A program made the translations under genes and the position numbers. The notes under the pieces were generated by a model, which saw only the letters and a list, made by a program, of their open reading frames with translations, was not told the DNA's origin and did not search any database. From contig NZ_JALVTW010000030.1 of the NCBI RefSeq assembly GCF_027023985.1, positions 1 to 64,000 on the forward strand: 64,000 nucleotides of DNA. The letters are read 5' to 3'. Origin of the DNA: Persephonella sp. GTDB taxonomy: Bacteria; Aquificota; Aquificia; Aquificales; Hydrogenothermaceae. How positions within the stretch are numbered: position 1 is the stretch's first letter; each line of letters opens with the position of its first letter. This document shows, in pieces, positions 1 through 64,000 of this stretch.

Positions 1-1189
1 GTTTTTCTATTCTCTAATCAGTAACAGAAACAAAATGCTTAGAAAATTTCATAAGTTTACGAACTCTATTGCGATTTTAGATGAAATTCAGTCAATTCCT
101 CACAAATATTGGCTAGTTATTAGAGAAGTTTTAACCAGAATGGCAGAAAGATTTAACTTTTATGTGATTTTTTCTACAGCAACCCAGCCTTTGATATTTG
201 AAAAAGAAAAAGCAGAAGAAATAATCAATTTCAAACTCTATTTTGAAAAACTAAACAGATATGAAATAAATGTTGATAAAAGCCCAAAGACCATTGAAGA
301 GTTTTATAACAGTTTGAACATTTCAGAGGATAAAAGATATCTTTTTATCTTAAATACGGTAAATGCAGCAAAACAACTTTACAACTTTTTGAAAAATGAT
401 TTTCCAGAAGATATTGTATTCCTCTCAACTTATCTTGTTCCAAAAGAAAGACTAAACAGGATAAAACTTTTGAAAAGTCAGCAGAAAAAGATAGCTGTTT
501 CTACACAGCTTGTTGAGGCTGGCGTTGATATTGATTTTGATGTGGTCTACAGAGATTTTGCACCTTTCGACAGCTTAAACCAATCAGCTGGTAGATGTAA
601 TCGGGAAGGGAAAAAAGAAAAGGGGCAGTTTGTTGTTTTAAATCTAAAAGATGAAAATGGTAGATTCTACCATTCATATATCTATGATACTGTTTTGACC
701 CATCTGACAAATGAAATTTTAGAAAAAGAAAAGTATGAAGAAAAAGATATGTATGATTTGGTTAACTCCTATTATAAAAAACTCCAGCAGGTAAAATCAG
801 ATAAGGTTTCCCGAGATTTACTTGAAATGCTTTACAATCTGAAATTTGATGGCGAATGGGAAAAAGGAAAAATTAACTCTATTAATGATTTTGTGCTGAT
901 TGATGAAGATTTTTATAAAGAAGATGTTTTTATAGAACTTGATGATGAGGCAAAAGAGATATGGCAGGAATATTCAAAAATATGGCAGATGCCCGACTTA
1001 TTAGAAAGAAAGAAAGCATTTGACAGTATTAAAGCAGATTTTTATCAGTACGTAGTCTCTGTTCCTGTAAAAGAAGACACTCCCAAAATAGAACATAATT
1101 TTTATTATGTTCCACACTCGTTTCTTGATGAATATTACGACCTTGAAACAGGTTTTAAGACTAAAGGAAATTTGTATTTTGAAATCTAA
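1..1189 (+). CDS. cas3: CRISPR-associated helicase Cas3, C-terminal part (5' end outside window)
   Basis: The reading frame is open from base 2, ahead of the first ATG at 35, so the gene begins before the window. Visible helicase motifs are a Walker B box DEIQ near base 80, STATQP (motif III) near 175, and the C-terminal RecA-like region with STQLVEAGVDIDFD and SAGRCNREG (motifs V and VI) at 500-610. This layout is typical of Cas3, the ATP-dependent helicase that unwinds and degrades DNA after Cascade binding in type I systems. The HD nuclease domain is not in view and may lie upstream or in another gene. The gene precedes a CRISPR array and cas4-cas1-cas2. Repeats ending in GAAAC and the Cas4 suggest subtype I-B, which is inference. 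Confidence 0.9.
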   Translation, partial: FFYSLISNRNKMLRKFHKFTNSIAILDEIQSIPHKYWLVIREVLTRMAERFNFYVIFSTATQPLIFEKEKAEEIINFKLYFEKLNRYEINVDKSPKTIEEFYNSLNISEDKRYLFILNTVNAAKQLYNFLKNDFPEDIVFLSTYLVPKERLNRIKLLKSQQKKIAVSTQLVEAGVDIDFDVVYRDFAPFDSLNQSAGRCNREGKKEKGQFVVLNLKDENGRFYHSYIYDTVLTHLTNEILEKEKYEEKDMYDLVNSYYKKLQQVKSDKVSRDLLEMLYNLKFDGEWEKGKINSINDFVLIDEDFYKEDVFIELDDEAKEIWQEYSKIWQMPDLLERKKAFDSIKADFYQYVVSVPVKEDTPKIEHNFYYVPHSFLDEYYDLETGFKTKGNLYFEI

Positions 1190-1290
1190 GAGGGTGCTTT
1201 TACTCCCTCACGAGTTTTAGTAAGAGGATAATAAGTATTAAGGTATAAGTTTCGTGATCCAATTTTCTCACCTCTTTATATTATTTGTTT

Positions 1291-1320
1291 CTGTAAAGCG
1301 TACCTATAAGGAATTGAAAA
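1291..1320 (+). repeat. Orphan degenerate CRISPR repeat upstream of the leader
   Basis: Thirty bases aligning end to end with the array repeat, about 260 bases before the first true repeat. The 3' two thirds (AGCGTACCTATAAGGAATTG) is nearly identical to the repeats, while the first six bases and the last base have drifted. A TATATT at 1277-1282 would place a transcription start close to its first base. It may be a decayed array end, or the handle of a crRNA-like regulatory RNA. Confidence 0.75.
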
Positions 1321-1579
1321 ATTTTGGCGACCAAAAATCTGAGTCTGTCAATCGCAGATTTTTGAACCTTAATTGAGACAAAATCTCACAGGAAATTTAG
1401 CTAAAATTTAAATCTCGGCTTTGTATACCAAAGGTTTGTCGATCTCCAGGGATTTTTGCAGGATTGGAGGTCGACTGAAAATTAAATCAATTTGACAAGG
1501 ACTATAATTTTTCGTATATTTAATCTCAATAAGATATATCAACGGCTATTTGACAACAGAATATGAAATCAATTTCAGG
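1321..1579 (+). other. CRISPR leader region with two inverted repeats
   Basis: A non-coding AT-rich stretch between the orphan repeat and the first real repeat. It holds a perfect 10-base inverted repeat (CAAAAATCTG at 1332-1341 with CAGATTTTTG at 1355-1364) and a second with 9 of 10 matches (1438-1447 with 1466-1475). A strong promoter lies in its distal part. The orientation of the repeats, with GAAAC at the 3' end, agrees with this side being the leader. No open frame of note was seen. Confidence 0.6.
1492..1520 (+). promoter_or_regulatory. Predicted pre-crRNA promoter
   Basis: TTGACA at 1492-1497 and TATATT at 1515-1520 are separated by exactly 17 bases, a near-consensus sigma-70 promoter. 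The predicted start is near 1527, about 50 bases before the first repeat. No terminator is visible before cas4, so transcripts could continue into cas4-cas1-cas2. Confidence 0.7.
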
Positions 1580-1816
1580 GTTTTTAGCGTGCCTATGAGG
1601 AATTGAAACCAAGGAAGATAAATAATACAAAGAAACCTGTAAATATATGTTTTTAGTGTGCCTATAAGGAATTGAAACGAGCAAGAAATGTCAATATTCA
1701 TTGCCAAATCTAATCGTTTTTAGTGTGCCTATAAGGAATTGAAACGCTCTTTTTTGGCCATGTGTATTTTTGCAAGTGCTTTTCTTAATTTTAGATTGCC
1801 TATGAGGAATTATTGA
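1580..1816 (+). CRISPR. Small CRISPR array, 30-bp repeats, three spacers
   Basis: Repeats lie at 1580-1609, 1649-1678 and 1716-1745, with a degenerate terminal repeat at 1787-1816. Spacers are 39, 37 and 41 bases. The repeat begins GTTTTTAG and ends GGAATTGAAAC. The leader-proximal repeat differs from the next two at two positions (C instead of T at 9, G instead of A at 18). The last repeat has lost its 3' GAAAC, as is normal at the trailer end. The array sits inside the cas gene order, between cas3 and cas4. Confidence 0.95.
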
Positions 1817-1848
1817 CGTTTAAGAAAGTATAATTTAATTTTAAAGTT

Positions 1849-2346
1849 ATGGGGGAGTTGCAGAATATTAATGGGACATTAATATGGTATTACTATATTT
1901 GCTCAAGGGAAGTTTGGCTAATTGGGCACAGTATAGAAGCTGATCAGGAAAGCGATTTTCTTTTACTCGGAAGACATATCCATGAGATTTTTTACAAAAG
2001 ACAGAAAAAAGAATTTATGATAGACAATACCATCAAAATAGACATCATCTCTTCTAAAAAAGTCATTGGAGAAATCAAAAAATCCTCAAAATACCTAAAA
2101 AGTGCTAAAATGCAAGTCGCATTTTATCTTTATTACTTGAAGCAAAAAGGAATAAATATAGAAGGCGAACTTCTTATACCGGAAGAAAGAAAAAGAGAAA
2201 AAATAAAACTAACCACAGATTTAGAAAAAGAACTTAAAAAATCTATTACAGAAATTAAAAAGATTTTAAAAATGGACAAACCGCCACAGCCAAAAAAAAT
2301 ACCTTACTGCAAAAATTGTGCTTATAAAGAGATGTGCTGGAGTTGA
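1849..2346 (+). CDS. cas4: CRISPR-associated exonuclease Cas4
   Basis: Cas4 is an iron-sulfur nuclease of the PD-(D/E)XK fold that trims and selects prespacers for Cas1-Cas2. Visible signatures are the N-terminal GTLIWYYYICSREVW with the first cluster cysteine, the nuclease core D then GEIKKS near residues 64-78, the QVAFYLYYL motif, and the C-terminal CKNCAYKEMC triad. At 165 residues it has family length. The ATG at 1849 has no Shine-Dalgarno (SD) ahead of it. A TATAAT at 1829-1834 could give a very short leader, or the gene may be read from the array transcript. It starts 32 bases after the last repeat and ends 3 bases before cas1. Confidence 0.9.
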   Translation: MGELQNINGTLIWYYYICSREVWLIGHSIEADQESDFLLLGRHIHEIFYKRQKKEFMIDNTIKIDIISSKKVIGEIKKSSKYLKSAKMQVAFYLYYLKQKGINIEGELLIPEERKREKIKLTTDLEKELKKSITEIKKILKMDKPPQPKKIPYCKNCAYKEMCWS

Positions 2347-2349
2347 AAA

Positions 2350-3342
2350 TTGAAAAAACCCATATATATTTTCAATGACGGACAGCTTAAAAGAAAAGAT
2401 AACACACTTCTATTCATCAAAGAAAATGAAAAGAAAATACTTCCTATAAATGCAATATCAGAAATTCACGTATTTGGAGAAATAGATTTAAACAAAAGAG
2501 TTTTAGAATTTCTAACCCAAAATAAAATTCCTATTTATTTCTATAACCGTTACGGTTATTACATCGGAAGTTTTTATCCAAGAGAATATCTAAATTCAGG
2601 TTTAATTATCTTAAAACAGGCTGAATTTTATCTAAAACATGAAGAAAGAATGTTTTTAGCAAAAAGTTTTGTTCCAGGTGCCGTTTCAAACATACTAAAA
2701 AATCTCATTTATTATAAAAAATCAAAAGAGGAGTATATAAAACCTTATATTGAAGAAATTTTAGAAAAATCAAAAGAAATTGATTCAAAAGAAGATATTC
2801 CGTCTCTAATGGCATTAGAAGGAGAAATAAGAAAGAAATATTACGAAGCATTTAATGTGGTTTTAAACATTGGAGATTTTTATTTTGACAAAAGAACAAA
2901 AAGACCCCCAGAAAATCCCTTAAATACCCTAATCAGTTTTGGAAACTCATTAATATATACTACCATTTTATCCCAGATTTACAGGACACACCTTGATGCA
3001 AGAATTGGCTATCTTCACGAAACAAATCAGAGAAGTTTTAGCTTGAATTTAGATTTAGCAGAAATTTTTAAACCAATTATTGTGGATAGAGCTATTTTTA
3101 GCCTGATAAATAAAAACCAGATTCAACTTAAACATTTTGAAGAAGATATTGATTATACATACTTGAATGAAAAGAGAAAAAAGATATTTATACAGGTCTA
3201 TGAAGAAAAACTTAATACCACCATTAAGTATAAGAATCTTGGAAAAGTCTCTTACAGAAGACTAGTAAGACTTGAGTGCTATAAACTTTATAAACATTTC
3301 TTTGGTGAAGAGATTTACAAACCATTTGTAGCGAGCTGGTGA
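2350..3342 (+). CDS. cas1: CRISPR-associated integrase Cas1
   Basis: Cas1 is the metal-dependent integrase that, with Cas2, inserts new spacers at the leader end. The 330-residue protein starts with the I-B style KKPIYIFNDGQL. The metal ligands appear as E157 (in LMALEGE), H223 (in GYLHET) and E238 (in LAEIFKP). The start is TTG, chosen because GGAG lies 7 bases upstream inside the end of cas4 and an in-frame stop directly precedes it. It is followed after 3 bases by cas2, so cas4, cas1 and cas2 form one tightly spaced adaptation operon. Confidence 0.95.
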   Translation: MKKPIYIFNDGQLKRKDNTLLFIKENEKKILPINAISEIHVFGEIDLNKRVLEFLTQNKIPIYFYNRYGYYIGSFYPREYLNSGLIILKQAEFYLKHEERMFLAKSFVPGAVSNILKNLIYYKKSKEEYIKPYIEEILEKSKEIDSKEDIPSLMALEGEIRKKYYEAFNVVLNIGDFYFDKRTKRPPENPLNTLISFGNSLIYTTILSQIYRTHLDARIGYLHETNQRSFSLNLDLAEIFKPIIVDRAIFSLINKNQIQLKHFEEDIDYTYLNEKRKKIFIQVYEEKLNTTIKYKNLGKVSYRRLVRLECYKLYKHFFGEEIYKPFVASW

Positions 3343-3345
3343 GAT

Positions 3346-3612
3346 ATGTTTATTATTCTTGTGTATGATGCCAATGAAAAAAGAGTTCAAAAATTCCACA
3401 AAACATGCAAAAAATATTTAACATGGGTTCAAAATAGTGTATTTGAAGGGGAAATCAGTGAAGCTACCTTGAGAATTCTAAAAGATGAGCTAAAAGAGAT
3501 AATGGATGAAAATGAAGATAGTATTTTGATTTACAAGTTCAGAACTAAAAAGTATTATGATAGGGAAAGCATAGGAGTATTAAAACCTTCCCATGAAGAT
3601 TTATTTTTTTAA
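3346..3612 (+). CDS. cas2: CRISPR-associated protein Cas2
   Basis: An 88-residue Cas2 of ferredoxin-like fold, the structural dimer that bridges Cas1 dimers in spacer integration. The N-terminal IILVYDANEKR holds the conserved aspartate (D8) at the end of the first strand. Length and position after cas1 are typical. The ATG lies 3 bases after the cas1 stop. It converges on aclA, with a hairpin between them that has its T-run on the aclA side only. Confidence 0.93.
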   Translation: MFIILVYDANEKRVQKFHKTCKKYLTWVQNSVFEGEISEATLRILKDELKEIMDENEDSILIYKFRTKKYYDRESIGVLKPSHEDLFF

Positions 3613-3640
3613 AAAAAGGGGCTAAAGAAGCCCCTGAAAG
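3611..3640 (-). terminator. Intrinsic terminator of aclA
   Basis: The minus strand reads AGGGGCTTCTTTAGCCCC followed by seven T. The hairpin starts about 10 bases after the aclA stop codon. The plus strand lacks a T-run after the stem, so termination of cas2 here is less certain. Confidence 0.8.
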
Positions 3641-3644
3641 AGAT

Positions 3645-5492
3645 TTATTCAACGTCGCATTTGACGTTGTAGAGAATGTCATCTGTTGGATGTCTGTATA
3701 ATGGCATATCAAGTCTTTTCTCATCAAGGTAGTGTCCAATAAATCCGATTGTTCTACCAAGAACGAAGAATGCGTTAAATGCCCCTGCACTAATCAGCTC
3801 ATCTATTTCTGCGTCAGAGTATCCGAGAGCTCTGAACATATCCACAAGGAGAACACCGATTGTTCCATCAACGTTGAGAATAAGGTTTTCTTTTTTAGAG
3901 GTTGTTACTTTTTCTACCTCGAGGGCATAGTCTAAGAGCTCTGTGCTTGGGAAGTTTTCTTTTGCATAGTTTTTGAGAAGCTCAACCCTTTTATCTGGGT
4001 TTTTAGTAGATTTAATTCTGTGTCCAATTCCTGGGATAGGTATTTTTTCAACTTTTTTCATGTAATCAACAAATTCAACAGGATCCATTCCCTTTTCTTT
4101 TGCCATCTTGAAGTATTTAGCAGCACCGTCAATAGCACCGCCAAATCTTGGTCCTATTGTGAGAATACCAGTAACGATAGAAGACATAAGGTCTTTTCCT
4201 GCTCTTGCAGTTACTTTAGTGTTGTGTGCACCTGAAACAGCTGGACCGTGGTCTGCAACTACTTTAATAACCATATCAATGAAATTAGATGCCCATTCTG
4301 GGAATTTTTTCTTGAACCAGAGGAGTCCTATAACATCAGCAATAGAGTATCCTTTTTCAACAACTTCTGATATTGGAACTCCACAGTATGTAGCTTCTTC
4401 TCCTCTGTCATCAGAAATTGTGCAGATGAAGTTTGTAGGTCTTCTTACTTTTCCAGCTTTTACTGCTTTTGCATAGTCCTCAGGGATTGGTGGAACTTCT
4501 GGTTCTTGGATTTCTGGGATTTCACCTTTTGCTTTTAGTTCTTCATAAACACCATTTATAAGCTCTGGAAGGTCGTTGAATGATTGTGGAACGTGTGCTC
4601 CAGCTTCTTTTAAAGCTGCATTTTTAGCATCAGCTGTTTCTGCTTCTGCTCCAGCTTTAGCTCCAGCGTGTCCAAACTGAACTTCTCCACCAAAATGTTT
4701 AGAAATAGTTCCGATACACCATGCTATAACAGGTTTTGTAATTCTTCCGTCTTTTATAGCCTCTGCTACTTTATATTCAAGGGTTCCACCTACTTCACCA
4801 AGTAGAACCATCATCTTAACTTGTGGATTTTTCTCATATCTGAGCATGTGGTCGAGGAAGTCTGTTCCTGGGTATCTATCACCACCGATAGCTATACCCT
4901 CAGCAAGACCATTTGCATTTCTTGCTATAACGTTTGAAAGCTCGTTGAAAAGACCACCAGACCTTGTAACAAGTCCTACAGAGCCGGGTCTGTGGAGTTT
5001 TGAGTTAACAATATTTTCAATTGTTCCACCTGTGTTTGCTATTCTGAAAGCTCCCGGTGCAATACCACCAACAGTAGCAGGACCGATAATCCATTTTCCA
5101 AGTTCTTTTGCTTTTATTCTCATTATTCTTGCAAATCTTTCTGGAATACCCTCAGCTGTAATAGCAATTGTTCTGATTGTTGGAATATCAAGGGCTTCCA
5201 TTGTAACGTCATAAGCTGTTCTAAAGGAAGCAAAGTTCAGTAGAACATCTGCTTCAGGAAAGTCTTTAGCTGCTTCCGTTGTTGATTTATAGATAGGAAT
5301 CATTATTTCTTGTGTTCCGTAGAAAAACTTATCAAACTTTCTTGATTGTGTTGGAGCAACAATCGCAGCAATAGATGGTTCTCTTCCAACCACATAGTCA
5401 TAGTCAAGCATTCTCTGGATAGCATTTCTGTTTAAGTTCCAGAAGATAGCTTTTGTGTTCCTATCAAAAAGTAAGTAGTCAGGTTTGCTCAT
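3645..5492 (-). CDS. aclA: ATP-citrate lyase alpha (large) subunit
   Basis: With AclB, this cleaves citrate using ATP and CoA to acetyl-CoA and oxaloacetate, the signature step of the reductive TCA cycle. The 615 residues resemble the large subunit of two-subunit bacterial enzymes. The N-terminal part is like succinyl-CoA synthetase alpha, with the phospho-histidine loop in FGHAGAKAG. The C-terminal part is citrate-synthase-like, with GPRFGGAIDGA and PGIGHRIKS. AAGGAGGT precedes the ATG. It lies downstream of aclB, with a small hairpin between them. The end-to-end homology with a synthetase-plus-citrate-synthase fusion rules out plain succinyl-CoA synthetase. Confidence 0.95.
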   Translation of the reverse strand: MSKPDYLLFDRNTKAIFWNLNRNAIQRMLDYDYVVGREPSIAAIVAPTQSRKFDKFFYGTQEIMIPIYKSTTEAAKDFPEADVLLNFASFRTAYDVTMEALDIPTIRTIAITAEGIPERFARIMRIKAKELGKWIIGPATVGGIAPGAFRIANTGGTIENIVNSKLHRPGSVGLVTRSGGLFNELSNVIARNANGLAEGIAIGGDRYPGTDFLDHMLRYEKNPQVKMMVLLGEVGGTLEYKVAEAIKDGRITKPVIAWCIGTISKHFGGEVQFGHAGAKAGAEAETADAKNAALKEAGAHVPQSFNDLPELINGVYEELKAKGEIPEIQEPEVPPIPEDYAKAVKAGKVRRPTNFICTISDDRGEEATYCGVPISEVVEKGYSIADVIGLLWFKKKFPEWASNFIDMVIKVVADHGPAVSGAHNTKVTARAGKDLMSSIVTGILTIGPRFGGAIDGAAKYFKMAKEKGMDPVEFVDYMKKVEKIPIPGIGHRIKSTKNPDKRVELLKNYAKENFPSTELLDYALEVEKVTTSKKENLILNVDGTIGVLLVDMFRALGYSDAEIDELISAGAFNAFFVLGRTIGFIGHYLDEKRLDMPLYRHPTDDILYNVKCDVE

Positions 5493-5523
5493 TTAAAAAC
5501 CTCCTTTGCTTGTTTTAAGTTTT

Positions 5524-5542
5524 AAAAAGGGCTAAAAGCCCT
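5524..5542 (-). terminator. Intercistronic hairpin between aclB and aclA
   Basis: On the minus strand AGGGCT-TTT-AGCCCT is followed by four T and AAA. It lies in the 55-base gap after the aclB stop and before the aclA Shine-Dalgarno. The stem is short (6 bp), so it may act as a partial terminator or an mRNA stability element rather than a full stop. Confidence 0.55.
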
Positions 5543-5547
5543 CCTGT

Positions 5548-6858
5548 TTAAGCTGCTTCTTTTTCAGCTTCTTGAATAGCTTTTTTAACTATTTCTGTCA
5601 TGTGGGTTTCTGGTCCGTAAACTTCTATTGGAAGACCAAGTTGTTCTGCTGCTTCTTTTATCTTCTTCAGACCAATTTCATAGTTTGGACCACCTCTTCT
5701 TACATATATCTTAACGCCAACTTCTCTGAGTTTGTCAGCATATTCTTTCATCGCATCAATGATACCTTCAAATGTTTTAGCAACATCTGTGAAGTTAGCA
5801 ATAGCACCACCAATGATTAAGATTTTTGGTCCTTTTGGATGTTTGCTTCTTGTCATAAGGTCAAAAACAGTTTTTACATACTCTCTTGTTTCTGCTCTTG
5901 AAGGGTTACCTGAGTATTCTCCGTAGTTTGCAAGCTCTTTAACATATCCAAGGTCTGCAACAGTATCAGCATAAACAACTGAGGCACCACCACCAGCAAC
6001 AAGTGTCCATATTCTTCCTTCAGGGTTGAGGATCGTAAGTTTTAATGAAGCACCAGATTTTTCGTCCATTTCTTTGATGTATTTTTCCTCTGGAGAAAGG
6101 TCTCTTCCAAATCCGGCTGGGAATTCAAGCTCACCCCATTTTCTTCCTGCAACAAATTGTGCAGTATCATCAACCCTTCCAACAAAATCAAGGGGATAAA
6201 CTTTGTTTCCGACCATTACAAGTGGGTTAATTTCAAGATATGTAAAGTGAAGGTCTCTAAAGAGTTTGTAAAGTCTATATACAAAGTCAGCAAATTTTTC
6301 TTTATCTTTAATATCTGCTGGAACATTTTCTTCTATAAGTTTTTTAATTTCTTCATCTGAAGCTGTTATAGGTATTCTTACCTCAACAACTTTATCCCAA
6401 TTTTCCTCTACTTCTATTCCGCCGAAAGCAGACATATAAATAATATCTTCGTCTTCACCTGTTGTGATTGCTACGTAGTATTCTTCTTCTGGTTTGTGTG
6501 GAACAAAAGGTTCTACTAAAAAGTGTGTTAAATGTCCTTTTACTCCATTAATCTCAACTTCTTCAGACATTTTTTGTTTTATCCATTCTTTAGCATCTTC
6601 CCATGTTACGTCACCAGGTTTTTCCTTTTTGAAGAAAATAAGTCCAAGCTTTCCTCTTTTACCAAAAAGCATATCCGGTTTTGCAACAAGTGGAGTTTCT
6701 TTTACCCATGGATACTGCTCAGGAACTTTGTCAAGATCAGTTTCAGGAGTGATTAAGATTGATTTGAAATCATACTCAAAGGCACCGTCAAAATACTCTT
6801 CCCAGTTTTGAGCTAAAATTCTCTTCCCATCATACTCTCTAATACCTCGTTGAGCCAT
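5548..6858 (-). CDS. aclB: ATP-citrate lyase beta (small) subunit
   Basis: The partner of AclA; it carries the ATP-grasp fold related to succinyl-CoA synthetase beta and forms the citryl-phosphate/CoA site with AclA. The N-terminal REYDGKRILAQNW resembles ACL small subunits. LEINPLVM (ATP-grasp metal region) and the C-terminal CoA-ligase-like ILIIGGAIANFTDVAKTF are visible. The 436 residues are slightly longer than the roughly 400 usual for the family. A clear AAGGAGG lies before the ATG. It is the first gene of aclB-aclA and has its own predicted promoter just after the icd terminator. Confidence 0.94.
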   Translation of the reverse strand: MAQRGIREYDGKRILAQNWEEYFDGAFEYDFKSILITPETDLDKVPEQYPWVKETPLVAKPDMLFGKRGKLGLIFFKKEKPGDVTWEDAKEWIKQKMSEEVEINGVKGHLTHFLVEPFVPHKPEEEYYVAITTGEDEDIIYMSAFGGIEVEENWDKVVEVRIPITASDEEIKKLIEENVPADIKDKEKFADFVYRLYKLFRDLHFTYLEINPLVMVGNKVYPLDFVGRVDDTAQFVAGRKWGELEFPAGFGRDLSPEEKYIKEMDEKSGASLKLTILNPEGRIWTLVAGGGASVVYADTVADLGYVKELANYGEYSGNPSRAETREYVKTVFDLMTRSKHPKGPKILIIGGAIANFTDVAKTFEGIIDAMKEYADKLREVGVKIYVRRGGPNYEIGLKKIKEAAEQLGLPIEVYGPETHMTEIVKKAIQEAEKEAA

Positions 6859-6894
6859 TTATGTCCTCCTTAAATATTTGAATTTCAAAAGAAA

Positions 6895-6922
6895 ATTATA
6901 TCAGTAAATTTGCATAAACAAA
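6895..6922 (-). promoter_or_regulatory. Predicted aclB promoter (extended -10)
   Basis: The minus strand shows TGATATAAT (extended -10, TATAAT at 6895-6900) with TTGTTT or TTTGTT 15-16 bases upstream as a weak -35. The aclB start codon is about 40 bases downstream. The -35 region overlaps the T-run of the icd terminator. Confidence 0.55.
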
Positions 6923-6960
6923 AAATAAGGGACGCTTCCCATTTTTGAGAAACGCCCCTA
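6918..6960 (-). terminator. Predicted terminator of icd
   Basis: On the minus strand AGGGGCGTTTCTC pairs imperfectly with GGGAAGCGTCCCTT, followed by a run of T. It separates icd from the aclB promoter, so icd and aclBA are probably distinct transcripts. Confidence 0.65.
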
Positions 6961-6995
6961 TCAAAAAGCTTTTTAGAGAAATCAATATTTTTCAA

Positions 6996-9239
6996 TTAGC
7001 CTTCTAAAAGTGTATCAATTATTCTATTGAATGTTTCAGAAGGTCTCATTGCTTTTGTGGCTTGCTCATCATCCGGATGATACCAGTCTATATCTACAGG
7101 CTTACCTTCTGCAGCTTTAATCTCTTCAAGGATTTTCTCTTCATTCTCTTTAAGGTCTGCATATACTTTTGCAAACTTCTCAGCAAGCTCTTTGTCTTTG
7201 TCTTGAGATGCGAGAGCTTCTGCCCAGTAGAGTGCAAGGTAGAAGTGAGAACCTCTTGTGTCTAACTCACCAACTTTTCTCTTAGGTGTTTTGTCATTTT
7301 CAAGGTATTTTCCAACAGCCTGGTCAAGTGTTTCAGCAAGGATAAGGAGTCTTGGATTTTCTTCTTGATAAATAGCTTTTATCTGTTTGTATGCGTGTCT
7401 TAATGCCTCAACAAAAGCGAGGAATTCTCCAAGGGAATCCCATCTTAAGTGTCCTTCTTTTTTGAACTGCTCTACGTGTCTTGGAGCAGAACCACCTGCA
7501 CCTGTTTCAAACAATCCACCACCTGCAATAAGTGGAACAATAGAAAGAGACCTTGCAGATGTTCCAACCTCAATAATTGGGAACAGGTCTGTAAGATAGT
7601 CCCTTAAAATATTTCCTGTTACAGATATTGTATCTTCGCCGTTTCTAAATCTTGCAAGGGTAAATTTCATAGCATCTTGAGGTGCTTTTATATAATAATC
7701 AACACCTTCAAGGTCATATTTTGGCAGTTCTTCTTTAACAATCTCAATGAGGTTTCTATCATGGGCTCTATATTCATCAAGCCAGAATACAATTGGAAGA
7801 CCTGATTCTTTAGCTCTGTTTACAGCAAGTTTAACCCAGTCTCTTATAGCAAGGTCTTTAGTGATACAGCTTCTCCAGATATCACCTTCATTTACACAGT
7901 GCTCTATTAAAACATTTCCTTCCTCATCAACAACCTTCATTTTTCCATCTGCAGGTGGGAAGAATGTTTTATCGTGTGAACCGTATTCCTCTGCTCCCAT
8001 AGCCATAAGACCAACGTTTTGGACAGTTCCTATTTTTGTTGGGTCAAACTGTCCTCTTGCTTTTATGTCCTCAACGATTTCTTTATACATTGTTGCGTAA
8101 GACCTATCTGGAATAGATAAAACTACGTCATCAACTTCGCCAGATGGTCCCCATCCTTTAAGACCGTTTTTAATTACAGCTGGAACTGATGCATCAATGA
8201 TAACGTCGTTTGGCATGTGGAGGTTTGTTATTCCTTTATCAGAGTCAACCATATACATTCTTGGTCTTTCTTGGTAGATTTCTTCTATTGTTTTCTTAAT
8301 AGCTTCTCTTTCTTCCTCTGGAAGTTGCTCAAGTCTGTTTTCAAGTTCCTGCATTCCAAACTCTGGTTTCCAGCCAAGTTTTTCTAATGTATCAGCGTGT
8401 CTTTCAAACAGTTTTGCATAATAAACTCTGATAGCATCCCCAAAGATAACAGGGTCAGAAACCCTCATCATTGTGGCTTTTACGTGGAGAGAGAAAAGAA
8501 TATCTTCTTCTTTAGCTGTGTTTATTACTTCTTCAAAGTATTTTCTAAGCTTGCTTCTGTCCATGTATGTTCCATCAACAACATCGCCTTTTCCAACTTC
8601 TACTTCTTTTAAAACTGTTTGATTTCCATTTTCATCTTCAAAGATATATTTGATTTTTGTGTCTTTTTCTATAATTACAGATTTTTCATGCTCATAGAAA
8701 TCACCTGTTTTCATGTGTGCAACATGAGATTTTGAGTGAGGAGAAACGTCTCTAAGTTTGTGTGGGTGCTTTCTTGCATACTCTTTAACAGATTTTGCAA
8801 GTCTTCTATCTGAGTTACCCTGTCTGAGGATTGGGTTAACTACAGAACCAACGCATCTATCGTATCTTTCTTTTATTTGTTTTTCTTCCTCAGTTTGAGG
8901 ATTTTCTGGGTAATCTGGTAATGGATATCCTTGTTTTTGGAGCTCTGCTATAGCTTCTTTAAGCTGTGGAACAGATGCAGAGATGTTAGGAAGTTTCATT
9001 ATGTTTGCTTCTGGTTTCCAAACAAGCTCTTTTAAATAAGCAAGGTCATCCGGAACTCTTTTATCTTCAGGAAGAATGTCAGAAAATTGTGCAAGGATTC
9101 TTCCTGCAAGGGAAATATCTCTTACTTCAATACCAATATTTGCGTCTTTTGTGAAAGCTCTCATGATAGGTAAAAGTGAATAGCTTGCAAGTTGCGGTGC
9201 TTCGTCAACTTTTGTCCACACAATGTTAAATTTAGCCAT
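6996..9239 (-). CDS. icd: NADP-dependent isocitrate dehydrogenase, monomeric type
   Basis: Interconverts isocitrate and 2-oxoglutarate plus CO2 with NADP(H). Beside ACL it probably works in the carboxylating direction of the reductive TCA cycle, which is inference. At 747 residues it belongs to the large monomeric class rather than the roughly 420-residue dimeric class. Visible family motifs are LRQGNSDRR near residue 138, LHVKATMMRVSDPVIFG near 252, TVQNVGLMAMGAEEYGSHDK near 405 and FETGAGGSAPRHVEQF near 575. AAGGAGG precedes the ATG. It has its own promoter (9290-9318) and terminator and is divergent from the gene at 9399. Confidence 0.94.
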   Translation of the reverse strand: MAKFNIVWTKVDEAPQLASYSLLPIMRAFTKDANIGIEVRDISLAGRILAQFSDILPEDKRVPDDLAYLKELVWKPEANIMKLPNISASVPQLKEAIAELQKQGYPLPDYPENPQTEEEKQIKERYDRCVGSVVNPILRQGNSDRRLAKSVKEYARKHPHKLRDVSPHSKSHVAHMKTGDFYEHEKSVIIEKDTKIKYIFEDENGNQTVLKEVEVGKGDVVDGTYMDRSKLRKYFEEVINTAKEEDILFSLHVKATMMRVSDPVIFGDAIRVYYAKLFERHADTLEKLGWKPEFGMQELENRLEQLPEEEREAIKKTIEEIYQERPRMYMVDSDKGITNLHMPNDVIIDASVPAVIKNGLKGWGPSGEVDDVVLSIPDRSYATMYKEIVEDIKARGQFDPTKIGTVQNVGLMAMGAEEYGSHDKTFFPPADGKMKVVDEEGNVLIEHCVNEGDIWRSCITKDLAIRDWVKLAVNRAKESGLPIVFWLDEYRAHDRNLIEIVKEELPKYDLEGVDYYIKAPQDAMKFTLARFRNGEDTISVTGNILRDYLTDLFPIIEVGTSARSLSIVPLIAGGGLFETGAGGSAPRHVEQFKKEGHLRWDSLGEFLAFVEALRHAYKQIKAIYQEENPRLLILAETLDQAVGKYLENDKTPKRKVGELDTRGSHFYLALYWAEALASQDKDKELAEKFAKVYADLKENEEKILEEIKAAEGKPVDIDWYHPDDEQATKAMRPSETFNRIIDTLLEG

Positions 9240-9289
9240 AGGCTTCCTCCTTAACCTTAGTTTTTTGGGATTTATATAAAGGCTAAAAA

Positions 9290-9318
9290 ATTATAAACAA
9301 AGGAAAATTAAAAATCAA
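9290..9318 (-). promoter_or_regulatory. Predicted icd promoter
   Basis: The minus strand reads TTGATT, 17 bases, TATAAT. The -10 lies about 50 bases before the icd ATG. Confidence 0.7.
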
Positions 9319-9360
9319 ACACTGTTTTATTTTTTGGATAAATTTTATTCGCGAAGTAGA

Positions 9361-9369
9361 TGATATAAT
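9361..9369 (+). promoter_or_regulatory. Extended -10 for the gene at 9399
   Basis: TGATATAAT (TGN plus consensus -10) sits 29 bases before the ATG, with CAGGAG as ribosome-binding site between. No good -35 is visible, as is usual for extended -10 promoters. Confidence 0.6.
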
Positions 9370-9398
9370 GATTTAAAAGCAATTTATCAGGAGAAAAA

Positions 9399-10283
9399 AT
9401 GAAGAAATTCTTATTAGTTTTCCTAATTTTTGTTAATATTGTCTTTGCCAGACCGGATAAAACTATAATTAATGAGGGATTAACAGAAAGTCAGGTTTAT
9501 AACATAAAACTTTATACGATAAGGGCTTTAAATCTTTCCCTTGATGCATATACTGCACTTAGTCAGCGAGTTGTAAATCATTCTAAAGTCAAAGATTATC
9601 TTAATGGTGCTTTATTTTTCCTTAATGAAGCCTCCCAATACTCACCGGGTTATTTCATTAGAAGGCAGATAGAAAGTCTTATAAAAAGAATAAAACTTTA
9701 TCCAAATGAAAATTACACAACAGATATCAGGGTTCTTATGGTTAATATTGAAGAAATAAGCGGAGACCTTGATAATTATCAGCTAATAAATGAAAAATTA
9801 CAGGAAATTTACGAAAATGTCAAAAAAGGCAAAAATAAAGATGCAAAGGATTTACTTCAAGAAGTTCAAAATATGATATCTGTTGCCAATATTGATGAGC
9901 CTTTAGATGAAGCTAAAAATCTAATAGTTACTGCAGAGGAGCATCTTAGAGCAGGAAAATATCATAAGTCAAAGCAGGCTATAGAACTTGCTTTAACTCC
10001 ACTTATAGCAATTTCAACAAGAGAAAATTTATATATAGCGCTCACAAGGGAATATCTCGTAAAAGCAAAGTATTCATACGAAGTGGACTATTCATTGTCA
10101 AAAAGCTATATACAATCAGCTGTTTACTCAATAAATAAAGCTTACTGGGTTTCTTCCGAAGAAAGTAGAGAGCAGATAAACCAAATAAGAAAAAAAATTA
10201 ATGAGTTATACAAAAAATATGATAATTATTCTGTAACAGAAAAAGATTTTGAGGATATTATTAATCTTATAAAATCTCTTTAA
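9399..10283 (+). CDS. Secreted all-helical protein, YfdX-like
   Basis: The first 17 residues are a signal peptide (KK then LLVFLIFVNIVFA, cleavage near A17), so it acts in the periplasm or outside. The rest of the 294 residues is predicted to be almost entirely helical, with a central part (DEPLDEAKNLIVTAEEHLRAGKY followed by an ALTPL segment) that recalls the YfdX family of periplasmic helical proteins. That assignment is by eye and only moderate. It has its own extended -10 promoter. A DUF4911-like gene follows 9 bases downstream and rel follows 63 bases after that. Confidence 0.6.
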   Translation: MKKFLLVFLIFVNIVFARPDKTIINEGLTESQVYNIKLYTIRALNLSLDAYTALSQRVVNHSKVKDYLNGALFFLNEASQYSPGYFIRRQIESLIKRIKLYPNENYTTDIRVLMVNIEEISGDLDNYQLINEKLQEIYENVKKGKNKDAKDLLQEVQNMISVANIDEPLDEAKNLIVTAEEHLRAGKYHKSKQAIELALTPLIAISTRENLYIALTREYLVKAKYSYEVDYSLSKSYIQSAVYSINKAYWVSSEESREQINQIRKKINELYKKYDNYSVTEKDFEDIINLIKSL

Positions 10284-10292
10284 GGGTTAAAA

Positions 10293-10586
10293 ATGTTACC
10301 GGAAGATATTGTTAAAAAGCTTGAGAATCCTCCACGCAAAAGCATAAATCTGGTTGTCAAAGTAAACCCTGAAAAACTCAACTTTATATCCATGGTTGTT
10401 GATGGGCATGGAAGAATTGCCCTTCCCAGAACAAGAAGTGGCAAAAAGGGTATCCTTGATTTTTTAACCTCTCCAGATTATATAGAAGAGCTTTATCAAA
10501 TACTTGATGACATTAAGAAAAATTATGACCCTTCTCTTGAGATTATAGGAGACCTTGGGGATAATTGGCTGGAAGCGGTTATTTAA
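10293..10586 (+). CDS. Small conserved protein, DUF4911-like
   Basis: A 97-residue protein with no signal peptide or membrane segment. The pattern (a strand with VNPEKLNFISMVVDGHG, then TRSGKKGILDFLTSPDYIEELYQIL) resembles the DUF4911 family, whose function is unknown. It starts 9 bases after the upstream gene and probably shares its transcript. Nothing in the sequence points to a reaction. Confidence 0.55.
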   Translation: MLPEDIVKKLENPPRKSINLVVKVNPEKLNFISMVVDGHGRIALPRTRSGKKGILDFLTSPDYIEELYQILDDIKKNYDPSLEIIGDLGDNWLEAVI

Positions 10587-10649
10587 CTTGCAAAAAAGCT
10601 AAGGTCGTTTATTTTTAGAGTTTGAGATTTAAATATTTAGAGTTTTAAA

Positions 10650-12806
10650 ATGGCAAAAACAGTTGAGAAACATCCTGCAGATGAGCTTATAGATAAGTTA
10701 GATTATCTCAAAGAAGAAGATATTCAGCAGATAAAGGATACCGTTGATTTTATCGTTGAAAAACATAAAGGTCAGTTCAGGAAATCAGGAGAACCTTATT
10801 ATATTCATCCGATAGAAGCAGCAAAAACCCTCGCAGAGCTAAAACTTGACAAAACTTCCATAATAGCTGCCCTTCTACATGATGTTGTGGAAGATACAGA
10901 TACGACACTTGAAGAAATTGAAGAAAAATTCGGTAAAGATGTTGCCCTGATAGTTGACGGAGTAACAAAAATCGGAAAATACAAATTCCAGAGCAAAGAG
11001 GAAGCAGAGGCAGAGAATTTCAGGAAAATGATTGTTTCTATGGCCAAAGATATTAGAGTAATTTTAGTAAAATTGGCTGATAGACTACATAATATTAGAA
11101 CACTGGATGCTCTTCCTGAACACAAAAGGGTAAGGATAGCCAAAGAAACTCTTGACATATATGCACCTCTTGCAGCAAGACTTGGATTATGGAAGATAAA
11201 AAGCGAGCTTGAAGATAGATCATTTATGTATATAAATCCAGAAGAATACAAAAAAATTACAACATACATAGCAGAATCCAAAGACAAACAAGAAAAATAC
11301 CTAAAGGAAGAAATAGTTCCAAGAATCAAGGAAGAACTTGAAAAACATGGAATAAAAGCAAAAATCCAGTATAGAACAAAGCATATATATAGTATTTACG
11401 AAAAAACCATAAGAAAAGGAATTAGCCTTAGCGATATATATGATATATACGGGATAAGAATTATTGTAGATTCTGTTAAGGATTGTTATCTTACATTAGG
11501 ACTGATACATTCTATCTGGTCACCTGTTCCCGGAAGATTTAAAGATTATATATCTCTTCCCAAATCAAATATGTATCAGGCATTACATACAACTATTGTG
11601 GGACCAAATGGTAAATTTGTTGAAATTCAAATAAAAACAAAACAGATGCACAAAATAGCAGAAGAAGGTATCGCAGCCCACTGGAGATACAAAGGTGGAA
11701 AACATATATCAGAAAAAGACCTCCAGTCATTTACATGGCTTAGAAATATACTTGAATCAATAAAAGAAAACAGAGACTCAACAGAGATTATATCCTCTGT
11801 AAAAGGAGACCTTTCTAACGAGGAAATCTTTGTGTTTACTCCCAAAGGAGACCTGATTAAGTTACCTGTAGGTGCAACTCCTGTTGATTTTGCTTACGCT
11901 ATTCATACACAGGTTGGACATAAAACTGCAGGTGCCAAGGTAAACGGCCGAATGGTTCCGCTGGACACAAAACTAAAAAATGGAGACGTCGTTGAAATCA
12001 TAACAGCCAAATATCATAAACCAAGTAGAGACTGGCTGGATTTTGTTGTTACATCAAAAGCTAAAACAAATATAAAACAGTATCTTTCCAAGCTTGAAAG
12101 AAATAGATTAAGAAAGTTTGGAGAAAAACTTTTAGATAAATTTCTGAAAAAAATAAGTAAGAAAACCTCTGAACTTACTGAAGAAGAAAAGAAAAAACTT
12201 CTTAAAAGATTTAACTTTAAATCTTTTGATGATTTTATAATTGCTGTCGGTGAAGGAAAAATCTCCCCTAACAAAATTGTTAGAATTCTCAGAGGAGATA
12301 AAGAAAAAACAAAAACAGAGCAACAACAGAAAGCTAAAACAGACAAAGATATAACCATTGAGGTTGATGGAATATCAAATATCCTTTCTTCTATAGCAAA
12401 ATGCTGCTGTCCAATACCTGGAGACGACATTATCGGAGTAATAGTTAAAGGTAAAGGTATATCTATACATCAAAAAGACTGTCCTAATGTTCAAAATATT
12501 CTGAAAGAAGAACCTGAAAGAACTATAAACGCCATATGGGATGTGGAGAAAAATAATCATCTATTCCCTGCATATTTAAGGATAATCACAGAAGACAAAC
12601 CTGGAATACTTGCTGATGTTTCCAGTGCAATAGCATCAACGAAAACAAATATATCAGGTGCAAACATTAGAACTCGTAGAGATGGCAAAGCTATTATCGA
12701 TATGAAAATTTCCGTCCGAAATTTAGACCATCTGGACAAAGTCCTAAAATCTGTTTCTTCAGTGAAAGGAGTAAATACAGTATCAAGAATATGTAAAAAG
12801 AGATAA
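10650..12806 (+). CDS. rel: Bifunctional (p)ppGpp synthetase/hydrolase, Rel/SpoT family
   Basis: Makes and degrades the stringent alarmone (p)ppGpp. Domains in order: HD hydrolase with intact LLHDVVEDT (H77, D78, E81, D82), synthetase with PGRFKDYISLPKSNMYQALHT near residue 295, a TGS domain from about 392 (FVFTPKGDLIKLPVGATPVDF), a cysteine-rich segment AKCCCPIPGD, and a C-terminal ACT domain (ITEDKPGILADVSSAI). The RFKD motif is the RXKD form found in bifunctional enzymes rather than the EXDD form of synthetase-only RelA. The 718 residues are typical. Its stop codon directly abuts the stop of the convergent plsY, leaving no intergenic base. Confidence 0.95.
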   Translation: MAKTVEKHPADELIDKLDYLKEEDIQQIKDTVDFIVEKHKGQFRKSGEPYYIHPIEAAKTLAELKLDKTSIIAALLHDVVEDTDTTLEEIEEKFGKDVALIVDGVTKIGKYKFQSKEEAEAENFRKMIVSMAKDIRVILVKLADRLHNIRTLDALPEHKRVRIAKETLDIYAPLAARLGLWKIKSELEDRSFMYINPEEYKKITTYIAESKDKQEKYLKEEIVPRIKEELEKHGIKAKIQYRTKHIYSIYEKTIRKGISLSDIYDIYGIRIIVDSVKDCYLTLGLIHSIWSPVPGRFKDYISLPKSNMYQALHTTIVGPNGKFVEIQIKTKQMHKIAEEGIAAHWRYKGGKHISEKDLQSFTWLRNILESIKENRDSTEIISSVKGDLSNEEIFVFTPKGDLIKLPVGATPVDFAYAIHTQVGHKTAGAKVNGRMVPLDTKLKNGDVVEIITAKYHKPSRDWLDFVVTSKAKTNIKQYLSKLERNRLRKFGEKLLDKFLKKISKKTSELTEEEKKKLLKRFNFKSFDDFIIAVGEGKISPNKIVRILRGDKEKTKTEQQQKAKTDKDITIEVDGISNILSSIAKCCCPIPGDDIIGVIVKGKGISIHQKDCPNVQNILKEEPERTINAIWDVEKNNHLFPAYLRIITEDKPGILADVSSAIASTKTNISGANIRTRRDGKAIIDMKISVRNLDHLDKVLKSVSSVKGVNTVSRICKKR

Positions 12807-13403
12807 CTATTTGTAAATAAATCTGCTTTCTGTTCCTTTCATTAATCTTTCTATATTTGATGAGTGTTTCATTACAATAATCAAAGATATTATAAGAGCT
12901 GCCCATGTATAGTAGAGGTTTTGTTCAATAATTCCCAGCATTACCCAAGAAAAAGAGGTTGCTATAATAGATGCCAGCGATACATAACCGGTAGCAAGGA
13001 AAACACCTAGCCATAAAATAAAAGTTATTAAAGCAACTTTGGCAGATAGGGCAATCAAAACTCCAAATCCGGTTGCAACACCTTTACCACCTTTGAATTT
13101 CATAAAAATAGAAAAACAATGCCCGATAACTGCCATAACAGCTACAAGACCAATAAATTTAGGCTCAAAATGAAAATAGTTTTTTGCAAAAAATACAGGA
13201 AGAAATCCTTTCAATAGGTCAAGGACTAAGACAAGGGCACCTGCTTTTTTACCTATAGTTCTGGTAACATTTGTAGCACCGATATTACCGCTACCTTCTT
13301 TTGTTACATCTTTACCGAAAAGTTTCCCTATAACATAGCCAAAAGGTATTGAACCGATTAAATATGTGATGATTAGATACGCTATTTTCATACTTACTGC
13401 CAT
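12807..13403 (-). CDS. plsY: Acyl-phosphate:glycerol-3-phosphate acyltransferase PlsY
   Basis: A membrane enzyme that transfers the acyl group from acyl-phosphate to glycerol-3-phosphate, the first step of phospholipid synthesis in most bacteria. Family signatures are the N-terminal LIGSIPFGYVIGKLFG, GSGNIGATNV and FKGGKGVATG. It has about five hydrophobic segments in 198 residues. An alternative ATG at 13391 would remove the 10-base overlap with pgsA; neither start has a clear ribosome-binding site, so coupling to pgsA translation is likely. It is the last gene of the division and cell-wall cluster. Confidence 0.93.
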   Translation of the reverse strand: MAVSMKIAYLIITYLIGSIPFGYVIGKLFGKDVTKEGSGNIGATNVTRTIGKKAGALVLVLDLLKGFLPVFFAKNYFHFEPKFIGLVAVMAVIGHCFSIFMKFKGGKGVATGFGVLIALSAKVALITFILWLGVFLATGYVSLASIIATSFSWVMLGIIEQNLYYTWAALIISLIIVMKHSSNIERLMKGTESRFIYK

Positions 13404-13960
13404 GCTTTTTCTTTGATAAACATTTTTAGATAATCAAATCCTGAATAGTAAGCAAGAATTATAGATATCCAGAGAATTATTATTCCAGGTTGTTGAAGAT
13501 TTATACTGAGGAAAAATATTGCTACAAGCTGAAATGTTGTTTTTATTTTTCCGTAATAAGATGCAGGAACTACAATTCCTTTATTAACCATAACGCTCCT
13601 AAACCAAGTGACCATCATCTCCCTAAGGATAATTAGAAAAACGATGTAAGTTGAGATTATTTGCTTCTCTACAAAGGCTACAAGGACAGACAGTGTAAAT
13701 ATCTTGTCAACTGCAGGGTCAAGAAGTTCTCCGTGCTTTGTTACGTCCTGAGTTTTTCTTGCAATAATTCCATCAAGCCAGTCTGATAAAACTGCAGCAA
13801 TAACAAGAATTCCCGAAAAGAGATACATATCTTTGAGAATTGTATAAATCAAGACCGGCGTAATAGCCAGTCTTGAGATTGTTAAAAGATTGGCAATACT
13901 TATTGGCCTTATATTTTTTATAATGCTTGATGACTTACCTCTATGGGCGTCAACACTCAA
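13394..13960 (-). CDS. pgsA: CDP-diacylglycerol-glycerol-3-phosphate 3-phosphatidyltransferase
   Basis: Makes phosphatidylglycerol phosphate in the membrane. The CDP-alcohol phosphotransferase signature is complete: DWLDGIIAR, eight residues, then G, three, D, three, D (GELLDPAVDK). The start is TTG, sharing the TTGA overlap with the ftsZ stop, and no other in-frame start exists before the conserved region. This leaves about 20 extra N-terminal residues ([10 protein letters not shown]...) compared with the usual start near IANLLTISR. Translation is probably coupled to ftsZ. Confidence 0.9.
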   Translation of the reverse strand: MSVDAHRGKSSSIIKNIRPISIANLLTISRLAITPVLIYTILKDMYLFSGILVIAAVLSDWLDGIIARKTQDVTKHGELLDPAVDKIFTLSVLVAFVEKQIISTYIVFLIILREMMVTWFRSVMVNKGIVVPASYYGKIKTTFQLVAIFFLSINLQQPGIIILWISIILAYYSGFDYLKMFIKEKAWQ

Positions 13961-15108
13961 TTAATACCACCACCTTTCCTTTTCCTGATATAAGCAGGAA
14001 TATCTAAGTCTTCATATTCTACCTCATTTATTATGTTTCCTGGAAGAGGTTCTTCTATGATTTCTTCCCTTTCAACTTGAGGTGGTTGTGGTTTTCTCAG
14101 TTTTCTTTCTATTATTCTTTTTGTTTTTGGCTTTGAAACTTCAGAGGGTTTTTCACTTTCAAAATCTGTTGCAACAACAGTTATTCTCATCTCATCTTCA
14201 AGATTTTGGTTCAAAGATGCTCCGAATATAATATGTGCACTTTCGTGTGCCTGCTCTTTAATCTGTGCAATTGCATCCTCAACATCTGCATAAGAGATAT
14301 CCATGCTCACTTCAACATTAACAAGAAGTCTTCTTGCACCATCAATAGAAACTCCCTCAAGAAGCGGTGATGTTGTTGCGGACATGACTGCTTCTTCTAT
14401 TTTATTTTCTCCTCTTCCAGAACCTACACCAATCAGTGCTTTTCCACCGTTTTCCATGATTGTTTGGACATCGGCAAAGTCAACGTTAATCAGACCAGGA
14501 ACAAGAATAAGGTCTGTGATACCTCTAACTGCTTTGTATAGAATACTATCAACCAGTTTAAAAGCTTCTTGAAAGGTAAATCTTTTTCCTGCTATTGTTG
14601 TGAGTTTCTGGTTATGAATAACAATATATGTATCAACAACATCTCTCAGTTTTTGGAGGCCTTCCTCTGCAATCTGTGCTCTTCTGGGGCCTTCAAAATC
14701 AAATGGTTTTGTTACAACAGCGACTGTTAAAATACCCATTTCCTTTGCAGCCTGAGCAATAACAGGAGATGCACCTGTTCCTGTTCCACCACCAAGCCCA
14801 GCTGCAATAAAAATCATATCAGCGCCATCTATGGCTTCCTTTATCCTATCAAGATTTTCTTTTGCTGCCTCTTCACCTCTTTCAGGTTTTGAACCTGCAC
14901 CAAGCCCTTTTGTTATGTTCTCTCCAATATGAATTTTGTTTGGAACATCCAAGGAATCAAGATGCTGTTTATCTGTATTCACAATATATAACTCAACATC
15001 CTGTAAGCCTTCCTGATACATTCTGGCAACAGCATTACTACCGCCACCACCTACACCGAACACCTTAATTTTTGATGGGTTTTTTGAATCGTAATTAAAG
15101 TTCTCCAT
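13957..15108 (-). CDS. ftsZ: Cell division GTPase FtsZ
   Basis: The tubulin-like GTPase that forms the Z ring. The tubulin signature GGGTGTG is visible near residue 107, VGGGGSNAV near 20, and the T7 loop region [11 protein letters not shown] near 207. The N-terminal GTPase and C-terminal domains are followed by a basic linker (about 320-360) and a short tail ending [12 protein letters not shown], resembling the conserved FtsA-binding peptide. AGGAGGT precedes the ATG. It lies 18 bases after ftsA, in the canonical order. Confidence 0.97.
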
Positions 15109-15126
15109 AACTAAAACCTCCTGTGG

Positions 15127-16374
15127 CTAAAAAATGCTTTTTATTTTTTCTATAAATGATTTTCCAAGGGCAAAAATATCAAATCCTGAGTTGTTAGAAA
15201 CCACCGGAGCTTGCATTGAGGATAATGCCCTGTTTTTAACAAACTGGAGCATACCAACTGATGTTGAATACTCAGGATAGGCAATTTTATCACTAAAGCC
15301 CGTGTAATCTTTTGGTTTACCAATTCTAACATCTGTATTAAAGATACTTTCGGCCAGTTCTTTTATATAAAGTGTATTTGCTACTCCACCGGTTAAAACA
15401 ATACCACCGTTAAGTCTATTTTCAAATCCCTGTTCTTCAAGATGACTTTTCACAAGGTCGAATATCTCAGAAAGTCTGGCTTCTATAGTATCAATAAGCT
15501 CATAATGGTCAACATGAACAGGCTCTTCACTACCCCTTGGATAAACTTCTATCATTTCTTCCTGTGCAACATCTGTTATTGCTGCGCCATATTCTATTTT
15601 GAGAGATTCTGCTTCTTCTTTTGAAACTTTAAATCTATGGGCTATATCCATTGTTATTTGATTTCCGCCTACAGGAAGAGATTTTATATATTCAATGCTT
15701 CCCTCTTTGTAAACAGCCATATCTGTAGTTCCTGCCCCTATATCCAGAACAACAATTCCCATTTCTTTTTCTTCAGGATATAGAACTGCCGTTGAAGATG
15801 CTATAGGATTTGCAACAAAATCAATAACCCTTAAACCTGCAGCTTCAATAACTTTTTTCAGATTGGTAAATGCATTTATCTTGTCTAAAACTATATGGAA
15901 TTTTGCTTCTATTCTTGATGCTACAAGCCCAACAGGGTCTATAACCTCATCTTCGTCATCAAGTATATACTTTTGTGGAATTATATGGATTACCTCTAAA
16001 TTTTCCTTCTGGGGCTGAAGTTTTGAGGATACCTTTTCTATTAACTGGCTAATATCCATCTGGGTTATCATCTTTTGGGGAGTATTAAATTCAACTCTTT
16101 CACTGTCATTTCTACATTCAAGATGATATCCACTTACATTGGCAACTACACCGCTGATTTTAATTCCTGATATACTTTCTGCCATATCTATGGCTTTTCT
16201 TATTGAATTAATAACATCATTTGGTTTTGTAATAACTCCTTTTTCAATCCCTTTTGATGGAACCTCCCCATGACCTACAATGTGTAAATCCTCTGTTTCA
16301 TCTATATCTCCCACAAGGGCTGTTATCTTTGATGTTCCTATATCAAGGGCTACTACAATGTTTTGTTTCCCCAT
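15127..16374 (-). CDS. ftsA: Cell division protein FtsA
   Basis: An actin-fold ATPase that ties FtsZ to the membrane. Actin-family motifs are visible: ALDIGTSKITALVG (phosphate 1), VVLDIGAGTTDMAVY (phosphate 2) and GGIVLTGGVANT (adenosine). The C-terminal FIEKIKSIF is the likely amphipathic membrane-targeting helix. It has 415 residues, the usual length. GAGGAG spans the ftsQ stop, one base away, so the two genes are translationally linked. Confidence 0.96.
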   Translation of the reverse strand: MGKQNIVVALDIGTSKITALVGDIDETEDLHIVGHGEVPSKGIEKGVITKPNDVINSIRKAIDMAESISGIKISGVVANVSGYHLECRNDSERVEFNTPQKMITQMDISQLIEKVSSKLQPQKENLEVIHIIPQKYILDDEDEVIDPVGLVASRIEAKFHIVLDKINAFTNLKKVIEAAGLRVIDFVANPIASSTAVLYPEEKEMGIVVLDIGAGTTDMAVYKEGSIEYIKSLPVGGNQITMDIAHRFKVSKEEAESLKIEYGAAITDVAQEEMIEVYPRGSEEPVHVDHYELIDTIEARLSEIFDLVKSHLEEQGFENRLNGGIVLTGGVANTLYIKELAESIFNTDVRIGKPKDYTGFSDKIAYPEYSTSVGMLQFVKNRALSSMQAPVVSNNSGFDIFALGKSFIEKIKSIF

Positions 16375-16375
16375 C

Positions 16376-17056
16376 TTATCTCCTCACTACTACCATTGAT
16401 TCAAAACTAAAATTCAGGTAAGAAAAATCAGAAATTCCTACCTTTTTAATAAATGTTTTTGCTCTTTCTATACTTTTTTCAAGGTCTTTTGTGCTGAAAA
16501 CCACAATTTTGTTATCTGAGGTTTTACAGGCTATCTGGCTTTTATAAACGTAGAATCTTTTTATATTAAGCAGGTTTTGGAATTCTTCCTTAATCAAATC
16601 TACCTTCTGTAATTTTTCTTTTTTTATAGTTTTATCATTATATACTATGACAGGAAGATTTTTTGTATATTTTTTACCATAATATTTTGGGTCTAATCTG
16701 ACACCATCCTCATCAATTAGATACTGCTTTTTCTTATAAGAGATAATTGCAAAAGGTTTTCTCTCAAGGACTATAAGGTCTACATTACCGACAAATAATC
16801 TATTAATAGCCACTTCCTTTACAAAGTTATATTTTTTTAGTTCTTTTTTTATTTTGTCCTTATCTATGAAAAACCAGTTTTCCTTTTCAAATATTTTTTT
16901 GATATCTTCTTTTGTAAATTTGTCTGTTCCTTTTACGTTTACCTGTTTTATCTCAAAAAATTCCTTTACATAAGGAAGTGTTGGAGAAAATATTCCAAAC
17001 GCTGCACACAAAATTATCCAGAAAGATGCAATGGCTATTTTTGTTTTTTTACTCAT
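16376..17056 (-). CDS. ftsQ: Cell division protein FtsQ/DivIB
   Basis: A bitopic divisome protein with a short cytoplasmic tail, one membrane helix (residues about 6-26) and an extracytoplasmic POTRA domain starting at FEIKQVNVKGTDKFTKEDI. Then follows the beta domain with LERKPFAIISYKKKQYLIDEDG, which fits FtsQ. The sequence is poorly conserved, so the call rests on this motif order, its 226-residue size and its place between ddl and ftsA. It overlaps ddl by 8 bases. Confidence 0.88.
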   Translation of the reverse strand: MSKKTKIAIASFWIILCAAFGIFSPTLPYVKEFFEIKQVNVKGTDKFTKEDIKKIFEKENWFFIDKDKIKKELKKYNFVKEVAINRLFVGNVDLIVLERKPFAIISYKKKQYLIDEDGVRLDPKYYGKKYTKNLPVIVYNDKTIKKEKLQKVDLIKEEFQNLLNIKRFYVYKSQIACKTSDNKIVVFSTKDLEKSIERAKTFIKKVGISDFSYLNFSFESMVVVRR

Positions 17057-17960
17057 TTAAAGCTCCTTTTATTATTTCCAGAACAAGATTATCAAAATCT
17101 ATTCCTTTTGCAGCTGCTGCTTTCGGAACAAGGCTATGGTCTGTCATACCGGGAATTGTGTTTATTTCCAGTAAATAAGGAGTTTCTTTTTCATCAAGCA
17201 TATAATCTATCCTTACAACACCTCTGCATTCAAGCAATCTGTAGAGTTTTAGAGAATCTTCTTCCAGTTTTTTTCGTGTTTCCTCTTTCATATATGGCGA
17301 GATTATATACTGTGTTTTTTCTGATATGTATTTGTTTTCAAAATCATAAAATCCTTCTTCTACTTTTATTTCAATTGGTTCTAAAACCTGCCCGTTAAGA
17401 ATTCCAATGGTAATCTCTCTTCCTTTTATGTATTGTTCAATCAGGACTTTAGAATCAAGTTCCAATGCCTTCTTAACTGCCTCTGTTAGTTCTTGGTTGT
17501 TATTAACTATGAAAACCCCTATTGATGAACCTTCTGTGTCTGGTTTTACAACAAGAGGAAATGGAAGATTAATATTTTCTAATTGGGAAATATCTTCTAT
17601 TAAAACCCAGTCTGGTGTATTTATACCATTAGCACGGGCAATCTCTTTAGTTAGGTTTTTATCAATGGCTATAGCACTGGCTTTTATAGGAGAACCTGTG
17701 TATTTAAAGCCCAGGATTTCAAGAAATCCTTGTATTGCTCCATCTTCACCACCTTTACCGTGAAGCATATTAAAAACAAGGTCTGGATTATATTCAAGCA
17801 GGGATTTTGTGAATTCTGGAGGATTTATAGGGTCAAAAACTTTGTAGTTTAGGGATAATCTTTTCAGTGCTCCTTCAACTGCCTGACCACTTTTTATTGA
17901 TATTTCTCTTTCTGATGAAGATCCTCCGTATAATAGTGCTATTTTTAGCTTATTCAACAA
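17049..17960 (-). CDS. ddl: D-alanine--D-alanine ligase
   Basis: An ATP-grasp ligase making D-Ala-D-Ala for the peptidoglycan stem peptide. Visible: LYGGSSSEREISIKSG (N-terminal substrate loop), MLHGKGGEDGAIQG, PLVVKPDTEGSSIGV and the C-terminal LLEINTIPGMTDHSLVPKAA with metal-binding Glu and Asn. It has 303 residues. The start is one of two tandem TTG codons overlapping the murB end by 11 bases; no ATG is available nearby. It lies between murB and ftsQ, as in many dcw clusters. Confidence 0.95.
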   Translation of the reverse strand: MLNKLKIALLYGGSSSEREISIKSGQAVEGALKRLSLNYKVFDPINPPEFTKSLLEYNPDLVFNMLHGKGGEDGAIQGFLEILGFKYTGSPIKASAIAIDKNLTKEIARANGINTPDWVLIEDISQLENINLPFPLVVKPDTEGSSIGVFIVNNNQELTEAVKKALELDSKVLIEQYIKGREITIGILNGQVLEPIEIKVEEGFYDFENKYISEKTQYIISPYMKEETRKKLEEDSLKLYRLLECRGVVRIDYMLDEKETPYLLEINTIPGMTDHSLVPKAAAAKGIDFDNLVLEIIKGALNE

Positions 17961-18822
17961 TTTCTATTTCCCTTTCAAGTTTAATTTTGTATAATTCCCC
18001 AATTCTTCTTTCGGCAGTCTGTATTAATTCCTTTAATTCTTTGAACCTTCCTCCACCAAAATTGATCAGAAAGTTGGCATGCTTGTCTGAGAAGGCGACA
18101 TTTCCTATTCTGTATCCTTTTAGACCAGCTTTTTCAAGCAAATATCCCGCTGCATAATTTGGAGGGTTTTTGAATGTTGAACCTGATGTTGGCAGATTAA
18201 GTGGCTGTTTTTTATTTCTCTCTTCAAGATGTTTTTTAATTATCTGGGCTATATTCTTGTCAGAAGGTTTTAGCTTTATTGTAGCTTCAAAAATAAAACC
18301 ATTTTTCTGGAATGGTGAATATCTGTATCTAAAATCTATTTCCTTTCTTTTTAGTTTATGAATATTTCCCTTTTTATCTATCCATACAACCTCATGGATT
18401 ATATCTGCAATCTCACTGCCAAAAGCCCCTGCATTCATAACAACTGCACCACCGATTGTTGCAGGAATACCTGAAAGATTTTCAAAGCCTTCCAGATTAT
18501 ATTTTTTTACTATTGAGTTTATTATTCTAAAACTTACCCCTGCCTGTGCTTTAATATAAAAAAAACCTTCTTTTTCTGTGATTTCATACTTTTTTAGATT
18601 TTTTGTTGAAACAAATATATGTTCTAAAATCCCATCAGAAAAAACAGTATTACTGCCTATGCCTATTGGAAAAAATCGTTTATCTATATCTAAAGAAAGT
18701 TTAATAAGGTCAATGATTTCTTGTTGATTTTTTGGAAAATAAACCTTTTTTGCTGTGCCACCTATTTTTATTGTGCAAAACTTAGATAAATCAACATTTT
18801 CTTCAAACTCTATCCAGTTCAT
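17950..18822 (-). CDS. murB: UDP-N-acetylenolpyruvoylglucosamine reductase
   Basis: A FAD enzyme that reduces UDP-GlcNAc-enolpyruvate to UDP-MurNAc with NADPH. Visible: GGTAKKVYFPKNQQE (FAD domain), PIGIGSNTVFSDG, GIPATIGGAVVMNAGAFGSE, and LPTSGSTFKNP with the catalytic serine. The 290-residue size suits the shorter (type II) form. The ATG at 18822 is preferred over a TTG one codon earlier. It overlaps the murG 3' end by 20 bases. murC, often found between murG and murB, is absent here. Confidence 0.95.
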   Translation of the reverse strand: MNWIEFEENVDLSKFCTIKIGGTAKKVYFPKNQQEIIDLIKLSLDIDKRFFPIGIGSNTVFSDGILEHIFVSTKNLKKYEITEKEGFFYIKAQAGVSFRIINSIVKKYNLEGFENLSGIPATIGGAVVMNAGAFGSEIADIIHEVVWIDKKGNIHKLKRKEIDFRYRYSPFQKNGFIFEATIKLKPSDKNIAQIIKKHLEERNKKQPLNLPTSGSTFKNPPNYAAGYLLEKAGLKGYRIGNVAFSDKHANFLINFGGGRFKELKELIQTAERRIGELYKIKLEREIEIVE

Positions 18823-19858
18823 CAAATATCTCTTTAATTATTTTTTCTGCTGAATCAGGTATGTATAAAGATTTTATCTCTTTTTGTATGTTTTTTGATA
18901 GTAAATCATCTATCTTTTCCTGCAAGGTTTCCAGTGTTAACTGGTTTTCCCTTATTATATGGCACAGTCCTTTTTCTTCAAGCCATTTAACATTGTGATA
19001 CTGATGGTCTGAGGCTGCATAAGGATAAGGTATAAAAACTGCAGGTTTACCAGCTGCAAGTATTTCATAGGTTGAGGCGGCACCTGAACGGGAAATAACA
19101 ATATCTGATGCAGAATATAAAATTCCCATTCTGTCATAAAAATCAAAATATTTTATATTTTCAGGTAGATTATCAGGTTTTTTGAAATTTTTACCACCTA
19201 TTAGAATAAACTGCAGATCTTTCCTTTTTTGTGCCAGTTTTATGGCATTTTCAGAAAGCACTTTTGAACCCTGACTTCCTCCGAAAACAAGGACCGTTTT
19301 TTTATCGGGGATACCGATAATTTCTCGGGCTTTTTCTTGGGAAATTTTTAGATCTTTTAAAAGTTCCTGTCTCAGCGGTAAACCGGTTAAAACTGTTTTG
19401 TTCTTTGGAAAATAATTTTTTGATACTTCAAAAGTTATAAATATTTTTTTTGCAAATAAGGATAGTAGTTTGTTTGTATAAGATGGTATCGAGTTTTGCT
19501 CATGCAGAAACAAGGGAACATTGCTTAATGCTGCAGCAAGTCCAAGGGGTAGAGATGAGTATCCACCAAAGCATAAAACAAATTCAGGTTTTTCTTTTTT
19601 TATTAATGATCTGATGAAAAGGGCTGTTTTTAGCAGTTTTAGTGCTGATTTAACTGCATTTTTGGGGCTTCTTCCTCTTACCCCTTCTATATCAAATAAA
19701 TATTTTTCTGATGCCGGAAAATCTTTTTTGCTTTCTATTCCTTTCTTTGTTCCGAAATAAACAATCTGATATCCATAATTGATAAGCTCGTTAGCCACTG
19801 AAACAGCAGGATAAAAATGTCCACCTGTTCCGCCACCTGCAATAAAAACCTTTTTCAA
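18803..19858 (-). CDS. murG: UDP-GlcNAc--lipid I glycosyltransferase MurG
   Basis: Adds GlcNAc to lipid I to make lipid II on the inner membrane face. The GT-B fold is marked by GGGTGGHFYPAVSVA at the N terminus, LHEQNSIPSYTNK near 115, VFGGSQGSKVLSE and SRSGAASTYEILAAGKPAVFIPYP in the UDP-binding half. It has 351 residues. The start is TTG within TTGA, which also holds the ftsW stop; GAGGT lies about 10 bases upstream. This implies translational coupling with ftsW. Confidence 0.95.
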   Translation of the reverse strand: MKKVFIAGGGTGGHFYPAVSVANELINYGYQIVYFGTKKGIESKKDFPASEKYLFDIEGVRGRSPKNAVKSALKLLKTALFIRSLIKKEKPEFVLCFGGYSSLPLGLAAALSNVPLFLHEQNSIPSYTNKLLSLFAKKIFITFEVSKNYFPKNKTVLTGLPLRQELLKDLKISQEKAREIIGIPDKKTVLVFGGSQGSKVLSENAIKLAQKRKDLQFILIGGKNFKKPDNLPENIKYFDFYDRMGILYSASDIVISRSGAASTYEILAAGKPAVFIPYPYAASDHQYHNVKWLEEKGLCHIIRENQLTLETLQEKIDDLLSKNIQKEIKSLYIPDSAEKIIKEIFDELDRV

Positions 19859-20985
19859 CTGATTACTGACCTCTTATATATGCTTTTTTTAGGCTCTTTT
19901 GAAAGTCTAAGGAGTATTCCAGCAGATATTGCCATTATAAGTAGAGATGAACCTCCATAGCTGATAAACGGAAGTGTAAACCCTGTAGGTGGGAATATGC
20001 TGGAATTCACTGCCATATGCATAAGTGCCTGTAAAACTATCAAGTATGTTACTCCGATTCCTAAAATCTGTGAAAAAGTATCATCAAGGTCAAGGCTAAT
20101 CTTTATTCCCCTGTATAAAATAACAAGGAATATTCCAATTATCAAAACAGCCCCTATAAAGCCTGCTTCTTCTCCTATAAGGGCGAATATATAGTCTGTA
20201 TGTATCTCAGGTAGATATTTAAGCTTCTGAGTCCCGCCGCCTATTCCTTCACCTGTAAGTCCACCTTTTACAAAGGCGAGGATTGCTTGAAATACCTGAT
20301 AACTAACACCTGAACGATTTGCTATAGGATCAAGCATTGCCTCAATTCTTTTGTGGGCATAATGGGAGAACATTATTACATAAATAAAAACAGGGGTGGC
20401 CAAAATAGGAAAAACCATAACTTTCAGGGTAGATAATCTTGAACTGAACATAATTAAAAATGTAAGCAATGCAATAAAAATTGCCGCCCCCTTATGGGGT
20501 TCTATCAAGACTAAGGCAATCACAACCACAGGAAAAGATAATGCAACAAAAATAGCCGTCCAGCTTCTTAGGAATTTTTCATCATTTTCTTTCCGTGATA
20601 TAAAATATGCAAGAAATAAAATAACAGATAGCTTTGCCAGTTCAGAAGGCTGAAATCTGGCAAAACCAAGGTCTATCCATCTTTTAACCGATAAACCGCT
20701 AATACTGGCCGGCATTATAAGAACTATTACAAGTAATACTATTGTAAGTAAAGCAAGGGGATAAGCAATCTTTTTTAGAGTTTCTATGGGTGTCAGATAG
20801 GCTCCTATCATTGCTATGAAACCAATAAGCAACCATACAATTTCCCGTTTAAGATATAAAAACGGGTCTTTATGGTTTATAAGTGAAGGTATTGATGTGG
20901 CACTATAAACAAAAACAAGCCCTAAAATCATCAAAACAAAAAAAGCTATAAATAAAACCCTATCAAAATAAAAATTTCTTATCAT
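19855..20985 (-). CDS. ftsW: SEDS peptidoglycan glycosyltransferase FtsW
   Basis: A polytopic membrane protein (about ten hydrophobic helices in 376 residues) of the SEDS family that polymerises lipid II at the septum. Motifs: VYSATS near 25, RWIDLGFARFQPSELAKLS near 105, GLTGEGIGGGTQKLKYLPE near 250, and the C-terminal PFISYGGSSLL. FtsW rather than RodA is inferred from its place between murD and murG. The ATG follows the murD stop with no gap. Confidence 0.94.
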   Translation of the reverse strand: MIRNFYFDRVLFIAFFVLMILGLVFVYSATSIPSLINHKDPFLYLKREIVWLLIGFIAMIGAYLTPIETLKKIAYPLALLTIVLLVIVLIMPASISGLSVKRWIDLGFARFQPSELAKLSVILFLAYFISRKENDEKFLRSWTAIFVALSFPVVVIALVLIEPHKGAAIFIALLTFLIMFSSRLSTLKVMVFPILATPVFIYVIMFSHYAHKRIEAMLDPIANRSGVSYQVFQAILAFVKGGLTGEGIGGGTQKLKYLPEIHTDYIFALIGEEAGFIGAVLIIGIFLVILYRGIKISLDLDDTFSQILGIGVTYLIVLQALMHMAVNSSIFPPTGFTLPFISYGGSSLLIMAISAGILLRLSKEPKKSIYKRSVIS

Positions 20986-22230
20986 CTATTCCATTTCTTC
21001 TACTATTTTATTGAATTGTTCCCCTCTGTCTATATAATTTTTGAACATATCAAAGCTGGCACATCCAGGGGAAAATAAAATTATATTCCCTTTTTCGACC
21101 AGAGAATAAGCTGTCTTTACAGCTTCTTTTAGTGTATCTGCCAAATATATTTTCTCAGGTTGATTTATCATCTTTTGGAGAAGTTCTTTATCCTGACCGA
21201 TGATTACAAACTTTGATATATTTGGAATATTCCTTAAAACTGAAAAGTCTCCGCCTTTATATAATCCACCTAAAATAAGAACTACAGGTTCATCAAAACT
21301 TTCAACTGCCTTTATTACAGATTGAACGGTGGTTGATTTTGCATCATTATAAAACTTAATGCCGTTTATTTCTTTTTTAAATTCTATTCTGTATGGAAGG
21401 GATTTTAGCTCAGGGATTTTCTGGTTTATTTTTTCAACTGAAACTCCCTGTATATATGCTGCAAGGATAGCTGCCATTAGATTTTGGAGATTATGTTTTC
21501 CTATTAGTTTAAAGCCTGAAACATCTATTTTTTCTTGTTTACCGTTTATTTTTAAATACAGATATTTTCCATCAGGATAAATACCTTCTATATTTTCCGG
21601 CAGTTTTTTCAGAGAAAAGTAATATATTTTGGCTTTTGTTGGGCTATTTTTTACATTTTCGTCATCAAAATTTAGGATAGCCATATCCTTTTCAGTCTGA
21701 TTTTTAAATAGTCTGTATTTTGAAAGTAGATAATGTTTTTCTTTTTTGTGCCAGTTTAGATGGTCTGTGGAAAAATTTAAAAAGATAGCTATATCAGGCT
21801 TGAAACTTTTTGTGGAGTATATCTGGAAAGATGAAAGTTCTAAAACAGCATTCTTTTTGTTTTCCTTTATCACGTTGATAAACGGTTCTCCATAATTTCC
21901 GCCTATAAATGGACTTTTTTCTTCAAGAAGTTGTCCCAGAATATAAGTTGTTGTTGATTTACCATCTGTTCCTGTTATTGCTGTAATAAAACCGTCAAAA
22001 TATCTGTATGCAAATTCTATATCTCCAATTATTTCTATATTATTTTTTCTGGCAAGTTTGTATATCCGATGAAAAAAGGGAACTCCCGGAGAAACAATTA
22101 TCTGATTTATTTTTTTTAAATCTTCCATTGAAAAATCAGAATCATCTCTTATTAATACTTTTTCTCCCCTTTTTTGTAAAAAATCAAAAACAGCCTGTCC
22201 TGTCTTACCTTTTCCGTAAACTAATACCAC
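20986..22230 (-). CDS. murD: UDP-N-acetylmuramoyl-L-alanine--D-glutamate ligase
   Basis: A cytoplasmic Mur ligase that adds D-glutamate to UDP-MurNAc-L-Ala. Visible: N-terminal Rossmann GKGKTGQAVFDFL, P-loop ITGTDGKSTTTY near 90, ELSSFQ, NFSTDHLNWH, and the C-terminal ILGGLYKGGDF and FSPGCASFDMF. At 414 residues it is slightly short for the family. The start is GTG with GGGG about 6 bases upstream. It is the first gene of the visible minus-strand cluster and is divergent from the carboxylase gene. Confidence 0.94.
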   Translation of the reverse strand: MVLVYGKGKTGQAVFDFLQKRGEKVLIRDDSDFSMEDLKKINQIIVSPGVPFFHRIYKLARKNNIEIIGDIEFAYRYFDGFITAITGTDGKSTTTYILGQLLEEKSPFIGGNYGEPFINVIKENKKNAVLELSSFQIYSTKSFKPDIAIFLNFSTDHLNWHKKEKHYLLSKYRLFKNQTEKDMAILNFDDENVKNSPTKAKIYYFSLKKLPENIEGIYPDGKYLYLKINGKQEKIDVSGFKLIGKHNLQNLMAAILAAYIQGVSVEKINQKIPELKSLPYRIEFKKEINGIKFYNDAKSTTVQSVIKAVESFDEPVVLILGGLYKGGDFSVLRNIPNISKFVIIGQDKELLQKMINQPEKIYLADTLKEAVKTAYSLVEKGNIILFSPGCASFDMFKNYIDRGEQFNKIVEEME

Positions 22231-22315
22231 CTGATACCCCTGAATATGATTAATACAAATTATTGTATAATATAGGAGACTTTATTCAGGATACTAATTA
22301 ATACGGGAGTTAAAG

Positions 22316-24151
22316 ATGGGAAGAACCATTGAATTTACAGATGTAACACTGAGGGATGGTCAGCAAAGCTTACTTGCAACAAGAGTAAGAACAGAAGATT
22401 TACTCCCTGCAGCTGAAAAATTAGACAAGGCAGGTTTCTGGTCTCTTGAGGTATGGGGTGGTGCAACATTTGATGTCTGCCTTAGATACCTGAAAGAAGA
22501 CCCTTGGGAAAGATTAAGAAAGTTTAAAGAAGTAGCCCCAAATACAAAACTTGAGATGCTTTTAAGGGGTCAAAATATTGTTGGATACAGACATTATCCG
22601 GATGATGTTGTTGAAGCATTTGTTAGAAAAGCTGCCGAAAATGGAATAGATGTTTTCAGGATATTTGACGCCCTTAATGATGTCAGAAATATGGAAGTTG
22701 CCATTTCAGTGGCAAAAGAAGAAGGAAAAATTGTAAAAGGAGTTCTTTCTTATACAATAAGCCCTGTTCATACTGTTGATTATTACGTTGGAGTTGCAAG
22801 ACAACTTAGAGACCTTGGGGTTGATATTATCTCAATAAAAGACCAGGCCGGAATTCTTTCTCCTAAAGTCGCCTATGAACTGGTAGGAAGACTAAAAGAA
22901 GAAGTAAAACTTCCAGTCCATGTTCATGCCCAATCAACAGCTGCAATGGCAGAAATGACACTGCTGAAATCTGTTGAAGCAGGGGCAGATATTATAGATA
23001 CAGATGTATCAACATGGTCATGGCTGACAGCTCACCCTCCAAATGAAACAATGGTTTATGTTCTCAGGGAATTTGGATATGAAACCAAGATAAATCTTGA
23101 TATTATTGAGGAAGTTGCTGAATATCTGAAAGAAGTGAGGAAAAAATACAAAAAATATGATACAGCTGAAAAATGGCCTGATTCTCAGGTTCTCATTCAC
23201 CAAATACCAGGTGGTATGATGTCAAACTTTGTTGCACAGCTTAAAGAAAATGATGCCCTTGATAAACTTGATGAAGTTAAGAAAGAAGTTGCAAGGGTTA
23301 GAGAAGACCTTGGATATCCTCCTCTTGTTACGCCAACATCACAGATTGTTGGAACACAGGCTTTACTAAATGTTCTACAAGGTGAAAGATACAAAGTAGT
23401 TACAAAAGAAACAAAAGATTACGTAAAAGGTCTCTATGGACGACCACCTGCACCAATTAAACCAGAAATCATTGAGAAAATCATAGGAGATGAAAAACCA
23501 ATCGAAGTAAGACCTGCAGACCTTCTTGAACCGGAACTTGATAAATGCACAGAAGAAGCTCAAAAAGTCGGTGCAAGAAGTGAGGAAGATATACTTTCTT
23601 ACTGTCTGTTCCCACAGGTTGCTAAAGAATTCTTTGAATGGAGAGAAAAATTTGAAAAAGGAGAGGCTCTACCTCCTGAAATTGAAGAAATCACAGAAGA
23701 GGAGGCCTGCACAACCAAAGCTCCAATTGAGTTTAATATAACTCTTCACGGTGAAACATACCATATCCAGATTGCTGGTGTAGGAAGTCCAGTTGAAGGT
23801 GGAACACCTTATTTTGTCCGTGTTGATGGAAGACTTGAGGAAACGATAGTCCAGCCTATCAGAGAAATTGAAGTTGGTGAAAGGATGGAAACTCTTCCTG
23901 AAGGTGTTCCGGCGAAGAGACCAAAGGCTGTTGATGTCGGAGATATAAGCTCCCCAATGCCTGGAAAAGTAGTTTCTGTAAAAGTTTCCCCAGGTGATAA
24001 AGTCAAAAAAGGTGATGTCCTTCTGATTGTGGAAGCTATGAAAATGGAAAATGAAATACATTCTCCGATAGATGGAACTGTTGAAGAGGTTTATGTGAGA
24101 GAAGGTGACCAAGTTAATCCTGATGAATGTCTGATGAGAATAATTCCTTAA
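22316..24151 (+). CDS. Biotin-dependent 2-oxoacid carboxylase, carboxyltransferase/biotin subunit (PycB or CfiA type)
   Basis: Transfers CO2 from carboxybiotin to a 2-oxoacid. The N-terminal TIM-barrel has the metal-site residues in TDVTLRDGQQS, SIKDQAG (carbamylated Lys) and VHVHAQS. The central conserved domain follows, and the C-terminal biotinyl domain has EAMKMEN with the biotin lysine. The product could be oxaloacetate (pyruvate carboxylase B) or oxalosuccinate (2-oxoglutarate carboxylase CfiA). The loop after the metal histidines (TDVSTWSWLTAHPPNE) departs from the usual pyruvate carboxylase pattern, so substrate is left open. The biotin carboxylase partner is not in the window. A TATAAT lies at 22266-22271 and GGGAG precedes the ATG. 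Confidence 0.85.
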   Translation: MGRTIEFTDVTLRDGQQSLLATRVRTEDLLPAAEKLDKAGFWSLEVWGGATFDVCLRYLKEDPWERLRKFKEVAPNTKLEMLLRGQNIVGYRHYPDDVVEAFVRKAAENGIDVFRIFDALNDVRNMEVAISVAKEEGKIVKGVLSYTISPVHTVDYYVGVARQLRDLGVDIISIKDQAGILSPKVAYELVGRLKEEVKLPVHVHAQSTAAMAEMTLLKSVEAGADIIDTDVSTWSWLTAHPPNETMVYVLREFGYETKINLDIIEEVAEYLKEVRKKYKKYDTAEKWPDSQVLIHQIPGGMMSNFVAQLKENDALDKLDEVKKEVARVREDLGYPPLVTPTSQIVGTQALLNVLQGERYKVVTKETKDYVKGLYGRPPAPIKPEIIEKIIGDEKPIEVRPADLLEPELDKCTEEAQKVGARSEEDILSYCLFPQVAKEFFEWREKFEKGEALPPEIEEITEEEACTTKAPIEFNITLHGETYHIQIAGVGSPVEGGTPYFVRVDGRLEETIVQPIREIEVGERMETLPEGVPAKRPKAVDVGDISSPMPGKVVSVKVSPGDKVKKGDVLLIVEAMKMENEIHSPIDGTVEEVYVREGDQVNPDECLMRIIP

Positions 24152-24160
24152 AAATAAAAA

Positions 24161-24180
24161 AGGGGGCTTTAAAGCCCCCT
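24161..24180. terminator. Bidirectional intrinsic terminator
   Basis: A perfect 20-base palindrome (AGGGGGCTTT with AAAGCCCCCT), flanked by T-runs on both strands, between the convergent carboxylase and gltD-like genes. Confidence 0.9.
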
Positions 24181-24189
24181 TTAAAAATT

Positions 24190-25638
24190 TTATTCTTCTC
24201 CTTCATACTCCCATTTTCCAGTCATAAGATACTCATGAATAGATTCTGCTGCATCTCTTCCGTGTCTAATCGCTGTTACAACAGTATCTCCACCATTTAC
24301 AACATCACCACCAGCGAAAATACCTTCTACGTTAGTTCTGTATTTGCTATCAACTGTTGAGAGGTTGTTCCATTTATCTATTTTTAATCCTGGAATATTT
24401 TTATATGCAACATCATTATACCCTTGTCCAACTGCCATGATAACGGCATCACATTCTATAATATGCTCAGAACCTTCTATTGGTTTAGGTCTTGGTCTTC
24501 CACCTTTTTCATCTGGAACAAGTTCCATTTTTATACATTTGAGACCTACAACTTCACCTTTATCATTTCCAATAACCTCTATTGGTTGTGTAAGCCAGTG
24601 AAAAATTGCTCCTTCTTCTGCCAGATGATCCCATTCTTCATCTTTAGCTGAGGATGTATCCCTTGTTCTTCTATAAACAAGGTGTGTTTCATTTCCAAGC
24701 CTGATAGAAGTAATCATACAATCAACTGCAGTAAATCCACCACCTATAACAGCAACTCTTTTATTTTTAGGTAGTTCTACATCTTCTTCAGGGGTAAGTA
24801 AAGGATGTGTATGACCAACATTGAGCTTCATAAGGAAACCAATGGCTGTATAAACACCTTTTAAATCTTCTCCTGGGATACCCATTTTCTTTCCTCTACC
24901 TGAACCGACAGCGAGGAAGATAGCATCAAACTGTTCCATAAGGGTTTCTATTGGAATATCTTTTCCTATTGTTACTCCTGTGATAATTTCCACACCAAGT
25001 TTTTTAATCAGGTCTATCTCAAAATCAAGGGCATGTCTATCAAGCCTTGCCATAGGTATTCCATATCTCATAACTCCACCGGTAAATGGCAGGGCCTCAA
25101 ATACTGTAACAGAATGACCTTTTCTGGCAAGGAAATATGCAGCTGATAATCCTGCAGGACCTGCTCCTACTACTGCAACTTTTTTACCTGTAGGAGGTTC
25201 TTTTTCATCAACCCACTCTAAACCGGACATTCTTACAGAATCACCGACAAATCTTTCAAGTCCTCCGATACTTACCGCCTGACCGTTATCTTTAAATGTT
25301 AGAACACAGGTGCTTTCACAGAGTCTATCCTGCGGACAAACCCTTCCACATACAGAAGAGAATGGATTTTTCTGTCTTAAGATTTTGTAAGCACCAAAAA
25401 CATCATCATGCTGAATTCTTTCAATCCATTTTTCCATCTCACTCTCAACAGGGCAAGAAGGTGTGCAAGGAGGTTTTCTACACAAAATACATCTGAAAGC
25501 CTCATCTTTAGCTGCAGTATGACCAAATCCTAAAATAAATTCTTTAAATGTGTGTTTTCTCCTTTCAGGTTCAAGAAGAGGAATAGGATTTCTATCGTGT
25601 CTGCGGTAAACCGGTCTTTCTCTTTTTTTCTTTTCCAT
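24190..25638 (-). CDS. GltD-like NADPH-dependent flavoprotein (glutamate synthase small-subunit family)
   Basis: A FAD/NADPH oxidoreductase carrying electrons from NADPH to a partner such as the glutamate synthase large subunit. Two cysteine clusters for [4Fe-4S] lie in the N-terminal domain (CILCRKPPCTPSCP and CGRVCPQDRLCESTC). Then come the FAD site VVGAGPAGLSAAYF and the NADPH site VIGGGFTAVDC, and the C-terminal GIFAGGDVVNGGDTVVTA. It is about 480 residues, as for stand-alone GltD homologues. No GltB lies nearby, so the partner is unknown. The second of two tandem ATGs (25638) has the better spacing from AGGAGGT. It follows argF by 13 bases. Confidence 0.85.
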   Translation of the reverse strand: MEKKKRERPVYRRHDRNPIPLLEPERRKHTFKEFILGFGHTAAKDEAFRCILCRKPPCTPSCPVESEMEKWIERIQHDDVFGAYKILRQKNPFSSVCGRVCPQDRLCESTCVLTFKDNGQAVSIGGLERFVGDSVRMSGLEWVDEKEPPTGKKVAVVGAGPAGLSAAYFLARKGHSVTVFEALPFTGGVMRYGIPMARLDRHALDFEIDLIKKLGVEIITGVTIGKDIPIETLMEQFDAIFLAVGSGRGKKMGIPGEDLKGVYTAIGFLMKLNVGHTHPLLTPEEDVELPKNKRVAVIGGGFTAVDCMITSIRLGNETHLVYRRTRDTSSAKDEEWDHLAEEGAIFHWLTQPIEVIGNDKGEVVGLKCIKMELVPDEKGGRPRPKPIEGSEHIIECDAVIMAVGQGYNDVAYKNIPGLKIDKWNNLSTVDSKYRTNVEGIFAGGDVVNGGDTVVTAIRHGRDAAESIHEYLMTGKWEYEGEE

Positions 25639-25651
25639 CATTACCTCCTGT

Positions 25652-26560
25652 TTATTTGAATAATAGACTCATTAATGCCTTTTGTGCGTGGAGTCTGTTT
25701 TCTGCTTCATCAAATATAACATCTGCAAACTGCTCAAAAACATCTTCTGAAATTTCCTCTCCTTTGTGGGCAGGGAGACAATGCATCACGATTGCATTTT
25801 TGGATGCATGTTTTAAAAGTTGTTTATCAATAGTAAATCCTTTAAAGGCTTCTTTTTTCTCCTTTTCCCCTTCCTGACCCATGCTTACCCAAACATCTGT
25901 ATATATAACATCTGCATCTTTAACTGCTTCTACAGGGTCATTGGTTAGATGTATTTCTGCTCCTGTTTCTTTTGCAAGATTTAAAGCCTCATAAACTGCT
26001 TTTCCTGATGGTTCATATCCTTCAGGAGTAGCGACAGATACATTAAATCCAACCAGTCCACCTGCAATAAGCCATGTATTTGCGAGGTTATTACCGTCTC
26101 CGACAAATGCCACTTTTATATCTTCAACTTTTCCAAATCTTTCATAAATAGTTTGAAGGTCAGCCAGTATCTGACATGGATGCAGATAATCTGTGAGCGC
26201 ATTTATAACAGGTTTATCAAAATACTGTGCAAGCTCTTCAACTTCTTTATGTGAATAGGTTCTGATTATTATCCCATCTAAGTATCTGGCCATAACCCTG
26301 CCTGTGTCTTTTATATCTTCTCCTCTGCTCATCTGTGTAGATGAACCTGTTATGTAGATAGGCTGACCTCCCATCTGGTAAACGCCCACTTCAAAGGACA
26401 GTCTTGTCCTTGTGGAAGGTTTCATAAAAATCAGACCTAAAGATTTATTTTTCAAAGTCTGGTCAGAAAAAGGTTCCTTTTTTAGCTTTATTGCATACTC
26501 AATAATTTCTAAAACTTCGTCTTTTGTAAGGTCTGAAACATTCAAAAAATCCCTTTTCAA
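25652..26560 (-). CDS. argF: Ornithine carbamoyltransferase
   Basis: Forms citrulline from ornithine and carbamoyl phosphate in arginine synthesis. Visible: carbamoyl-phosphate loop FMKPSTRTRLSFE, HPCQILADLQT, and the ornithine loop MHCLPAHKGEEI. The start is taken as TTG at 26560 (KRDFLNVSDL): AAGGAGGG lies about 8 bases ahead. The longer reading from an ATG at 26599 would start inside the predicted promoter (26590-26618). It is followed by the gltD-like gene in the same apparent transcript. Confidence 0.95.
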   Translation of the reverse strand: MKRDFLNVSDLTKDEVLEIIEYAIKLKKEPFSDQTLKNKSLGLIFMKPSTRTRLSFEVGVYQMGGQPIYITGSSTQMSRGEDIKDTGRVMARYLDGIIIRTYSHKEVEELAQYFDKPVINALTDYLHPCQILADLQTIYERFGKVEDIKVAFVGDGNNLANTWLIAGGLVGFNVSVATPEGYEPSGKAVYEALNLAKETGAEIHLTNDPVEAVKDADVIYTDVWVSMGQEGEKEKKEAFKGFTIDKQLLKHASKNAIVMHCLPAHKGEEISEDVFEQFADVIFDEAENRLHAQKALMSLLFK

Positions 26561-26589
26561 TTTAGTTTCCCTCCTTATTTGAAAGTAAA

Positions 26590-26618
26590 AATATAACACT
26601 GTTTGATTTTATCTTCAA
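26590..26618 (-). promoter_or_regulatory. Predicted argF promoter
   Basis: The minus strand reads TTGAAG, 17 bases, TATATT, and the -10 is extended by TGT. The predicted start near 26583 lies downstream of the ATG at 26599, which supports the TTG start at 26560. Confidence 0.7.
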
Positions 26619-26694
26619 GCAAGAGATTTTTATATTAATCAGTTACTTTGATAAATTATTTGGCAGTATTCAATTGAATAAAACCTGATTAACC

Positions 26695-27603
26695 TTATTG
26701 ATTTAACAGGAATTTATATATAGCCATACGGGTGAAAAGCCCGTTCTCCACCTGATCAAGAATTACACTTCTATCTCCGTAAACAAGTTCACTTTGAATT
26801 TCAACTCCACGGTTAACAGGTCCCGGGTGCATTATTAAAGCATCTTCTTTAAGGAGATTTACCCTTACCTGATTAAGCCCATACTTTATGGAATACTCGT
26901 TAAGTGTAGAGAAAAATACTTTTTTCTGTCTTTCAAGCTGAATTCGTAGGAAAATAGCAACATCTTTATCCTTTAGAGCATCTTCAACATCTGTTGTTAT
27001 ATAATCAACTTCAAACTGTTCAAGATGTCTTGGCAGCATTGTCTGAGGTCCACAGAGGGTAATTTCAGCCCCAAGCATATGAAGCAGTTTAATATCTGAA
27101 CGGGCGACTCTACTGTGGAGAATATCTCCGATGATAGCTATTTTTAGGCCTTCTATTTTGCCTTTATGTTCTAAAATTGTGATTGCATCTAAAAGTGCTT
27201 GAGAAGGATGTTCATGGGTTCCGTCCCCTGCATTTATAACCCTTGATTTTACTTTATTGGCTACTATATGGGCTGCACCGGACATATAATGTCTAATTAC
27301 AATAAAATCTGCTTGCATAGCCTCAAGGGTTTTAATGGTATCGTAAAGAGTTTCTCCTTTTTTCACCGAGCTGGAAGAACCGGAAATGTTAATGGTGTCT
27401 GCCCCTAAAATTTTTCCTGCAAGTTCAAAGGATGTCCTTGTTCTTGTTGAGTTTTCAAAAAATGGAAGGAGAATTGAATACCCTCTTAAATCTGTGAATT
27501 TTGTTTCTCCATTTTTATATCTGTCTCTGTAGTCTTTATAAAGCTCATATATCTGATAAAATTTCTGCTCATCAATCTGGTTTACAGAAATTAAATCTTT
27601 CAA
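26695..27603 (-). CDS. pyrB: Aspartate carbamoyltransferase catalytic subunit
   Basis: Joins carbamoyl phosphate and aspartate, the committed step of pyrimidine synthesis. Visible: FFENSTRTRTSFELAGKILGAD, the SSSVKKGETLYDTI loop, DGTHEHPSQALLDAITI, and MHPGPVNRGVEI. It has 302 residues, a normal catalytic chain. The start is TTG, with AAGGGG ahead. A TATAAT for this strand lies at 27637-27642, at the end of truB, so pyrB may have its own promoter. No pyrI regulatory chain is adjacent. Confidence 0.95.
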   Translation of the reverse strand: MKDLISVNQIDEQKFYQIYELYKDYRDRYKNGETKFTDLRGYSILLPFFENSTRTRTSFELAGKILGADTINISGSSSSVKKGETLYDTIKTLEAMQADFIVIRHYMSGAAHIVANKVKSRVINAGDGTHEHPSQALLDAITILEHKGKIEGLKIAIIGDILHSRVARSDIKLLHMLGAEITLCGPQTMLPRHLEQFEVDYITTDVEDALKDKDVAIFLRIQLERQKKVFFSTLNEYSIKYGLNQVRVNLLKEDALIMHPGPVNRGVEIQSELVYGDRSVILDQVENGLFTRMAIYKFLLNQ

Positions 27604-27648
27604 AACAGCACCCCTTGTTATGTTATTCCAATTTTTATTATATAGTTT

Positions 27649-28527
27649 TTATTCAGGTGGAAAAACCTTTTGTGGATGTAAGATACGATTTTCATCAACT
27701 TTTCCGATGCCTATAAATTTACCTGTATGGTCATAAATCCTGTAAATTCCCTTCTGTGCAGGCACCCTAAATCTTTGACCATGTAAAAACCTTTTATCAA
27801 ATCCTTCATCAAGCTGGATTTTTTCCATAAAAGGTAAAGCATTTTCAATGGGAATGAGGGCATTTTGAAGGTCTGTTTTTTGTAAAAATTCATTTAGAGG
27901 CAGTGCATCTTCCACAGAAAAACTATCTATCTTTGTTCTTCTTAGTTCTTTTGTATATGCTCCGCAACCTGCCAAATCGCCGATTTCTTTTATTATGCTT
28001 CTGATATAGGTTCCAGATGAACAATAAATTTTTACTGTAAAAAAAGGTAAGGATATATCTAAGATTTCTATTGAGTAGATTTTTACTTTTTTGGGTTTAA
28101 GCTCAGGTTGAATACCTTTTTTGGCAAGCTGATAGGCTCTTTTTCCTTTTATTCTTTTAGCAGAATATGGTGGTGGATATTGAAGATATTCTTTTTGAAA
28201 TGAAAGTATAATCTCTCTAAGCTTTTCTTCTGAAATATTGCATTCTCTTTCCTTAATAACTTTTCCGTTTATATCGTAAGTGTCTGTGATTTTACCCAGT
28301 TCACCTGTGGCAATGTATTCTTTGTCTAAACCTTGATAATATTCAGTTAGACGGGTGGCTTTTCCTACTGTTATTATCATCAATCCGGTGGCAAAAAAAT
28401 CTAAAGTCCCTGTATGGCCAATTTTTATATCTGTGTTGTAAATATTTTTTAGATGTTTTTTGATTTTTTGAACAAGGTTGTTTGATGTAATACCTGCAGG
28501 CTTATCAATAAGAAATATTCCGTCCAT
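27649..28527 (-). CDS. truB: tRNA pseudouridine-55 synthase TruB
   Basis: Makes pseudouridine at position 55 in the T-loop of tRNAs. Visible: the N-terminal GIFLIDKPAGITSN, the catalytic GHTGTLDFFATGLM (Asp in TLD), EYIATGELGKITDTYD, and CSSGTYIRSIIKEIG. At 292 residues it lacks or has only a short C-terminal PUA extension. A TATAAT on this strand near 28555 lies between the helicase terminator and truB. The ribosome-binding site is weak. Confidence 0.93.
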   Translation of the reverse strand: MDGIFLIDKPAGITSNNLVQKIKKHLKNIYNTDIKIGHTGTLDFFATGLMIITVGKATRLTEYYQGLDKEYIATGELGKITDTYDINGKVIKERECNISEEKLREIILSFQKEYLQYPPPYSAKRIKGKRAYQLAKKGIQPELKPKKVKIYSIEILDISLPFFTVKIYCSSGTYIRSIIKEIGDLAGCGAYTKELRRTKIDSFSVEDALPLNEFLQKTDLQNALIPIENALPFMEKIQLDEGFDKRFLHGQRFRVPAQKGIYRIYDHTGKFIGIGKVDENRILHPQKVFPPE

Positions 28528-28565
28528 TCTTTATATTTTCCTGTTTTTGAACAAAATTATAATAG

Positions 28566-28587
28566 AAAAAGGGGAACAAAGTCCCCT
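28566..28587 (-). terminator. Intrinsic terminator of the DEAD-box helicase gene
   Basis: On the minus strand AAGGGGACTTTGTTCCCC is followed by TTTTT, just after the stop codon at 28593. Confidence 0.85.
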
Positions 28588-28592
28588 TATAG

Positions 28593-29783
28593 TTACCTGC
28601 GGGTATATCTTCTTCTGCCGGTAAATCTTCTATTTTTTGATTGTGGTTTTGAAAATTCTTTATCTGAAAGATTTTCAAACTGGATATCTGCTTTGGTTAT
28701 CCTTTGAATAGCTCTTAAAGTATTATCTTCAGAGGTGTTCATTATTGATATTGCTGTTCCTTCTTTTCCTGCTCTTCCAGTTCTTCCAATTCTGTGGACG
28801 TAGCTTTCAACATTTCTCGGAAGGGAGTAATTCATCACAAGGTCAACACCTTTTATATCAAGTCCCCTTGCAGCAACATCTGTTGCAACAAGTATTTGAA
28901 GTTGATTTCTTCTAAAATCCCTGAGGACTTTTTCCCTTTTTGCCTGTGAATAATCTCCGTGAATAGCACTGGCGTTAAAGCCTTCTTTCCTGAGTTTATG
29001 TGCTATCTGGTCAGCCTCTTTTTTGGTTTCTGTGAAGATTATTGTTTTTGTTTCCGGATGTTCTTTAAGGCTTTCTGTTAATTTCTCAAACTGTTTGTTT
29101 TCATCAACCCTGTAAACAATCTGTTTAATTCTGTCTACTGTAACTTCTTCAGGTTTAACCCTAACCATTTCATAATCAGGTCTGAGGAATTTTTCTGCAA
29201 GTCTTTTTATTGAAGGTGGCATTGTTGCAGAAAACATAAGGGTTTGCTTATTTTTTGGTGTTTGTTCAAAGATAAACTCAATATCTTCAATAAATCCCAT
29301 ATCAAGCATTCTGTCTGCTTCATCTAAAACAAATATCTCGACATTAGAAAGGTCTAAAACTCCCCTTTCAATCAGGTCTCTTATTCTTCCGGGTGTTCCT
29401 ACAATAACAACATCTTTTCCTTTTTTGAGGAAATCTATCTGATGTTTTATCGATTTTCCACCGTAAACGGCAAGTGCAAACAGTTTTTTGTTCCTTCCAA
29501 TATCTTTAATCTCTTTTACAACCTGAATTGCCAGTTCTCTGGTTGGAACCAGAACAAGTGCTTGAATTTTCCTTGCTTTTGGATTTACCTTTTCAACAAT
29601 TGGAATACCAAAAGCTGCTGTCTTTCCTGTTCCTGTTTGTGCCTGTGCAATAAGGTCTTTACCTTCCATTACAACCGGAATAGCTTTTTCCTGAATTTCT
29701 GTAGGCTTTTTGTAGCCCATTTTCTCAATTGATTTGAGTGTTGTCTGGGAAATTGGTAATTCCCTAAAAGTTTTGTCTGACAT
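28593..29783 (-). CDS. DEAD-box ATP-dependent RNA helicase
   Basis: A cytoplasmic RNA helicase. Motifs in order: Q motif with PTEIQ, Walker A AQTGTGKT, PTRELA, TPGR, DEAD (VLDEADRMLDMG), SAT (FSATMPP), then the second RecA domain with ATDVAARGLDIKGVD and HRIGRTGRAGKEG. A short basic tail rich in Arg (NRRFTGRRRYTRR) may bind RNA. It has 396 residues. It resembles RhlE/CshA-type enzymes involved in ribosome assembly or RNA decay at low temperature; the exact subfamily is not fixed by what can be seen. AGGAGG precedes the ATG. Confidence 0.93.
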   Translation of the reverse strand: MSDKTFRELPISQTTLKSIEKMGYKKPTEIQEKAIPVVMEGKDLIAQAQTGTGKTAAFGIPIVEKVNPKARKIQALVLVPTRELAIQVVKEIKDIGRNKKLFALAVYGGKSIKHQIDFLKKGKDVVIVGTPGRIRDLIERGVLDLSNVEIFVLDEADRMLDMGFIEDIEFIFEQTPKNKQTLMFSATMPPSIKRLAEKFLRPDYEMVRVKPEEVTVDRIKQIVYRVDENKQFEKLTESLKEHPETKTIIFTETKKEADQIAHKLRKEGFNASAIHGDYSQAKREKVLRDFRRNQLQILVATDVAARGLDIKGVDLVMNYSLPRNVESYVHRIGRTGRAGKEGTAISIMNTSEDNTLRAIQRITKADIQFENLSDKEFSKPQSKNRRFTGRRRYTRR

Positions 29784-29959
29784 GTTTCCTCCTGAAATCT
29801 GAAAAGAAAGAAAGATTTACCTTTTTGACCCTTTGATTTTAAGAGATTTTTCTGAAATCTCCCTTTCTTTTGTTTTTATTTGTGCCTATTAGTATATACC
29901 AATTATTCTTAAAAACAAGTAGAATTATTTTTAAGGGAAAATTTCGGAGGTTAGTTAAG

Positions 29960-30847
29960 CTGAAGGTAAATATTGGTCTTATCCAGATGAGTTGCACAGA
30001 TGATATTAATGAAAATTTTGAAAAAGCAATTGATTACATCAAAGAAGCTGCAAAAAAAGGTGCAAATCTGGTGGTTACTCAAGAATTGTTTAAATCAAAA
30101 TATTTCTGTCAGGTAGAGGATTGGGATTATTTTAAATTTGCTGAGGAGATAACCCCTGAATCAGATACTATAAAAAGGCTTTCTCAGGTGGCTAAAGATA
30201 ATGATATTGTTGTAGTTGCAAGCCTTTTTGAAAAAAGAGATAAAGGACTTTATCACAATACAGCTGTTGTTATAGATGCAGATGGAAGTTTCCTTGGAAA
30301 ATACAGAAAAATGCATATTCCAGATGACCCCCATTTTTATGAAAAATTTTATTTCACTCCCGGGGATTTAGGATACAAAGTTTTCCAGACAAAATACTGT
30401 AATGTAGGAACCCTTATTTGCTGGGATCAATGGTTTCCTGAAGCTGCAAGGCTGACAGCAATGCAGGGGGCAGATATTATTGTATATCCGACAGCTATAG
30501 GCTGGCTTCCTGAGGAAAAAGAAGAATACGGAGAAAGCCAGTATAACGCATGGGAGACTGTTCAGAAGGGACATGCCGTTGCAAATGGTTGTTATGTAGC
30601 AGCTGTAAACAGGGTTGGGTTTGAACAATCTCCAGATGGAAATAGTGGAATAGAATTTTGGGGACAAAGTTTCATCGCTGACCCTTACGGTCAGATAATC
30701 AAAAAGGCTTCAACTGACAAGGAAGAAATTTTAATCTGTGAAATTGATACAGACATCCTTGATGAACATAGAACTGTATGGCCATTTTTCAGGGATAGGA
30801 GAATAGACAGCTATCAGGATATTACAAAAAGATGGCTTAGAGACTAA
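29960..30847 (+). CDS. aguB: N-carbamoylputrescine amidase
   Basis: A nitrilase-superfamily enzyme that hydrolyses N-carbamoylputrescine to putrescine, the second step from agmatine. The Glu-Lys-Cys triad is visible in VTQELFKSKYF, KYRKMHIPDD and GTLICWDQWFPEAAR. GGAGG at 29946-29950 lies 9 bases before CTG at 29960, which begins the family-typical KVNIGLIQMSC. The frame runs back to a TTG at 29870, but the extra 30 residues match nothing expected and lack a ribosome site, so CTG is the best start. aguA lies about 1.7 kb downstream on the same strand. Confidence 0.9.
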   Translation: MKVNIGLIQMSCTDDINENFEKAIDYIKEAAKKGANLVVTQELFKSKYFCQVEDWDYFKFAEEITPESDTIKRLSQVAKDNDIVVVASLFEKRDKGLYHNTAVVIDADGSFLGKYRKMHIPDDPHFYEKFYFTPGDLGYKVFQTKYCNVGTLICWDQWFPEAARLTAMQGADIIVYPTAIGWLPEEKEEYGESQYNAWETVQKGHAVANGCYVAAVNRVGFEQSPDGNSGIEFWGQSFIADPYGQIIKKASTDKEEILICEIDTDILDEHRTVWPFFRDRRIDSYQDITKRWLRD

Positions 30848-31746
30848 AATTTAACTTCCATAAAGTCTTTACCTATCAAGATATTTTGATAGCCTTTTTC
30901 CTTTATTTTTTGGATATATGGTTTCGTATCTTTGTATCTTCTACTGAAGTGTGTAAGGATAATCTGTTTACATTCAAGCTGTGGGTATATTTCCAGAATA
31001 TATTCAAGGGTTAAATGTCCGTATTCTTTTGCTTTGTCTTCCTCATCAATATAAGTCGCCTCAATAACTAAAATATCGCTGCCTTTTGCCAGTTTTATAA
31101 TGTTGTCTGTTTTATAGGTATCAGGGATATATGTGAACTTAAAGCCTTTTTCTTCATAGGTTATTTCTTCTTTTGTGATTACCTGACCATTTTTGATTAT
31201 TCTCCCTTCATTTTTTAGCTGGATAAAATCCTTGTCTGTCAGTTCAAGTTCTTTTATCTTTTCCTTTATAAACTTCCTTTTTGGCTTTTCTTCAAAGGAA
31301 AAGCCTATACAATCAACAACATGATTAAGCCCTATTGATTGGACTGTGTATTCTTTATTTTCAAATATTGTAAAAATTTCATCCTGAGGCTTAAATTCAT
31401 GGATATTAATATCTATATCAGGTGCATATATAACACCATTTAACACACAGCCGAGAACTTTCTGAAGTCCGTGGATAGAATAGATATCTACTCTTGGTTT
31501 ATCATGCATATCCAGTGTTTCTAATAAGCCGGGAAGACCGAGGGTATGGTCAGTGTGCAGATGTGATATAAAGATTTTATCTATCCGATATATACTCAGG
31601 CCGGCTTTCATTATCTGACGCTGGGTTCCCTCTCCACAATCAAACAGAAAACCTTCCCCTTTATATTTCATATAAATACCGCTGTTATTTCTATCCACTG
31701 TCGGCATTGCAGAGGAAGTTCCAAGTAAGACTATCTTACCTTTCAT
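30844..31746 (-). CDS. rnz: Ribonuclease Z
   Basis: A metallo-beta-lactamase-fold endonuclease that matures tRNA 3' ends. Visible: LLGTSSAMPTVDRNNSGIYM at the N terminus, the zinc motif SHLHTDHTLGLPGLL near residue 60, and ILTHFSRRY near the C terminus. It has 300 residues, the short form. Its stop overlaps the aguB stop by 4 bases. It overlaps the upstream NTPase gene by 11 bases, so an rnz-NTPase-membrane protein operon on the minus strand is likely. Confidence 0.93.
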   Translation of the reverse strand: MKGKIVLLGTSSAMPTVDRNNSGIYMKYKGEGFLFDCGEGTQRQIMKAGLSIYRIDKIFISHLHTDHTLGLPGLLETLDMHDKPRVDIYSIHGLQKVLGCVLNGVIYAPDIDINIHEFKPQDEIFTIFENKEYTVQSIGLNHVVDCIGFSFEEKPKRKFIKEKIKELELTDKDFIQLKNEGRIIKNGQVITKEEITYEEKGFKFTYIPDTYKTDNIIKLAKGSDILVIEATYIDEEDKAKEYGHLTLEYILEIYPQLECKQIILTHFSRRYKDTKPYIQKIKEKGYQNILIGKDFMEVKF

Positions 31747-32257
31747 TTATACTCTCCAGAATTTTTTCAGGTATGTAATCCCTGTTTGTGTAATCAATTT
31801 CTATTATCTGGGCATCCGGCAGGGATTTAATCCATTTAATAACAGGATGAACATTTTTTATGGGAATTGTGGCTATTATGGTTTTATTCTTATCTTCAAA
31901 AAGTTGTTTTATTAGCTGGGTAAATTTTTCAGAAAATAGCTCCATCTTTCCAATCTCATCAATAAGTATAATTTTATTCTCTTTAAGGGCTTTTTCTAAA
32001 ACCGGTATAGCTATACTTTCAAACTCTTCTATATTTACTCCGTATTTGCTAACTTTGTATCTGGAGGCTAAACCTTTTAGTGCAAGAATACCTTCTTTTC
32101 CATCCAGAGTTTTAATAACAAAACCTTTTCTATGGCCTGTTTTGTCTCTTATTTCCTCTGTATAAAACCCTATAGCCCTGTCCTTTAAATAACTTGCCAA
32201 TTTTTTTATTATTGTTGTTTTTCCTATCCCCGGTTTTCCTGTGATTAAGATTTTCAT
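31736..32257 (-). CDS. Nucleoside-triphosphatase, THEP1 family
   Basis: A small P-loop NTPase like the THEP1 protein known from Aquifex. Walker A is ITGKPGIGKTTIIKKL at residues 4-19 and Walker B is IILIDEIGKMELF near 96, followed by ATIPIK. It has 173 residues. Family members hydrolyse ATP and GTP in vitro; the cellular role is not settled. It overlaps rnz and, by 4 bases, the upstream membrane-protein gene. Confidence 0.88.
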   Translation of the reverse strand: MKILITGKPGIGKTTIIKKLASYLKDRAIGFYTEEIRDKTGHRKGFVIKTLDGKEGILALKGLASRYKVSKYGVNIEEFESIAIPVLEKALKENKIILIDEIGKMELFSEKFTQLIKQLFEDKNKTIIATIPIKNVHPVIKWIKSLPDAQIIEIDYTNRDYIPEKILESINER

Positions 32258-32580
32258 ACTCCCTGCACCCTATAAACCATAAGAAAATAAACAAAGTATA
32301 TCAAAGCATTAAACACAAAAGCCCTTAAAAATGCATCTTTTATCTGTTCTTTTTGAAAATAAGTAAAATAAGTTCCCAATGCTATGAGTTGTAAAATGAA
32401 AGAAAATAATATCTTCAGGTCAATTACTATTCCACCTGTAGAAAAAAATACAGGATTTTTAATTGGTAGATACTTAAAAACATAAAATCCTATTAGATAG
32501 CCAGCAATCCATATTGCAAAAACCGTAAAGGAAATCCTTTTCATCAGGTTATTGTAAAATATATCTTCTAACAATTTCAA
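32254..32580 (-). CDS. Small membrane protein of unknown function
   Basis: I do not recognise this family. The 108-residue reading has three hydrophobic segments (about residues 16-35, 45-72 and 85-104) and little else. The TTG at 32580 has no ribosome-binding site; an ATG at 32544 (KRISFTVFAIW) would give a 96-residue protein with all three segments and may be the real start. The ATGA overlap with the NTPase gene supports translation. It is divergent from aguA with only 10 bases between if the long form is used. Confidence 0.6.
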   Translation of the reverse strand: MKLLEDIFYNNLMKRISFTVFAIWIAGYLIGFYVFKYLPIKNPVFFSTGGIVIDLKILFSFILQLIALGTYFTYFQKEQIKDAFLRAFVFNALIYFVYFLMVYRVQGV

Positions 32581-32590
32581 AGGGGGTTTT

Positions 32591-33616
32591 ATGGAAAAAT
32601 ACAGAGTCCCTGCCGAATGGGAAAAGCATTACGGAACAATAACCACATACCCACAGGCTTATGAAACATTTTTTGATAGACTGGAGAATGCCAAAAATAC
32701 TTTTGTCCAGATGGTTAAGTTAATCTCAGAAGGAGAAAAAGTTTTTATAAATGTTAATGACGAAAACACTAAAGAAGAACTTGAAAATAAATTAAAGAAA
32801 ATGGATGCCAACCAGAAAAATATCCAAATATTTATAAATCCTACTAATGATGCATGGTGCAGGGATTACTGTCCTATTTTTGTGAAAAATAGTCAGATAA
32901 AGGCTCTAAAATTCAGATTCAATGCATGGGGTAATAAATATCCATACCAGCTTGATGATGAGGCTGGCAGAAAAATAACAGAGTTCTTGGGAATAGATAG
33001 GACAGATATTGATATGGTTTTAGAAGGGGGTTCCATAGATATAAACGGCAAAGGCTGCCTAATAACTACAGAAAGTTGTCTGTTAAATCCAAATAGAAAT
33101 CCAGATATGAGTAAAGAGGACATAGAAAAGGCTTTAAAGAAATATCTGGGAGTAAAAAAAATCCTCTGGCTCGGTGAAGGGATAGTTGGAGATGATACAG
33201 ATGGTCATGTGGATGATATAACCAGATTTGTAAAGGAAGATACAATTTTAACTGTGATAGAAAAAGATAAAACAGACCCAAATTATGAACCTTTGATGGA
33301 AAACTTTAACCGTTTAAAAAGTTTTACAGATACAGATGGAAAACCATTTAAGATAATTACCCTTCCTATGCCTGAGCCTGTTTATTACAAATATCCGGAT
33401 AAGGAAGAAGAAGAGAGGTTACCAGCTTCTTATGCTAATTTTTACATAGCAAATAGATATGTGATTGTGCCTGTTTATAACTGTCCGCAGGATGAAGTTG
33501 CCCTTGATATTATTCAAAAGGTTTTCCCAGACAGAAAAGTTGTTGGGCTTTATGCTTATGATATAGTAGTTGGTCTTGGTGCATTTCATTGTTTAACAAT
33601 GCAGGTGCCGGCATGA
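32591..33616 (+). CDS. aguA: Agmatine deiminase
   Basis: Hydrolyses agmatine to N-carbamoylputrescine and ammonia. It has the Porphyromonas-type peptidylarginine deiminase fold. Visible: VPAEWEKHYGTITTYP at the N terminus, DAWCRDYCPIFV, LEGGSIDINGKG, DTDGHVDDITRF with the catalytic His-Asp region, and the nucleophile Cys in GAFHCLTMQ six residues from the end. It has 341 residues. AGGGGG lies before the ATG. It makes the substrate of AguB, encoded about 1.7 kb upstream on the same strand. Confidence 0.95.
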   Translation: MEKYRVPAEWEKHYGTITTYPQAYETFFDRLENAKNTFVQMVKLISEGEKVFINVNDENTKEELENKLKKMDANQKNIQIFINPTNDAWCRDYCPIFVKNSQIKALKFRFNAWGNKYPYQLDDEAGRKITEFLGIDRTDIDMVLEGGSIDINGKGCLITTESCLLNPNRNPDMSKEDIEKALKKYLGVKKILWLGEGIVGDDTDGHVDDITRFVKEDTILTVIEKDKTDPNYEPLMENFNRLKSFTDTDGKPFKIITLPMPEPVYYKYPDKEEEERLPASYANFYIANRYVIVPVYNCPQDEVALDIIQKVFPDRKVVGLYAYDIVVGLGAFHCLTMQVPA

Positions 33617-33891
33617 TAACAAAAAATTTCAGAACTTATAATCTTGAGGAATTTTTACAGAAATTAAAAAAATCCCTTGAGGATAATGGCTTTAATGTTC
33701 AGCAAATTATAGATATGATGGAGAAAAAAGGTAGTTTTCCAAAAGTTTTGACTATGGAAGTAATAAAAGGAGAGCAATATTTCAAAATAGGCATTGTAAT
33801 GGACAAAAACGGGATAACAATTACAATCCCCATCAAAGATAAAAAACTAAAACAGGCATTAAAAAATATTATTGAAACTCTTTCGGTTTAA
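33613..33891 (+). CDS. Hypothetical protein following aguA
   Basis: No family recognised. The start is the ATG that overlaps the aguA stop in ATGA, giving 92 residues, so translation is probably coupled to aguA. The N-terminal half is helical (LEEFLQKLKKSLEDNGFNVQQIIDMM) and the second half strand-rich (TMEVIKGEQYFKIGIVMDKNGITITIPI). There is no signal or membrane segment. Its last 23 bases overlap the convergent SH3 gene. Confidence 0.6.
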   Translation: MITKNFRTYNLEEFLQKLKKSLEDNGFNVQQIIDMMEKKGSFPKVLTMEVIKGEQYFKIGIVMDKNGITITIPIKDKKLKQALKNIIETLSV

Positions 33892-34360
33892 AAAATCTAT
33901 CATCTACCCATCCTTCATAAACATCCCCACCGGATTTATAAATAATTTTTTTCCAGTGCCTCCCTTTTTGGTCAATTACTCTAACTATTGCCCCTTTTCT
34001 TACAATTGCCACAACTTTTGATTTGATATCTGGTTTTTCTCTCATTTTGGTAAATTCCATTGCCATAAGCATATTTTGAGAAGCACGTAAATTATCTGAT
34101 ACATTTTTTCCCTGAATTTTCTTTTCTACACTTTGTTGACTCTTAGCAAGATTTGGGTTCTTTTTATCTGCTTTTTTTATAATTTCTTTTATAAAATCCT
34201 GTGGAGATTTTTCTTCGGGCTTAGAGTTTTTTAATGTAGATATCTGATTTTTGTAATGAGCAAACTGTCTTCCAATTGGATCTAAGAGTAACTGTTTCGC
34301 AAGATAAGCATCAATCAGACCCATCGTTATTATAAATAGAATCAACAATATCTTTTTCAC
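33869..34360 (-). CDS. Membrane-anchored or secreted SH3-domain protein
   Basis: A signal or anchor helix at residues 4-22 (ILLILFIITMGLIDAYLA), a long polar linker (25-100), then a bacterial SH3-like domain (REKPDIKSKVVAIVRKGAIVRV up to WVDDRFFKP). Such domains often bind cell-wall material. The start is GTG with GGGAG about 6 bases upstream, lying inside the tadA coding region (50-base overlap). The conserved GWVDDRF turn makes a real domain likely. Function unknown. Confidence 0.7.
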   Translation of the reverse strand: MKKILLILFIITMGLIDAYLAKQLLLDPIGRQFAHYKNQISTLKNSKPEEKSPQDFIKEIIKKADKKNPNLAKSQQSVEKKIQGKNVSDNLRASQNMLMAMEFTKMREKPDIKSKVVAIVRKGAIVRVIDQKGRHWKKIIYKSGGDVYEGWVDDRFFKPKEFQ

Positions 34361-34820
34361 TGTTTCTCCCCCGTTTATGTTGGAAATAATCTTTTAGTAT
34401 TCGGGAACATCTTTCATCATACATATGTTTATATTCGACCTTAAATGTTATATTATTATAATCTAAGATATTAAAGTTACTCAAGATTGCACCCATCTTT
34501 TGATTAAGTGAACAAAAAATAACCTTACTGATACGTGATTGCATTATAGCCCCTGTGCACATAACACAGGGTTCATTTGTTACAATTAAAGTTGCCCCAT
34601 CTAAACGCCAGTTATTGATATTTTTACAGGCATCCTGAATGGCTACAATTTCTGCATGTAATAATGCATTATTTTCTGATACTCTGAGGTTATGTCCTCT
34701 ACCTATGATTTTTCCATCTTTAACAATTACTGCACCAACAGGGACTTCGTCTTTAGAGTATGCTTTGAGGGCTTCTTTGTAAGCTTCATCAATAAATTTT
34801 TTTATTTCTTTTTCTGACAT
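34311..34820 (-). CDS. tadA: tRNA-specific adenosine deaminase TadA
   Basis: Deaminates adenosine 34 to inosine in tRNA-Arg. The zinc site is HAE (LLHAEIVAI) and PCVMCTGAI, with the active-site VPVGAVIVKDG before it. At 169 residues it is slightly longer than usual because of a C-terminal tail after DYFQHKRGR that overlaps the SH3 gene. It overlaps the fur gene end by 19 bases, so the minus-strand order fur-tadA-SH3 is probably one transcript. Confidence 0.92.
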   Translation of the reverse strand: MSEKEIKKFIDEAYKEALKAYSKDEVPVGAVIVKDGKIIGRGHNLRVSENNALLHAEIVAIQDACKNINNWRLDGATLIVTNEPCVMCTGAIMQSRISKVIFCSLNQKMGAILSNFNILDYNNITFKVEYKHMYDERCSRILKDYFQHKRGRNSEKDIVDSIYNNDGSD

Positions 34821-35209
34821 TCTGGACAGATTCCATAGACTTCTATGGAATGACCCGTTATATCAAAACCATGAACTTCAATAAGTTCCTCTTTGAATTT
34901 GTCGAATGGGCAGTTATCAATTATTACAATCTTGCCGCATTTTTCGCAAACAAGATAATTCTTTTTATCTGGCAGTGCAAAACGGGCTTTATCCTCATTC
35001 ATCATATAGGATTTAACAACAAGGCCTTCTTTAGTCAGCATTTCCAGATTTCTGTATACAGTGGAAAGGCTTACATCTATACCTTGATTTTTCAGCCCCA
35101 TAAAAATATGTTCTGCTGTTATAGGGTACTCAGCCTTTTCCAGAACATTAAGTATTGCTTCCCTTTGCCTTGTTTTCCTATAGCCTTTGGGAATATTTAA
35201 TTTAGCCAT
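34802..35209 (-). CDS. Fur-family metalloregulator
   Basis: A winged-helix repressor of the Fur/Zur/PerR family. The N-terminal HTH runs through RQREAILNVLEKAEYPITAEHIF and SLSTVYRNLEMLTKEGLV. The structural zinc site is CEKCG near residue 90 and CPEC at the C terminus, with HGFDITGHSIEVYGIC between. The ATG at 35209 is chosen because GAGGT lies just upstream; a TTG four codons earlier is less likely. Its metal is not readable from sequence. It is divergent from metE across two palindromes that look like operators, so autoregulation and metE control are inferred. Confidence 0.9.
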   Translation of the reverse strand: MAKLNIPKGYRKTRQREAILNVLEKAEYPITAEHIFMGLKNQGIDVSLSTVYRNLEMLTKEGLVVKSYMMNEDKARFALPDKKNYLVCEKCGKIVIIDNCPFDKFKEELIEVHGFDITGHSIEVYGICPECQKKK

Positions 35210-35278
35210 ATACAACCTCAAAATTTAATTTAAATATTTTACCATTCCCTTATAAAAATATAATCAGCCTTCTATTTT

Positions 35279-35293
35279 TGCAAATAATTTGCA
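35279..35293. promoter_or_regulatory. Perfect 7-1-7 palindrome, putative Fur-family operator 1
   Basis: TGCAAATAATTTGCA has the 7-1-7 form of Fur-family boxes. It overlaps the predicted metE -35 (35289-35294). It also overlaps a candidate -35 for the regulator gene on the other strand (TTGCAA at 35278-35283, with TATTTT 17 bases away). Confidence 0.65.
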
Positions 35294-35317
35294 TTTGAAT
35301 TTTTGTTATGTTTTAAT
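35289..35317 (+). promoter_or_regulatory. Predicted metE promoter
   Basis: TTGCAT at 35289-35294 and TTTAAT at 35312-35317 are 17 bases apart, with TGT directly before the -10. The predicted start near 35324 lies inside the second palindrome. Confidence 0.6.
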
Positions 35318-35319
35318 AA

Positions 35320-35342
35320 ATGCAAATCATTCGCATTTGCAT
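35320..35342. promoter_or_regulatory. Inverted repeat, putative Fur-family operator 2
   Basis: ATGCAAAT and ATTTGCAT are perfect 8-base arms around a 7-base centre. Within it, 35321-35335 matches operator 1 as a 7-1-7 box with one mismatch. It covers the predicted metE start of transcription and reaches the ribosome-binding site (AAGGAGG from 35343). Confidence 0.65.
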
Positions 35343-35355
35343 AAGGAGGTAAACA

Positions 35356-37665
35356 ATGGCTGTTCAAACTACTGTATTTGGCTATCCAAAAATTGGAGCT
35401 AATAGAGAACTTAAAAAAGCAATTGAAAGTTACTGGAAAGGAGAAATCACGAAAGAAGAAATGCTTAAAAAAGCAGAAGAAGTTGATATTGAAAGAATGA
35501 AAAAAGTAATAGATGCAAATTTAGACTATATTCCATCTAACGATTTTTCACTTTATGATTTTGTTTTAGATATTTCAACAATGATTAATGCAATTCCACA
35601 AAGATTTCAAAATATAGAAGACAGCCTTGATAGATACTTTGCAATGGCAAGGGGAACAAAAGATGCTATTGCCTGTGAAATGACAAAATGGTTTGATACA
35701 AACTACCACTATATTGTCCCAGAGCTTACAGGTGGATTTAAACTTATTAAAAATAGACCTTTAACTTCTTATAAGTGGGCGAAAGAAAAATTTGGAATTG
35801 AAACAAAACCTGTTTTAGTTGGAGCATTTACATACTTAATGCTTTCTAAAGTTTACGAAAAACAGGAAGGTTCCTTTTTAATGAAAATGATAAAAGCAGA
35901 TGAAAGTAAAAAATTTAAACCATTACTACTTGAATTAGCTTCTGTTTATAACCAAATCCTTAAAGAACTACAGGAAGAAGGGGTAAAAACAGTTCAGTTT
36001 GATGAACCTGCACTTGTTTTGGATTTAGATGATGAAAAAATAGATGCATTAATTGAGGCTTATAAGGTAATAACTGATGGAATAGATAATATTGAAATTT
36101 TTGTCCATACATATTATGAAAGCCTTGACCACTTTGAAAGAATTACAAATGAACTTCCAGTTGCAGGTATTGGTCTTGATTTTGTTGTAAATAATGAAAA
36201 CCTTGAAAATCTCAAAAAATATGGATTTCCAAAAGATAAAAAACTACAGGCTGGAGTAATTTCAGGTAGAGACCCCTGGAAAACTGATTATAAAGAAGTG
36301 TTAGCTTTAATTAATGAAATTAAAAATTATGTAGATGAAGATAGAATTGTTTTATCAAATGCAGCACCACTTTTCCACTTACCAGTATCATTAAAACCAG
36401 AAAAAGGACATTTAGATGATAGATTAATTGGCCTTTTATCATTTGCAGATGAAAGATTAGAAGAAATCAAAACATTAAAAGAAATAATAAATGAAGGAAA
36501 AGAAGTTCCAACTCAAACATTACAAGCTTTAAGAGATGAATTCAAAAATGAAGAAGTAAGAAAGAAGGTAGAAGGAATAGACCAGCAAGAAATAAAAAGA
36601 CCTCATAACTTTAAAGAAAGATACAAAAAACAAATTGAATTACTAGGTCTTCCAAGATTTCCAACTACAACAATAGGAAGTTTCCCCCAAACAAAAGAAG
36701 TTCGTCAGATGAGAGCTAAATTTAGAAGAGGAGAAATTTCAGCGGAAGAATATGAAAACTTTATAAAAGAGCAAATTAAAAAGGCAGTAGAAATACAAGA
36801 GGAACTGGGACTTGACGTTTTTGTCCATGGAGAGTTTGAAAGAACAGATATGGTTGAGTTCTTCGGTGAAAAAATGGATGGTTTTGCATTTACTAAAAAT
36901 GGCTGGGTTCAGTCTTACGGAACAAGATGCGTTAGACCTCCAATTATCTATGGAGATGTCTCAAGATCTGAACCTATGACTGTTAAAGAAATAGTTTATG
37001 CACAAAGCTTAACAGATAAACCAATGAAAGGAATGCTAACTGGACCTGTAACAATTTTAAACTGGTCTTTCTACAGAAAAGATATACCTAAAAAAGAAAT
37101 TGCTTATCAGATTGCACTTGCATTAAGAGATGAAGTTTTAGACCTTGAAAAAGAAGGAATAAAAGTAATCCAGATAGATGAGCCTGCATTTAGAGAAGGA
37201 CTTCCTCTTAAGAAAAGAAAACAGGAAGAATACCTAAAATGGGCAGTTAAGGCATTTAGATTAACAAACAACACAGTTCAGGAAACAACTCAGATACACA
37301 CACATATGTGTTATTCAGAGTTTAACGAAATTATTGAGTGGATTTATACAATGGATGCAGACGTTATTTCAATTGAAGCATCAAGGTCTAAAGGAGAAAT
37401 CATAGAAGCTTTTGAAAGATTTAACTACGACCATGGAATTGGAGTTGGTGTTTATGACATACACTCACCAAGAATTCCACCAGTAGAAGAAATGCTTGAA
37501 ATAGCAGAAAGAACTGTTCAGGTGATAGATAAAAACCTAATCTGGATTAATCCTGACTGTGGTCTTAAAACAAGACAATGGGAAGAAGTTATCCCTGCAT
37601 TAAAAAATATGGTTCGGGTGGCAAAAATCCTTAGAGAAAAATACGGCAGTGAGTATAACTGGTAA
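35356..37665 (+). CDS. metE: Cobalamin-independent methionine synthase
   Basis: Transfers the methyl group of 5-methyltetrahydropteroyl-polyglutamate to homocysteine, using zinc and no B12. The 769 residues contain both barrels. The N-terminal half starts FGYPKIGANRELKKAIESYW. The catalytic half starts near 435 with LPRFPTTTIGSFPQT and has the zinc ligands in HTHMCYSEF and in NPDCGLKTR, plus IQIDEPAFREGLPLK. AAGGAGG precedes the ATG. It is divergent from a Fur-family gene and sits behind two palindromes. A metal-responsive switch is inferred, not shown. Confidence 0.96.
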   Translation: MAVQTTVFGYPKIGANRELKKAIESYWKGEITKEEMLKKAEEVDIERMKKVIDANLDYIPSNDFSLYDFVLDISTMINAIPQRFQNIEDSLDRYFAMARGTKDAIACEMTKWFDTNYHYIVPELTGGFKLIKNRPLTSYKWAKEKFGIETKPVLVGAFTYLMLSKVYEKQEGSFLMKMIKADESKKFKPLLLELASVYNQILKELQEEGVKTVQFDEPALVLDLDDEKIDALIEAYKVITDGIDNIEIFVHTYYESLDHFERITNELPVAGIGLDFVVNNENLENLKKYGFPKDKKLQAGVISGRDPWKTDYKEVLALINEIKNYVDEDRIVLSNAAPLFHLPVSLKPEKGHLDDRLIGLLSFADERLEEIKTLKEIINEGKEVPTQTLQALRDEFKNEEVRKKVEGIDQQEIKRPHNFKERYKKQIELLGLPRFPTTTIGSFPQTKEVRQMRAKFRRGEISAEEYENFIKEQIKKAVEIQEELGLDVFVHGEFERTDMVEFFGEKMDGFAFTKNGWVQSYGTRCVRPPIIYGDVSRSEPMTVKEIVYAQSLTDKPMKGMLTGPVTILNWSFYRKDIPKKEIAYQIALALRDEVLDLEKEGIKVIQIDEPAFREGLPLKKRKQEEYLKWAVKAFRLTNNTVQETTQIHTHMCYSEFNEIIEWIYTMDADVISIEASRSKGEIIEAFERFNYDHGIGVGVYDIHSPRIPPVEEMLEIAERTVQVIDKNLIWINPDCGLKTRQWEEVIPALKNMVRVAKILREKYGSEYNW

Positions 37666-37673
37666 AATTTTTA

Positions 37674-37700
37674 GGAGGGTTTCTTGTGAAACCCTCTGTT
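37674..37700 (+). terminator. Hairpin after metE
   Basis: GAGGGTTTC, loop TTGT, GAAACCCTC, a perfect 9-bp stem 10 bases after the metE stop. The following TGTTATT is only weakly T-rich, so termination may be incomplete. Confidence 0.65.
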
Positions 37701-37812
37701 ATTCCAATAACCTCCAGCAATGACTATCCGTTTATGTGATTAATCATAATCCCTGTAAATACAGTTTATTTAATCTTTATAATTAGAGAAAATAAAAACC
37801 GGAGAAGAAACA

Positions 37813-38262
37813 ATGGACAGAAGGAAATTTTTACAGACAGCCTTTGCTTCAGGGGCTTTATTTGCAATTGATGGTTTAATTTCAAATTCTGAAGCTAATG
37901 AAACATTTTTCGAGGGAACCCCTATCTTCAAACCGGAGATTAAAACTGTTCACGGACAAAAACATACCCCGTTTATTGACGCACCAAAAAAGGTTAAAGC
38001 AGGAGAATTTTTTGAGGTTAGGGTAATTACAGGTTATTATCATCCTCACCCTAACAAAGTAGAACACCATATAGAATGGTCTTCACTGTATATTAATGCC
38101 TTTGAAGCCGGACAAGCAACATTCAAAGCAACAATCTCAAACCCTGATGTTACTTTTAAAGTAAAGATTGATTCTAAAGGAAAATCTATTTTAAGAGCGT
38201 TCTCTTACTGTAATATACACGGTTTATGGTTAAGTTTCCCTAAAGAAATAGAAGTTGTTTAA
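37813..38262 (+). CDS. Superoxide reductase (class II type) with Tat signal
   Basis: Reduces superoxide to hydrogen peroxide at a mononuclear iron bound by four His and one Cys. The site is visible as KHTPFI, HPHPNKVEHHIEW and SYCNIHG. A Glu commonly found before the Lys-His pair is Gln here (GQKHTP). The N terminus has a twin-arginine signal (DRRKFLQ followed by a hydrophobic stretch to about residue 28), so the folded iron protein is probably exported. The mature part of about 120 residues matches neelaredoxin-type enzymes with no desulforedoxin domain. TATAAT at 37778-37783 and GGAG precede the ATG. Confidence 0.85.
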   Translation: MDRRKFLQTAFASGALFAIDGLISNSEANETFFEGTPIFKPEIKTVHGQKHTPFIDAPKKVKAGEFFEVRVITGYYHPHPNKVEHHIEWSSLYINAFEAGQATFKATISNPDVTFKVKIDSKGKSILRAFSYCNIHGLWLSFPKEIEVV

Positions 38263-38275
38263 TTTTTAAAATAAA

Positions 38276-38341
38276 CCTGACCTCCTGTAACTCTAAAGTA
38301 ACTCTGTGAACCTATAATACTTAAAAAAATAGGAGGTCAGG
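38276..38341 (+). promoter_or_regulatory. Inverted repeat that can mask the ribosome-binding site of the lipoprotein gene
   Basis: CCTGACCTCCT at 38276-38286 is perfectly complementary to AGGAGGTCAGG at 38331-38341, which contains the Shine-Dalgarno of the next gene. A TATAAT at 38313-38318 lies inside the loop, so a transcript from it (start near 38325) would lack the first arm. Confidence 0.6.
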
Positions 38342-38345
38342 CCAA

Positions 38346-39413
38346 ATGAAAAAAACAGCTGCTTTGTCTGCTATAGTATCAGGAAGTATAATCTTATTTT
38401 CCTGCGGAGGAAGCGGAGGAAACTCAGACTCTTCAACCCAATCGGTTCAAGCGTCATTGATATTAACAGACAGCCCTGCCGATACTATGGATTCAATTTA
38501 TGTAGACATCACATCTGTATCTTTAAAACATACAGGTAGAAATACAGAATGCAATTTATTTACCGCTGACCCTCAAAATAACCCTCTAAGAAATGTTAAT
38601 CTACTTGAGCTTAAAGATATTTTGTATGTCGTAAATACAAAAAACTGTCCCGAAGGTAATTACAATAGACTGAGAATTGAATTTAAGGATAATATTGAAG
38701 TTTATGCAAATAGTCAAAGTTATAACTGCAAAGTTAAAGAATTTAATTCAGGAAGTAATAAACAACCCAATAAACCCCACTGTGATAATAACGGCAACTG
38801 TTTTGTTGAGATAAACGGAGTAATTAATCTTCTTGCCAAAAAATCTGATGTTGTAGTTGATTTTGACCTTGCAAGCTCAGATGTAAATATAGACCCCCAG
38901 ACCGGAAACTGTGAAATAACTTTTAAAATGTCTCCAGTGGTTATGGAAGACCATAAATTCAAAGAGCTGGCAGGAAGCAAAAATATAATGTTTGAAGGAA
39001 AAATTACTAATCTGGACACTTCTTCAAAAAGATTTATCCTTCATACTCAAGACCAAGATATTACCGTTGATTACTCTGCCGCCTTAAATTCCCAAACAGG
39101 ATTAGAAGATTTACTCACTCTTGCAAATAATATGGACTCTAAATATGAATTAAAAGTAATTTGTAGTAGCTCAGACCCAGAAATATGTCTTGCAGAAAAA
39201 ATAATCCTTGAGATAGAAAATGTAACAGTATCCAATCTTGATACAACGAATAAAACATTTCAGATATCTATAAACGGTTCCCAGACAATAACAGTTGACT
39301 ACTCAAATGCAAAAATTAAAGGAGAATTGTTAGAAGGAGCAAATGTAGAAATAAAACTTATTGGATTTGATGGAAGTAATTACATTGCAAAAGTAATAAA
39401 AGTTAAAGATTAA
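38346..39413 (+). CDS. Lipoprotein with a DUF4382-like domain
   Basis: A type II signal peptide ends in the lipobox LFSC at Cys20, so the protein is lipid-anchored. The next domain (residues about 35-200, starting SLILTDSPADTMDSIYVDITSVSL) resembles DUF4382, an uncharacterised domain of secreted lipoproteins. The C-terminal part has two similar strand-rich modules (KITNLDTSSKRFILHTQDQDITVDYS and VSNLDTTNKTFQISINGSQTITVDYS), an internal repeat resembling DUF5666. Function unknown. The Shine-Dalgarno lies in an inverted repeat and is identical with its flanks to that of acs. Confidence 0.75.
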   Translation: MKKTAALSAIVSGSIILFSCGGSGGNSDSSTQSVQASLILTDSPADTMDSIYVDITSVSLKHTGRNTECNLFTADPQNNPLRNVNLLELKDILYVVNTKNCPEGNYNRLRIEFKDNIEVYANSQSYNCKVKEFNSGSNKQPNKPHCDNNGNCFVEINGVINLLAKKSDVVVDFDLASSDVNIDPQTGNCEITFKMSPVVMEDHKFKELAGSKNIMFEGKITNLDTSSKRFILHTQDQDITVDYSAALNSQTGLEDLLTLANNMDSKYELKVICSSSDPEICLAEKIILEIENVTVSNLDTTNKTFQISINGSQTITVDYSNAKIKGELLEGANVEIKLIGFDGSNYIAKVIKVKD

Positions 39414-39420
39414 AGTTAGA

Positions 39421-39448
39421 AAGGGGGTATCCCCCTCCCTCCTTTTTT
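39421..39448 (+). terminator. Predicted terminator of the lipoprotein gene
   Basis: AGGGGG-TAT-CCCCCT, then TCCCTCC and six T. The gap between stem and T-run makes it less than ideal. It reaches the end of the convergent gene at 39447. Confidence 0.6.
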
Positions 39449-39734
39449 ATTCAAAATATAGAACTACTCCGTCTAAATCCTTTATAACTTTCCCTTTTAA
39501 TTCTCTGTTTTTTTCTGTAGACAGTATATTTGCAATTTTATCAACAAAACTTCCTTCATCAACGGCATAAGTAATATTTTCTTTTAATACTTTTAACATA
39601 CTGTTCATGAAATCTTCATCTGATAAAGAAATGATAATAGCATCTCCATTTTCTCTAATACATCTTTCTTTGCAGTATAAAAACGTTTTTACAATAAGGT
39701 CTTCAAGACATCCTTTAATTGCCTTGTTTTCCAT
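39447..39734 (-). CDS. Hypothetical protein
   Basis: Unrecognised. A 95-residue acidic protein with an N-terminal helical part containing two close cysteines (FLYCKERCIREN) and a C-terminal strand (GKVIKDLDGVVLYFE). GAGGG lies about 8 bases before the ATG, which supports translation. No signal or membrane segment. It stands alone between the lipoprotein gene (convergent) and acs (divergent). Confidence 0.6.
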   Translation of the reverse strand: MENKAIKGCLEDLIVKTFLYCKERCIRENGDAIIISLSDEDFMNSMLKVLKENITYAVDEGSFVDKIANILSTEKNRELKGKVIKDLDGVVLYFE

Positions 39735-39886
39735 AATTTTTCCCTCAAAATTATTGACTTTCTTTAATACCTTAACCCATCTTTATAATTAAAGACAAAT
39801 TGGTATGAATTTATAATTATGATAAAGCTTATTTTTTAGCTGGCAACAAATAAAATATATTTTGTTAAAAATAGGAGGTCAGGAAG

Positions 39887-41788
39887 ATGGCAGAACACAA
39901 GGACGAAGTTCTTTTAAAGATTAATAAAGTTTATCAACCACCGCAAAGGGTTCTTGAGAAGGCCTATATAAGCAGGGAAAAATTTGATGAGATGTATAAG
40001 CGTTCCATTGAAGACCCTGAAAGTTTCTGGGCTGAGCTGGCAGAGAAAGAGCTTCACTGGTTCAAAAAATGGGACAAAGTTTTTGAATGGAATTTTCCGG
40101 AGTATAAATGGTTTGTTGGAGGCAAACTTAATATCACCTATAACTGTCTTGATAGACACGTTATAGACGGTAGAAGAAATAAACTTGCTTATATCTGGGT
40201 TGATGAAGATGGAAATGAGAAAAAGGTCACCTATGGTGAGCTTTTAGAACTGGTTAACAAAATAGCAAATGGTCTTAAATCCCTTGGAGTTAAAAAAGGT
40301 GACAGGGTTGTTATCTATATGCCTCTTGTAATTGAACAGCTTGCAACAATGCTGGCCTGTGCAAGAATAGGGGCTATACATTCTGTTGTTTATGCAGGTT
40401 TTAGTGCAAATGCCCTGAAAATGAGAATTGAAGATGCACAGGCAAAGGTCGTAGTTACTTCAACATGGACAAAAAGAAGAGGCAAAAAAATAAACCTTAA
40501 ATCTGTGGTTGATGAAGCTGTTGATGGACTTGAATTTGTTGAAAACATAATTGTGCTCCAAAGAGAAGGAGACCAGTTTGAGCTGGAAGAAAAAGAGATA
40601 GACTTTTATGAACTCATAAAAGATAAATCTGCTGAATGTGAGCCAGAAATAATGGATGCAGAAGACCCATTGTTTATCCTATACACATCAGGCTCAACAG
40701 GAAAACCAAAAGGAGTTTTACACACAATAGGTGGATACAACCTTTATACCCATGTAACAACAAAATATGTATTTGATATCCATGAAGATGATATTTTCTG
40801 GTGCACAGCCGACCCAGGATGGATCACCGGGCATAGCTATATGGTTTATGGACCTCTTTCTGTAGGTGCAACATCTGTTGTAGCAGAAGGAGCACCTGAT
40901 TACCCAGACCCGGGAAGATGGTGGTCTATAGTTGAAAAATACAGGGTAAATATATTCTATACTGCACCAACAGCAGTAAGATTATTTATGAAATACGGAG
41001 AAGAATGGCCTGCAAAATATGATTTATCTTCTCTCAGAATTCTTGGTTCTGTCGGAGAGCCTATAAACCCTGAGGCATGGATATGGTATTACGAAAATAT
41101 TGGAAGAGGTCAATGTTCAATTGTTGATACATGGTGGCAAACAGAAACAGGAGGTCACATGATAACAACAGTTCCTGCATATCCTCAAAAACCTGGAAAA
41201 GCAGGAAAACCATTCTGGGGAATTGAAGCAGATGTAGTTGATAAAAATGCAAATCCTGTTGAACCAAACACAGTAGGATTTTTAGTTATTAAAAAACCAT
41301 GGCCATCGGCATTAAGAACATGCTGGGGAGAACCTGAAAGATTTAACAAATACTGGACAGAAATTGATAATGTTTACTTCTCAGGAGATACTGCAACAAA
41401 AGATGAAGATGGATACATAATGATTTTAGGAAGGGCTGATGATGTTATAAATGTATCTGGACACAGAATAGGAACAGCAGAAGTTGAAAGTGCCCTTGTT
41501 TCCCATCCGGCAGTGGCGGAAGCAGCAGTAATTGGAAAACCCCACGAAGTAAAAGGGGAAAGCATCAAAGCATTTGTAATCCTCAAACAAGGAGAACAGC
41601 CTTCAGACAATCTGGTAAAAGACCTTAAAATGCATGTCCGACATGAACTTGGAGCCCTTGCTGTTCCTGACGAAATAGAATTCGTTGATAAACTACCAAA
41701 AACAAGGTCTGGAAAAATAATGAGAAGGGTTTTAAAAGCAAAAGAGTTAGGATTACCACTTGGAGATATATCAACATTAGAAGATTAG
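39887..41788 (+). CDS. acs: Acetyl-CoA synthetase (AMP-forming)
   Basis: Activates acetate to acetyl-CoA through acetyl-AMP. Visible: ATP loop YTSGSTGKPKGVLHT near 265, TADPGWITGHSY, WWQTETGGHM near 420, SGDTATKDEDGYIMILGRADDVINVSGHRIGT at the hinge, and PKTRSGKIMRR with the regulatory lysine near 610. The 633 residues are typical. The SD context AATAGGAGGTCAGG is the same as for the lipoprotein gene about 1.5 kb upstream. In an autotroph that makes acetyl-CoA by ACL, this is a salvage or assimilation route (inference). Confidence 0.95.
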   Translation: MAEHKDEVLLKINKVYQPPQRVLEKAYISREKFDEMYKRSIEDPESFWAELAEKELHWFKKWDKVFEWNFPEYKWFVGGKLNITYNCLDRHVIDGRRNKLAYIWVDEDGNEKKVTYGELLELVNKIANGLKSLGVKKGDRVVIYMPLVIEQLATMLACARIGAIHSVVYAGFSANALKMRIEDAQAKVVVTSTWTKRRGKKINLKSVVDEAVDGLEFVENIIVLQREGDQFELEEKEIDFYELIKDKSAECEPEIMDAEDPLFILYTSGSTGKPKGVLHTIGGYNLYTHVTTKYVFDIHEDDIFWCTADPGWITGHSYMVYGPLSVGATSVVAEGAPDYPDPGRWWSIVEKYRVNIFYTAPTAVRLFMKYGEEWPAKYDLSSLRILGSVGEPINPEAWIWYYENIGRGQCSIVDTWWQTETGGHMITTVPAYPQKPGKAGKPFWGIEADVVDKNANPVEPNTVGFLVIKKPWPSALRTCWGEPERFNKYWTEIDNVYFSGDTATKDEDGYIMILGRADDVINVSGHRIGTAEVESALVSHPAVAEAAVIGKPHEVKGESIKAFVILKQGEQPSDNLVKDLKMHVRHELGALAVPDEIEFVDKLPKTRSGKIMRRVLKAKELGLPLGDISTLED

Positions 41789-41793
41789 TTTAA

Positions 41794-41820
41794 AAGGGGC
41801 TTTTTGCCCCTTTATATTTT
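41794..41820. terminator. Terminator between acs and the permease gene
   Basis: AGGGGC-TTTTT-GCCCCT with a T-rich tail on the plus strand and TTTT on the minus strand. It overlaps the last codons of the convergent permease gene. Confidence 0.8.
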
Positions 41821-43158
41821 TAAAAATTTAAAAATCCTTTTTCCTAAACTAAACGGTTCTTTAATATTTCTCTCTTTAATCTGCCTATGGGTTATGCTTC
41901 TGTAAATATTTTCAAAAATAAATGAAACTATCACCACTCCAAAGCTGGTATAAAAACTGTCTTTCTGAGTTTTCCATTGATACATAACAAGAACTAAAAA
42001 TACAGAGAATATCACAATAAAATTAAAAATAACCCATACTTTTTTCCCTTCTACTTTACCAAGGAGTCTGTAGTGAGAAAAGATTACAAACAGATAAATA
42101 ACCAGAAAAACAAAACTAATCAGGGAGGAAATACCATTAAGGTCAAAAAAGAGCGCAAATAAAACACTTAAAATAGCAGTTATATATAACCCTTCTGGTT
42201 CCTGAAACCAGACCTTTCTTTCAAAAATTTCAGGAAGATGTCCCTTTTTAGCTAAAACATAGGCAACATTTGCACCACCATATAAAGTGGCATTAATAGC
42301 AGAAGAAGTGGAAAACAAAGCACCAATAGCAACAAGTGTAAATCCTATCTCTCCTAAAAATGGCTTAGCGGCTTCGGCAAGTGCATACTCTTTAGCTTTT
42401 ATTAAACCTTCTACTCCCAAATTACCCAGTGCAGTAACTGCAACGGATATATAAACAAAGGCAACAATTAATATACTAAGGTATATAGCCTTTGGAACAG
42501 TTTCTTTTGGGTTTTCTATATTCTCAGAGGCATTTGTTATAAGCCCAAATCCCATATAGGTTAAAAATAAAACTGCAGCAGCTGAGAAGGTATTTATTAT
42601 ATCCTTTGAGCTAAATAAAGGTTTTAAAAATTCCGGCTTTATACTCCATATTCCCAGAACCACAAAAGATAGTAATATGGAAAGTTTTATTAAAACAATC
42701 CAGAATTCAGCTTTTCCTACAGCTTTTGAACCAAAAAAGTTTAAAGCAGTAAAAAATGCCACAACTAAAACTTCAATAATTCCTATTAGCAAGGGAGTTA
42801 ACGGTAAATGAAAAAGAGCCAGAAAATATCCTGCAAAAGCTTTAGCAAAAAGGGATATAGAAATAACATAACTGAACCACATAAGAATACTTAAAGTTCC
42901 TGTAACAGCATTATCCCCAATTCCACGGAGAATGAACTCTATAGGTCCTGCATTTGATACATAAACAGCGCCAAGCTTTGCATAAGAATATGCAACAGAT
43001 AATGAAACCAGTGCGGCTATTGCAAAGGCAATATAAAGGTTATTATGGCATATCTGGGCACCTACACCCAGGATAGAAAATATACCTGCCCCTATCATAG
43101 TTCCAACGGCTATTGATACAGTTTCCCATAAACCAAGTTTCTGATTATTTTTCTTCAT
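41812..43158 (-). CDS. APC-family amino acid/polyamine permease
   Basis: A membrane transporter with about 12 hydrophobic helices in 448 residues. The first helix has the family signature VSIAVGTMIGAGIFSILG with the broken-helix GAG motif, and ENIENPKETVPKAI follows helix 6. The substrate cannot be read from the sequence; amino acids or polyamines are both possible. The ribosome-binding site is weak. It lies between acs and a small zinc-ribbon gene, with a hairpin upstream at 43219-43240. Confidence 0.85.
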   Translation of the reverse strand: MKKNNQKLGLWETVSIAVGTMIGAGIFSILGVGAQICHNNLYIAFAIAALVSLSVAYSYAKLGAVYVSNAGPIEFILRGIGDNAVTGTLSILMWFSYVISISLFAKAFAGYFLALFHLPLTPLLIGIIEVLVVAFFTALNFFGSKAVGKAEFWIVLIKLSILLSFVVLGIWSIKPEFLKPLFSSKDIINTFSAAAVLFLTYMGFGLITNASENIENPKETVPKAIYLSILIVAFVYISVAVTALGNLGVEGLIKAKEYALAEAAKPFLGEIGFTLVAIGALFSTSSAINATLYGGANVAYVLAKKGHLPEIFERKVWFQEPEGLYITAILSVLFALFFDLNGISSLISFVFLVIYLFVIFSHYRLLGKVEGKKVWVIFNFIVIFSVFLVLVMYQWKTQKDSFYTSFGVVIVSFIFENIYRSITHRQIKERNIKEPFSLGKRIFKFLKI

Positions 43159-43218
43159 AGTTTATCCATCTTTTTTATTAGATTGTATCTTAAGACAGGG
43201 ACAGAATTAAAGAGAGAT

Positions 43219-43240
43219 AAGAAGAGGGGAAACTCTTCTT
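43219..43240 (-). terminator. Predicted terminator of the zinc-ribbon gene
   Basis: AAGAAGAG and CTCTTCTT form a perfect 8-bp stem around a 6-base loop, followed on the minus strand by ATCTCTCTTT. Confidence 0.6.
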
Positions 43241-43246
43241 AGGAGA

Positions 43247-43441
43247 TTAAGCGTGGGCTTCTTCAGATTCTACGATTTTTGCTTCTACAATTCTTCTGTT
43301 GCATTTTTCACATCTTGTGTCCAAAATACCAACATTGTTAGCAACCAAAATAGTTTCTTTTCCTTCGTGACCACACTTACATTTAAAAGGAACTTCAACA
43401 AATCTAATGTCAATATCCTTTTCTTGTTTCGCCACTACCAT
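43247..43441 (-). CDS. Small zinc-ribbon protein
   Basis: A 64-residue protein with two CxxC-like knuckles (CKCG and CEKC, 27 residues apart), so it likely binds one zinc. I cannot name the family. The ATG at 43441 is chosen over the TTG before it because GGAGGT lies 8 bases upstream. It has its own hairpin terminator and is divergent from speD. A role in translation or transcription is possible but not shown. Confidence 0.75.
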   Translation of the reverse strand: MVVAKQEKDIDIRFVEVPFKCKCGHEGKETILVANNVGILDTRCEKCNRRIVEAKIVESEEAHA

Positions 43442-43632
43442 CAATCATCACCTCCTTTTTGTTAGTTTTTATTAACCGGCAAGAAAAAATATGCAGATAT
43501 TCTAATTTGTTGATGATTTTTGTCATAAATAGGAACCTTTTTCTGATGTTAAAAATCTATTTACAAAATGGGTAAATTGATATATTTTTTATACTTTGGT
43601 AGCAGAAAATAATTTTAAGGAGGATTGATGGA

Positions 43633-44058
43633 TTGATAGGATTCGGACCTCATTTAATGGTTGATGGCTATGAGGCCAATTATGAGACACTTGCAAGTGT
43701 TGAAGCAATTACAGAATTTTTAGACAATCTTCCTAAAGAAATAGGAATGACGAAGATAATGCCACCTTACGTATTTAAATACGATGGAGGAGATAAACCT
43801 GAAGATTGGGGAGTTTCCGGATTCGTAATTATTGCAGAAAGCCATATTAGTATCCATACTTTCCCTGAAAAGCAATACTTCTCCATTGATATTTTCTCAT
43901 GTAAAGAGTTTGATATGGATAAAGCTGTTGAAATAATAAAAGAATACTTTGGAACAGATAAACTGGAAATCAGAACAACCAATAGAGGAACAGAGTTCCC
44001 AAGGGATATTGGAATTGCAGCTTCTATCACAGGTGCACAAAGAAGCAGATTAGTATAA
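43633..44058 (+). CDS. speD: S-adenosylmethionine decarboxylase
   Basis: Makes decarboxylated AdoMet, the aminopropyl donor for polyamines. It is synthesised as a proenzyme that cleaves itself before a Ser to form a pyruvoyl group; the site is ESHISIHTFPE near residue 75. IDIFSCKEFD follows with the conserved Cys. The 141 residues suit the small prokaryotic class. The start is TTG with AAGGAGG 9 bases ahead. Between them lies an out-of-frame ATG-GAT-TGA mini frame that overlaps the start. It works in the same pathway as aguA and aguB in this window. Confidence 0.92.
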   Translation: MIGFGPHLMVDGYEANYETLASVEAITEFLDNLPKEIGMTKIMPPYVFKYDGGDKPEDWGVSGFVIIAESHISIHTFPEKQYFSIDIFSCKEFDMDKAVEIIKEYFGTDKLEIRTTNRGTEFPRDIGIAASITGAQRSRLV

Positions 44059-44060
44059 AA

Positions 44061-44090
44061 AAGGGGCTTTAATGCCCCTTTAAATTTTTT
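44061..44090 (+). terminator. Intrinsic terminator of speD
   Basis: AAGGGGC-TTTAAT-GCCCCTT followed by AAATTTTTTTTT. The stop codon and last codons of the convergent tsaC lie within this hairpin. Confidence 0.85.
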
Positions 44091-44674
44091 TTTATTTCTT
44101 CAATATCTTTTGAACCTTCTCTTAATATCTTTAACCCATCTTTTACTTTTACAATTGTTGAGGGTTTACCTTCTAATTTTCCCTTGTCTATATATAAATT
44201 AACTTTATTTCCAAAATATCTTATAGCTTCCTGAATATCTGAAGCGGGTTTTTTTCTTTCTGGATTTGCGCTTGGAGCTATAACAGGTAGTTTTAAAGTT
44301 TTGAGAAATTGAATAAATTCATCATTATCAGGAATTCTAAATGCCAGACTTTTTTGTCCCCTGTGTAAATACTCAAATTTATCCAAAACTTCTTCAGGTA
44401 AGTCTATAATAACGGTTATTCCTCTACTATCCAGTAATTTTTTTTCTTCAAATGTTGGTTTTATTCCAAATAAACTTAGATAATCCACTGATGGTATCAA
44501 AATAATAAATGGCTTGCTTGTATCCCTACCTTTTAGTTTATATACCCTTTCAACAGCATTTTTATCCAGTGCATTTGCAAGAATACCATATAAAGTATCT
44601 GTAGGGACTATAACAATCTTACCGGATTTAATAGCTTTAATGGCTTCAGAGAAATCCTTTAATACTTTACTCAT
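44069..44674 (-). CDS. tsaC: L-threonylcarbamoyladenylate synthase, YrdC/Sua5 family
   Basis: Makes threonylcarbamoyl-AMP for the t6A modification at position 37 of tRNAs. Visible: PTDTLYGILANA near residue 25, KLKGRDTSKPFIILI, LAFRIPDND and PVIAPSANPE. It has 201 residues, the short form without the Sua5 extension. It overlaps panB by 8 bases. Its last residues (NLKGH) are encoded inside the speD terminator. Confidence 0.9.
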   Translation of the reverse strand: MSKVLKDFSEAIKAIKSGKIVIVPTDTLYGILANALDKNAVERVYKLKGRDTSKPFIILIPSVDYLSLFGIKPTFEEKKLLDSRGITVIIDLPEEVLDKFEYLHRGQKSLAFRIPDNDEFIQFLKTLKLPVIAPSANPERKKPASDIQEAIRYFGNKVNLYIDKGKLEGKPSTIVKVKDGLKILREGSKDIEEIKKNLKGH

Positions 44675-45458
44675 AGGTATGTTCTTCTGATGGAAACTGC
44701 TGATTTTCTACCTCGGAGATAAACTGTTTCAAACCACTTAAAAATAATTCCTTGCCATTTACATATTTTTTCACAAATTTTGGTGTTTTATCAAAAAATC
44801 CCATCATATCGTGGAAGACAAGAACCTGACCGTCTGTATATTTCCCTGCCCCAATTCCAATTGTAGGAACTTCTACAAATTCTGTGATTTCCTTCGCAAG
44901 TTTTTCAGGAATTGCTTCAAGCACTATAGCAAAAACTCCAGCCTGTTCTAAAATTTTTGCATCTGCAACAATTTTTTTGGCCTGTTCTTCTGTTCTTCCC
45001 TGAACCTTATAACCCCCAAGGGCATGAACAGATTGGGGAGTAAGTCCCAGATGTCCCATAACAGGAATTCCAATTGAAACAAGTTTTTCCACCAGAGGTG
45101 CTATCTCTTCTCCACCTTCAACCTTAACAGCGTTTGCCCCTGTTTCTTTCATTAGTCTACCTGCATTTTTTATAGCTTCCTCTTGACTGACTTGATATGT
45201 TAAAAATGGCATATCAACTACAATAAATGTCCTAGGGGCTCCTCTTCTCACTGCTTTTGCATGGTATATCATATCTTCAAGGGTTACAGGTAATGTTGTA
45301 TCAAGTCCCTGAATAACCATACCAAGAGAATCTCCAACAAGAATACAATCTACACCTGCCTCCTCGCATATCCTGGCAGACCAGTATTCATAAGTAGAAA
45401 TCATTGTTATTTTTTTTCCTTTTTCTTTTGCTTCTATAAATTCATTTATGTTTTTCAT
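44667..45458 (-). CDS. panB: 3-methyl-2-oxobutanoate hydroxymethyltransferase
   Basis: The first committed step of pantothenate synthesis, adding a hydroxymethyl group from methylenetetrahydrofolate to ketoisovalerate. Visible: ISTYEYWSARICEEAGVDCILVGDSLGMVIQG, VVDMPFLTYQVS, VKVEGG, PVMGHLGLTPQSV and TIGIGAGKYTDGQVLVFHDM with the metal and catalytic residues. It has 263 residues. AAGGTGA spans the proA stop, so proA, panB and tsaC form a coupled minus-strand run. Confidence 0.95.
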   Translation of the reverse strand: MKNINEFIEAKEKGKKITMISTYEYWSARICEEAGVDCILVGDSLGMVIQGLDTTLPVTLEDMIYHAKAVRRGAPRTFIVVDMPFLTYQVSQEEAIKNAGRLMKETGANAVKVEGGEEIAPLVEKLVSIGIPVMGHLGLTPQSVHALGGYKVQGRTEEQAKKIVADAKILEQAGVFAIVLEAIPEKLAKEITEFVEVPTIGIGAGKYTDGQVLVFHDMMGFFDKTPKFVKKYVNGKELFLSGLKQFISEVENQQFPSEEHTYE

Positions 45459-45462
45459 CTTT

Positions 45463-46806
45463 TCACCTTAAATCACAGGCTTCCCTGTTTATTTCTATTT
45501 CCTCCTCTTCTTTGGGGATACCAAAGTTATCTCTTATCTGTCCATTTCCAAATATTACAAACTTTGGAATTGTAAGCTCTTCCAGTCCCATTGGGCCCCT
45601 TGCATGAATTTTATCTGTGGAAATTCCCATTTCTGCTCCCAGACCAAACTCATATCCATCTGTAAATCTGGTTGAAGCATTGATATAAACTGCCGAACTA
45701 TCAACTTCATTTATAAATCTCATACCTTTTGTGTAATTTTCTGTAACTATAGATTCTGAATGATTTGAGCCATATTTATGTATAAAATCAATGGCTTCGT
45801 CAAGGCTATCAACCACTTTTACAGCAATTATCAGGTCTAAAAATTCTTCATAATAATCCTCTTCTGTTGCTGGAACTATTTCTGTATCTTTTGCTTTGGG
45901 ATGATCTTTTAAGATAGAAAGTGAAACCTCATCACATCTCATTTCAACGCCGGCTTTTCCGTAGTAGTAAGCGATCTCTGGAAGGAATTTTTCTGCTATA
46001 TCTTTGTGGACAATTAAATTTTCTATTGCATTACATACCGAGGGTCTTTGAACCTTTGCGTTATAGGCTATATTAAGGGCTTTATCCATATCTGCTTCAT
46101 CATCCACATACAGATTACATACACCTTTATAATGCTTTATAACAGGCATTTTGGCTTTTTCTGCAACGGCTCTTATAAGCCCTTCCCCGCCTCTTGGAAT
46201 AACCACATCTATATACTGGTCAAGCTCAAGAAGATGATTTACTACTTCTCTGTCTGTTGAATCAACGAACTGGATAGCTTCTTCTGGAAAGCCTGTTTCT
46301 CTTGCTGCTTGTTTCAGAATATCAACCAGAACCCTGTTGGAGTTTATTGTTTCACTACCACCTTTAAGGATAACTGCGTTTGAGGACTTCATACATAGTG
46401 CTGCTGCTTCAACGGTAACGTTTGGCCTTGCTTCGTATATTATCATTATTGTTCCTAAAGGAACTCTCATTCTGCCTACTTTCAGACCATTTGGCCTTGT
46501 CCACATGGATATTATCTGACCTACAGGGTCAGGTAGAGAAGCAACTTCTTTTAGGACATCTACCATTCCATTAATCCTTTTTTCATTAAGTGCAAGTCTA
46601 TCAAGGAGTGCCTTTGAATAGCCTTTCTTTTCGGCTTTTTCCAGATCTTTCTGGTTTTCTTTTTGCAGTATATCCTTTTTCTCAAGAAGTAATTCGGCTG
46701 CTCTGAGAAGAACTTTATTTTTTATATCTGTATTTATCTGTCTTAAAAATTTCTGGGACTTTTTTGCCTTCTGGGCAATATTTTCCGCATATATTTTAAG
46801 ATCCAT
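45463..46806 (-). CDS. proA: Gamma-glutamyl phosphate reductase
   Basis: Reduces glutamyl-5-phosphate to the semialdehyde in proline synthesis. It is an aldehyde-dehydrogenase-fold enzyme. Visible: VPLGTIMIIYEARPNVTVEAAALC, ILKGGSETINSN, VQRPSVCNAIENLIVH with the catalytic Cys, and VNASTRFTDG-like YINASTRFTDGYEFGLGAEMGIS. The 447 residues include about 25 extra C-terminal residues. GGAGG precedes the ATG. proB is not adjacent. Confidence 0.95.
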   Translation of the reverse strand: MDLKIYAENIAQKAKKSQKFLRQINTDIKNKVLLRAAELLLEKKDILQKENQKDLEKAEKKGYSKALLDRLALNEKRINGMVDVLKEVASLPDPVGQIISMWTRPNGLKVGRMRVPLGTIMIIYEARPNVTVEAAALCMKSSNAVILKGGSETINSNRVLVDILKQAARETGFPEEAIQFVDSTDREVVNHLLELDQYIDVVIPRGGEGLIRAVAEKAKMPVIKHYKGVCNLYVDDEADMDKALNIAYNAKVQRPSVCNAIENLIVHKDIAEKFLPEIAYYYGKAGVEMRCDEVSLSILKDHPKAKDTEIVPATEEDYYEEFLDLIIAVKVVDSLDEAIDFIHKYGSNHSESIVTENYTKGMRFINEVDSSAVYINASTRFTDGYEFGLGAEMGISTDKIHARGPMGLEELTIPKFVIFGNGQIRDNFGIPKEEEEIEINREACDLR

Positions 46807-46851
46807 TGAATCCTCCGAAAGATAAATTTTTGATATTTAAATTATAAGAAA

Positions 46852-48072
46852 TTATTGATTTTCCATAAAGTTTTCGTAATAGGTGATAGCTTCAAGCTCT
46901 GCAGAAAGAAGGTCTTCAATGGCAAGACCTGTTTTATTAAGGTGTTCTACCGCTTCATTTAAGTTATCCCTTTCGATACTCTCGATTGCTTTAAGTAAAT
47001 GTCCAAGAATTCCTTCATGCCTGGTTAAAGCAAGCTTTATATCATCTTCTATATAAAGTTCCTCTACTATCTCTTCAATGGGTTTACTTAAAATTACATC
47101 AATAAGAGATAACATTCCTGTTATATATGCCTTATCCATAAATGTAATATCCGAGCTTATTTTTGAAACAAGAATTTCCATCATTTTGCCACGGATCACA
47201 GCCCTTTCAAGTAGAGGATTAAGTTTTATATCTCCACCTTCAGAAGCAAAAAGCTGTAATATAACCCATTTTTGAATATTGGAATATCCGAGAATAGATA
47301 AAGCTTGCCTTATAGAATGTATCTTGTGCCTTAAATAAAAGAAAGGCGAGTTGATAAACTTTAGTAGTTTATATGCAAGATCTGGATATCCTTTTATGAA
47401 TTTTTCTATTTCAGATATATCCTGTTCTAAGATAGACATTTTAAGAAGTTTCATTAAGGCCATTTTATAGGAGGATATCTGTTTATTTTTTATCACAGAT
47501 GGTTTTTCAAAGAAAAATCCCTGAAAGTAATCAAAACCAAGCTCTTTTGCAAGTATAAAATCCTTTTCAGTTTCAACTTTTACAGCTATTAGTTTCAAAG
47601 GATATTTTTTCAAAAACTCCACAGCCTCTTTAAGTTCTATATCAGAGTATTCTTTTATATTAAGCTTAACGTAATCAACTATTTCAAAAAGAGGTGTAAG
47701 GAAATCTGACATTTTTACATCATCAAGGGCTACTTCATAGCCTTTTTCTTTTACTGTTTGAATACTGTCAATAATGAATTTATTTACTTTATCTATTTTT
47801 CCTATTTCAAGAACAATTTTGTTTTCCGGAAGTAGTTCTATTAATTCTCCTTCTATAAACTCAGGAGTTACATTTATAAAGCCCCTTTTATTACTAATAA
47901 TGTCTTTAAAGTCCATATAGGACATTATGTTCATAATTACCCGAGCAGTAGCTTCAATACTATCTTTTATAACAGCATAATTATCCTCTTTATCCCTAAA
48001 GAGTAGTTCGTAGCCAAAAATATTTATATTCTTATCTAATATGGGTTGCCTTCCAAGATATATCTCTTTCAT
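46852..48072 (-). CDS. EAL-HDOD signalling protein, EAL probably degenerate
   Basis: An N-terminal EAL-type domain (residues 1-200) is followed by an HDOD domain (205-400), the arrangement of the YuxH group. The signature E-A/V-L motif reads ELL in FGYELLFRDK, and other metal-site residues of active c-di-GMP phosphodiesterases are not evident, so it is more likely a sensor or scaffold than an enzyme. The HDOD part keeps YPDLAYKLLKFINSPFFYLRHKI and QALSILGYSNIQKW. The ATG at 48072 is preferred over the TTG before it, with AAGGG 7 bases ahead. It is divergent from nadE. Confidence 0.85.
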   Translation of the reverse strand: MKEIYLGRQPILDKNINIFGYELLFRDKEDNYAVIKDSIEATARVIMNIMSYMDFKDIISNKRGFINVTPEFIEGELIELLPENKIVLEIGKIDKVNKFIIDSIQTVKEKGYEVALDDVKMSDFLTPLFEIVDYVKLNIKEYSDIELKEAVEFLKKYPLKLIAVKVETEKDFILAKELGFDYFQGFFFEKPSVIKNKQISSYKMALMKLLKMSILEQDISEIEKFIKGYPDLAYKLLKFINSPFFYLRHKIHSIRQALSILGYSNIQKWVILQLFASEGGDIKLNPLLERAVIRGKMMEILVSKISSDITFMDKAYITGMLSLIDVILSKPIEEIVEELYIEDDIKLALTRHEGILGHLLKAIESIERDNLNEAVEHLNKTGLAIEDLLSAELEAITYYENFMENQ

Positions 48073-48174
48073 CAAAAACCCTTACATAGACTTATATTAA
48101 ATTATCGTAAATTTTAATAGTTATCGTTAATTCAATTATAGTATATAATTTGAAAAAAAAGATGGGGTTTTCCA

Positions 48175-49899
48175 ATGAAGAAGTTAAGATTATGCCTCGC
48201 CCAGATTAATTCTACAGTTGGAGATCTGGAAGGAAACACCCAAAAAATAATAGATGCAATCCATGAAGCACAAAAACATGAGGTCGATATCATAGCCTTT
48301 CCGGAACTGGCTATAACAGGATATCCACCTGAAGACCTTTTATTAAAACCAAGCTTTATAAACAAAAATCTTGAGTTACTGGAAAAAATAGCCAAAGAAA
48401 GCAAAGATATAATCTCGATTGTTGGTTTTGTTGATAAACAAGAAGATATTTTTAATGCAGCTGCTGTGTTATTAAATGGTCAAATTCTTACGAAATATCA
48501 CAAAAACTTCCTGCCAAACTATGGAGTTTTTGATGAGGTTAGATACTTCCAGAGAGGTAATGAGATAACCCTATTAAATATTGAAGGTTATAAGATTGGC
48601 CTTTCAATATGCGAGGATATATGGTATCCAGAAAATCCTATTAACATTCAGGCTATAGAAGGTGCGGAGCTTGTTATTAATATAAATGCCTCTCCGTATC
48701 ATATAGGTAAAGTTAAAGAAAGAGAAGATATGCTCAAGGTTAGGGCAAGGGACAATCTGATATCAATTGCCTATGTAAATCTGGTGGGTGGTCAGGATGA
48801 GCTTGTTTTTGATGGTAATAGCTTTGTAGTCGGAGCTGGAGGAGAAATTCTGGCAAAAGGTCTTCCTTTCAAAGAAGATATGATTTACTGTGATATAGAC
48901 CTTGACTCTATTTTTAGAAAACAGCTTAAAGATAACAGGTTAAGAAACCTAAGGGCAAATTATAAAAGAGAGGAAAGAGTAACAGAAGTTTTCACAGATT
49001 ACAAAATTAAAGATAAATTTGAGGTTATTCCTCAGAGAATAGAAATAGACCAGACAGAAGCAGAAGAAATATATTCTGCTTTAATAACAGGACTAAGGGA
49101 TTATATAAGGAAAAATAACTTTGAAAAAGTGGTTATAGGTCTTAGCGGAGGGATAGACAGTTCTTTAACTGCAACTATTGCCGTTGATGCCCTTGGAAAA
49201 GAAAATGTAAAAGGAGTATTAATGCCATCCCAATATACATCAAAAGAAAGCATAGAAGATGCAACACAACTTGCAAAAAATCTCGGAATAGAAACTTTGA
49301 CATTACCAATAACTGATATATTTAAAAAATATTTGGAGGAACTTGCACCGGTTTTTGAAGGAAGAAAACCAGATGCAACAGAAGAAAACCTTCAGGCAAG
49401 AATTAGGGGAAACTTACTTATGGCCTTATCTAACAAATTTGGTTGGATTGTTCTGGCAACGGGAAATAAATCAGAGATGAGTGTAGGATATGCAACTCTT
49501 TATGGAGATATGGTCGGTGGCTTTGCTGTTTTAAAAGATGTTTACAAAACAAAAGTTTATGAACTTGCCCAGTATAGAAACTCCATATCACCGGTTATTC
49601 CCGAGAGGGTTCTGGAAAAACCACCTTCGGCAGAGCTCAGACCAGATCAAAAGGATGAAGATGAACTTCTACCTTATGTTATATTAGATCAAATAATCTA
49701 TTACTATGTAGAAGAGGATTTACCTGCCGAAGATATTGTAAAACTTGGATTTGATAAAGAAAGTGTGGAAAAAGTCATAAAAATGATAGACAGAAATGAG
49801 TATAAAAGAAGACAGGCACCAATAGGAATAAGAATAACAAAAAGAGGTTTTGGTAAAGACAGAAGAATGCCAATAACAAATAAATACAGGGAGATGTAA
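48175..49899 (+). CDS. nadE: Glutamine-dependent NAD+ synthetase
   Basis: Amidates deamido-NAD with ammonia from glutamine. The N-terminal nitrilase-fold glutaminase (residues 1-260) shows E in [17 protein letters not shown] in [15 protein letters not shown] and C in [11 protein letters not shown]. The C-terminal synthetase has the PP-loop [12 protein letters not shown] near 324 and [19 protein letters not shown]. It has 574 residues. TATAAT at 48144-48149 precedes it. It ends just before a small membrane-protein gene. Confidence 0.95.
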
Positions 49900-49900
49900 A

Positions 49901-50092
49901 ATGAGGGATTTAACAACATTAATTTTAGCGGCAGCAGCATCATTTGCATTTTTTTACAGACTTTTCAGTAAAAAAAAGCAAGAAATAAAACAGATTGAAA
50001 TTGAACAACCGGAAGAGCTAAAACCATTTGCGCCATCAGGCAAAATGGTAGAAGTATTAAAAAGATTTAATGAGATGAAACAAAAGATTTAA
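49901..50092 (+). CDS. Small single-pass membrane protein
   Basis: A 63-residue protein with one N-terminal hydrophobic helix (LTTLILAAAASFAFFYRLF) and a charged cytoplasmic-looking tail. Not recognised. GGGAG lies 7 bases before the ATG and the gene begins one base after the nadE stop, so co-translation is likely. It converges on nth with one base between. Confidence 0.65.
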   Translation: MRDLTTLILAAAASFAFFYRLFSKKKQEIKQIEIEQPEELKPFAPSGKMVEVLKRFNEMKQKI

Positions 50093-50093
50093 C

Positions 50094-50753
50094 TTATCTG
50101 TGTCTATCCACACCTACTTTTTCGCAATATTGAGAAACAGGGCATTTTGAACAAAATGGGGATATCGGCTTGCATATAGTCTGCCCAAAAGCGACAAGCA
50201 GGTCATTTATTTTGTTCCAGTATTTTTTAGGAACTTTTTTCATTAACTCCAGCTCTGTTTCCTCCGGAGTTTTTGTTTTTACAAATCCCAGTCTGTTTGT
50301 AATCCGGTGAACGTGGACATCAACACATATTGCGGGTTTATTAAATGATAAAGCAAGCACAAGATTTGCTGTTTTCCTACCAACTCCGGGAAGTTTAAGA
50401 AGTTCTTCAAGGATGTCAGGAACCTGACTGTTGTATTTTTCAACAAGAATTTGGGATATTTTCTTTATTGTTTTTGCTTTATTTCTGTAAAATCCCGCCG
50501 GATATATAGCTTTTGCAATTTCTTCTTCTGAAAGCTTAAGCATATCATAAGGGTTGTCTGCCAGTTTGAATAATCTTTCTGAAGCTTCAGCAGTTACCTC
50601 ATCTTTTGTTCTTAAACTGATTATTGTTGATATCAAAATCTGAAACGGTGTTCTATGCTCCCTTTTTGCCATAAGGGACACTACAGGAGCATTCCATTTT
50701 GGAAATTCCTTTTCCAGTATATCAAGCACTTTTATAAAGGTTTTGCTATCCAT
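50094..50753 (-). CDS. nth: Endonuclease III
   Basis: A DNA glycosylase/AP lyase for oxidised pyrimidines. Visible: the helix-hairpin-helix [17 protein letters not shown] with the catalytic Lys, [13 protein letters not shown] with the catalytic Asp, and the [4Fe-4S] loop [17 protein letters not shown] at the C terminus. It has 219 residues. The start lies back to back with the M23 peptidase gene, whose promoter region overlaps it. Confidence 0.95.
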
Positions 50754-50763
50754 AAAAAAAGAT

Positions 50764-50769
50764 TATACT
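50764..50769 (+). promoter_or_regulatory. -10 element placing transcription start at the M23 gene ATG
   Basis: TATACT is followed by exactly 6 bases and then the ATG at 50776, with no Shine-Dalgarno. TTTGCT at 50742-50747, 16 bases upstream, could serve as -35. This arrangement implies a leaderless mRNA. Confidence 0.5.
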
Positions 50770-50775
50770 AAATGT

Positions 50776-51591
50776 ATGGGTGTGCTTGTTACTATTTTAG
50801 TTATTTTTATAAGTTTAGGTTTTTTCTTAAAACCAAAGGCAGAGGATATATATCCCAATACATTTTATCCGGGAAGTATTCATATCTTAAAAAACACAAC
50901 AGGTTCATATATAGAACTAAAAACAAACTATGGAACATTTAGATTTCCCATAAAAGATAAGAATGCATTTTTCGCAATTCCCTATGGAACTAAAGGAATG
51001 GCCATTTTAAATGTTGTAAAAGATGGTCAGGTGGTTTATCGACGATATTTGATTATAAAAGATAAGTATTTCAGAGTTTCCAGAATACATGTTAGAGAAA
51101 GAAGGTTAACCAAGAAAGTTTTAAAAAGAATATATGTAGAACATAAGCTTCTAAGAAAAATATTTAAAACCTATACCTCCAAAAAATTTACAGAAGACCA
51201 CTTCCTAAAACCCCTCAGATACTTGAAAATATCAACACCGTTTGGGGCAAGAAGAATTATAAACGGCACCAAAAAATCTATCCACTGGGGCACAGACTTT
51301 AAAGCCCCAAAAGGAGAACCGGTTTTTGCATCTCTTACAGGAAAAGTAGTATTGGCAAGGGAGCTTTATTACACAGGGAATACGGTAATTATTGACCACG
51401 GCCTTGGCCTTTATACTCTGTATGCCCATTTATCAAAAATAACAGTCAAAGAAGGCCAGATGGTAAAAGGAGGCCAAATTATCGGTAAAGTAGGCTCAAC
51501 AGGAAGATCAACAGGACCTCATCTGCATTTTGGGGTTTATATAAATGACATAAAAGTTGACCCGATGTTAGCCTTAAAACTAAAACTGTAA
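50776..51591 (+). CDS. M23-family peptidoglycan endopeptidase
   Basis: A periplasmic LytM-type metallopeptidase. An N-terminal membrane anchor or signal (VLVTILVIFISLGFF) is followed by a strand-rich domain (residues about 30-110) and the peptidase domain, with zinc ligands in SIHWGTDFKAPKGEPVFA (HxxxD) and GPHLHFGVYIND (HxH). The ATG at 50776 gives 271 residues with the signal at the very start; the frame extends 11 codons upstream to a TTG, which would bury the signal. No ribosome-binding site is seen. Confidence 0.87.
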   Translation: MGVLVTILVIFISLGFFLKPKAEDIYPNTFYPGSIHILKNTTGSYIELKTNYGTFRFPIKDKNAFFAIPYGTKGMAILNVVKDGQVVYRRYLIIKDKYFRVSRIHVRERRLTKKVLKRIYVEHKLLRKIFKTYTSKKFTEDHFLKPLRYLKISTPFGARRIINGTKKSIHWGTDFKAPKGEPVFASLTGKVVLARELYYTGNTVIIDHGLGLYTLYAHLSKITVKEGQMVKGGQIIGKVGSTGRSTGPHLHFGVYINDIKVDPMLALKLKL

Positions 51592-51625
51592 TATATTGTA
51601 AAAAAACTTTTTTCAGGGGAAAAGA

Positions 51626-54226
51626 ATGTCAGAAAAGAAAGAAAACATTACCCCTATGCTTGCCCAGTATCACAGAATTAAAAATGAATATCCGGATGCT
51701 CTTGTTTTATATAGATTAGGCGATTTTTATGAGATGTTTTATGAAGATGCATATATAGGAGCCAGAGACCTGAATATAGCCCTTACCAGAAAAAAGGTTG
51801 GGAAATCTGCAGATATTCCAATGTGTGGAATTCCCTATCATGCTGCAGACAGTTATATAAGCAGGCTTGTTGCAAAAGGACATAAAGTTGCAATCTGTGA
51901 ACAGCTTGAGGATGCTTCAAAGGCCAAAGGAATAGTCAAAAGGGATGTTATCAGGGTAATAACCCCGGGAACATATTTTGAGAATGAAAAACTGAAATCT
52001 GCCCTTGTTGCAATACTACCTGAAGGAAATAAATATGGAGTTTCATATATAAACCTCTCCACAGGTGAGTTTTTTGCAACTATTACAGACTTTAATGGTT
52101 TAATAGCATTTCTTGGAAAATTTCAGCCAAAAGAGATACTGCTTCCTGAAAATACTGAAATACCAGAAATAAAAGAAAACTTCAGGAATATATTTATATC
52201 CCATGTCCCCCAAGAATTTTATTCCCAGGAAAAACTAAAAGAACTGTTAAACTTTTTCAAAACCAGCCATTATTCATCATTTGGATTTTCAGATAAAGAC
52301 ATGACTGCCCTTTTATCAGCTGCAGCAGTTCTTGAGTATGTCAAGATAACTCAGAAGCAATTTTTACCTTTTATAAATCCCTTAAAGCAATATCAAGGGG
52401 ATATTTATATAAGGCTTGATTACTCAGCCCAGAAACATCTTGAACTAACAACGGCAAATGAAGGAAATATTCCATTACTGCGGGTCATAGACAGAACTCT
52501 CACAGGAATGGGAAGAAGAAAATTAAAATTTTTCCTGCTTCATCCATTAAAGGACAAAAACCTTATACTTCAAAGACTGGAATTTGTTTCTGAATTGTTT
52601 GAGAATTCAAACATCAGGGAAAAAATAAGAGAAATATTAAACGAAGTATTTGATGTGGAAAGGCTTATCTCAAAAATATCCTCAAACACAATGACCCCTC
52701 GGGATATGGTTGCTCTCAGAACATCTTTAGAATATATCAGACAGCTTAAATCCCTGAAAGACCAGATAAACTCCCAGTATGGAAAAGAATTATTTGAAAA
52801 TATTGAGGATTTTTCTTATCTGATAGATAAACTGGAAAATTATCTTGAGGATAATCCACCAATACATCTAAAAGAAGGGGGATTAATCAAGAAAGGAGTC
52901 CATCCAGACCTTGACGAGCTCAAAGAAATAAAAGAAAAAGGAAATCAATGGATTAAAGAATATCAGGAAGAGCTCAGAGAAGAAACAGGCATCCAGAGTC
53001 TTAAAATAGGCTATAACAAAGTAATGGGCTATTATATAGAAGTAACCAAGCCAAATCTTAAATTTGTCCCCTCATATTTCAGGAGAAGACAGACCCTTTC
53101 AAATGCAGAAAGGTTTACCACGGAAAAGCTTCAGAGATTTGAGGAAAAAATTCTGTCTGCAGATGAAAAAATAAAAGCCCTTGAGTATGAAATATTTATG
53201 CAAATCAGAGAAGAAATTTCGGAAAATGCAGAAAAAATTGCAAAAACAGCACAAAACGTCGGACTTATAGATGCTATACAGTCCCTCGCCACAATATCTG
53301 TGGAAAAAGGATGGACAAAGCCGGAAATAACCGAAGGTTACGATATATTTATTCAGGAAGGATACCACCCTGTCATAAAAGAGTTTGTAAATGATTTCGT
53401 TCCAAATGATTTAAAAATGGACAGAAACTCCTTTTTCCATATAATCACAGGTCCAAATATGGCAGGTAAAAGCACATTTATAAGACAGTCAGCAATCATA
53501 CTAATTCTGGCTCAGGCAGGCTCATTTGTTCCGGCTAAAAAAGCGAAAATCTCCATTGTTGATGGAATATTTACCAGAATAGGTTCTGGGGATGTTTTAT
53601 CAAAGGGACTCTCAACATTTATGGTTGAGATGCTTGAGATGGCAAATATCCTTAATAATATAACCTCAAAAAGCTTTGTTGTTCTTGACGAAGTTGGAAG
53701 GGGAACCAGCACTTATGATGGTCTTTCAATTGCATGGGCTATCTCAGAATATATAAGTCAGAAAGTAAAAGCAAAAACATTGTTTGCCACTCATTACCAC
53801 GAACTAACTAAATTGGAAGAAGAGATAAAAGGTGTCAAAAACTACCACATGGAAATACTTGAAAAGAAAGGAGATATAAAATTTCTATTTAAGGTCAAGG
53901 AAGGTTTTACAAACAAAAGCTATGGCGTTCATGTGGCAAAACTTGCAGGTATAAAGGAAGAAATAATTAAAAGGGCTTATGAAATCTTATATCATCTTGA
54001 AGAAGAACAGGAGAAAAAAATAGATGACACGATAATAAATTTATCCCAGAAAAAAGAAGAGTATCTGCCGTTATTCAGGGAATTAGAAGAAAAGGAACAA
54101 ACTCCTGAACATATTCAACAAATAATAAAAGAGATTGGAAGCATAGATATAGCCACGATGACACCGATAGATGCAATAGTATTTCTAAATCAACTAAAAA
54201 CAAAAATAAAACAGTTTAAAAATTAA
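51626..54226 (+). CDS. mutS: DNA mismatch repair ATPase MutS
   Basis: Recognises mismatches and small loops. The N-terminal mismatch-binding domain has LYRLGDFYEMFYEDA, including the Phe-X-Glu wedge (FYE). Connector, lever and clamp domains follow. The ATPase has Walker A GPNMAGKSTFIRQ near residue 612, Walker B VVLDEVGRGTSTYDGLS and FATHYHELTKL. At 866 residues it is a full-length MutS1 rather than MutS2. AGGGG precedes the ATG. mutL is not in the window. Confidence 0.97.
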   Translation: MSEKKENITPMLAQYHRIKNEYPDALVLYRLGDFYEMFYEDAYIGARDLNIALTRKKVGKSADIPMCGIPYHAADSYISRLVAKGHKVAICEQLEDASKAKGIVKRDVIRVITPGTYFENEKLKSALVAILPEGNKYGVSYINLSTGEFFATITDFNGLIAFLGKFQPKEILLPENTEIPEIKENFRNIFISHVPQEFYSQEKLKELLNFFKTSHYSSFGFSDKDMTALLSAAAVLEYVKITQKQFLPFINPLKQYQGDIYIRLDYSAQKHLELTTANEGNIPLLRVIDRTLTGMGRRKLKFFLLHPLKDKNLILQRLEFVSELFENSNIREKIREILNEVFDVERLISKISSNTMTPRDMVALRTSLEYIRQLKSLKDQINSQYGKELFENIEDFSYLIDKLENYLEDNPPIHLKEGGLIKKGVHPDLDELKEIKEKGNQWIKEYQEELREETGIQSLKIGYNKVMGYYIEVTKPNLKFVPSYFRRRQTLSNAERFTTEKLQRFEEKILSADEKIKALEYEIFMQIREEISENAEKIAKTAQNVGLIDAIQSLATISVEKGWTKPEITEGYDIFIQEGYHPVIKEFVNDFVPNDLKMDRNSFFHIITGPNMAGKSTFIRQSAIILILAQAGSFVPAKKAKISIVDGIFTRIGSGDVLSKGLSTFMVEMLEMANILNNITSKSFVVLDEVGRGTSTYDGLSIAWAISEYISQKVKAKTLFATHYHELTKLEEEIKGVKNYHMEILEKKGDIKFLFKVKEGFTNKSYGVHVAKLAGIKEEIIKRAYEILYHLEEEQEKKIDDTIINLSQKKEEYLPLFRELEEKEQTPEHIQQIIKEIGSIDIATMTPIDAIVFLNQLKTKIKQFKN

Positions 54227-54252
54227 AAAGGGCGGTATCTTTTGATACCGCC
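54224..54252 (-). terminator. Intrinsic terminator on the minus strand, after the candidate small RNA
   Basis: GGCGGTATC, loop AAAA, GATACCGCC, then CTTTTTAATTTTT on the minus strand. The plus strand has the same stem after mutS but no T-run. It could end either the small RNA or the gene at 54375. Confidence 0.75.
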
Positions 54253-54327
54253 AGAAATAGGAGGTTAGGAGGGCCATGAGAGGAAACACAGCTTCAGGTG
54301 CTGCGTGTCCCACTAACCTGAGGGGGA
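54231..54327 (-). ncRNA. Candidate structured small RNA, family unknown
   Basis: About 97 bases between a predicted promoter (54333-54360) and an intrinsic terminator. The fold has an outer 7-bp stem (AGGTTAG with CTAACCT, plus-strand arms 54313-54319 and 54262-54268). An inner hairpin lies at 54282-54311 with loop ACCTGAA. The 3' segment before the terminator reads CCTAACCTCCTATTTCT, an anti-Shine-Dalgarno-like stretch. It does not show the SRP RNA tip or other known signatures. Alternatives: the 3' untranslated region of the gene at 54375, or a plus-strand 24-codon frame at 54276-54350. Confidence 0.5.
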
Positions 54328-54332
54328 TTTGT

Positions 54333-54360
54333 ATTATATGCAAAAAATGAAAAAAATCAA
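54333..54360 (-). promoter_or_regulatory. Predicted promoter of the candidate small RNA
   Basis: The minus strand reads TTGATT, 16 bases, TATAAT, giving a start near 54326. It lies wholly between the stop of the gene at 54375 and the structured region. Confidence 0.55.
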
Positions 54361-54374
54361 TACCTTATATCAGA

Positions 54375-54680
54375 CTAAAGGATATGTTTTGCCATTGTGT
54401 TAAAAACTATTTCTACAGCCTGGTCAGGATGTTCAAGTGTAAAATCTGCCTCAATTCCAACATCACCGAAAGTCTTAAAATACCTTATAATACGGTAGTG
54501 TTTTTTGCCATCTTCTTCTTTCCTTGCAAGGAAGAAAACCACATTTCCAACTTTCCCTGGCTGAACTGCAGATAAAACTGTATATCCTTTCAGTGCTTTA
54601 TAAAGCGGCTCTCCATCTGGAAGTTCAAACTCCTTCATAAGCGGAAGAACATCCTGAGGCTCTTCAATTTTCATTTCCAT
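54375..54680 (-). CDS. Conserved-looking hypothetical protein
   Basis: A 101-residue soluble protein, not recognised. It has alternating helices and strands (LMKEFELPDGEPLYKALKGYTVL, VGNVVFFLARKEEDGKKHYRIIRYFKT) and no signal peptide. AGGAG lies 9 bases before the ATG, so translation is likely. It follows the RluB-type gene by 37 bases on the same strand. Confidence 0.65.
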   Translation of the reverse strand: MEMKIEEPQDVLPLMKEFELPDGEPLYKALKGYTVLSAVQPGKVGNVVFFLARKEEDGKKHYRIIRYFKTFGDVGIEADFTLEHPDQAVEIVFNTMAKHIL

Positions 54681-54717
54681 AACAAATTCTCCTGACTTTT
54701 TCTTTAAATATAAATCT

Positions 54718-55452
54718 CTAACTTCTACCTGTCATTTTTATAGTTCTTTGGAGCTCTTTTTCAGGAATATACTCCCACTCTTTAGGTTTCAAATTATTCA
54801 GTTTTATTCTACCAACAGATATTCTTATCAGCCTTATAACAGGATGACCAAAGGCAGCCATAAATCTCCTTACGATTCTTTTCTGCCCTGAATGAATTGT
54901 AATTTCCAGAATTGTAGAATTTCTTTTTTTCTTAATGATTTTTATATCATCAGGTTTAAGGAATGTATCTTCAAGCTGTTTTCCTTTCCTCATACTATTA
55001 AAAGTATCCAGATTAACCCTTCTTTTTACCTCAACTATATAGGTCTTTGGAACTTTATTTTTAGGGTGCATAAGTTTATTTGCAAACTCTCCATCATTTG
55101 TAAGTATAAGTAGACCTTCACTGTCATAATCCAGTCTGCCTGCCGGAAATACCTTTTCCTTAAACCCAATTTCCTCAAATAAATCTGAAAGTGTTTTTCT
55201 GCCAAACTTGTCCTTACCAAGCTGGGTCAAATAACCACGGGGTTTGTATAGTTTTATATAAACATTCTTCTGAACAGGCTTTAATACCTTACCCTCAACT
55301 TCAACTTTATCCTTATCCGGATTAATTTTTAATCCCAGTTCTGTTACTACTTTGCCATTTACTTTAACCTTTCTTTCCTGTATAAGCTGGTCTGCCTTTC
55401 TTCTGGAGCAGTATCCGGTTGATGCAATAAATTTGTTAAGTCTTATCCCCAT
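54718..55452 (-). CDS. 23S/16S rRNA pseudouridine synthase, RluB/RsuA family
   Basis: Modifies rRNA uridines. An N-terminal S4 RNA-binding domain (RLNKFIASTGYCSRRKADQLI, residues 3-60) is followed by the catalytic domain with GRLDYDSEGLLILTNDG (catalytic Asp), KTYIVEV and HSGQKRIVRRFMAAFGHPV. At 244 residues it is close to RluB or RluE; the target site cannot be read from sequence. It has a divergent upstream region shared with csp. Confidence 0.9.
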   Translation of the reverse strand: MGIRLNKFIASTGYCSRRKADQLIQERKVKVNGKVVTELGLKINPDKDKVEVEGKVLKPVQKNVYIKLYKPRGYLTQLGKDKFGRKTLSDLFEEIGFKEKVFPAGRLDYDSEGLLILTNDGEFANKLMHPKNKVPKTYIVEVKRRVNLDTFNSMRKGKQLEDTFLKPDDIKIIKKKRNSTILEITIHSGQKRIVRRFMAAFGHPVIRLIRISVGRIKLNNLKPKEWEYIPEKELQRTIKMTGRS

Positions 55453-55529
55453 AATAAATCCTTCCTGATATTTTTAGGAAATTTAGTATATAACAACTTA
55501 AATCTGACCAAAGTTTGTGCAAATTAGTA

Positions 55530-55558
55530 TTGACAATATACCAAAAAAGGCACATACT
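55530..55558 (+). promoter_or_regulatory. Predicted csp promoter
   Basis: TTGACA at 55530-55535, 17 bases, CATACT at 55553-55558. The predicted start near 55565 falls just before the first paired base of the leader structure. Confidence 0.7.
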
Positions 55559-55564
55559 TATTGC

Positions 55565-55668
55565 AGAAGATGTTTAAAGTCTCTCAGGGGAATTCCCCTA
55601 TCAGAGCGCGCTCCCAGAGTCTTTAAACTCTTCAAAAAAGTTAAATTTATTTTGGAGGATTTTTAGTA
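55565..55668 (+). promoter_or_regulatory. Branched 5' leader RNA of the cold-shock gene
   Basis: A long basal stem pairs 55566-55584 with 55616-55633 (17 bp with one bulged T and one T-T mismatch). It encloses two small hairpins: AGGGG-AATT-CCCCT at 55586-55599 and GAG-CGCG-CTC at 55604-55613. After the stem comes an A/T-rich stretch and the Shine-Dalgarno GGAGG. It is probably a structured leader controlling stability or translation; the signal sensed is not readable. Confidence 0.7.
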
Positions 55669-55878
55669 ATGCGTCACACAGGCACAGTTAAATGGTTCAA
55701 CTCAAAGAAAGGATACGGCTTCATCACAAGAGATGATGGCCAGGGCGATGTTTTCGTTCACTTCTCAGCTATTCAAGGCGAAGGATTCAAAACTCTGGAA
55801 GAAGGCCAGAAAGTAGAGTTTGACATTGTTCAAGAAGAAAAAGGCGAAAAAGCACAAAACGTTGTAGTCAGCGAATAA
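55669..55878 (+). CDS. csp: Cold-shock domain protein
   Basis: A 69-residue single-stranded nucleic-acid-binding protein of OB fold. RNP1 is [11 protein letters not shown] and RNP2 is DVFVHFSAI, with the aromatic residues intact ([14 protein letters not shown]). It acts as an RNA chaperone or antiterminator in other bacteria. It has its own promoter, a structured leader of about 100 bases and a strong terminator, so it is a single-gene unit. Confidence 0.96.
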
Positions 55879-55894
55879 TCAATCTCTTCTCATA

Positions 55895-55921
55895 AAGGGG
55901 TGGAATTCCACCCCTTTTTTA
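55895..55921 (+). terminator. Intrinsic terminator of csp
   Basis: GGGGTGG-AATT-CCACCCC followed by six to seven T, 18 bases after the stop codon. Confidence 0.92.
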
Positions 55922-55957
55922 TATTATTCTTAAAATCAAAAATTCTCAGGAAATCAA

Positions 55958-56473
55958 ATGAAAAAATTTTTCTTAACTATTTTTGTTTCATTGTTATTTT
56001 TTGTATATGCATTTGCAGAAAAGGGAGTATATAAAGCTTATGTATATTTTCTCCCTGTCGGTGAAATAACTTTTGATATTCAGGATAAAAAAGCATTTGT
56101 AAAAGGTGAAACATACTCAAGCTTCAGATGGATTTATAATTACACCTTTAGATTTGAAGCCTCTGAAAAAGGCTATTTTCTTTATGAGAAAGAGAACAAA
56201 AAAGAAAAAATATACAAAAATGAGCAAATTCTGAAGAAAAAACCATGGCTTCCTTTAATAGTGAAGTATATCCTTGAAGGTCAAAAGCCTGACCCTGAAA
56301 AAGACAAAAACTTTCCATACAAAATAGTTGAAAAAGAAGATGAGGTGATAATATACCCACTGAAAAGCAAAAAAGTAAAAAGAATAATCCTTAAATTATC
56401 AAAAAACAGCAGACTACCTGAAAAAATAGAAATAGAAGGGAAAATAGATATAACATTGGAAAGAATTAAATAA
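55958..56473 (+). CDS. Secreted protein, DUF3108-like
   Basis: A signal peptide (KKFFLTIFVSLLFFVYAFA) is followed by about 150 residues of mostly beta structure. The start of the mature part (VYKAYVYFLPVGEITFDIQ) and the later SRLPEKIEIEG resemble the DUF3108 family of envelope proteins, but this is by eye. AGGA lies before the ATG. The end overlaps the convergent JAMM gene by 8 bases. Confidence 0.6.
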   Translation: MKKFFLTIFVSLLFFVYAFAEKGVYKAYVYFLPVGEITFDIQDKKAFVKGETYSSFRWIYNYTFRFEASEKGYFLYEKENKKEKIYKNEQILKKKPWLPLIVKYILEGQKPDPEKDKNFPYKIVEKEDEVIIYPLKSKKVKRIILKLSKNSRLPEKIEIEGKIDITLERIK

Positions 56474-56885
56474 TTTCCACTTGCTCTTCCTGAAATTTGC
56501 CGTTAATTAGTTCCCAGCTTCTCCAACTCTCAGCCTTACCATTTTTCACAGATAGAATTATATAAGACATATCAGGTTGGGCAAATCTAAGGTCTGTTTC
56601 TGAAGGTCTATCAGGATGGTCAGGGTGGGTGTGGTAAATTCCTACAATCATTAACCCCCTTTTGTCTGCATAATTTTCAACCTTTAAATAATCCTGAGGT
56701 GCTATCTCAAATCTATCGTTAGCTCTTTCCTTATTTTGATTTTCTACCTGAAAAGCCTCAACAGCCGTTCTTATATTATTTTCAAAATCTATCTCACCAA
56801 TTAAAAATCCGCATATCTCATAAGGATATCCTCCTTCGCCCTGCTTTTTAATTTCCTCTATTACTTCTTTTTTTATTTTAAGCAT
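56466..56885 (-). CDS. JAMM/MPN-family metallopeptidase (M67 type)
   Basis: A short JAMM protein of 139 residues. The zinc motif HTHPDHPDRPSETD follows IVGIY, and the upstream Glu sits in YPYEICGFLIG. Bacterial relatives remove residues from the C terminus of ubiquitin-like sulfur carriers, which would fit cofactor or cysteine synthesis, but no such carrier gene is adjacent. It is divergent from lipB with only about 30 bases between the starts. Confidence 0.85.
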   Translation of the reverse strand: MLKIKKEVIEEIKKQGEGGYPYEICGFLIGEIDFENNIRTAVEAFQVENQNKERANDRFEIAPQDYLKVENYADKRGLMIVGIYHTHPDHPDRPSETDLRFAQPDMSYIILSVKNGKAESWRSWELINGKFQEEQVEII

Positions 56886-56902
56886 TATCAGACCCCTTTT
56901 TG

Positions 56903-56908
56903 TATAAT
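56903..56908 (+). promoter_or_regulatory. -10 element placing transcription start at the lipB ATG
   Basis: TATAAT is followed by exactly 6 bases and the ATG at 56915, with no Shine-Dalgarno. The spacing equals that at the M23 gene, again implying a leaderless mRNA. No clear -35 was seen. Confidence 0.5.
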
Positions 56909-56914
56909 TTTATC

Positions 56915-57529
56915 ATGGAGATTATTGATTTAGGCAAAACAGAGTATAATCGGGCTTTAAAACTGCAAAAGGAATTTTTTGAGAAAAAATTAAAAAATCC
57001 CCAGCAGGAAGACATTGTCCTTATCACAGAACACTATCCGGTATATACCCTTGGGAAAACCACAAAAAAAGAGCATCTGATAAATATCCCTCCGGAAATT
57101 CCTGTGGTTGAAATAGAACGTGGCGGAAGTGTAACATTCCACGGGGGAGGCCAGATAGTTGTTTATCCAATAATAAGCCTTACTGGGAAAAAGCTATCTG
57201 TTAAAAATTTTGTATGGTCTCTTGAAGAAGTAATGATACAGACCTTAAAAGAGTTTGATATAGAGGCTTATAGACTGGAAAAGCTGCGGGGAGTATTCAC
57301 GCCAAAAGGTAAAATAGGCTTTGTAGGAGTAAAAATATCCCGTTTTATTTCCTATCATGGATTTTCATTAAACGTAAATGTTGATAAAACGTTTTTTGAT
57401 AAAATAATCCCCTGTGGAATAACTGATATTCCTGTTTGTAATATGGCAGACTTTATACCTGAGATTGATATTGAGCAGGTGAAGCCTGTTCTTAAAGAAA
57501 AAATAAAAATGATTTTAGGGGAAAAATAA
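56915..57529 (+). CDS. lipB: Octanoyl-ACP:protein octanoyltransferase
   Basis: Moves octanoate from acyl-carrier protein to lipoyl domains. Visible: ERGGSVTFHGGGQIVVYPI, GKIGFVGVKISRFISYHGFSLNV with the catalytic Lys, and IIPCGITD with the acyl-binding Cys. The ATG at 56915 gives 204 residues beginning EIIDLGKTEYNRAL; an in-frame TTG five codons earlier overlaps the -10 element. It shares one base with the dapF start (TAATG), so the two are coupled. Confidence 0.92.
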   Translation: MEIIDLGKTEYNRALKLQKEFFEKKLKNPQQEDIVLITEHYPVYTLGKTTKKEHLINIPPEIPVVEIERGGSVTFHGGGQIVVYPIISLTGKKLSVKNFVWSLEEVMIQTLKEFDIEAYRLEKLRGVFTPKGKIGFVGVKISRFISYHGFSLNVNVDKTFFDKIIPCGITDIPVCNMADFIPEIDIEQVKPVLKEKIKMILGEK

Positions 57530-58392
57530 TGGAAAAAAACTTCTTTGTAAAATCCCATGGCCTTGGAAATGATTATATATGTTTAGATGAGGAAAATATT
57601 GATTTTCCTTTATCTACACAGGCTATAAAGACTATTTGCGATATCCATTATGGAATAGGTTCAGACGGGATACTACTGAAAACAGCTTCAGAAAAGGCTG
57701 ATTTTGGTCTGAGAATTTTTAATCCTGATGGTTCAGAGGCAGAAAAAAGCGGAAATGGTTTAAGAATTTTCATAAAGTTCCTGTATGACTACGGATATAC
57801 AGATAAAAAGGAATTTACAGTAGAAACAAAGGGTGGCATCGTAAAAGCAAATATTGATGAGCTTGAGAATGGTAAAGCCCGTATAATTACCGTAGATATG
57901 GGAAAGGCTATTTTTAAGTCAGATCAGATACCTGTTATCTGTGGGACAGAAGAATGTATAGGCAAAAAAATTAAAATAAAAGACAAAGAATTTGAGATTA
58001 ACTGTGTATCTGTAGGAAATCCCCATTGTGTAATAATTACAGATGAACTGAATGAAAAGATAGTCAAAGAATACGGTCCACTTATCGAAAATTATGAAAT
58101 ATTCCCAAACAGAACTAATGTCCAGTTTGCAAAAGTAATCTCCCCAGACATTGTTGAGATAAGGATATGGGAAAGGGGAGCAGGATACACCCTCGCTTCA
58201 GGCAGTTCTTCCTGTGCTGTTGCATCTGTTATGGTAAAAAGAGGGCTGACAAATAGAAATCTCACAATAAAAATGCCTGGTGGAGAACTGAAAATATCAA
58301 TAGATGAAAACTGGAATATAAGAATGACAGGGGAAGTTCAGGAAATATGCTCAGGAGTCTTAAGCCCTGAACTGACGTCCCAGTTTATTTAG
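57529..58392 (+). CDS. dapF: Diaminopimelate epimerase-like protein with both catalytic Cys replaced by Ser
   Basis: DapF converts LL- to meso-diaminopimelate with two cysteines as acid and base. The fold is clear: FVKSHGLGNDYICLD at the N terminus, NPDGSEAEKSGNGLRIF, VGNPHCVI, and RGAGYTLASGSSSCAVAS. In the family these loops read CGNG and ACGTG. Here both cysteines are Ser (codons AGC for Ser74, TCA for Ser224). The rest of the substrate loops is intact and the 287 residues are full length, so it is not an eroded pseudogene. It may use serine chemistry, act on another substrate, or be non-catalytic. It is coupled to lipB. Confidence 0.85.
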   Translation: MEKNFFVKSHGLGNDYICLDEENIDFPLSTQAIKTICDIHYGIGSDGILLKTASEKADFGLRIFNPDGSEAEKSGNGLRIFIKFLYDYGYTDKKEFTVETKGGIVKANIDELENGKARIITVDMGKAIFKSDQIPVICGTEECIGKKIKIKDKEFEINCVSVGNPHCVIITDELNEKIVKEYGPLIENYEIFPNRTNVQFAKVISPDIVEIRIWERGAGYTLASGSSSCAVASVMVKRGLTNRNLTIKMPGGELKISIDENWNIRMTGEVQEICSGVLSPELTSQFI

Positions 58393-59089
58393 GCTGGTAA
58401 TAGAGAAATCTACCACAATGGGGACAGGTTAATAGGCCCTCCCCTTTAACAACGCTACTGTAAACTTTAGGTGGTATTATTAAAAAGCAACCTGTGCAGG
58501 TATCACTGTCTATAATCGCAATTGCTGTTCCTTTTTTATTTTTGACCAGCTCATATCTTGATAGAAGCTGCGGTTTTATACGGGATGCCACGTCTTTTCT
58601 TTTTTCTTCTAATTCTTTTAGCTGCTGCTCTATATTTTCAAGCTCTTTTTCTTTTTCTGATATTTTTTTATCAATTTCTTCTTTTTCTTTATCTATAATC
58701 TGTTGTAATTTTTGCTCTTCTTCTTTGAGTTTTTCTACCTCTTCCATCAGGGATAAAATCTCATCCTCAACTTCCATTATCATCTCTTCTATCTGGGCTT
58801 TTTCTCTGAGAAGGGCTTTGTATTCTTCGTTGGTTCTAACCCTTTCCAGTGCTTCCTGTATTTTTTGAATTCTGTCTTCATAACTCTGGATATCCAGCTC
58901 TTTTTCCCTTTTCAGGGCTTCAGCTTTTTTTAGGTCTGTATGGATTTTTTCAAATCTGAAAATCAGTTCTTCCTTTTGTTTTTTTAAGGCTTCTATTTCC
59001 TGTGGTATCTGCTCTTTGAGTTTTTTTAGTTTTGAAATTTGCTGGTCTATTTCTTGAAGTTCAAGTAAAAGTTGTATATCAGTATCCAT
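58385..59089 (-). CDS. Coiled-coil protein with C-terminal zinc ribbon
   Basis: A long charged coiled coil (residues about 5-185, rich in Glu and Lys) ends in a C4 zinc ribbon (CTGCFLIIP and CPHCGRFLYY). This matches the widespread bacterial family of about 240 residues with a C4-type zinc-ribbon domain, whose role is not firmly known. It overlaps dapF by 8 bases in convergent orientation. There is no signal peptide, so it is cytoplasmic. Confidence 0.82.
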   Translation of the reverse strand: MDTDIQLLLELQEIDQQISKLKKLKEQIPQEIEALKKQKEELIFRFEKIHTDLKKAEALKREKELDIQSYEDRIQKIQEALERVRTNEEYKALLREKAQIEEMIMEVEDEILSLMEEVEKLKEEEQKLQQIIDKEKEEIDKKISEKEKELENIEQQLKELEEKRKDVASRIKPQLLSRYELVKNKKGTAIAIIDSDTCTGCFLIIPPKVYSSVVKGEGLLTCPHCGRFLYYQPK

Positions 59090-59221
59090 CTTATCTCCAA
59101 TTTAATTTTTAACTATATCTATAATATACTTTTATCCGAAGGTTAATCAATAGTAGTATGCTCAGAAACAACCATCTAAAAAGTAGTGAAAACAAAATTC
59201 AGCAGCGACTACAAGATAAAT

Positions 59222-59677
59222 TTAAAGTATTTTCTTACTTTCTAAGTAATTTTCTATATTTTGCAGAGCTTTTTCCAAACGAGAAATTTTATTCATAGCT
59301 ATATTAATCTCTTCTTTTATAGATTCAAGTTCGTCAGGGTATTCATGTGTAAGTTTATTTCTTAATTTTCTTATTTCCATCCATTCCAAAGAAGAATCAA
59401 TTATTCCTAATTTTTCCAATCTATCCAGTATATCTATAAAACTCATATTTTCATAAAGTTCTCCTATCTCTTCTAAAAAACGCCTAAAAAGTTTTTGCCC
59501 TAAGTAATCCTGAAGTTTTATAAATCTAAAAACAAATGTATCTATTACTTTTACAACTTCAAAATCATCTATATCAAAATTTTCCAGCAAATTTTTGTCT
59601 TCTATTTCTTTAGAAGCCTGTTTAAGCCTATTCAGGTGAATTTTGGCTATCTGAAGATTTTCCTTAATTATGCTCAA
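59222..59677 (-). CDS. hepT: HepT-like toxin of a HepT/MntA pair
   Basis: A helical protein of 151 residues with the HEPN-type motif RKLRNKLTHEYP (R, four to six residues, H then Y), expected to be an RNase. In the HepT/MntA system the partner nucleotidyltransferase adds AMP to a tyrosine near this motif and silences it. The gene overlaps the partner by 4 bases (ATGA type). Both lie on the minus strand as an isolated two-gene unit between the coiled-coil gene and htpX. Confidence 0.82.
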   Translation of the reverse strand: MSIIKENLQIAKIHLNRLKQASKEIEDKNLLENFDIDDFEVVKVIDTFVFRFIKLQDYLGQKLFRRFLEEIGELYENMSFIDILDRLEKLGIIDSSLEWMEIRKLRNKLTHEYPDELESIKEEINIAMNKISRLEKALQNIENYLESKKIL

Positions 59678-59979
59678 ATTAGCACCCCTTTCTCTTTTGC
59701 TTCTTTAAAAATGTTTTTCTCTTTTTTATATGGATCTTTAACTATTAAATCCACTTTTCTTTCTATACCTTTTATTTCTAACTGTGCTAAAAATTTGAGT
59801 TCTTCCTGTAAAGAGGTTTTTTTATCTGTTTCTATAAGTATATCAATATCTCCACCTTTCTTGCTTAAGTCTGCCCTTGAACCAAAAATATAGACCTTGG
59901 AATTTTCCCCAAATATTTCCTTTGCCAAATTCTTAATTATTTTGATTTCATTTTGAGATAATCTAACTCTTTTTTCCAT
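59674..59979 (-). CDS. mntA: MntA-like nucleotidyltransferase antitoxin
   Basis: A minimal nucleotidyltransferase of 101 residues. The signature is VYIFGSRADLSKKGGDIDIL, with GSR and the two metal-binding Asp (DID), and a third Asp in KVDLIV. With the downstream HepT gene it forms a type VII toxin-antitoxin unit, in which the toxin is inactivated by AMP transfer. No Shine-Dalgarno is visible before the ATG. A 12-base tandem duplication lies upstream at 60000-60023. Confidence 0.82.
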   Translation of the reverse strand: MEKRVRLSQNEIKIIKNLAKEIFGENSKVYIFGSRADLSKKGGDIDILIETDKKTSLQEELKFLAQLEIKGIERKVDLIVKDPYKKEKNIFKEAKEKGVLI

Positions 59980-59999
59980 TTTAAAATTAATAAAATGAT

Positions 60000-60023
60000 T
60001 TTGTAAATAAATTTGTAAATAAA
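60000..60023. repeat. Tandem 12-base duplication upstream of mntA-hepT
   Basis: TTTGTAAATAAA occurs twice without spacing, about 20 bases before the mntA start. It may be a binding site for an autoregulator or simply slippage in AT-rich DNA. Confidence 0.7.
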
Positions 60024-60071
60024 ACTACTACTGTGAGAAGTGTATGGCAAGGAGAAAGCCAAAGGGCAGGC

Positions 60072-60938
60072 TTACACCTGCCCCATTTCTCTGGCCATTT
60101 GATAAAGTCTTCTGATTCTTTCTTCTGTTGGTGGGTGTGTTGAGAATAAAGATGCAATTGCTGAACCTCTAAGAGGGTTTACTATCATCATATGGGCTGT
60201 TCCTGGATTAATCTCTCTTTCTGCTATAGGTGCAAGTTTTTGTGCAGCTATTTCAAGTTTTTCAAGGGCTCTTGCAAGGGATAATGGACAACCGCATATT
60301 TTTGCACCAGTTGCGTCAGCTGCATATTCTCTTGAACGGGATATAGCCATCTGTATAAGCATTGCTGCTATAGGAGCAACTATCAGCATAATCAGGGAAC
60401 CTAATAGATTTCCTATTCCGTCCTCTTCATCTCTGCCGCCAAATATATTTGCCCAGAAAGCAAGTTCTGTCAGCATTGATATGGCACCACCAATTGTTGC
60501 AGCTATAGAGGAAATAAGTATATCCCTGTTTTTTACGTGGGCTATTTCGTGGGCAAGCACTCCTCTAAGCTCTTCAGGAGAAAGCACATTCAAAATACCG
60601 GATGTTACTGCAACAACAGCATGTTCAGGATTTCTTCCTGTAGCAAATGCATTCGGTATGTCTATAGGAGCAAGATATATTTTAGGCTTTGGAATTCCAG
60701 CGTTTCTTGCTAATTCCTCAACCATATCATGTAGCCAAGGAGCCTCTTCATATGGAATTTCTCTGGCACCATACATAGCCAGAGCCATTTTATCTGAGAA
60801 CCAATAGGCCATAAAGTTCATAATCATTGCAAAGAAAAAGGCAATAATCATACCTGTATGGCCACCTAAAATCTTACCTACTACAATAAACAGTCCTGTT
60901 AATACACCAAGTAACAGAACTGTTTTTATGGTTTGCAT
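60072..60938 (-). CDS. htpX: Membrane zinc metalloprotease HtpX
   Basis: A heat-shock-related membrane protease of the M48 family for quality control of membrane proteins. Two hydrophobic helices lie at residues 5-50, then the HExxH motif in [14 protein letters not shown] near 135. Two further hydrophobic segments (150-205) and the third ligand Glu in [12 protein letters not shown] follow. It has 288 residues. AGGAGG lies 11 bases before the ATG, a longer gap than usual. It sits next to dnaK on the same strand but past the dnaK terminator. Confidence 0.93.
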
Positions 60939-61009
60939 GATGCCGCCAACCTCCTGATTTATGGTTTAAGACATATTAGAGATAGGCTGTGAAAATTTTG
61001 TGAATAAAA

Positions 61010-61040
61010 AATAAAAAAGCCCCCTTTAAGGGGGCTTTTG
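61010..61040 (-). terminator. Intrinsic terminator of dnaK
   Basis: The minus strand reads AGCCCCCTTAAAGGGGGCT followed by TTTTTATTTTT. The hairpin begins 5 bases after the stop codon. Confidence 0.9.
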
Positions 61041-61041
61041 A

Positions 61042-62922
61042 TTAATTAACTTCAGGCTCTATCACATCATCGTCAGAGCCTTTATTTTCTCCTCCACCTT
61101 GTTGTGGCCCTCCACCTGACTGATATAGTTTTTGTGCTATTTTGTTTGCTACTGTTGTTACTTTTTCTATAGCAGCTTGTATTTTATCTTTTTCATTTGA
61201 AGCAAGGGCATCTTTTGCCTCTTTTAGCACTTCTTCAGCTTCTTTCTTATCATCAGCGGAGAGTTTAGCCTCATTTTCTTTAAGTGTTTTTTCTAAACTA
61301 TATACCAGAGCATCAAGCTGGTTTCTAAGTTCAACTGTTTCCTGGAATTTTCTGTCTTCTTCTTCGTGTTTTTTAGCTTCTTCAATAATCTTGTTAATTT
61401 CTTCCTCTGTAAGTCCTGAAGACTGTTGAACTGTTATAGATTGTGATTTCCCTGTTGCTTTATCTGTAGCTGTTACGTGGAGTATTCCGTCTGCATCTAT
61501 ATCAAAGCATACTTCAATTTGTGGAACTCCCCTTGGTGCAGGTGGTATGTCTGTAAGGAAGAATCTACCAAGGGATTTATTCTCTTTAGCCATTTTTCTC
61601 TCGCCCTGGAGAACATGTATCTCAACTTGTGTTTGATTATCAGCTGCTGTTGTGAAGATTTCACATTTTTTGGTAGGTATAGGTGTGTTTCTTGGGATAA
61701 GCACTGTCATTACACCACCCAGTGTTTCTATACCAAGTGAAAGTGGTGTAACATCTATCAGAAGAACATCTTTTACTTCTCCTGCAAGAACACCACCCTG
61801 TATTGCTGCACCAACAGCAACAACTTCATCAGGGTTTACACCTTTATGTGGTTCTTTACCGAAGAACTCTTTAATTCTTTGTTGAACAAGAGGAATTCTT
61901 GTTGAACCACCAACCAGAACAACATCATCGATATCTTGAGGTGTCAGTTTAGCTTCTTCAAGGGCTCTTTTAACAATATCCATAGTTCTGTCTATAAGGT
62001 CTTTTATCATTTCTTCGAGTCTTGCTCTTGTTAGCTTTTTCTCTAGGTGTAGTGGTTGATTTGTATTAGGGTCTATTGTGATAAATGGCAGGTTAATTTC
62101 TGTTTCCATTTTGAATGAAAGTTCCTTTTTAGCCTGTTCAGCAGCTTCTTTTAATCTTTGGAATGCAGTTTTATCCTGTCTTAAATCTATACCATGCTCT
62201 TTTTTGAATTCATTTACAAGCCAGTCTATAATTCTTGCATCTATATCAGCACCACCAAGGTGTGTATCACCATCAGAAACTTTAACTTCAATAACACCTT
62301 CCCCTCCTTCAAGGATAGACACGTCAAATGTTCCACCACCAAAGTCATAAACAAGGATTTTTACATCAGATTTTTTATCAAGTCCATAAGCAAGAGCTGC
62401 CGCTGTAGGTTCGTTGATTATTCTTTTAACTTCAAGTCCGGCAATTTTACCTGCATCTTTTGTTGCCTGTCTTTGTCTTTCGTTAAAGTATGCAGGAACA
62501 GTAATCACCGCTTCTGTAACTTTTTCACCAAGATAGCTTTCAGCTGCTTCTTTTAGTTTTTTAAGTATTTGTGCACCCACTTCTTCTGGTCTTACAAGTT
62601 TTCCGGCATTTGGGACATCAAACACAGCATCCCCTTTATCATCTGCAACAACTTTATATGGAACGTGTTTTAATTCCTCTTGAACCTCTTCAAATTTTCT
62701 TCCTATGAATCTTTTTGACTCATATATTGTATTTTCCGGGTCTAATACAGCTCTTCTTTTTGCCGGATCACCAACAAGTATTTCTCCTTCTTTTGTCCAG
62801 GAAACTACAGAAGGAGTTGTCCTAAAGCCTTCCTGGTTTGCAATAACAATTGGTTCACCACCGGACATTACAGACACAACTGAGTTTGTAGTTCCAAGGT
62901 CTATTCCGATAACTTTGCCCAT
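61042..62922 (-). CDS. dnaK: Hsp70 chaperone DnaK
   Basis: An ATP-dependent protein-folding chaperone. The nucleotide-binding domain has [33 protein letters not shown] and [14 protein letters not shown]. The linker [19 protein letters not shown] leads into the substrate-binding domain, which ends in a Gly-rich tail and EPEVN. It has 626 residues. GGAGGG precedes the ATG. A good promoter lies at 62962-62990. No grpE or dnaJ is adjacent and no CIRCE element was seen upstream, so regulation is not by a visible HrcA site. Confidence 0.97.
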
Positions 62923-62961
62923 GGATTTTTCCCTCCAGTATTTAGTATTTTCACATTTTAT

Positions 62962-62990
62962 AATTTACAACTTTAGTCTATTATTGTCAA
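62962..62990 (-). promoter_or_regulatory. Predicted dnaK promoter
   Basis: The minus strand reads TTGACA, 17 bases, TAAATT. The -35 is perfect and the -10 matches 4 of 6. The start would be about 30 bases before the dnaK ATG. Confidence 0.6.
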
Positions 62991-63084
62991 GTCTTTTTAT
63001 ATCATTAATTATAAATTTTATCAGGGTTAAATAAAATCAAACTTCAGACGATAAATATCTAAAACTGTTTTTGAGGTTGTTATA

Positions 63085-63624
63085 ATGAGGATTGCATATA
63101 TAAATTTTTATTCTGTTGAAAATCTCTTCAGAGCAGGCGTCCTTATCACAGATGAAAGCACTAAACCTATTGAATTCAGAATAACCTCAGATTTGAATAT
63201 AGACAAACTCCAAGAAATCCTATACGGAGATACACTTCATGATATCTTATTCAGAGAAAAATTTTCTATTCAGCTACTACTTTCTATGCAAGAAGATTAT
63301 GATTTTGTTCTTACAAAGGAAAAATCTCTTCTGAATATCAGGAAGGATATAGGAAAACCAATTGTTCATATTCAAAAATATGACCATTTTATGCCTAATA
63401 ACCGTAGAAGCCACAAAATCATAAATATCACAGAAAGATATGAACCCCTTTACATAACAATATCAAAAGAAGACGAAAACAAACTGATAGGAATAGCCCA
63501 TAAACTTCAAGAAATATATAGAAACTTTAACATTATGGAACCGTTTAAAAGAATAGAAAACGCAATAAAATACATAATGGAGAATCAGGTTGAGACTGAA
63601 AGAGCAGGAGTTTATATCAGATAA
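63085..63624 (+). CDS. Unknown protein upstream of an SNF2-type helicase
   Basis: I do not recognise this 179-residue protein. It has no signal peptide or membrane helix. It starts with a strand-rich part (RIAYINFYSVENLFRAGVLITDES) and ends helical (IEPFKRIENAIKYIMENQ-like). GAGGT lies before the ATG. Its last 35 bases overlap the helicase gene that follows, so the two are almost surely translated together and may act together. Confidence 0.7.
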   Translation: MRIAYINFYSVENLFRAGVLITDESTKPIEFRITSDLNIDKLQEILYGDTLHDILFREKFSIQLLLSMQEDYDFVLTKEKSLLNIRKDIGKPIVHIQKYDHFMPNNRRSHKIINITERYEPLYITISKEDENKLIGIAHKLQEIYRNFNIMEPFKRIENAIKYIMENQVETERAGVYIR

Positions 63625-64000
63625 TCTTGTTCAAGAAATAAATGTAAAAACACAGCTTTTATTTTCAGGGGAAGCATCCTGTTTTATTTCCGGAAATCTA
63701 GTAAAGGAACTACCTGAGATATCTAACTATGGAGAAAACTTTACTAAAAAAGTGAATATAAACCAGGTTTTAAACAAGAAAAAGCAAACTAAAAAAGCAA
63801 ACAACTATAGTCTATTTGATCTACTTAAACCTATTTTGATGCCTTCTATAGATTTTGAACTGCCTAAAGATATATACTTCCCTGCAAAACTGTTTAATTA
63901 TCAGATTGAAGGAATTAAATTCCTAATCTCAAAAGAGTTTGCCCTTCTTGCAGACCAGATGGGAACAGGAAAAACAGTAATGTCCACAACAGCAATGAGA
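63590..64000 (+). CDS. SNF2-type DEAD/DEAH helicase, N-terminal part (cut by window end)
   Basis: The frame is open from a stop at 63575 to the last base. The likely start is TTG at 63590, with GGAGA about 7 bases upstream. The 137 visible residues have a non-conserved N-terminal region of about 100 residues, then PAKLFNYQIEGIKFLI and the Walker A ALLADQMGTGKT, the Q-motif-like and motif I arrangement of SNF2/Rad54-type ATPases. The remainder lies beyond the window. It may belong to DNA repair, transcription recycling or a defence system; the visible part cannot tell. Confidence 0.8.
   Translation, partial: MRLKEQEFISDNLVQEINVKTQLLFSGEASCFISGNLVKELPEISNYGENFTKKVNINQVLNKKKQTKKANNYSLFDLLKPILMPSIDFELPKDIYFPAKLFNYQIEGIKFLISKEFALLADQMGTGKTVMSTTAMR

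Follow-up and report, generated by a model that had tools for sequence, protein, structure and literature searches.

Serine at both catalytic cysteine positions in a branch of the diaminopimelate epimerase family

INTRODUCTION

In textbook accounts, diaminopimelate (DAP) epimerases and most cofactor-independent racemases are defined by two cysteines, and the removal of an alpha-proton with a pKa of about 29 by a thiolate of modest pKa is an old puzzle. The window, i.e., the whole stretch of 64,000 nucleotides of the hot-vent bacterium Persephonella sp. analyzed here, contains a dapF gene whose product carries serine in the place of both residues, which raises the question of what such a protein does and by what chemistry. 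A thiol/thiolate pair is given as the mechanism of DapF (PMC12039745), and cysteine is regarded as favored because the pKa values of serine and threonine are higher, the exceptions named being single Cys-to-Thr replacements only (PMC8142540). Cys-to-Ser mutants of PddB retained <0.1% of their activity (PMC8225329), and a like loss is mentioned there, at second hand, for Cys-to-Ser variants of M. tuberculosis DapF. Since the exchange nearly abolishes activity in ordinary relatives, a natural Ser/Ser protein needs explaining. A description of, or a biochemical datum on, a Ser/Ser DapF was not found in the open-access papers searched; earlier notice in subscription papers is possible. The best explanation, probable on the sequence comparisons reported below, is a working LL-/meso-DAP epimerase in which serines replace both catalytic cysteines, with partial help from other residues allowed.

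RESULTS

A full-length DapF with two serines

The gene, its neighbor, and the residues discussed in the text are located as follows.

56900..57529, + strand: lipB, neighbor only (TIGR00214, 170 bits, cut-off 83.55)
57529..58392, + strand: dapF, Ser/Ser diaminopimelate epimerase gene, 287 aa (TIGR00652, PF01678, AlphaFold pLDDT of 96 and DapF fold)
57745..57747, + strand: Lys73, signature residue of the subfamily with a presumed role
57748..57750, + strand: Ser74, codon AGC, in the place of the first catalytic cysteine at the N-terminus of helix 75-87
58027..58029, + strand: Cys167, located in the GNPHC motif and conserved in all Ser/Ser proteins
58198..58200, + strand: Ser224, codon TCA, in the place of the second catalytic cysteine at the N-terminus of helix 225-237
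58204..58212, + strand: Ser226-Ser227-Ser228 in place of Thr-Gly-Ala of the usual ACGTGA loop

The dapF start codon shares one base with the stop codon of lipB (TAATG). Ser74 sits in the motif EKSGNGLR and Ser224 in ERGAGYTLASGSSSC, and the second loop accordingly reads ASGSSS instead of ACGTGA, with the Gly and Ala after Thr changed as well. The initial annotation had reported serine at both catalytic positions, which the codons AGC and TCA confirm exactly; its description of a full-length protein with intact fold and DAP-binding motifs, encoded by a gene coupled to lipB, was likewise upheld. The protein scored 249.9 bits on the equivalog model TIGR00652 (cut-off 114.65) and 198.8 bits on PF01678, and it stayed far below the cut-offs for PhzF isomerases (TIGR00654, 19.6 versus 76.2 bits) and for the bifunctional DapF/glutamate racemase (NF038284, 80.8 versus 350 bits). 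The thiol/thiolate pair of DapF is missing, and the pattern of the dehydratases of the proline racemase superfamily, with one cysteine kept and the other replaced by threonine, is not present either, as both residues are serines. By all contextual tests the protein is DAP epimerase-like, and it departs from the textbook family in one chemical trait.

In the AlphaFold2 model (mean pLDDT of 96), helices 75-87 and 225-237 start right after Ser74 and Ser224, a placement at helix N-termini that has been credited with lowering the cysteine pKa in DapF (PMC12039745). A fold search returned DapF structures with the same two-domain fold as the closest solved ones, headed by the C73S mutant 2q9h; identity with most solved DapFs was 32-36% at TM-scores of 0.8-0.92, and proline-racemase-type structures matched distantly (10-15% identity). 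The positions that we take, after H. influenzae DapF, to contact DAP are N14, N65, N164, N197, E215, and R216. All except N164 are invariant across the Ser/Ser and the Cys/Cys proteins, and N164 is invariant within the Ser/Ser proteins.

Comparison with characterized systems places the protein next to canonical DapF (TIGR00652/PF01678; H. influenzae 1gqz, Anabaena 9mro), with which it has the fold, the GNPH and ERG motifs, the DAP contacts, and the place in the pathway in common. It differs by its serine pair and ASGSSS loop in place of the cysteine pair and ACGTGA, as well as by Lys73 and Ser45, where the Cys/Cys set compared has Met and Ala, and it falls outside the PROSITE signature of DapF, which demands cysteine (signature as given in PMC8225329). 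The H. influenzae mutants C73S (2q9h) and C217S (2q9j) also have serine at one catalytic position, but these are laboratory single mutants, described as hindered in catalysis (PMC12039745), whereas the window protein is naturally double Ser and shows accompanying changes. A catalytic cysteine has also given way to a hydroxyl residue in EcL-DER, MMP0739, and trans-3-hydroxyproline dehydratase (PMC8142540); however, only one cysteine is replaced in those enzymes, whose chemistry is one-way or that of a dehydratase, and not both in a DAP pathway context. The histidine racemases HisR/CntK and the O-ureidoserine racemase 7vdy combine the DapF fold with another substrate, but HisR uses a cysteine pair (PMC11602996), and 7vdy is merely 31% identical to the window protein, which retains the DAP-contact positions.

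Conservation in Hydrogenothermaceae

Serine occupies both sites in every Hydrogenothermaceae DapF inspected (65-95% identical). In two sister families within the order, the DapFs are merely 32-38% identical to that of the window, and the first 12 of these inspected were Cys/Cys. A search throughout the phylum found close matches to the window DapF confined to Hydrogenothermaceae; in the other families, the further DapFs inspected have cysteine. An alignment of relatives, as proposed in the initial annotation, hence yielded Ser/Ser and not Cys/Cys and leaves the observation standing.

The same families can be distinguished by another enzyme, the TIGR03540-type DapL, which exceeded its cut-off in 14/16 of the sister-family genomes searched (G037-G052) and is absent from Hydrogenothermaceae (G000-G024), where the window genome has DapC instead. 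The type of DapF and the route to LL-DAP thus differ in the same family, i.e., between Hydrogenothermaceae and its sister families.

One clade with signature residues

In a tree of 108 sequences, a branch with 100/100 support separates 20 distinct Cys/Cys proteins from 86 distinct Ser/Ser proteins. The tree was drawn with a midpoint root and its Cys/Cys branches are long; the direction of change was therefore argued from codons and from the prevalence within the whole family rather than from a rooted tree. Position 74 is encoded by AGY and position 224 by TCN, each in 103/105 distinct clade members. Both codon classes are one base away from the cysteine codon TGY, consistent with a pair of single-base replacements in an ancestor, which would have been followed by long constraint.

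Residues that set the Ser/Ser proteins apart from the Cys/Cys proteins include K73, S45, P66, L78, I80, Q199, W214, and S227. Lys73 is found in 85/86 distinct Ser/Ser proteins, whereas the 20 Cys/Cys proteins compared uniformly have Met; Cys167 is present in 86/86 and Cys37 in 85/86 of the Ser/Ser set.

The only Cys/Ser member, L091 (L091:5-856) from a Bacteroidales MAG, falls on the Ser/Ser side of the tree. It has Cys74 (TGC), Asn73 instead of Lys, and a Ser224 encoded by AGT rather than TCN, and may represent a natural intermediate or a partial revertant. The joint occurrence of Cys74 and Asn73 is suggestive of a coupling between Lys73 and Ser74, but this is one case, and L071, with Ile73 and Ser/Ser, is contrary.

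Distribution of the Ser/Ser type

A single scan, in which the family alignment was run against a genome collection, yielded at least 80 loci; it finds near relatives of the query and is neither a census nor an unbiased sample of DapF. Of the 80 listed, 79 were Ser/Ser and one was Cys/Ser. The hosts of the Ser/Ser type among the matches listed span about eight phyla, comprising Bacteroidota (mostly Prolixibacteraceae and Bacteroidales), Clostridium, Neobacillus, and Eubacterium, as well as Ignavibacteriae, NC10, Dadabacteria, a deltaproteobacterium, and Rokubacteria. When 297 Bacteroidota genomes were drawn evenly, two Ser/Ser proteins were seen in the top-scoring matches, including the one at the center of the draw, and the remaining DapFs inspected from a part of it had cysteine at position 74. 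Ser/Ser is therefore a minority type, which took over from the cysteine enzyme in certain lineages. A distinct, horizontally spread Ser/Ser subfamily forms part of the explanation that we regard as probable. Thermophily, to which the double exchange had been linked in the initial annotation, was rejected as its reason, as the matches listed are mostly Bacteroidota, Clostridium, Neobacillus, and Dadabacteria, and most hosts found are not thermophiles.

The epimerase step in the window's genome

The genome of the window (99.97% complete) has a single DapF-family locus, and the second dapF for which the initial annotation had recommended a search is absent. The pathway search covered DapC, LysA, MurE, and meso-DAP dehydrogenase (Ddh). 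DapC (589.9 bits, cut-off 453.6), LysA (561.7 bits, cut-off 297.9), and MurE (574 bits, cut-off 257.3) were found, and Ddh was not, its best match in this genome spanning 41 positions with 20.8 bits (cut-off 180.6). MurE carries the motif DNPR, presumably a mark of DAP-adding enzymes, and DapC is the transaminase of the acyl branch leading to LL-DAP. Given DapC, LysA, and a DNPR-type MurE without Ddh, something must therefore turn LL-DAP into meso-DAP, from which the cell wall is built, and the window DapF is the only candidate found in this genome. The idea that the organism might need another epimerase was thus not borne out.

The epimerase step in other hosts

A single DapF was detected with the DapF model in 31 of the 40 hosts checked (30 Ser/Ser, one Cys/Ser), and none of the 40 has Ddh; assembly completeness is unstated for both counts. 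Bypass by Ddh was accordingly rejected for the window genome and for these hosts. The single-copy isolates include Draconibacterium sediminis, Sunxiuqinia, Mariniphaga, Flavobacterium panacis, Apibacter mensalis, and Clostridium paridis, and in the last of these dapA lies near the Ser/Ser dapF.

Among the 80 loci listed, a TIGR03542-type DapL is encoded within 5 kb in 23, a LysA-like decarboxylase in 25, at least one of the two in 33, and both in 15; five neighboring DapLs tested scored 613-637 bits on TIGR03542. DapL produces LL-DAP and LysA consumes meso-DAP, so these neighbors flank the epimerase step on both sides. A search showed that cotransfer with NF004937-type DapL, as suggested by the single locus L076, is not general; the partner in Bacteroidota is the TIGR03542-type DapL.

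DapFs of the Cys/Cys and the Ser/Ser type occur together in several Bacillota and some Bacteroidota (L053, L060, L063, L064, L073, L077, L082, and L109). The coexistence of the two types makes a second function possible in these hosts, and a division of labor or a recent acquisition are possible explanations. Usable data on cell wall DAP of the hosts were not found in titles and abstracts of the literature.

DISCUSSION

On the sequences compared, the Ser/Ser swap, fixed across a whole branch of the DapF family, is not an error but a genuine exception that can be tested. The context, i.e., intact contact positions, pathway neighbors, and the lack of another candidate for the step, argues strongly for DAP epimerase function of the window protein, which we hold to be very probable. 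For the serines as the acid/base pair in strict terms, the chances appear slightly better than even. According to the proposed mechanism, the pair would be placed at the two helix N-termini, where one serine, as an alkoxide or a strongly polarized hydroxyl in the closed, water-free site, would remove the alpha-proton and the other would return a proton from the opposite face. Lys73 directly before Ser74, Ser45, and the ASGSSS loop (Ser227) may tune the serines as compensating changes. The proposal of the initial annotation that a serine pair epimerizes at high temperature thus survives as the leading reading with respect to the pair but not with respect to the temperature. A wider claim is evenly balanced in our judgment. 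According to it, a natural family of cofactor-independent amino-acid epimerases would use Ser/Ser to abstract the proton of an unactivated alpha-carbon, an adjacent, near-invariant lysine and a remodeled helix cap would make this possible, and the family could replace the cysteine enzyme across phyla.

If the Ser/Ser clade stands in for the Cys/Cys enzyme, it would provide a test of what catalysis needs, namely, a thiol or a closed site with helix dipoles. Thiol-directed inhibitors of DapF should then miss Ser/Ser bacteria, the Ser/Ser enzyme should resist oxidation of catalytic thiols, and an annotation by motifs that require cysteine would overlook this type of DapF.

The main alternative with the same substrate, a DAP epimerase whose base is not a serine but Lys73 or one of the invariant cysteines Cys167 and Cys37, is unlikely. 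The distribution of Lys73 (85/86 Ser/Ser, 0/20 Cys/Cys proteins) and its absence from L091, the sole member with Cys74, point in this direction, as does the conservation of Cys167 and Cys37. However, Lys73 adjoins Ser74 and its side chain may point away, and L071 manages with Ile73 and Ser/Ser. Cys37 is near-invariant in the Cys/Cys proteins too and so looks structural. If another cysteine did the catalysis, Cys167 would be the strongest candidate, but this is thought unlikely. The canonical DapFs of Anabaena and Arabidopsis also have cysteine at this position, and covalent inhibitors attach to their usual catalytic pair (PMC12039745).

Activity on another substrate or in another reaction, i.e., as a different racemase or as a dehydratase like the Thr/Cys relatives, with meso-DAP made otherwise, appears rather improbable. 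Precedents exist in related enzymes whose chemistry is altered by the replacement of one cysteine (PMC8142540) and in FN1732, which was annotated as DapF and turned out to be a histidine racemase (PMC11602996), and some hosts also keep a Cys/Cys DapF. Against this stand the 31 single-copy hosts and the window genome, which have no other DapF and no Ddh, the DAP-contact positions that are kept, and the DapL and LysA genes that adjoin the gene in many relatives. The dehydration considered in the initial annotation loses ground with the 33/80 listed loci that sit with one or both of these genes.

An inactive relic or pseudoenzyme, whose hosts would use LL-DAP directly or import meso-DAP, would agree with the almost dead Cys-to-Ser mutants of ordinary relatives (PMC8225329), but it is highly improbable in view of the strict conservation over about eight phyla among the matches listed with no disabling mutations seen, the operon-like neighbors, and the presence of a DNPR-type MurE and LysA in the window's genome. 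An error of sequencing or assembly at codons 74 and 224, for which nothing speaks, has a negligible probability, as the same residues recur in genomes obtained independently by many laboratories (52-95% identity), and chance and sequencing error are excluded as the source of Ser/Ser.

A further deviation from the cysteine pair was seen in a Clostridiales MAG (L158), whose DapF has Phe in place of the first catalytic cysteine (MFGN) and retains the second; it lies in a very long open frame of 1354 codons, and the genome holds two other DapF copies. With respect to the surroundings of the window gene, a HepT-like protein (PF01934, 27.4 bits) is encoded beside a small nucleotidyltransferase (PF18765/PF01909, about 36 bits) at 59222-59979 on the minus strand, and the two are likely to form a HEPN-MNT toxin-antitoxin pair. 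On the other side of lipB, the minus strand encodes a prokaryotic JAB/JAMM-domain protein (56466-56885; PF14464, 90.8 bits) with a weak likeness to desampylases (71 bits, under the cut-off of 130).
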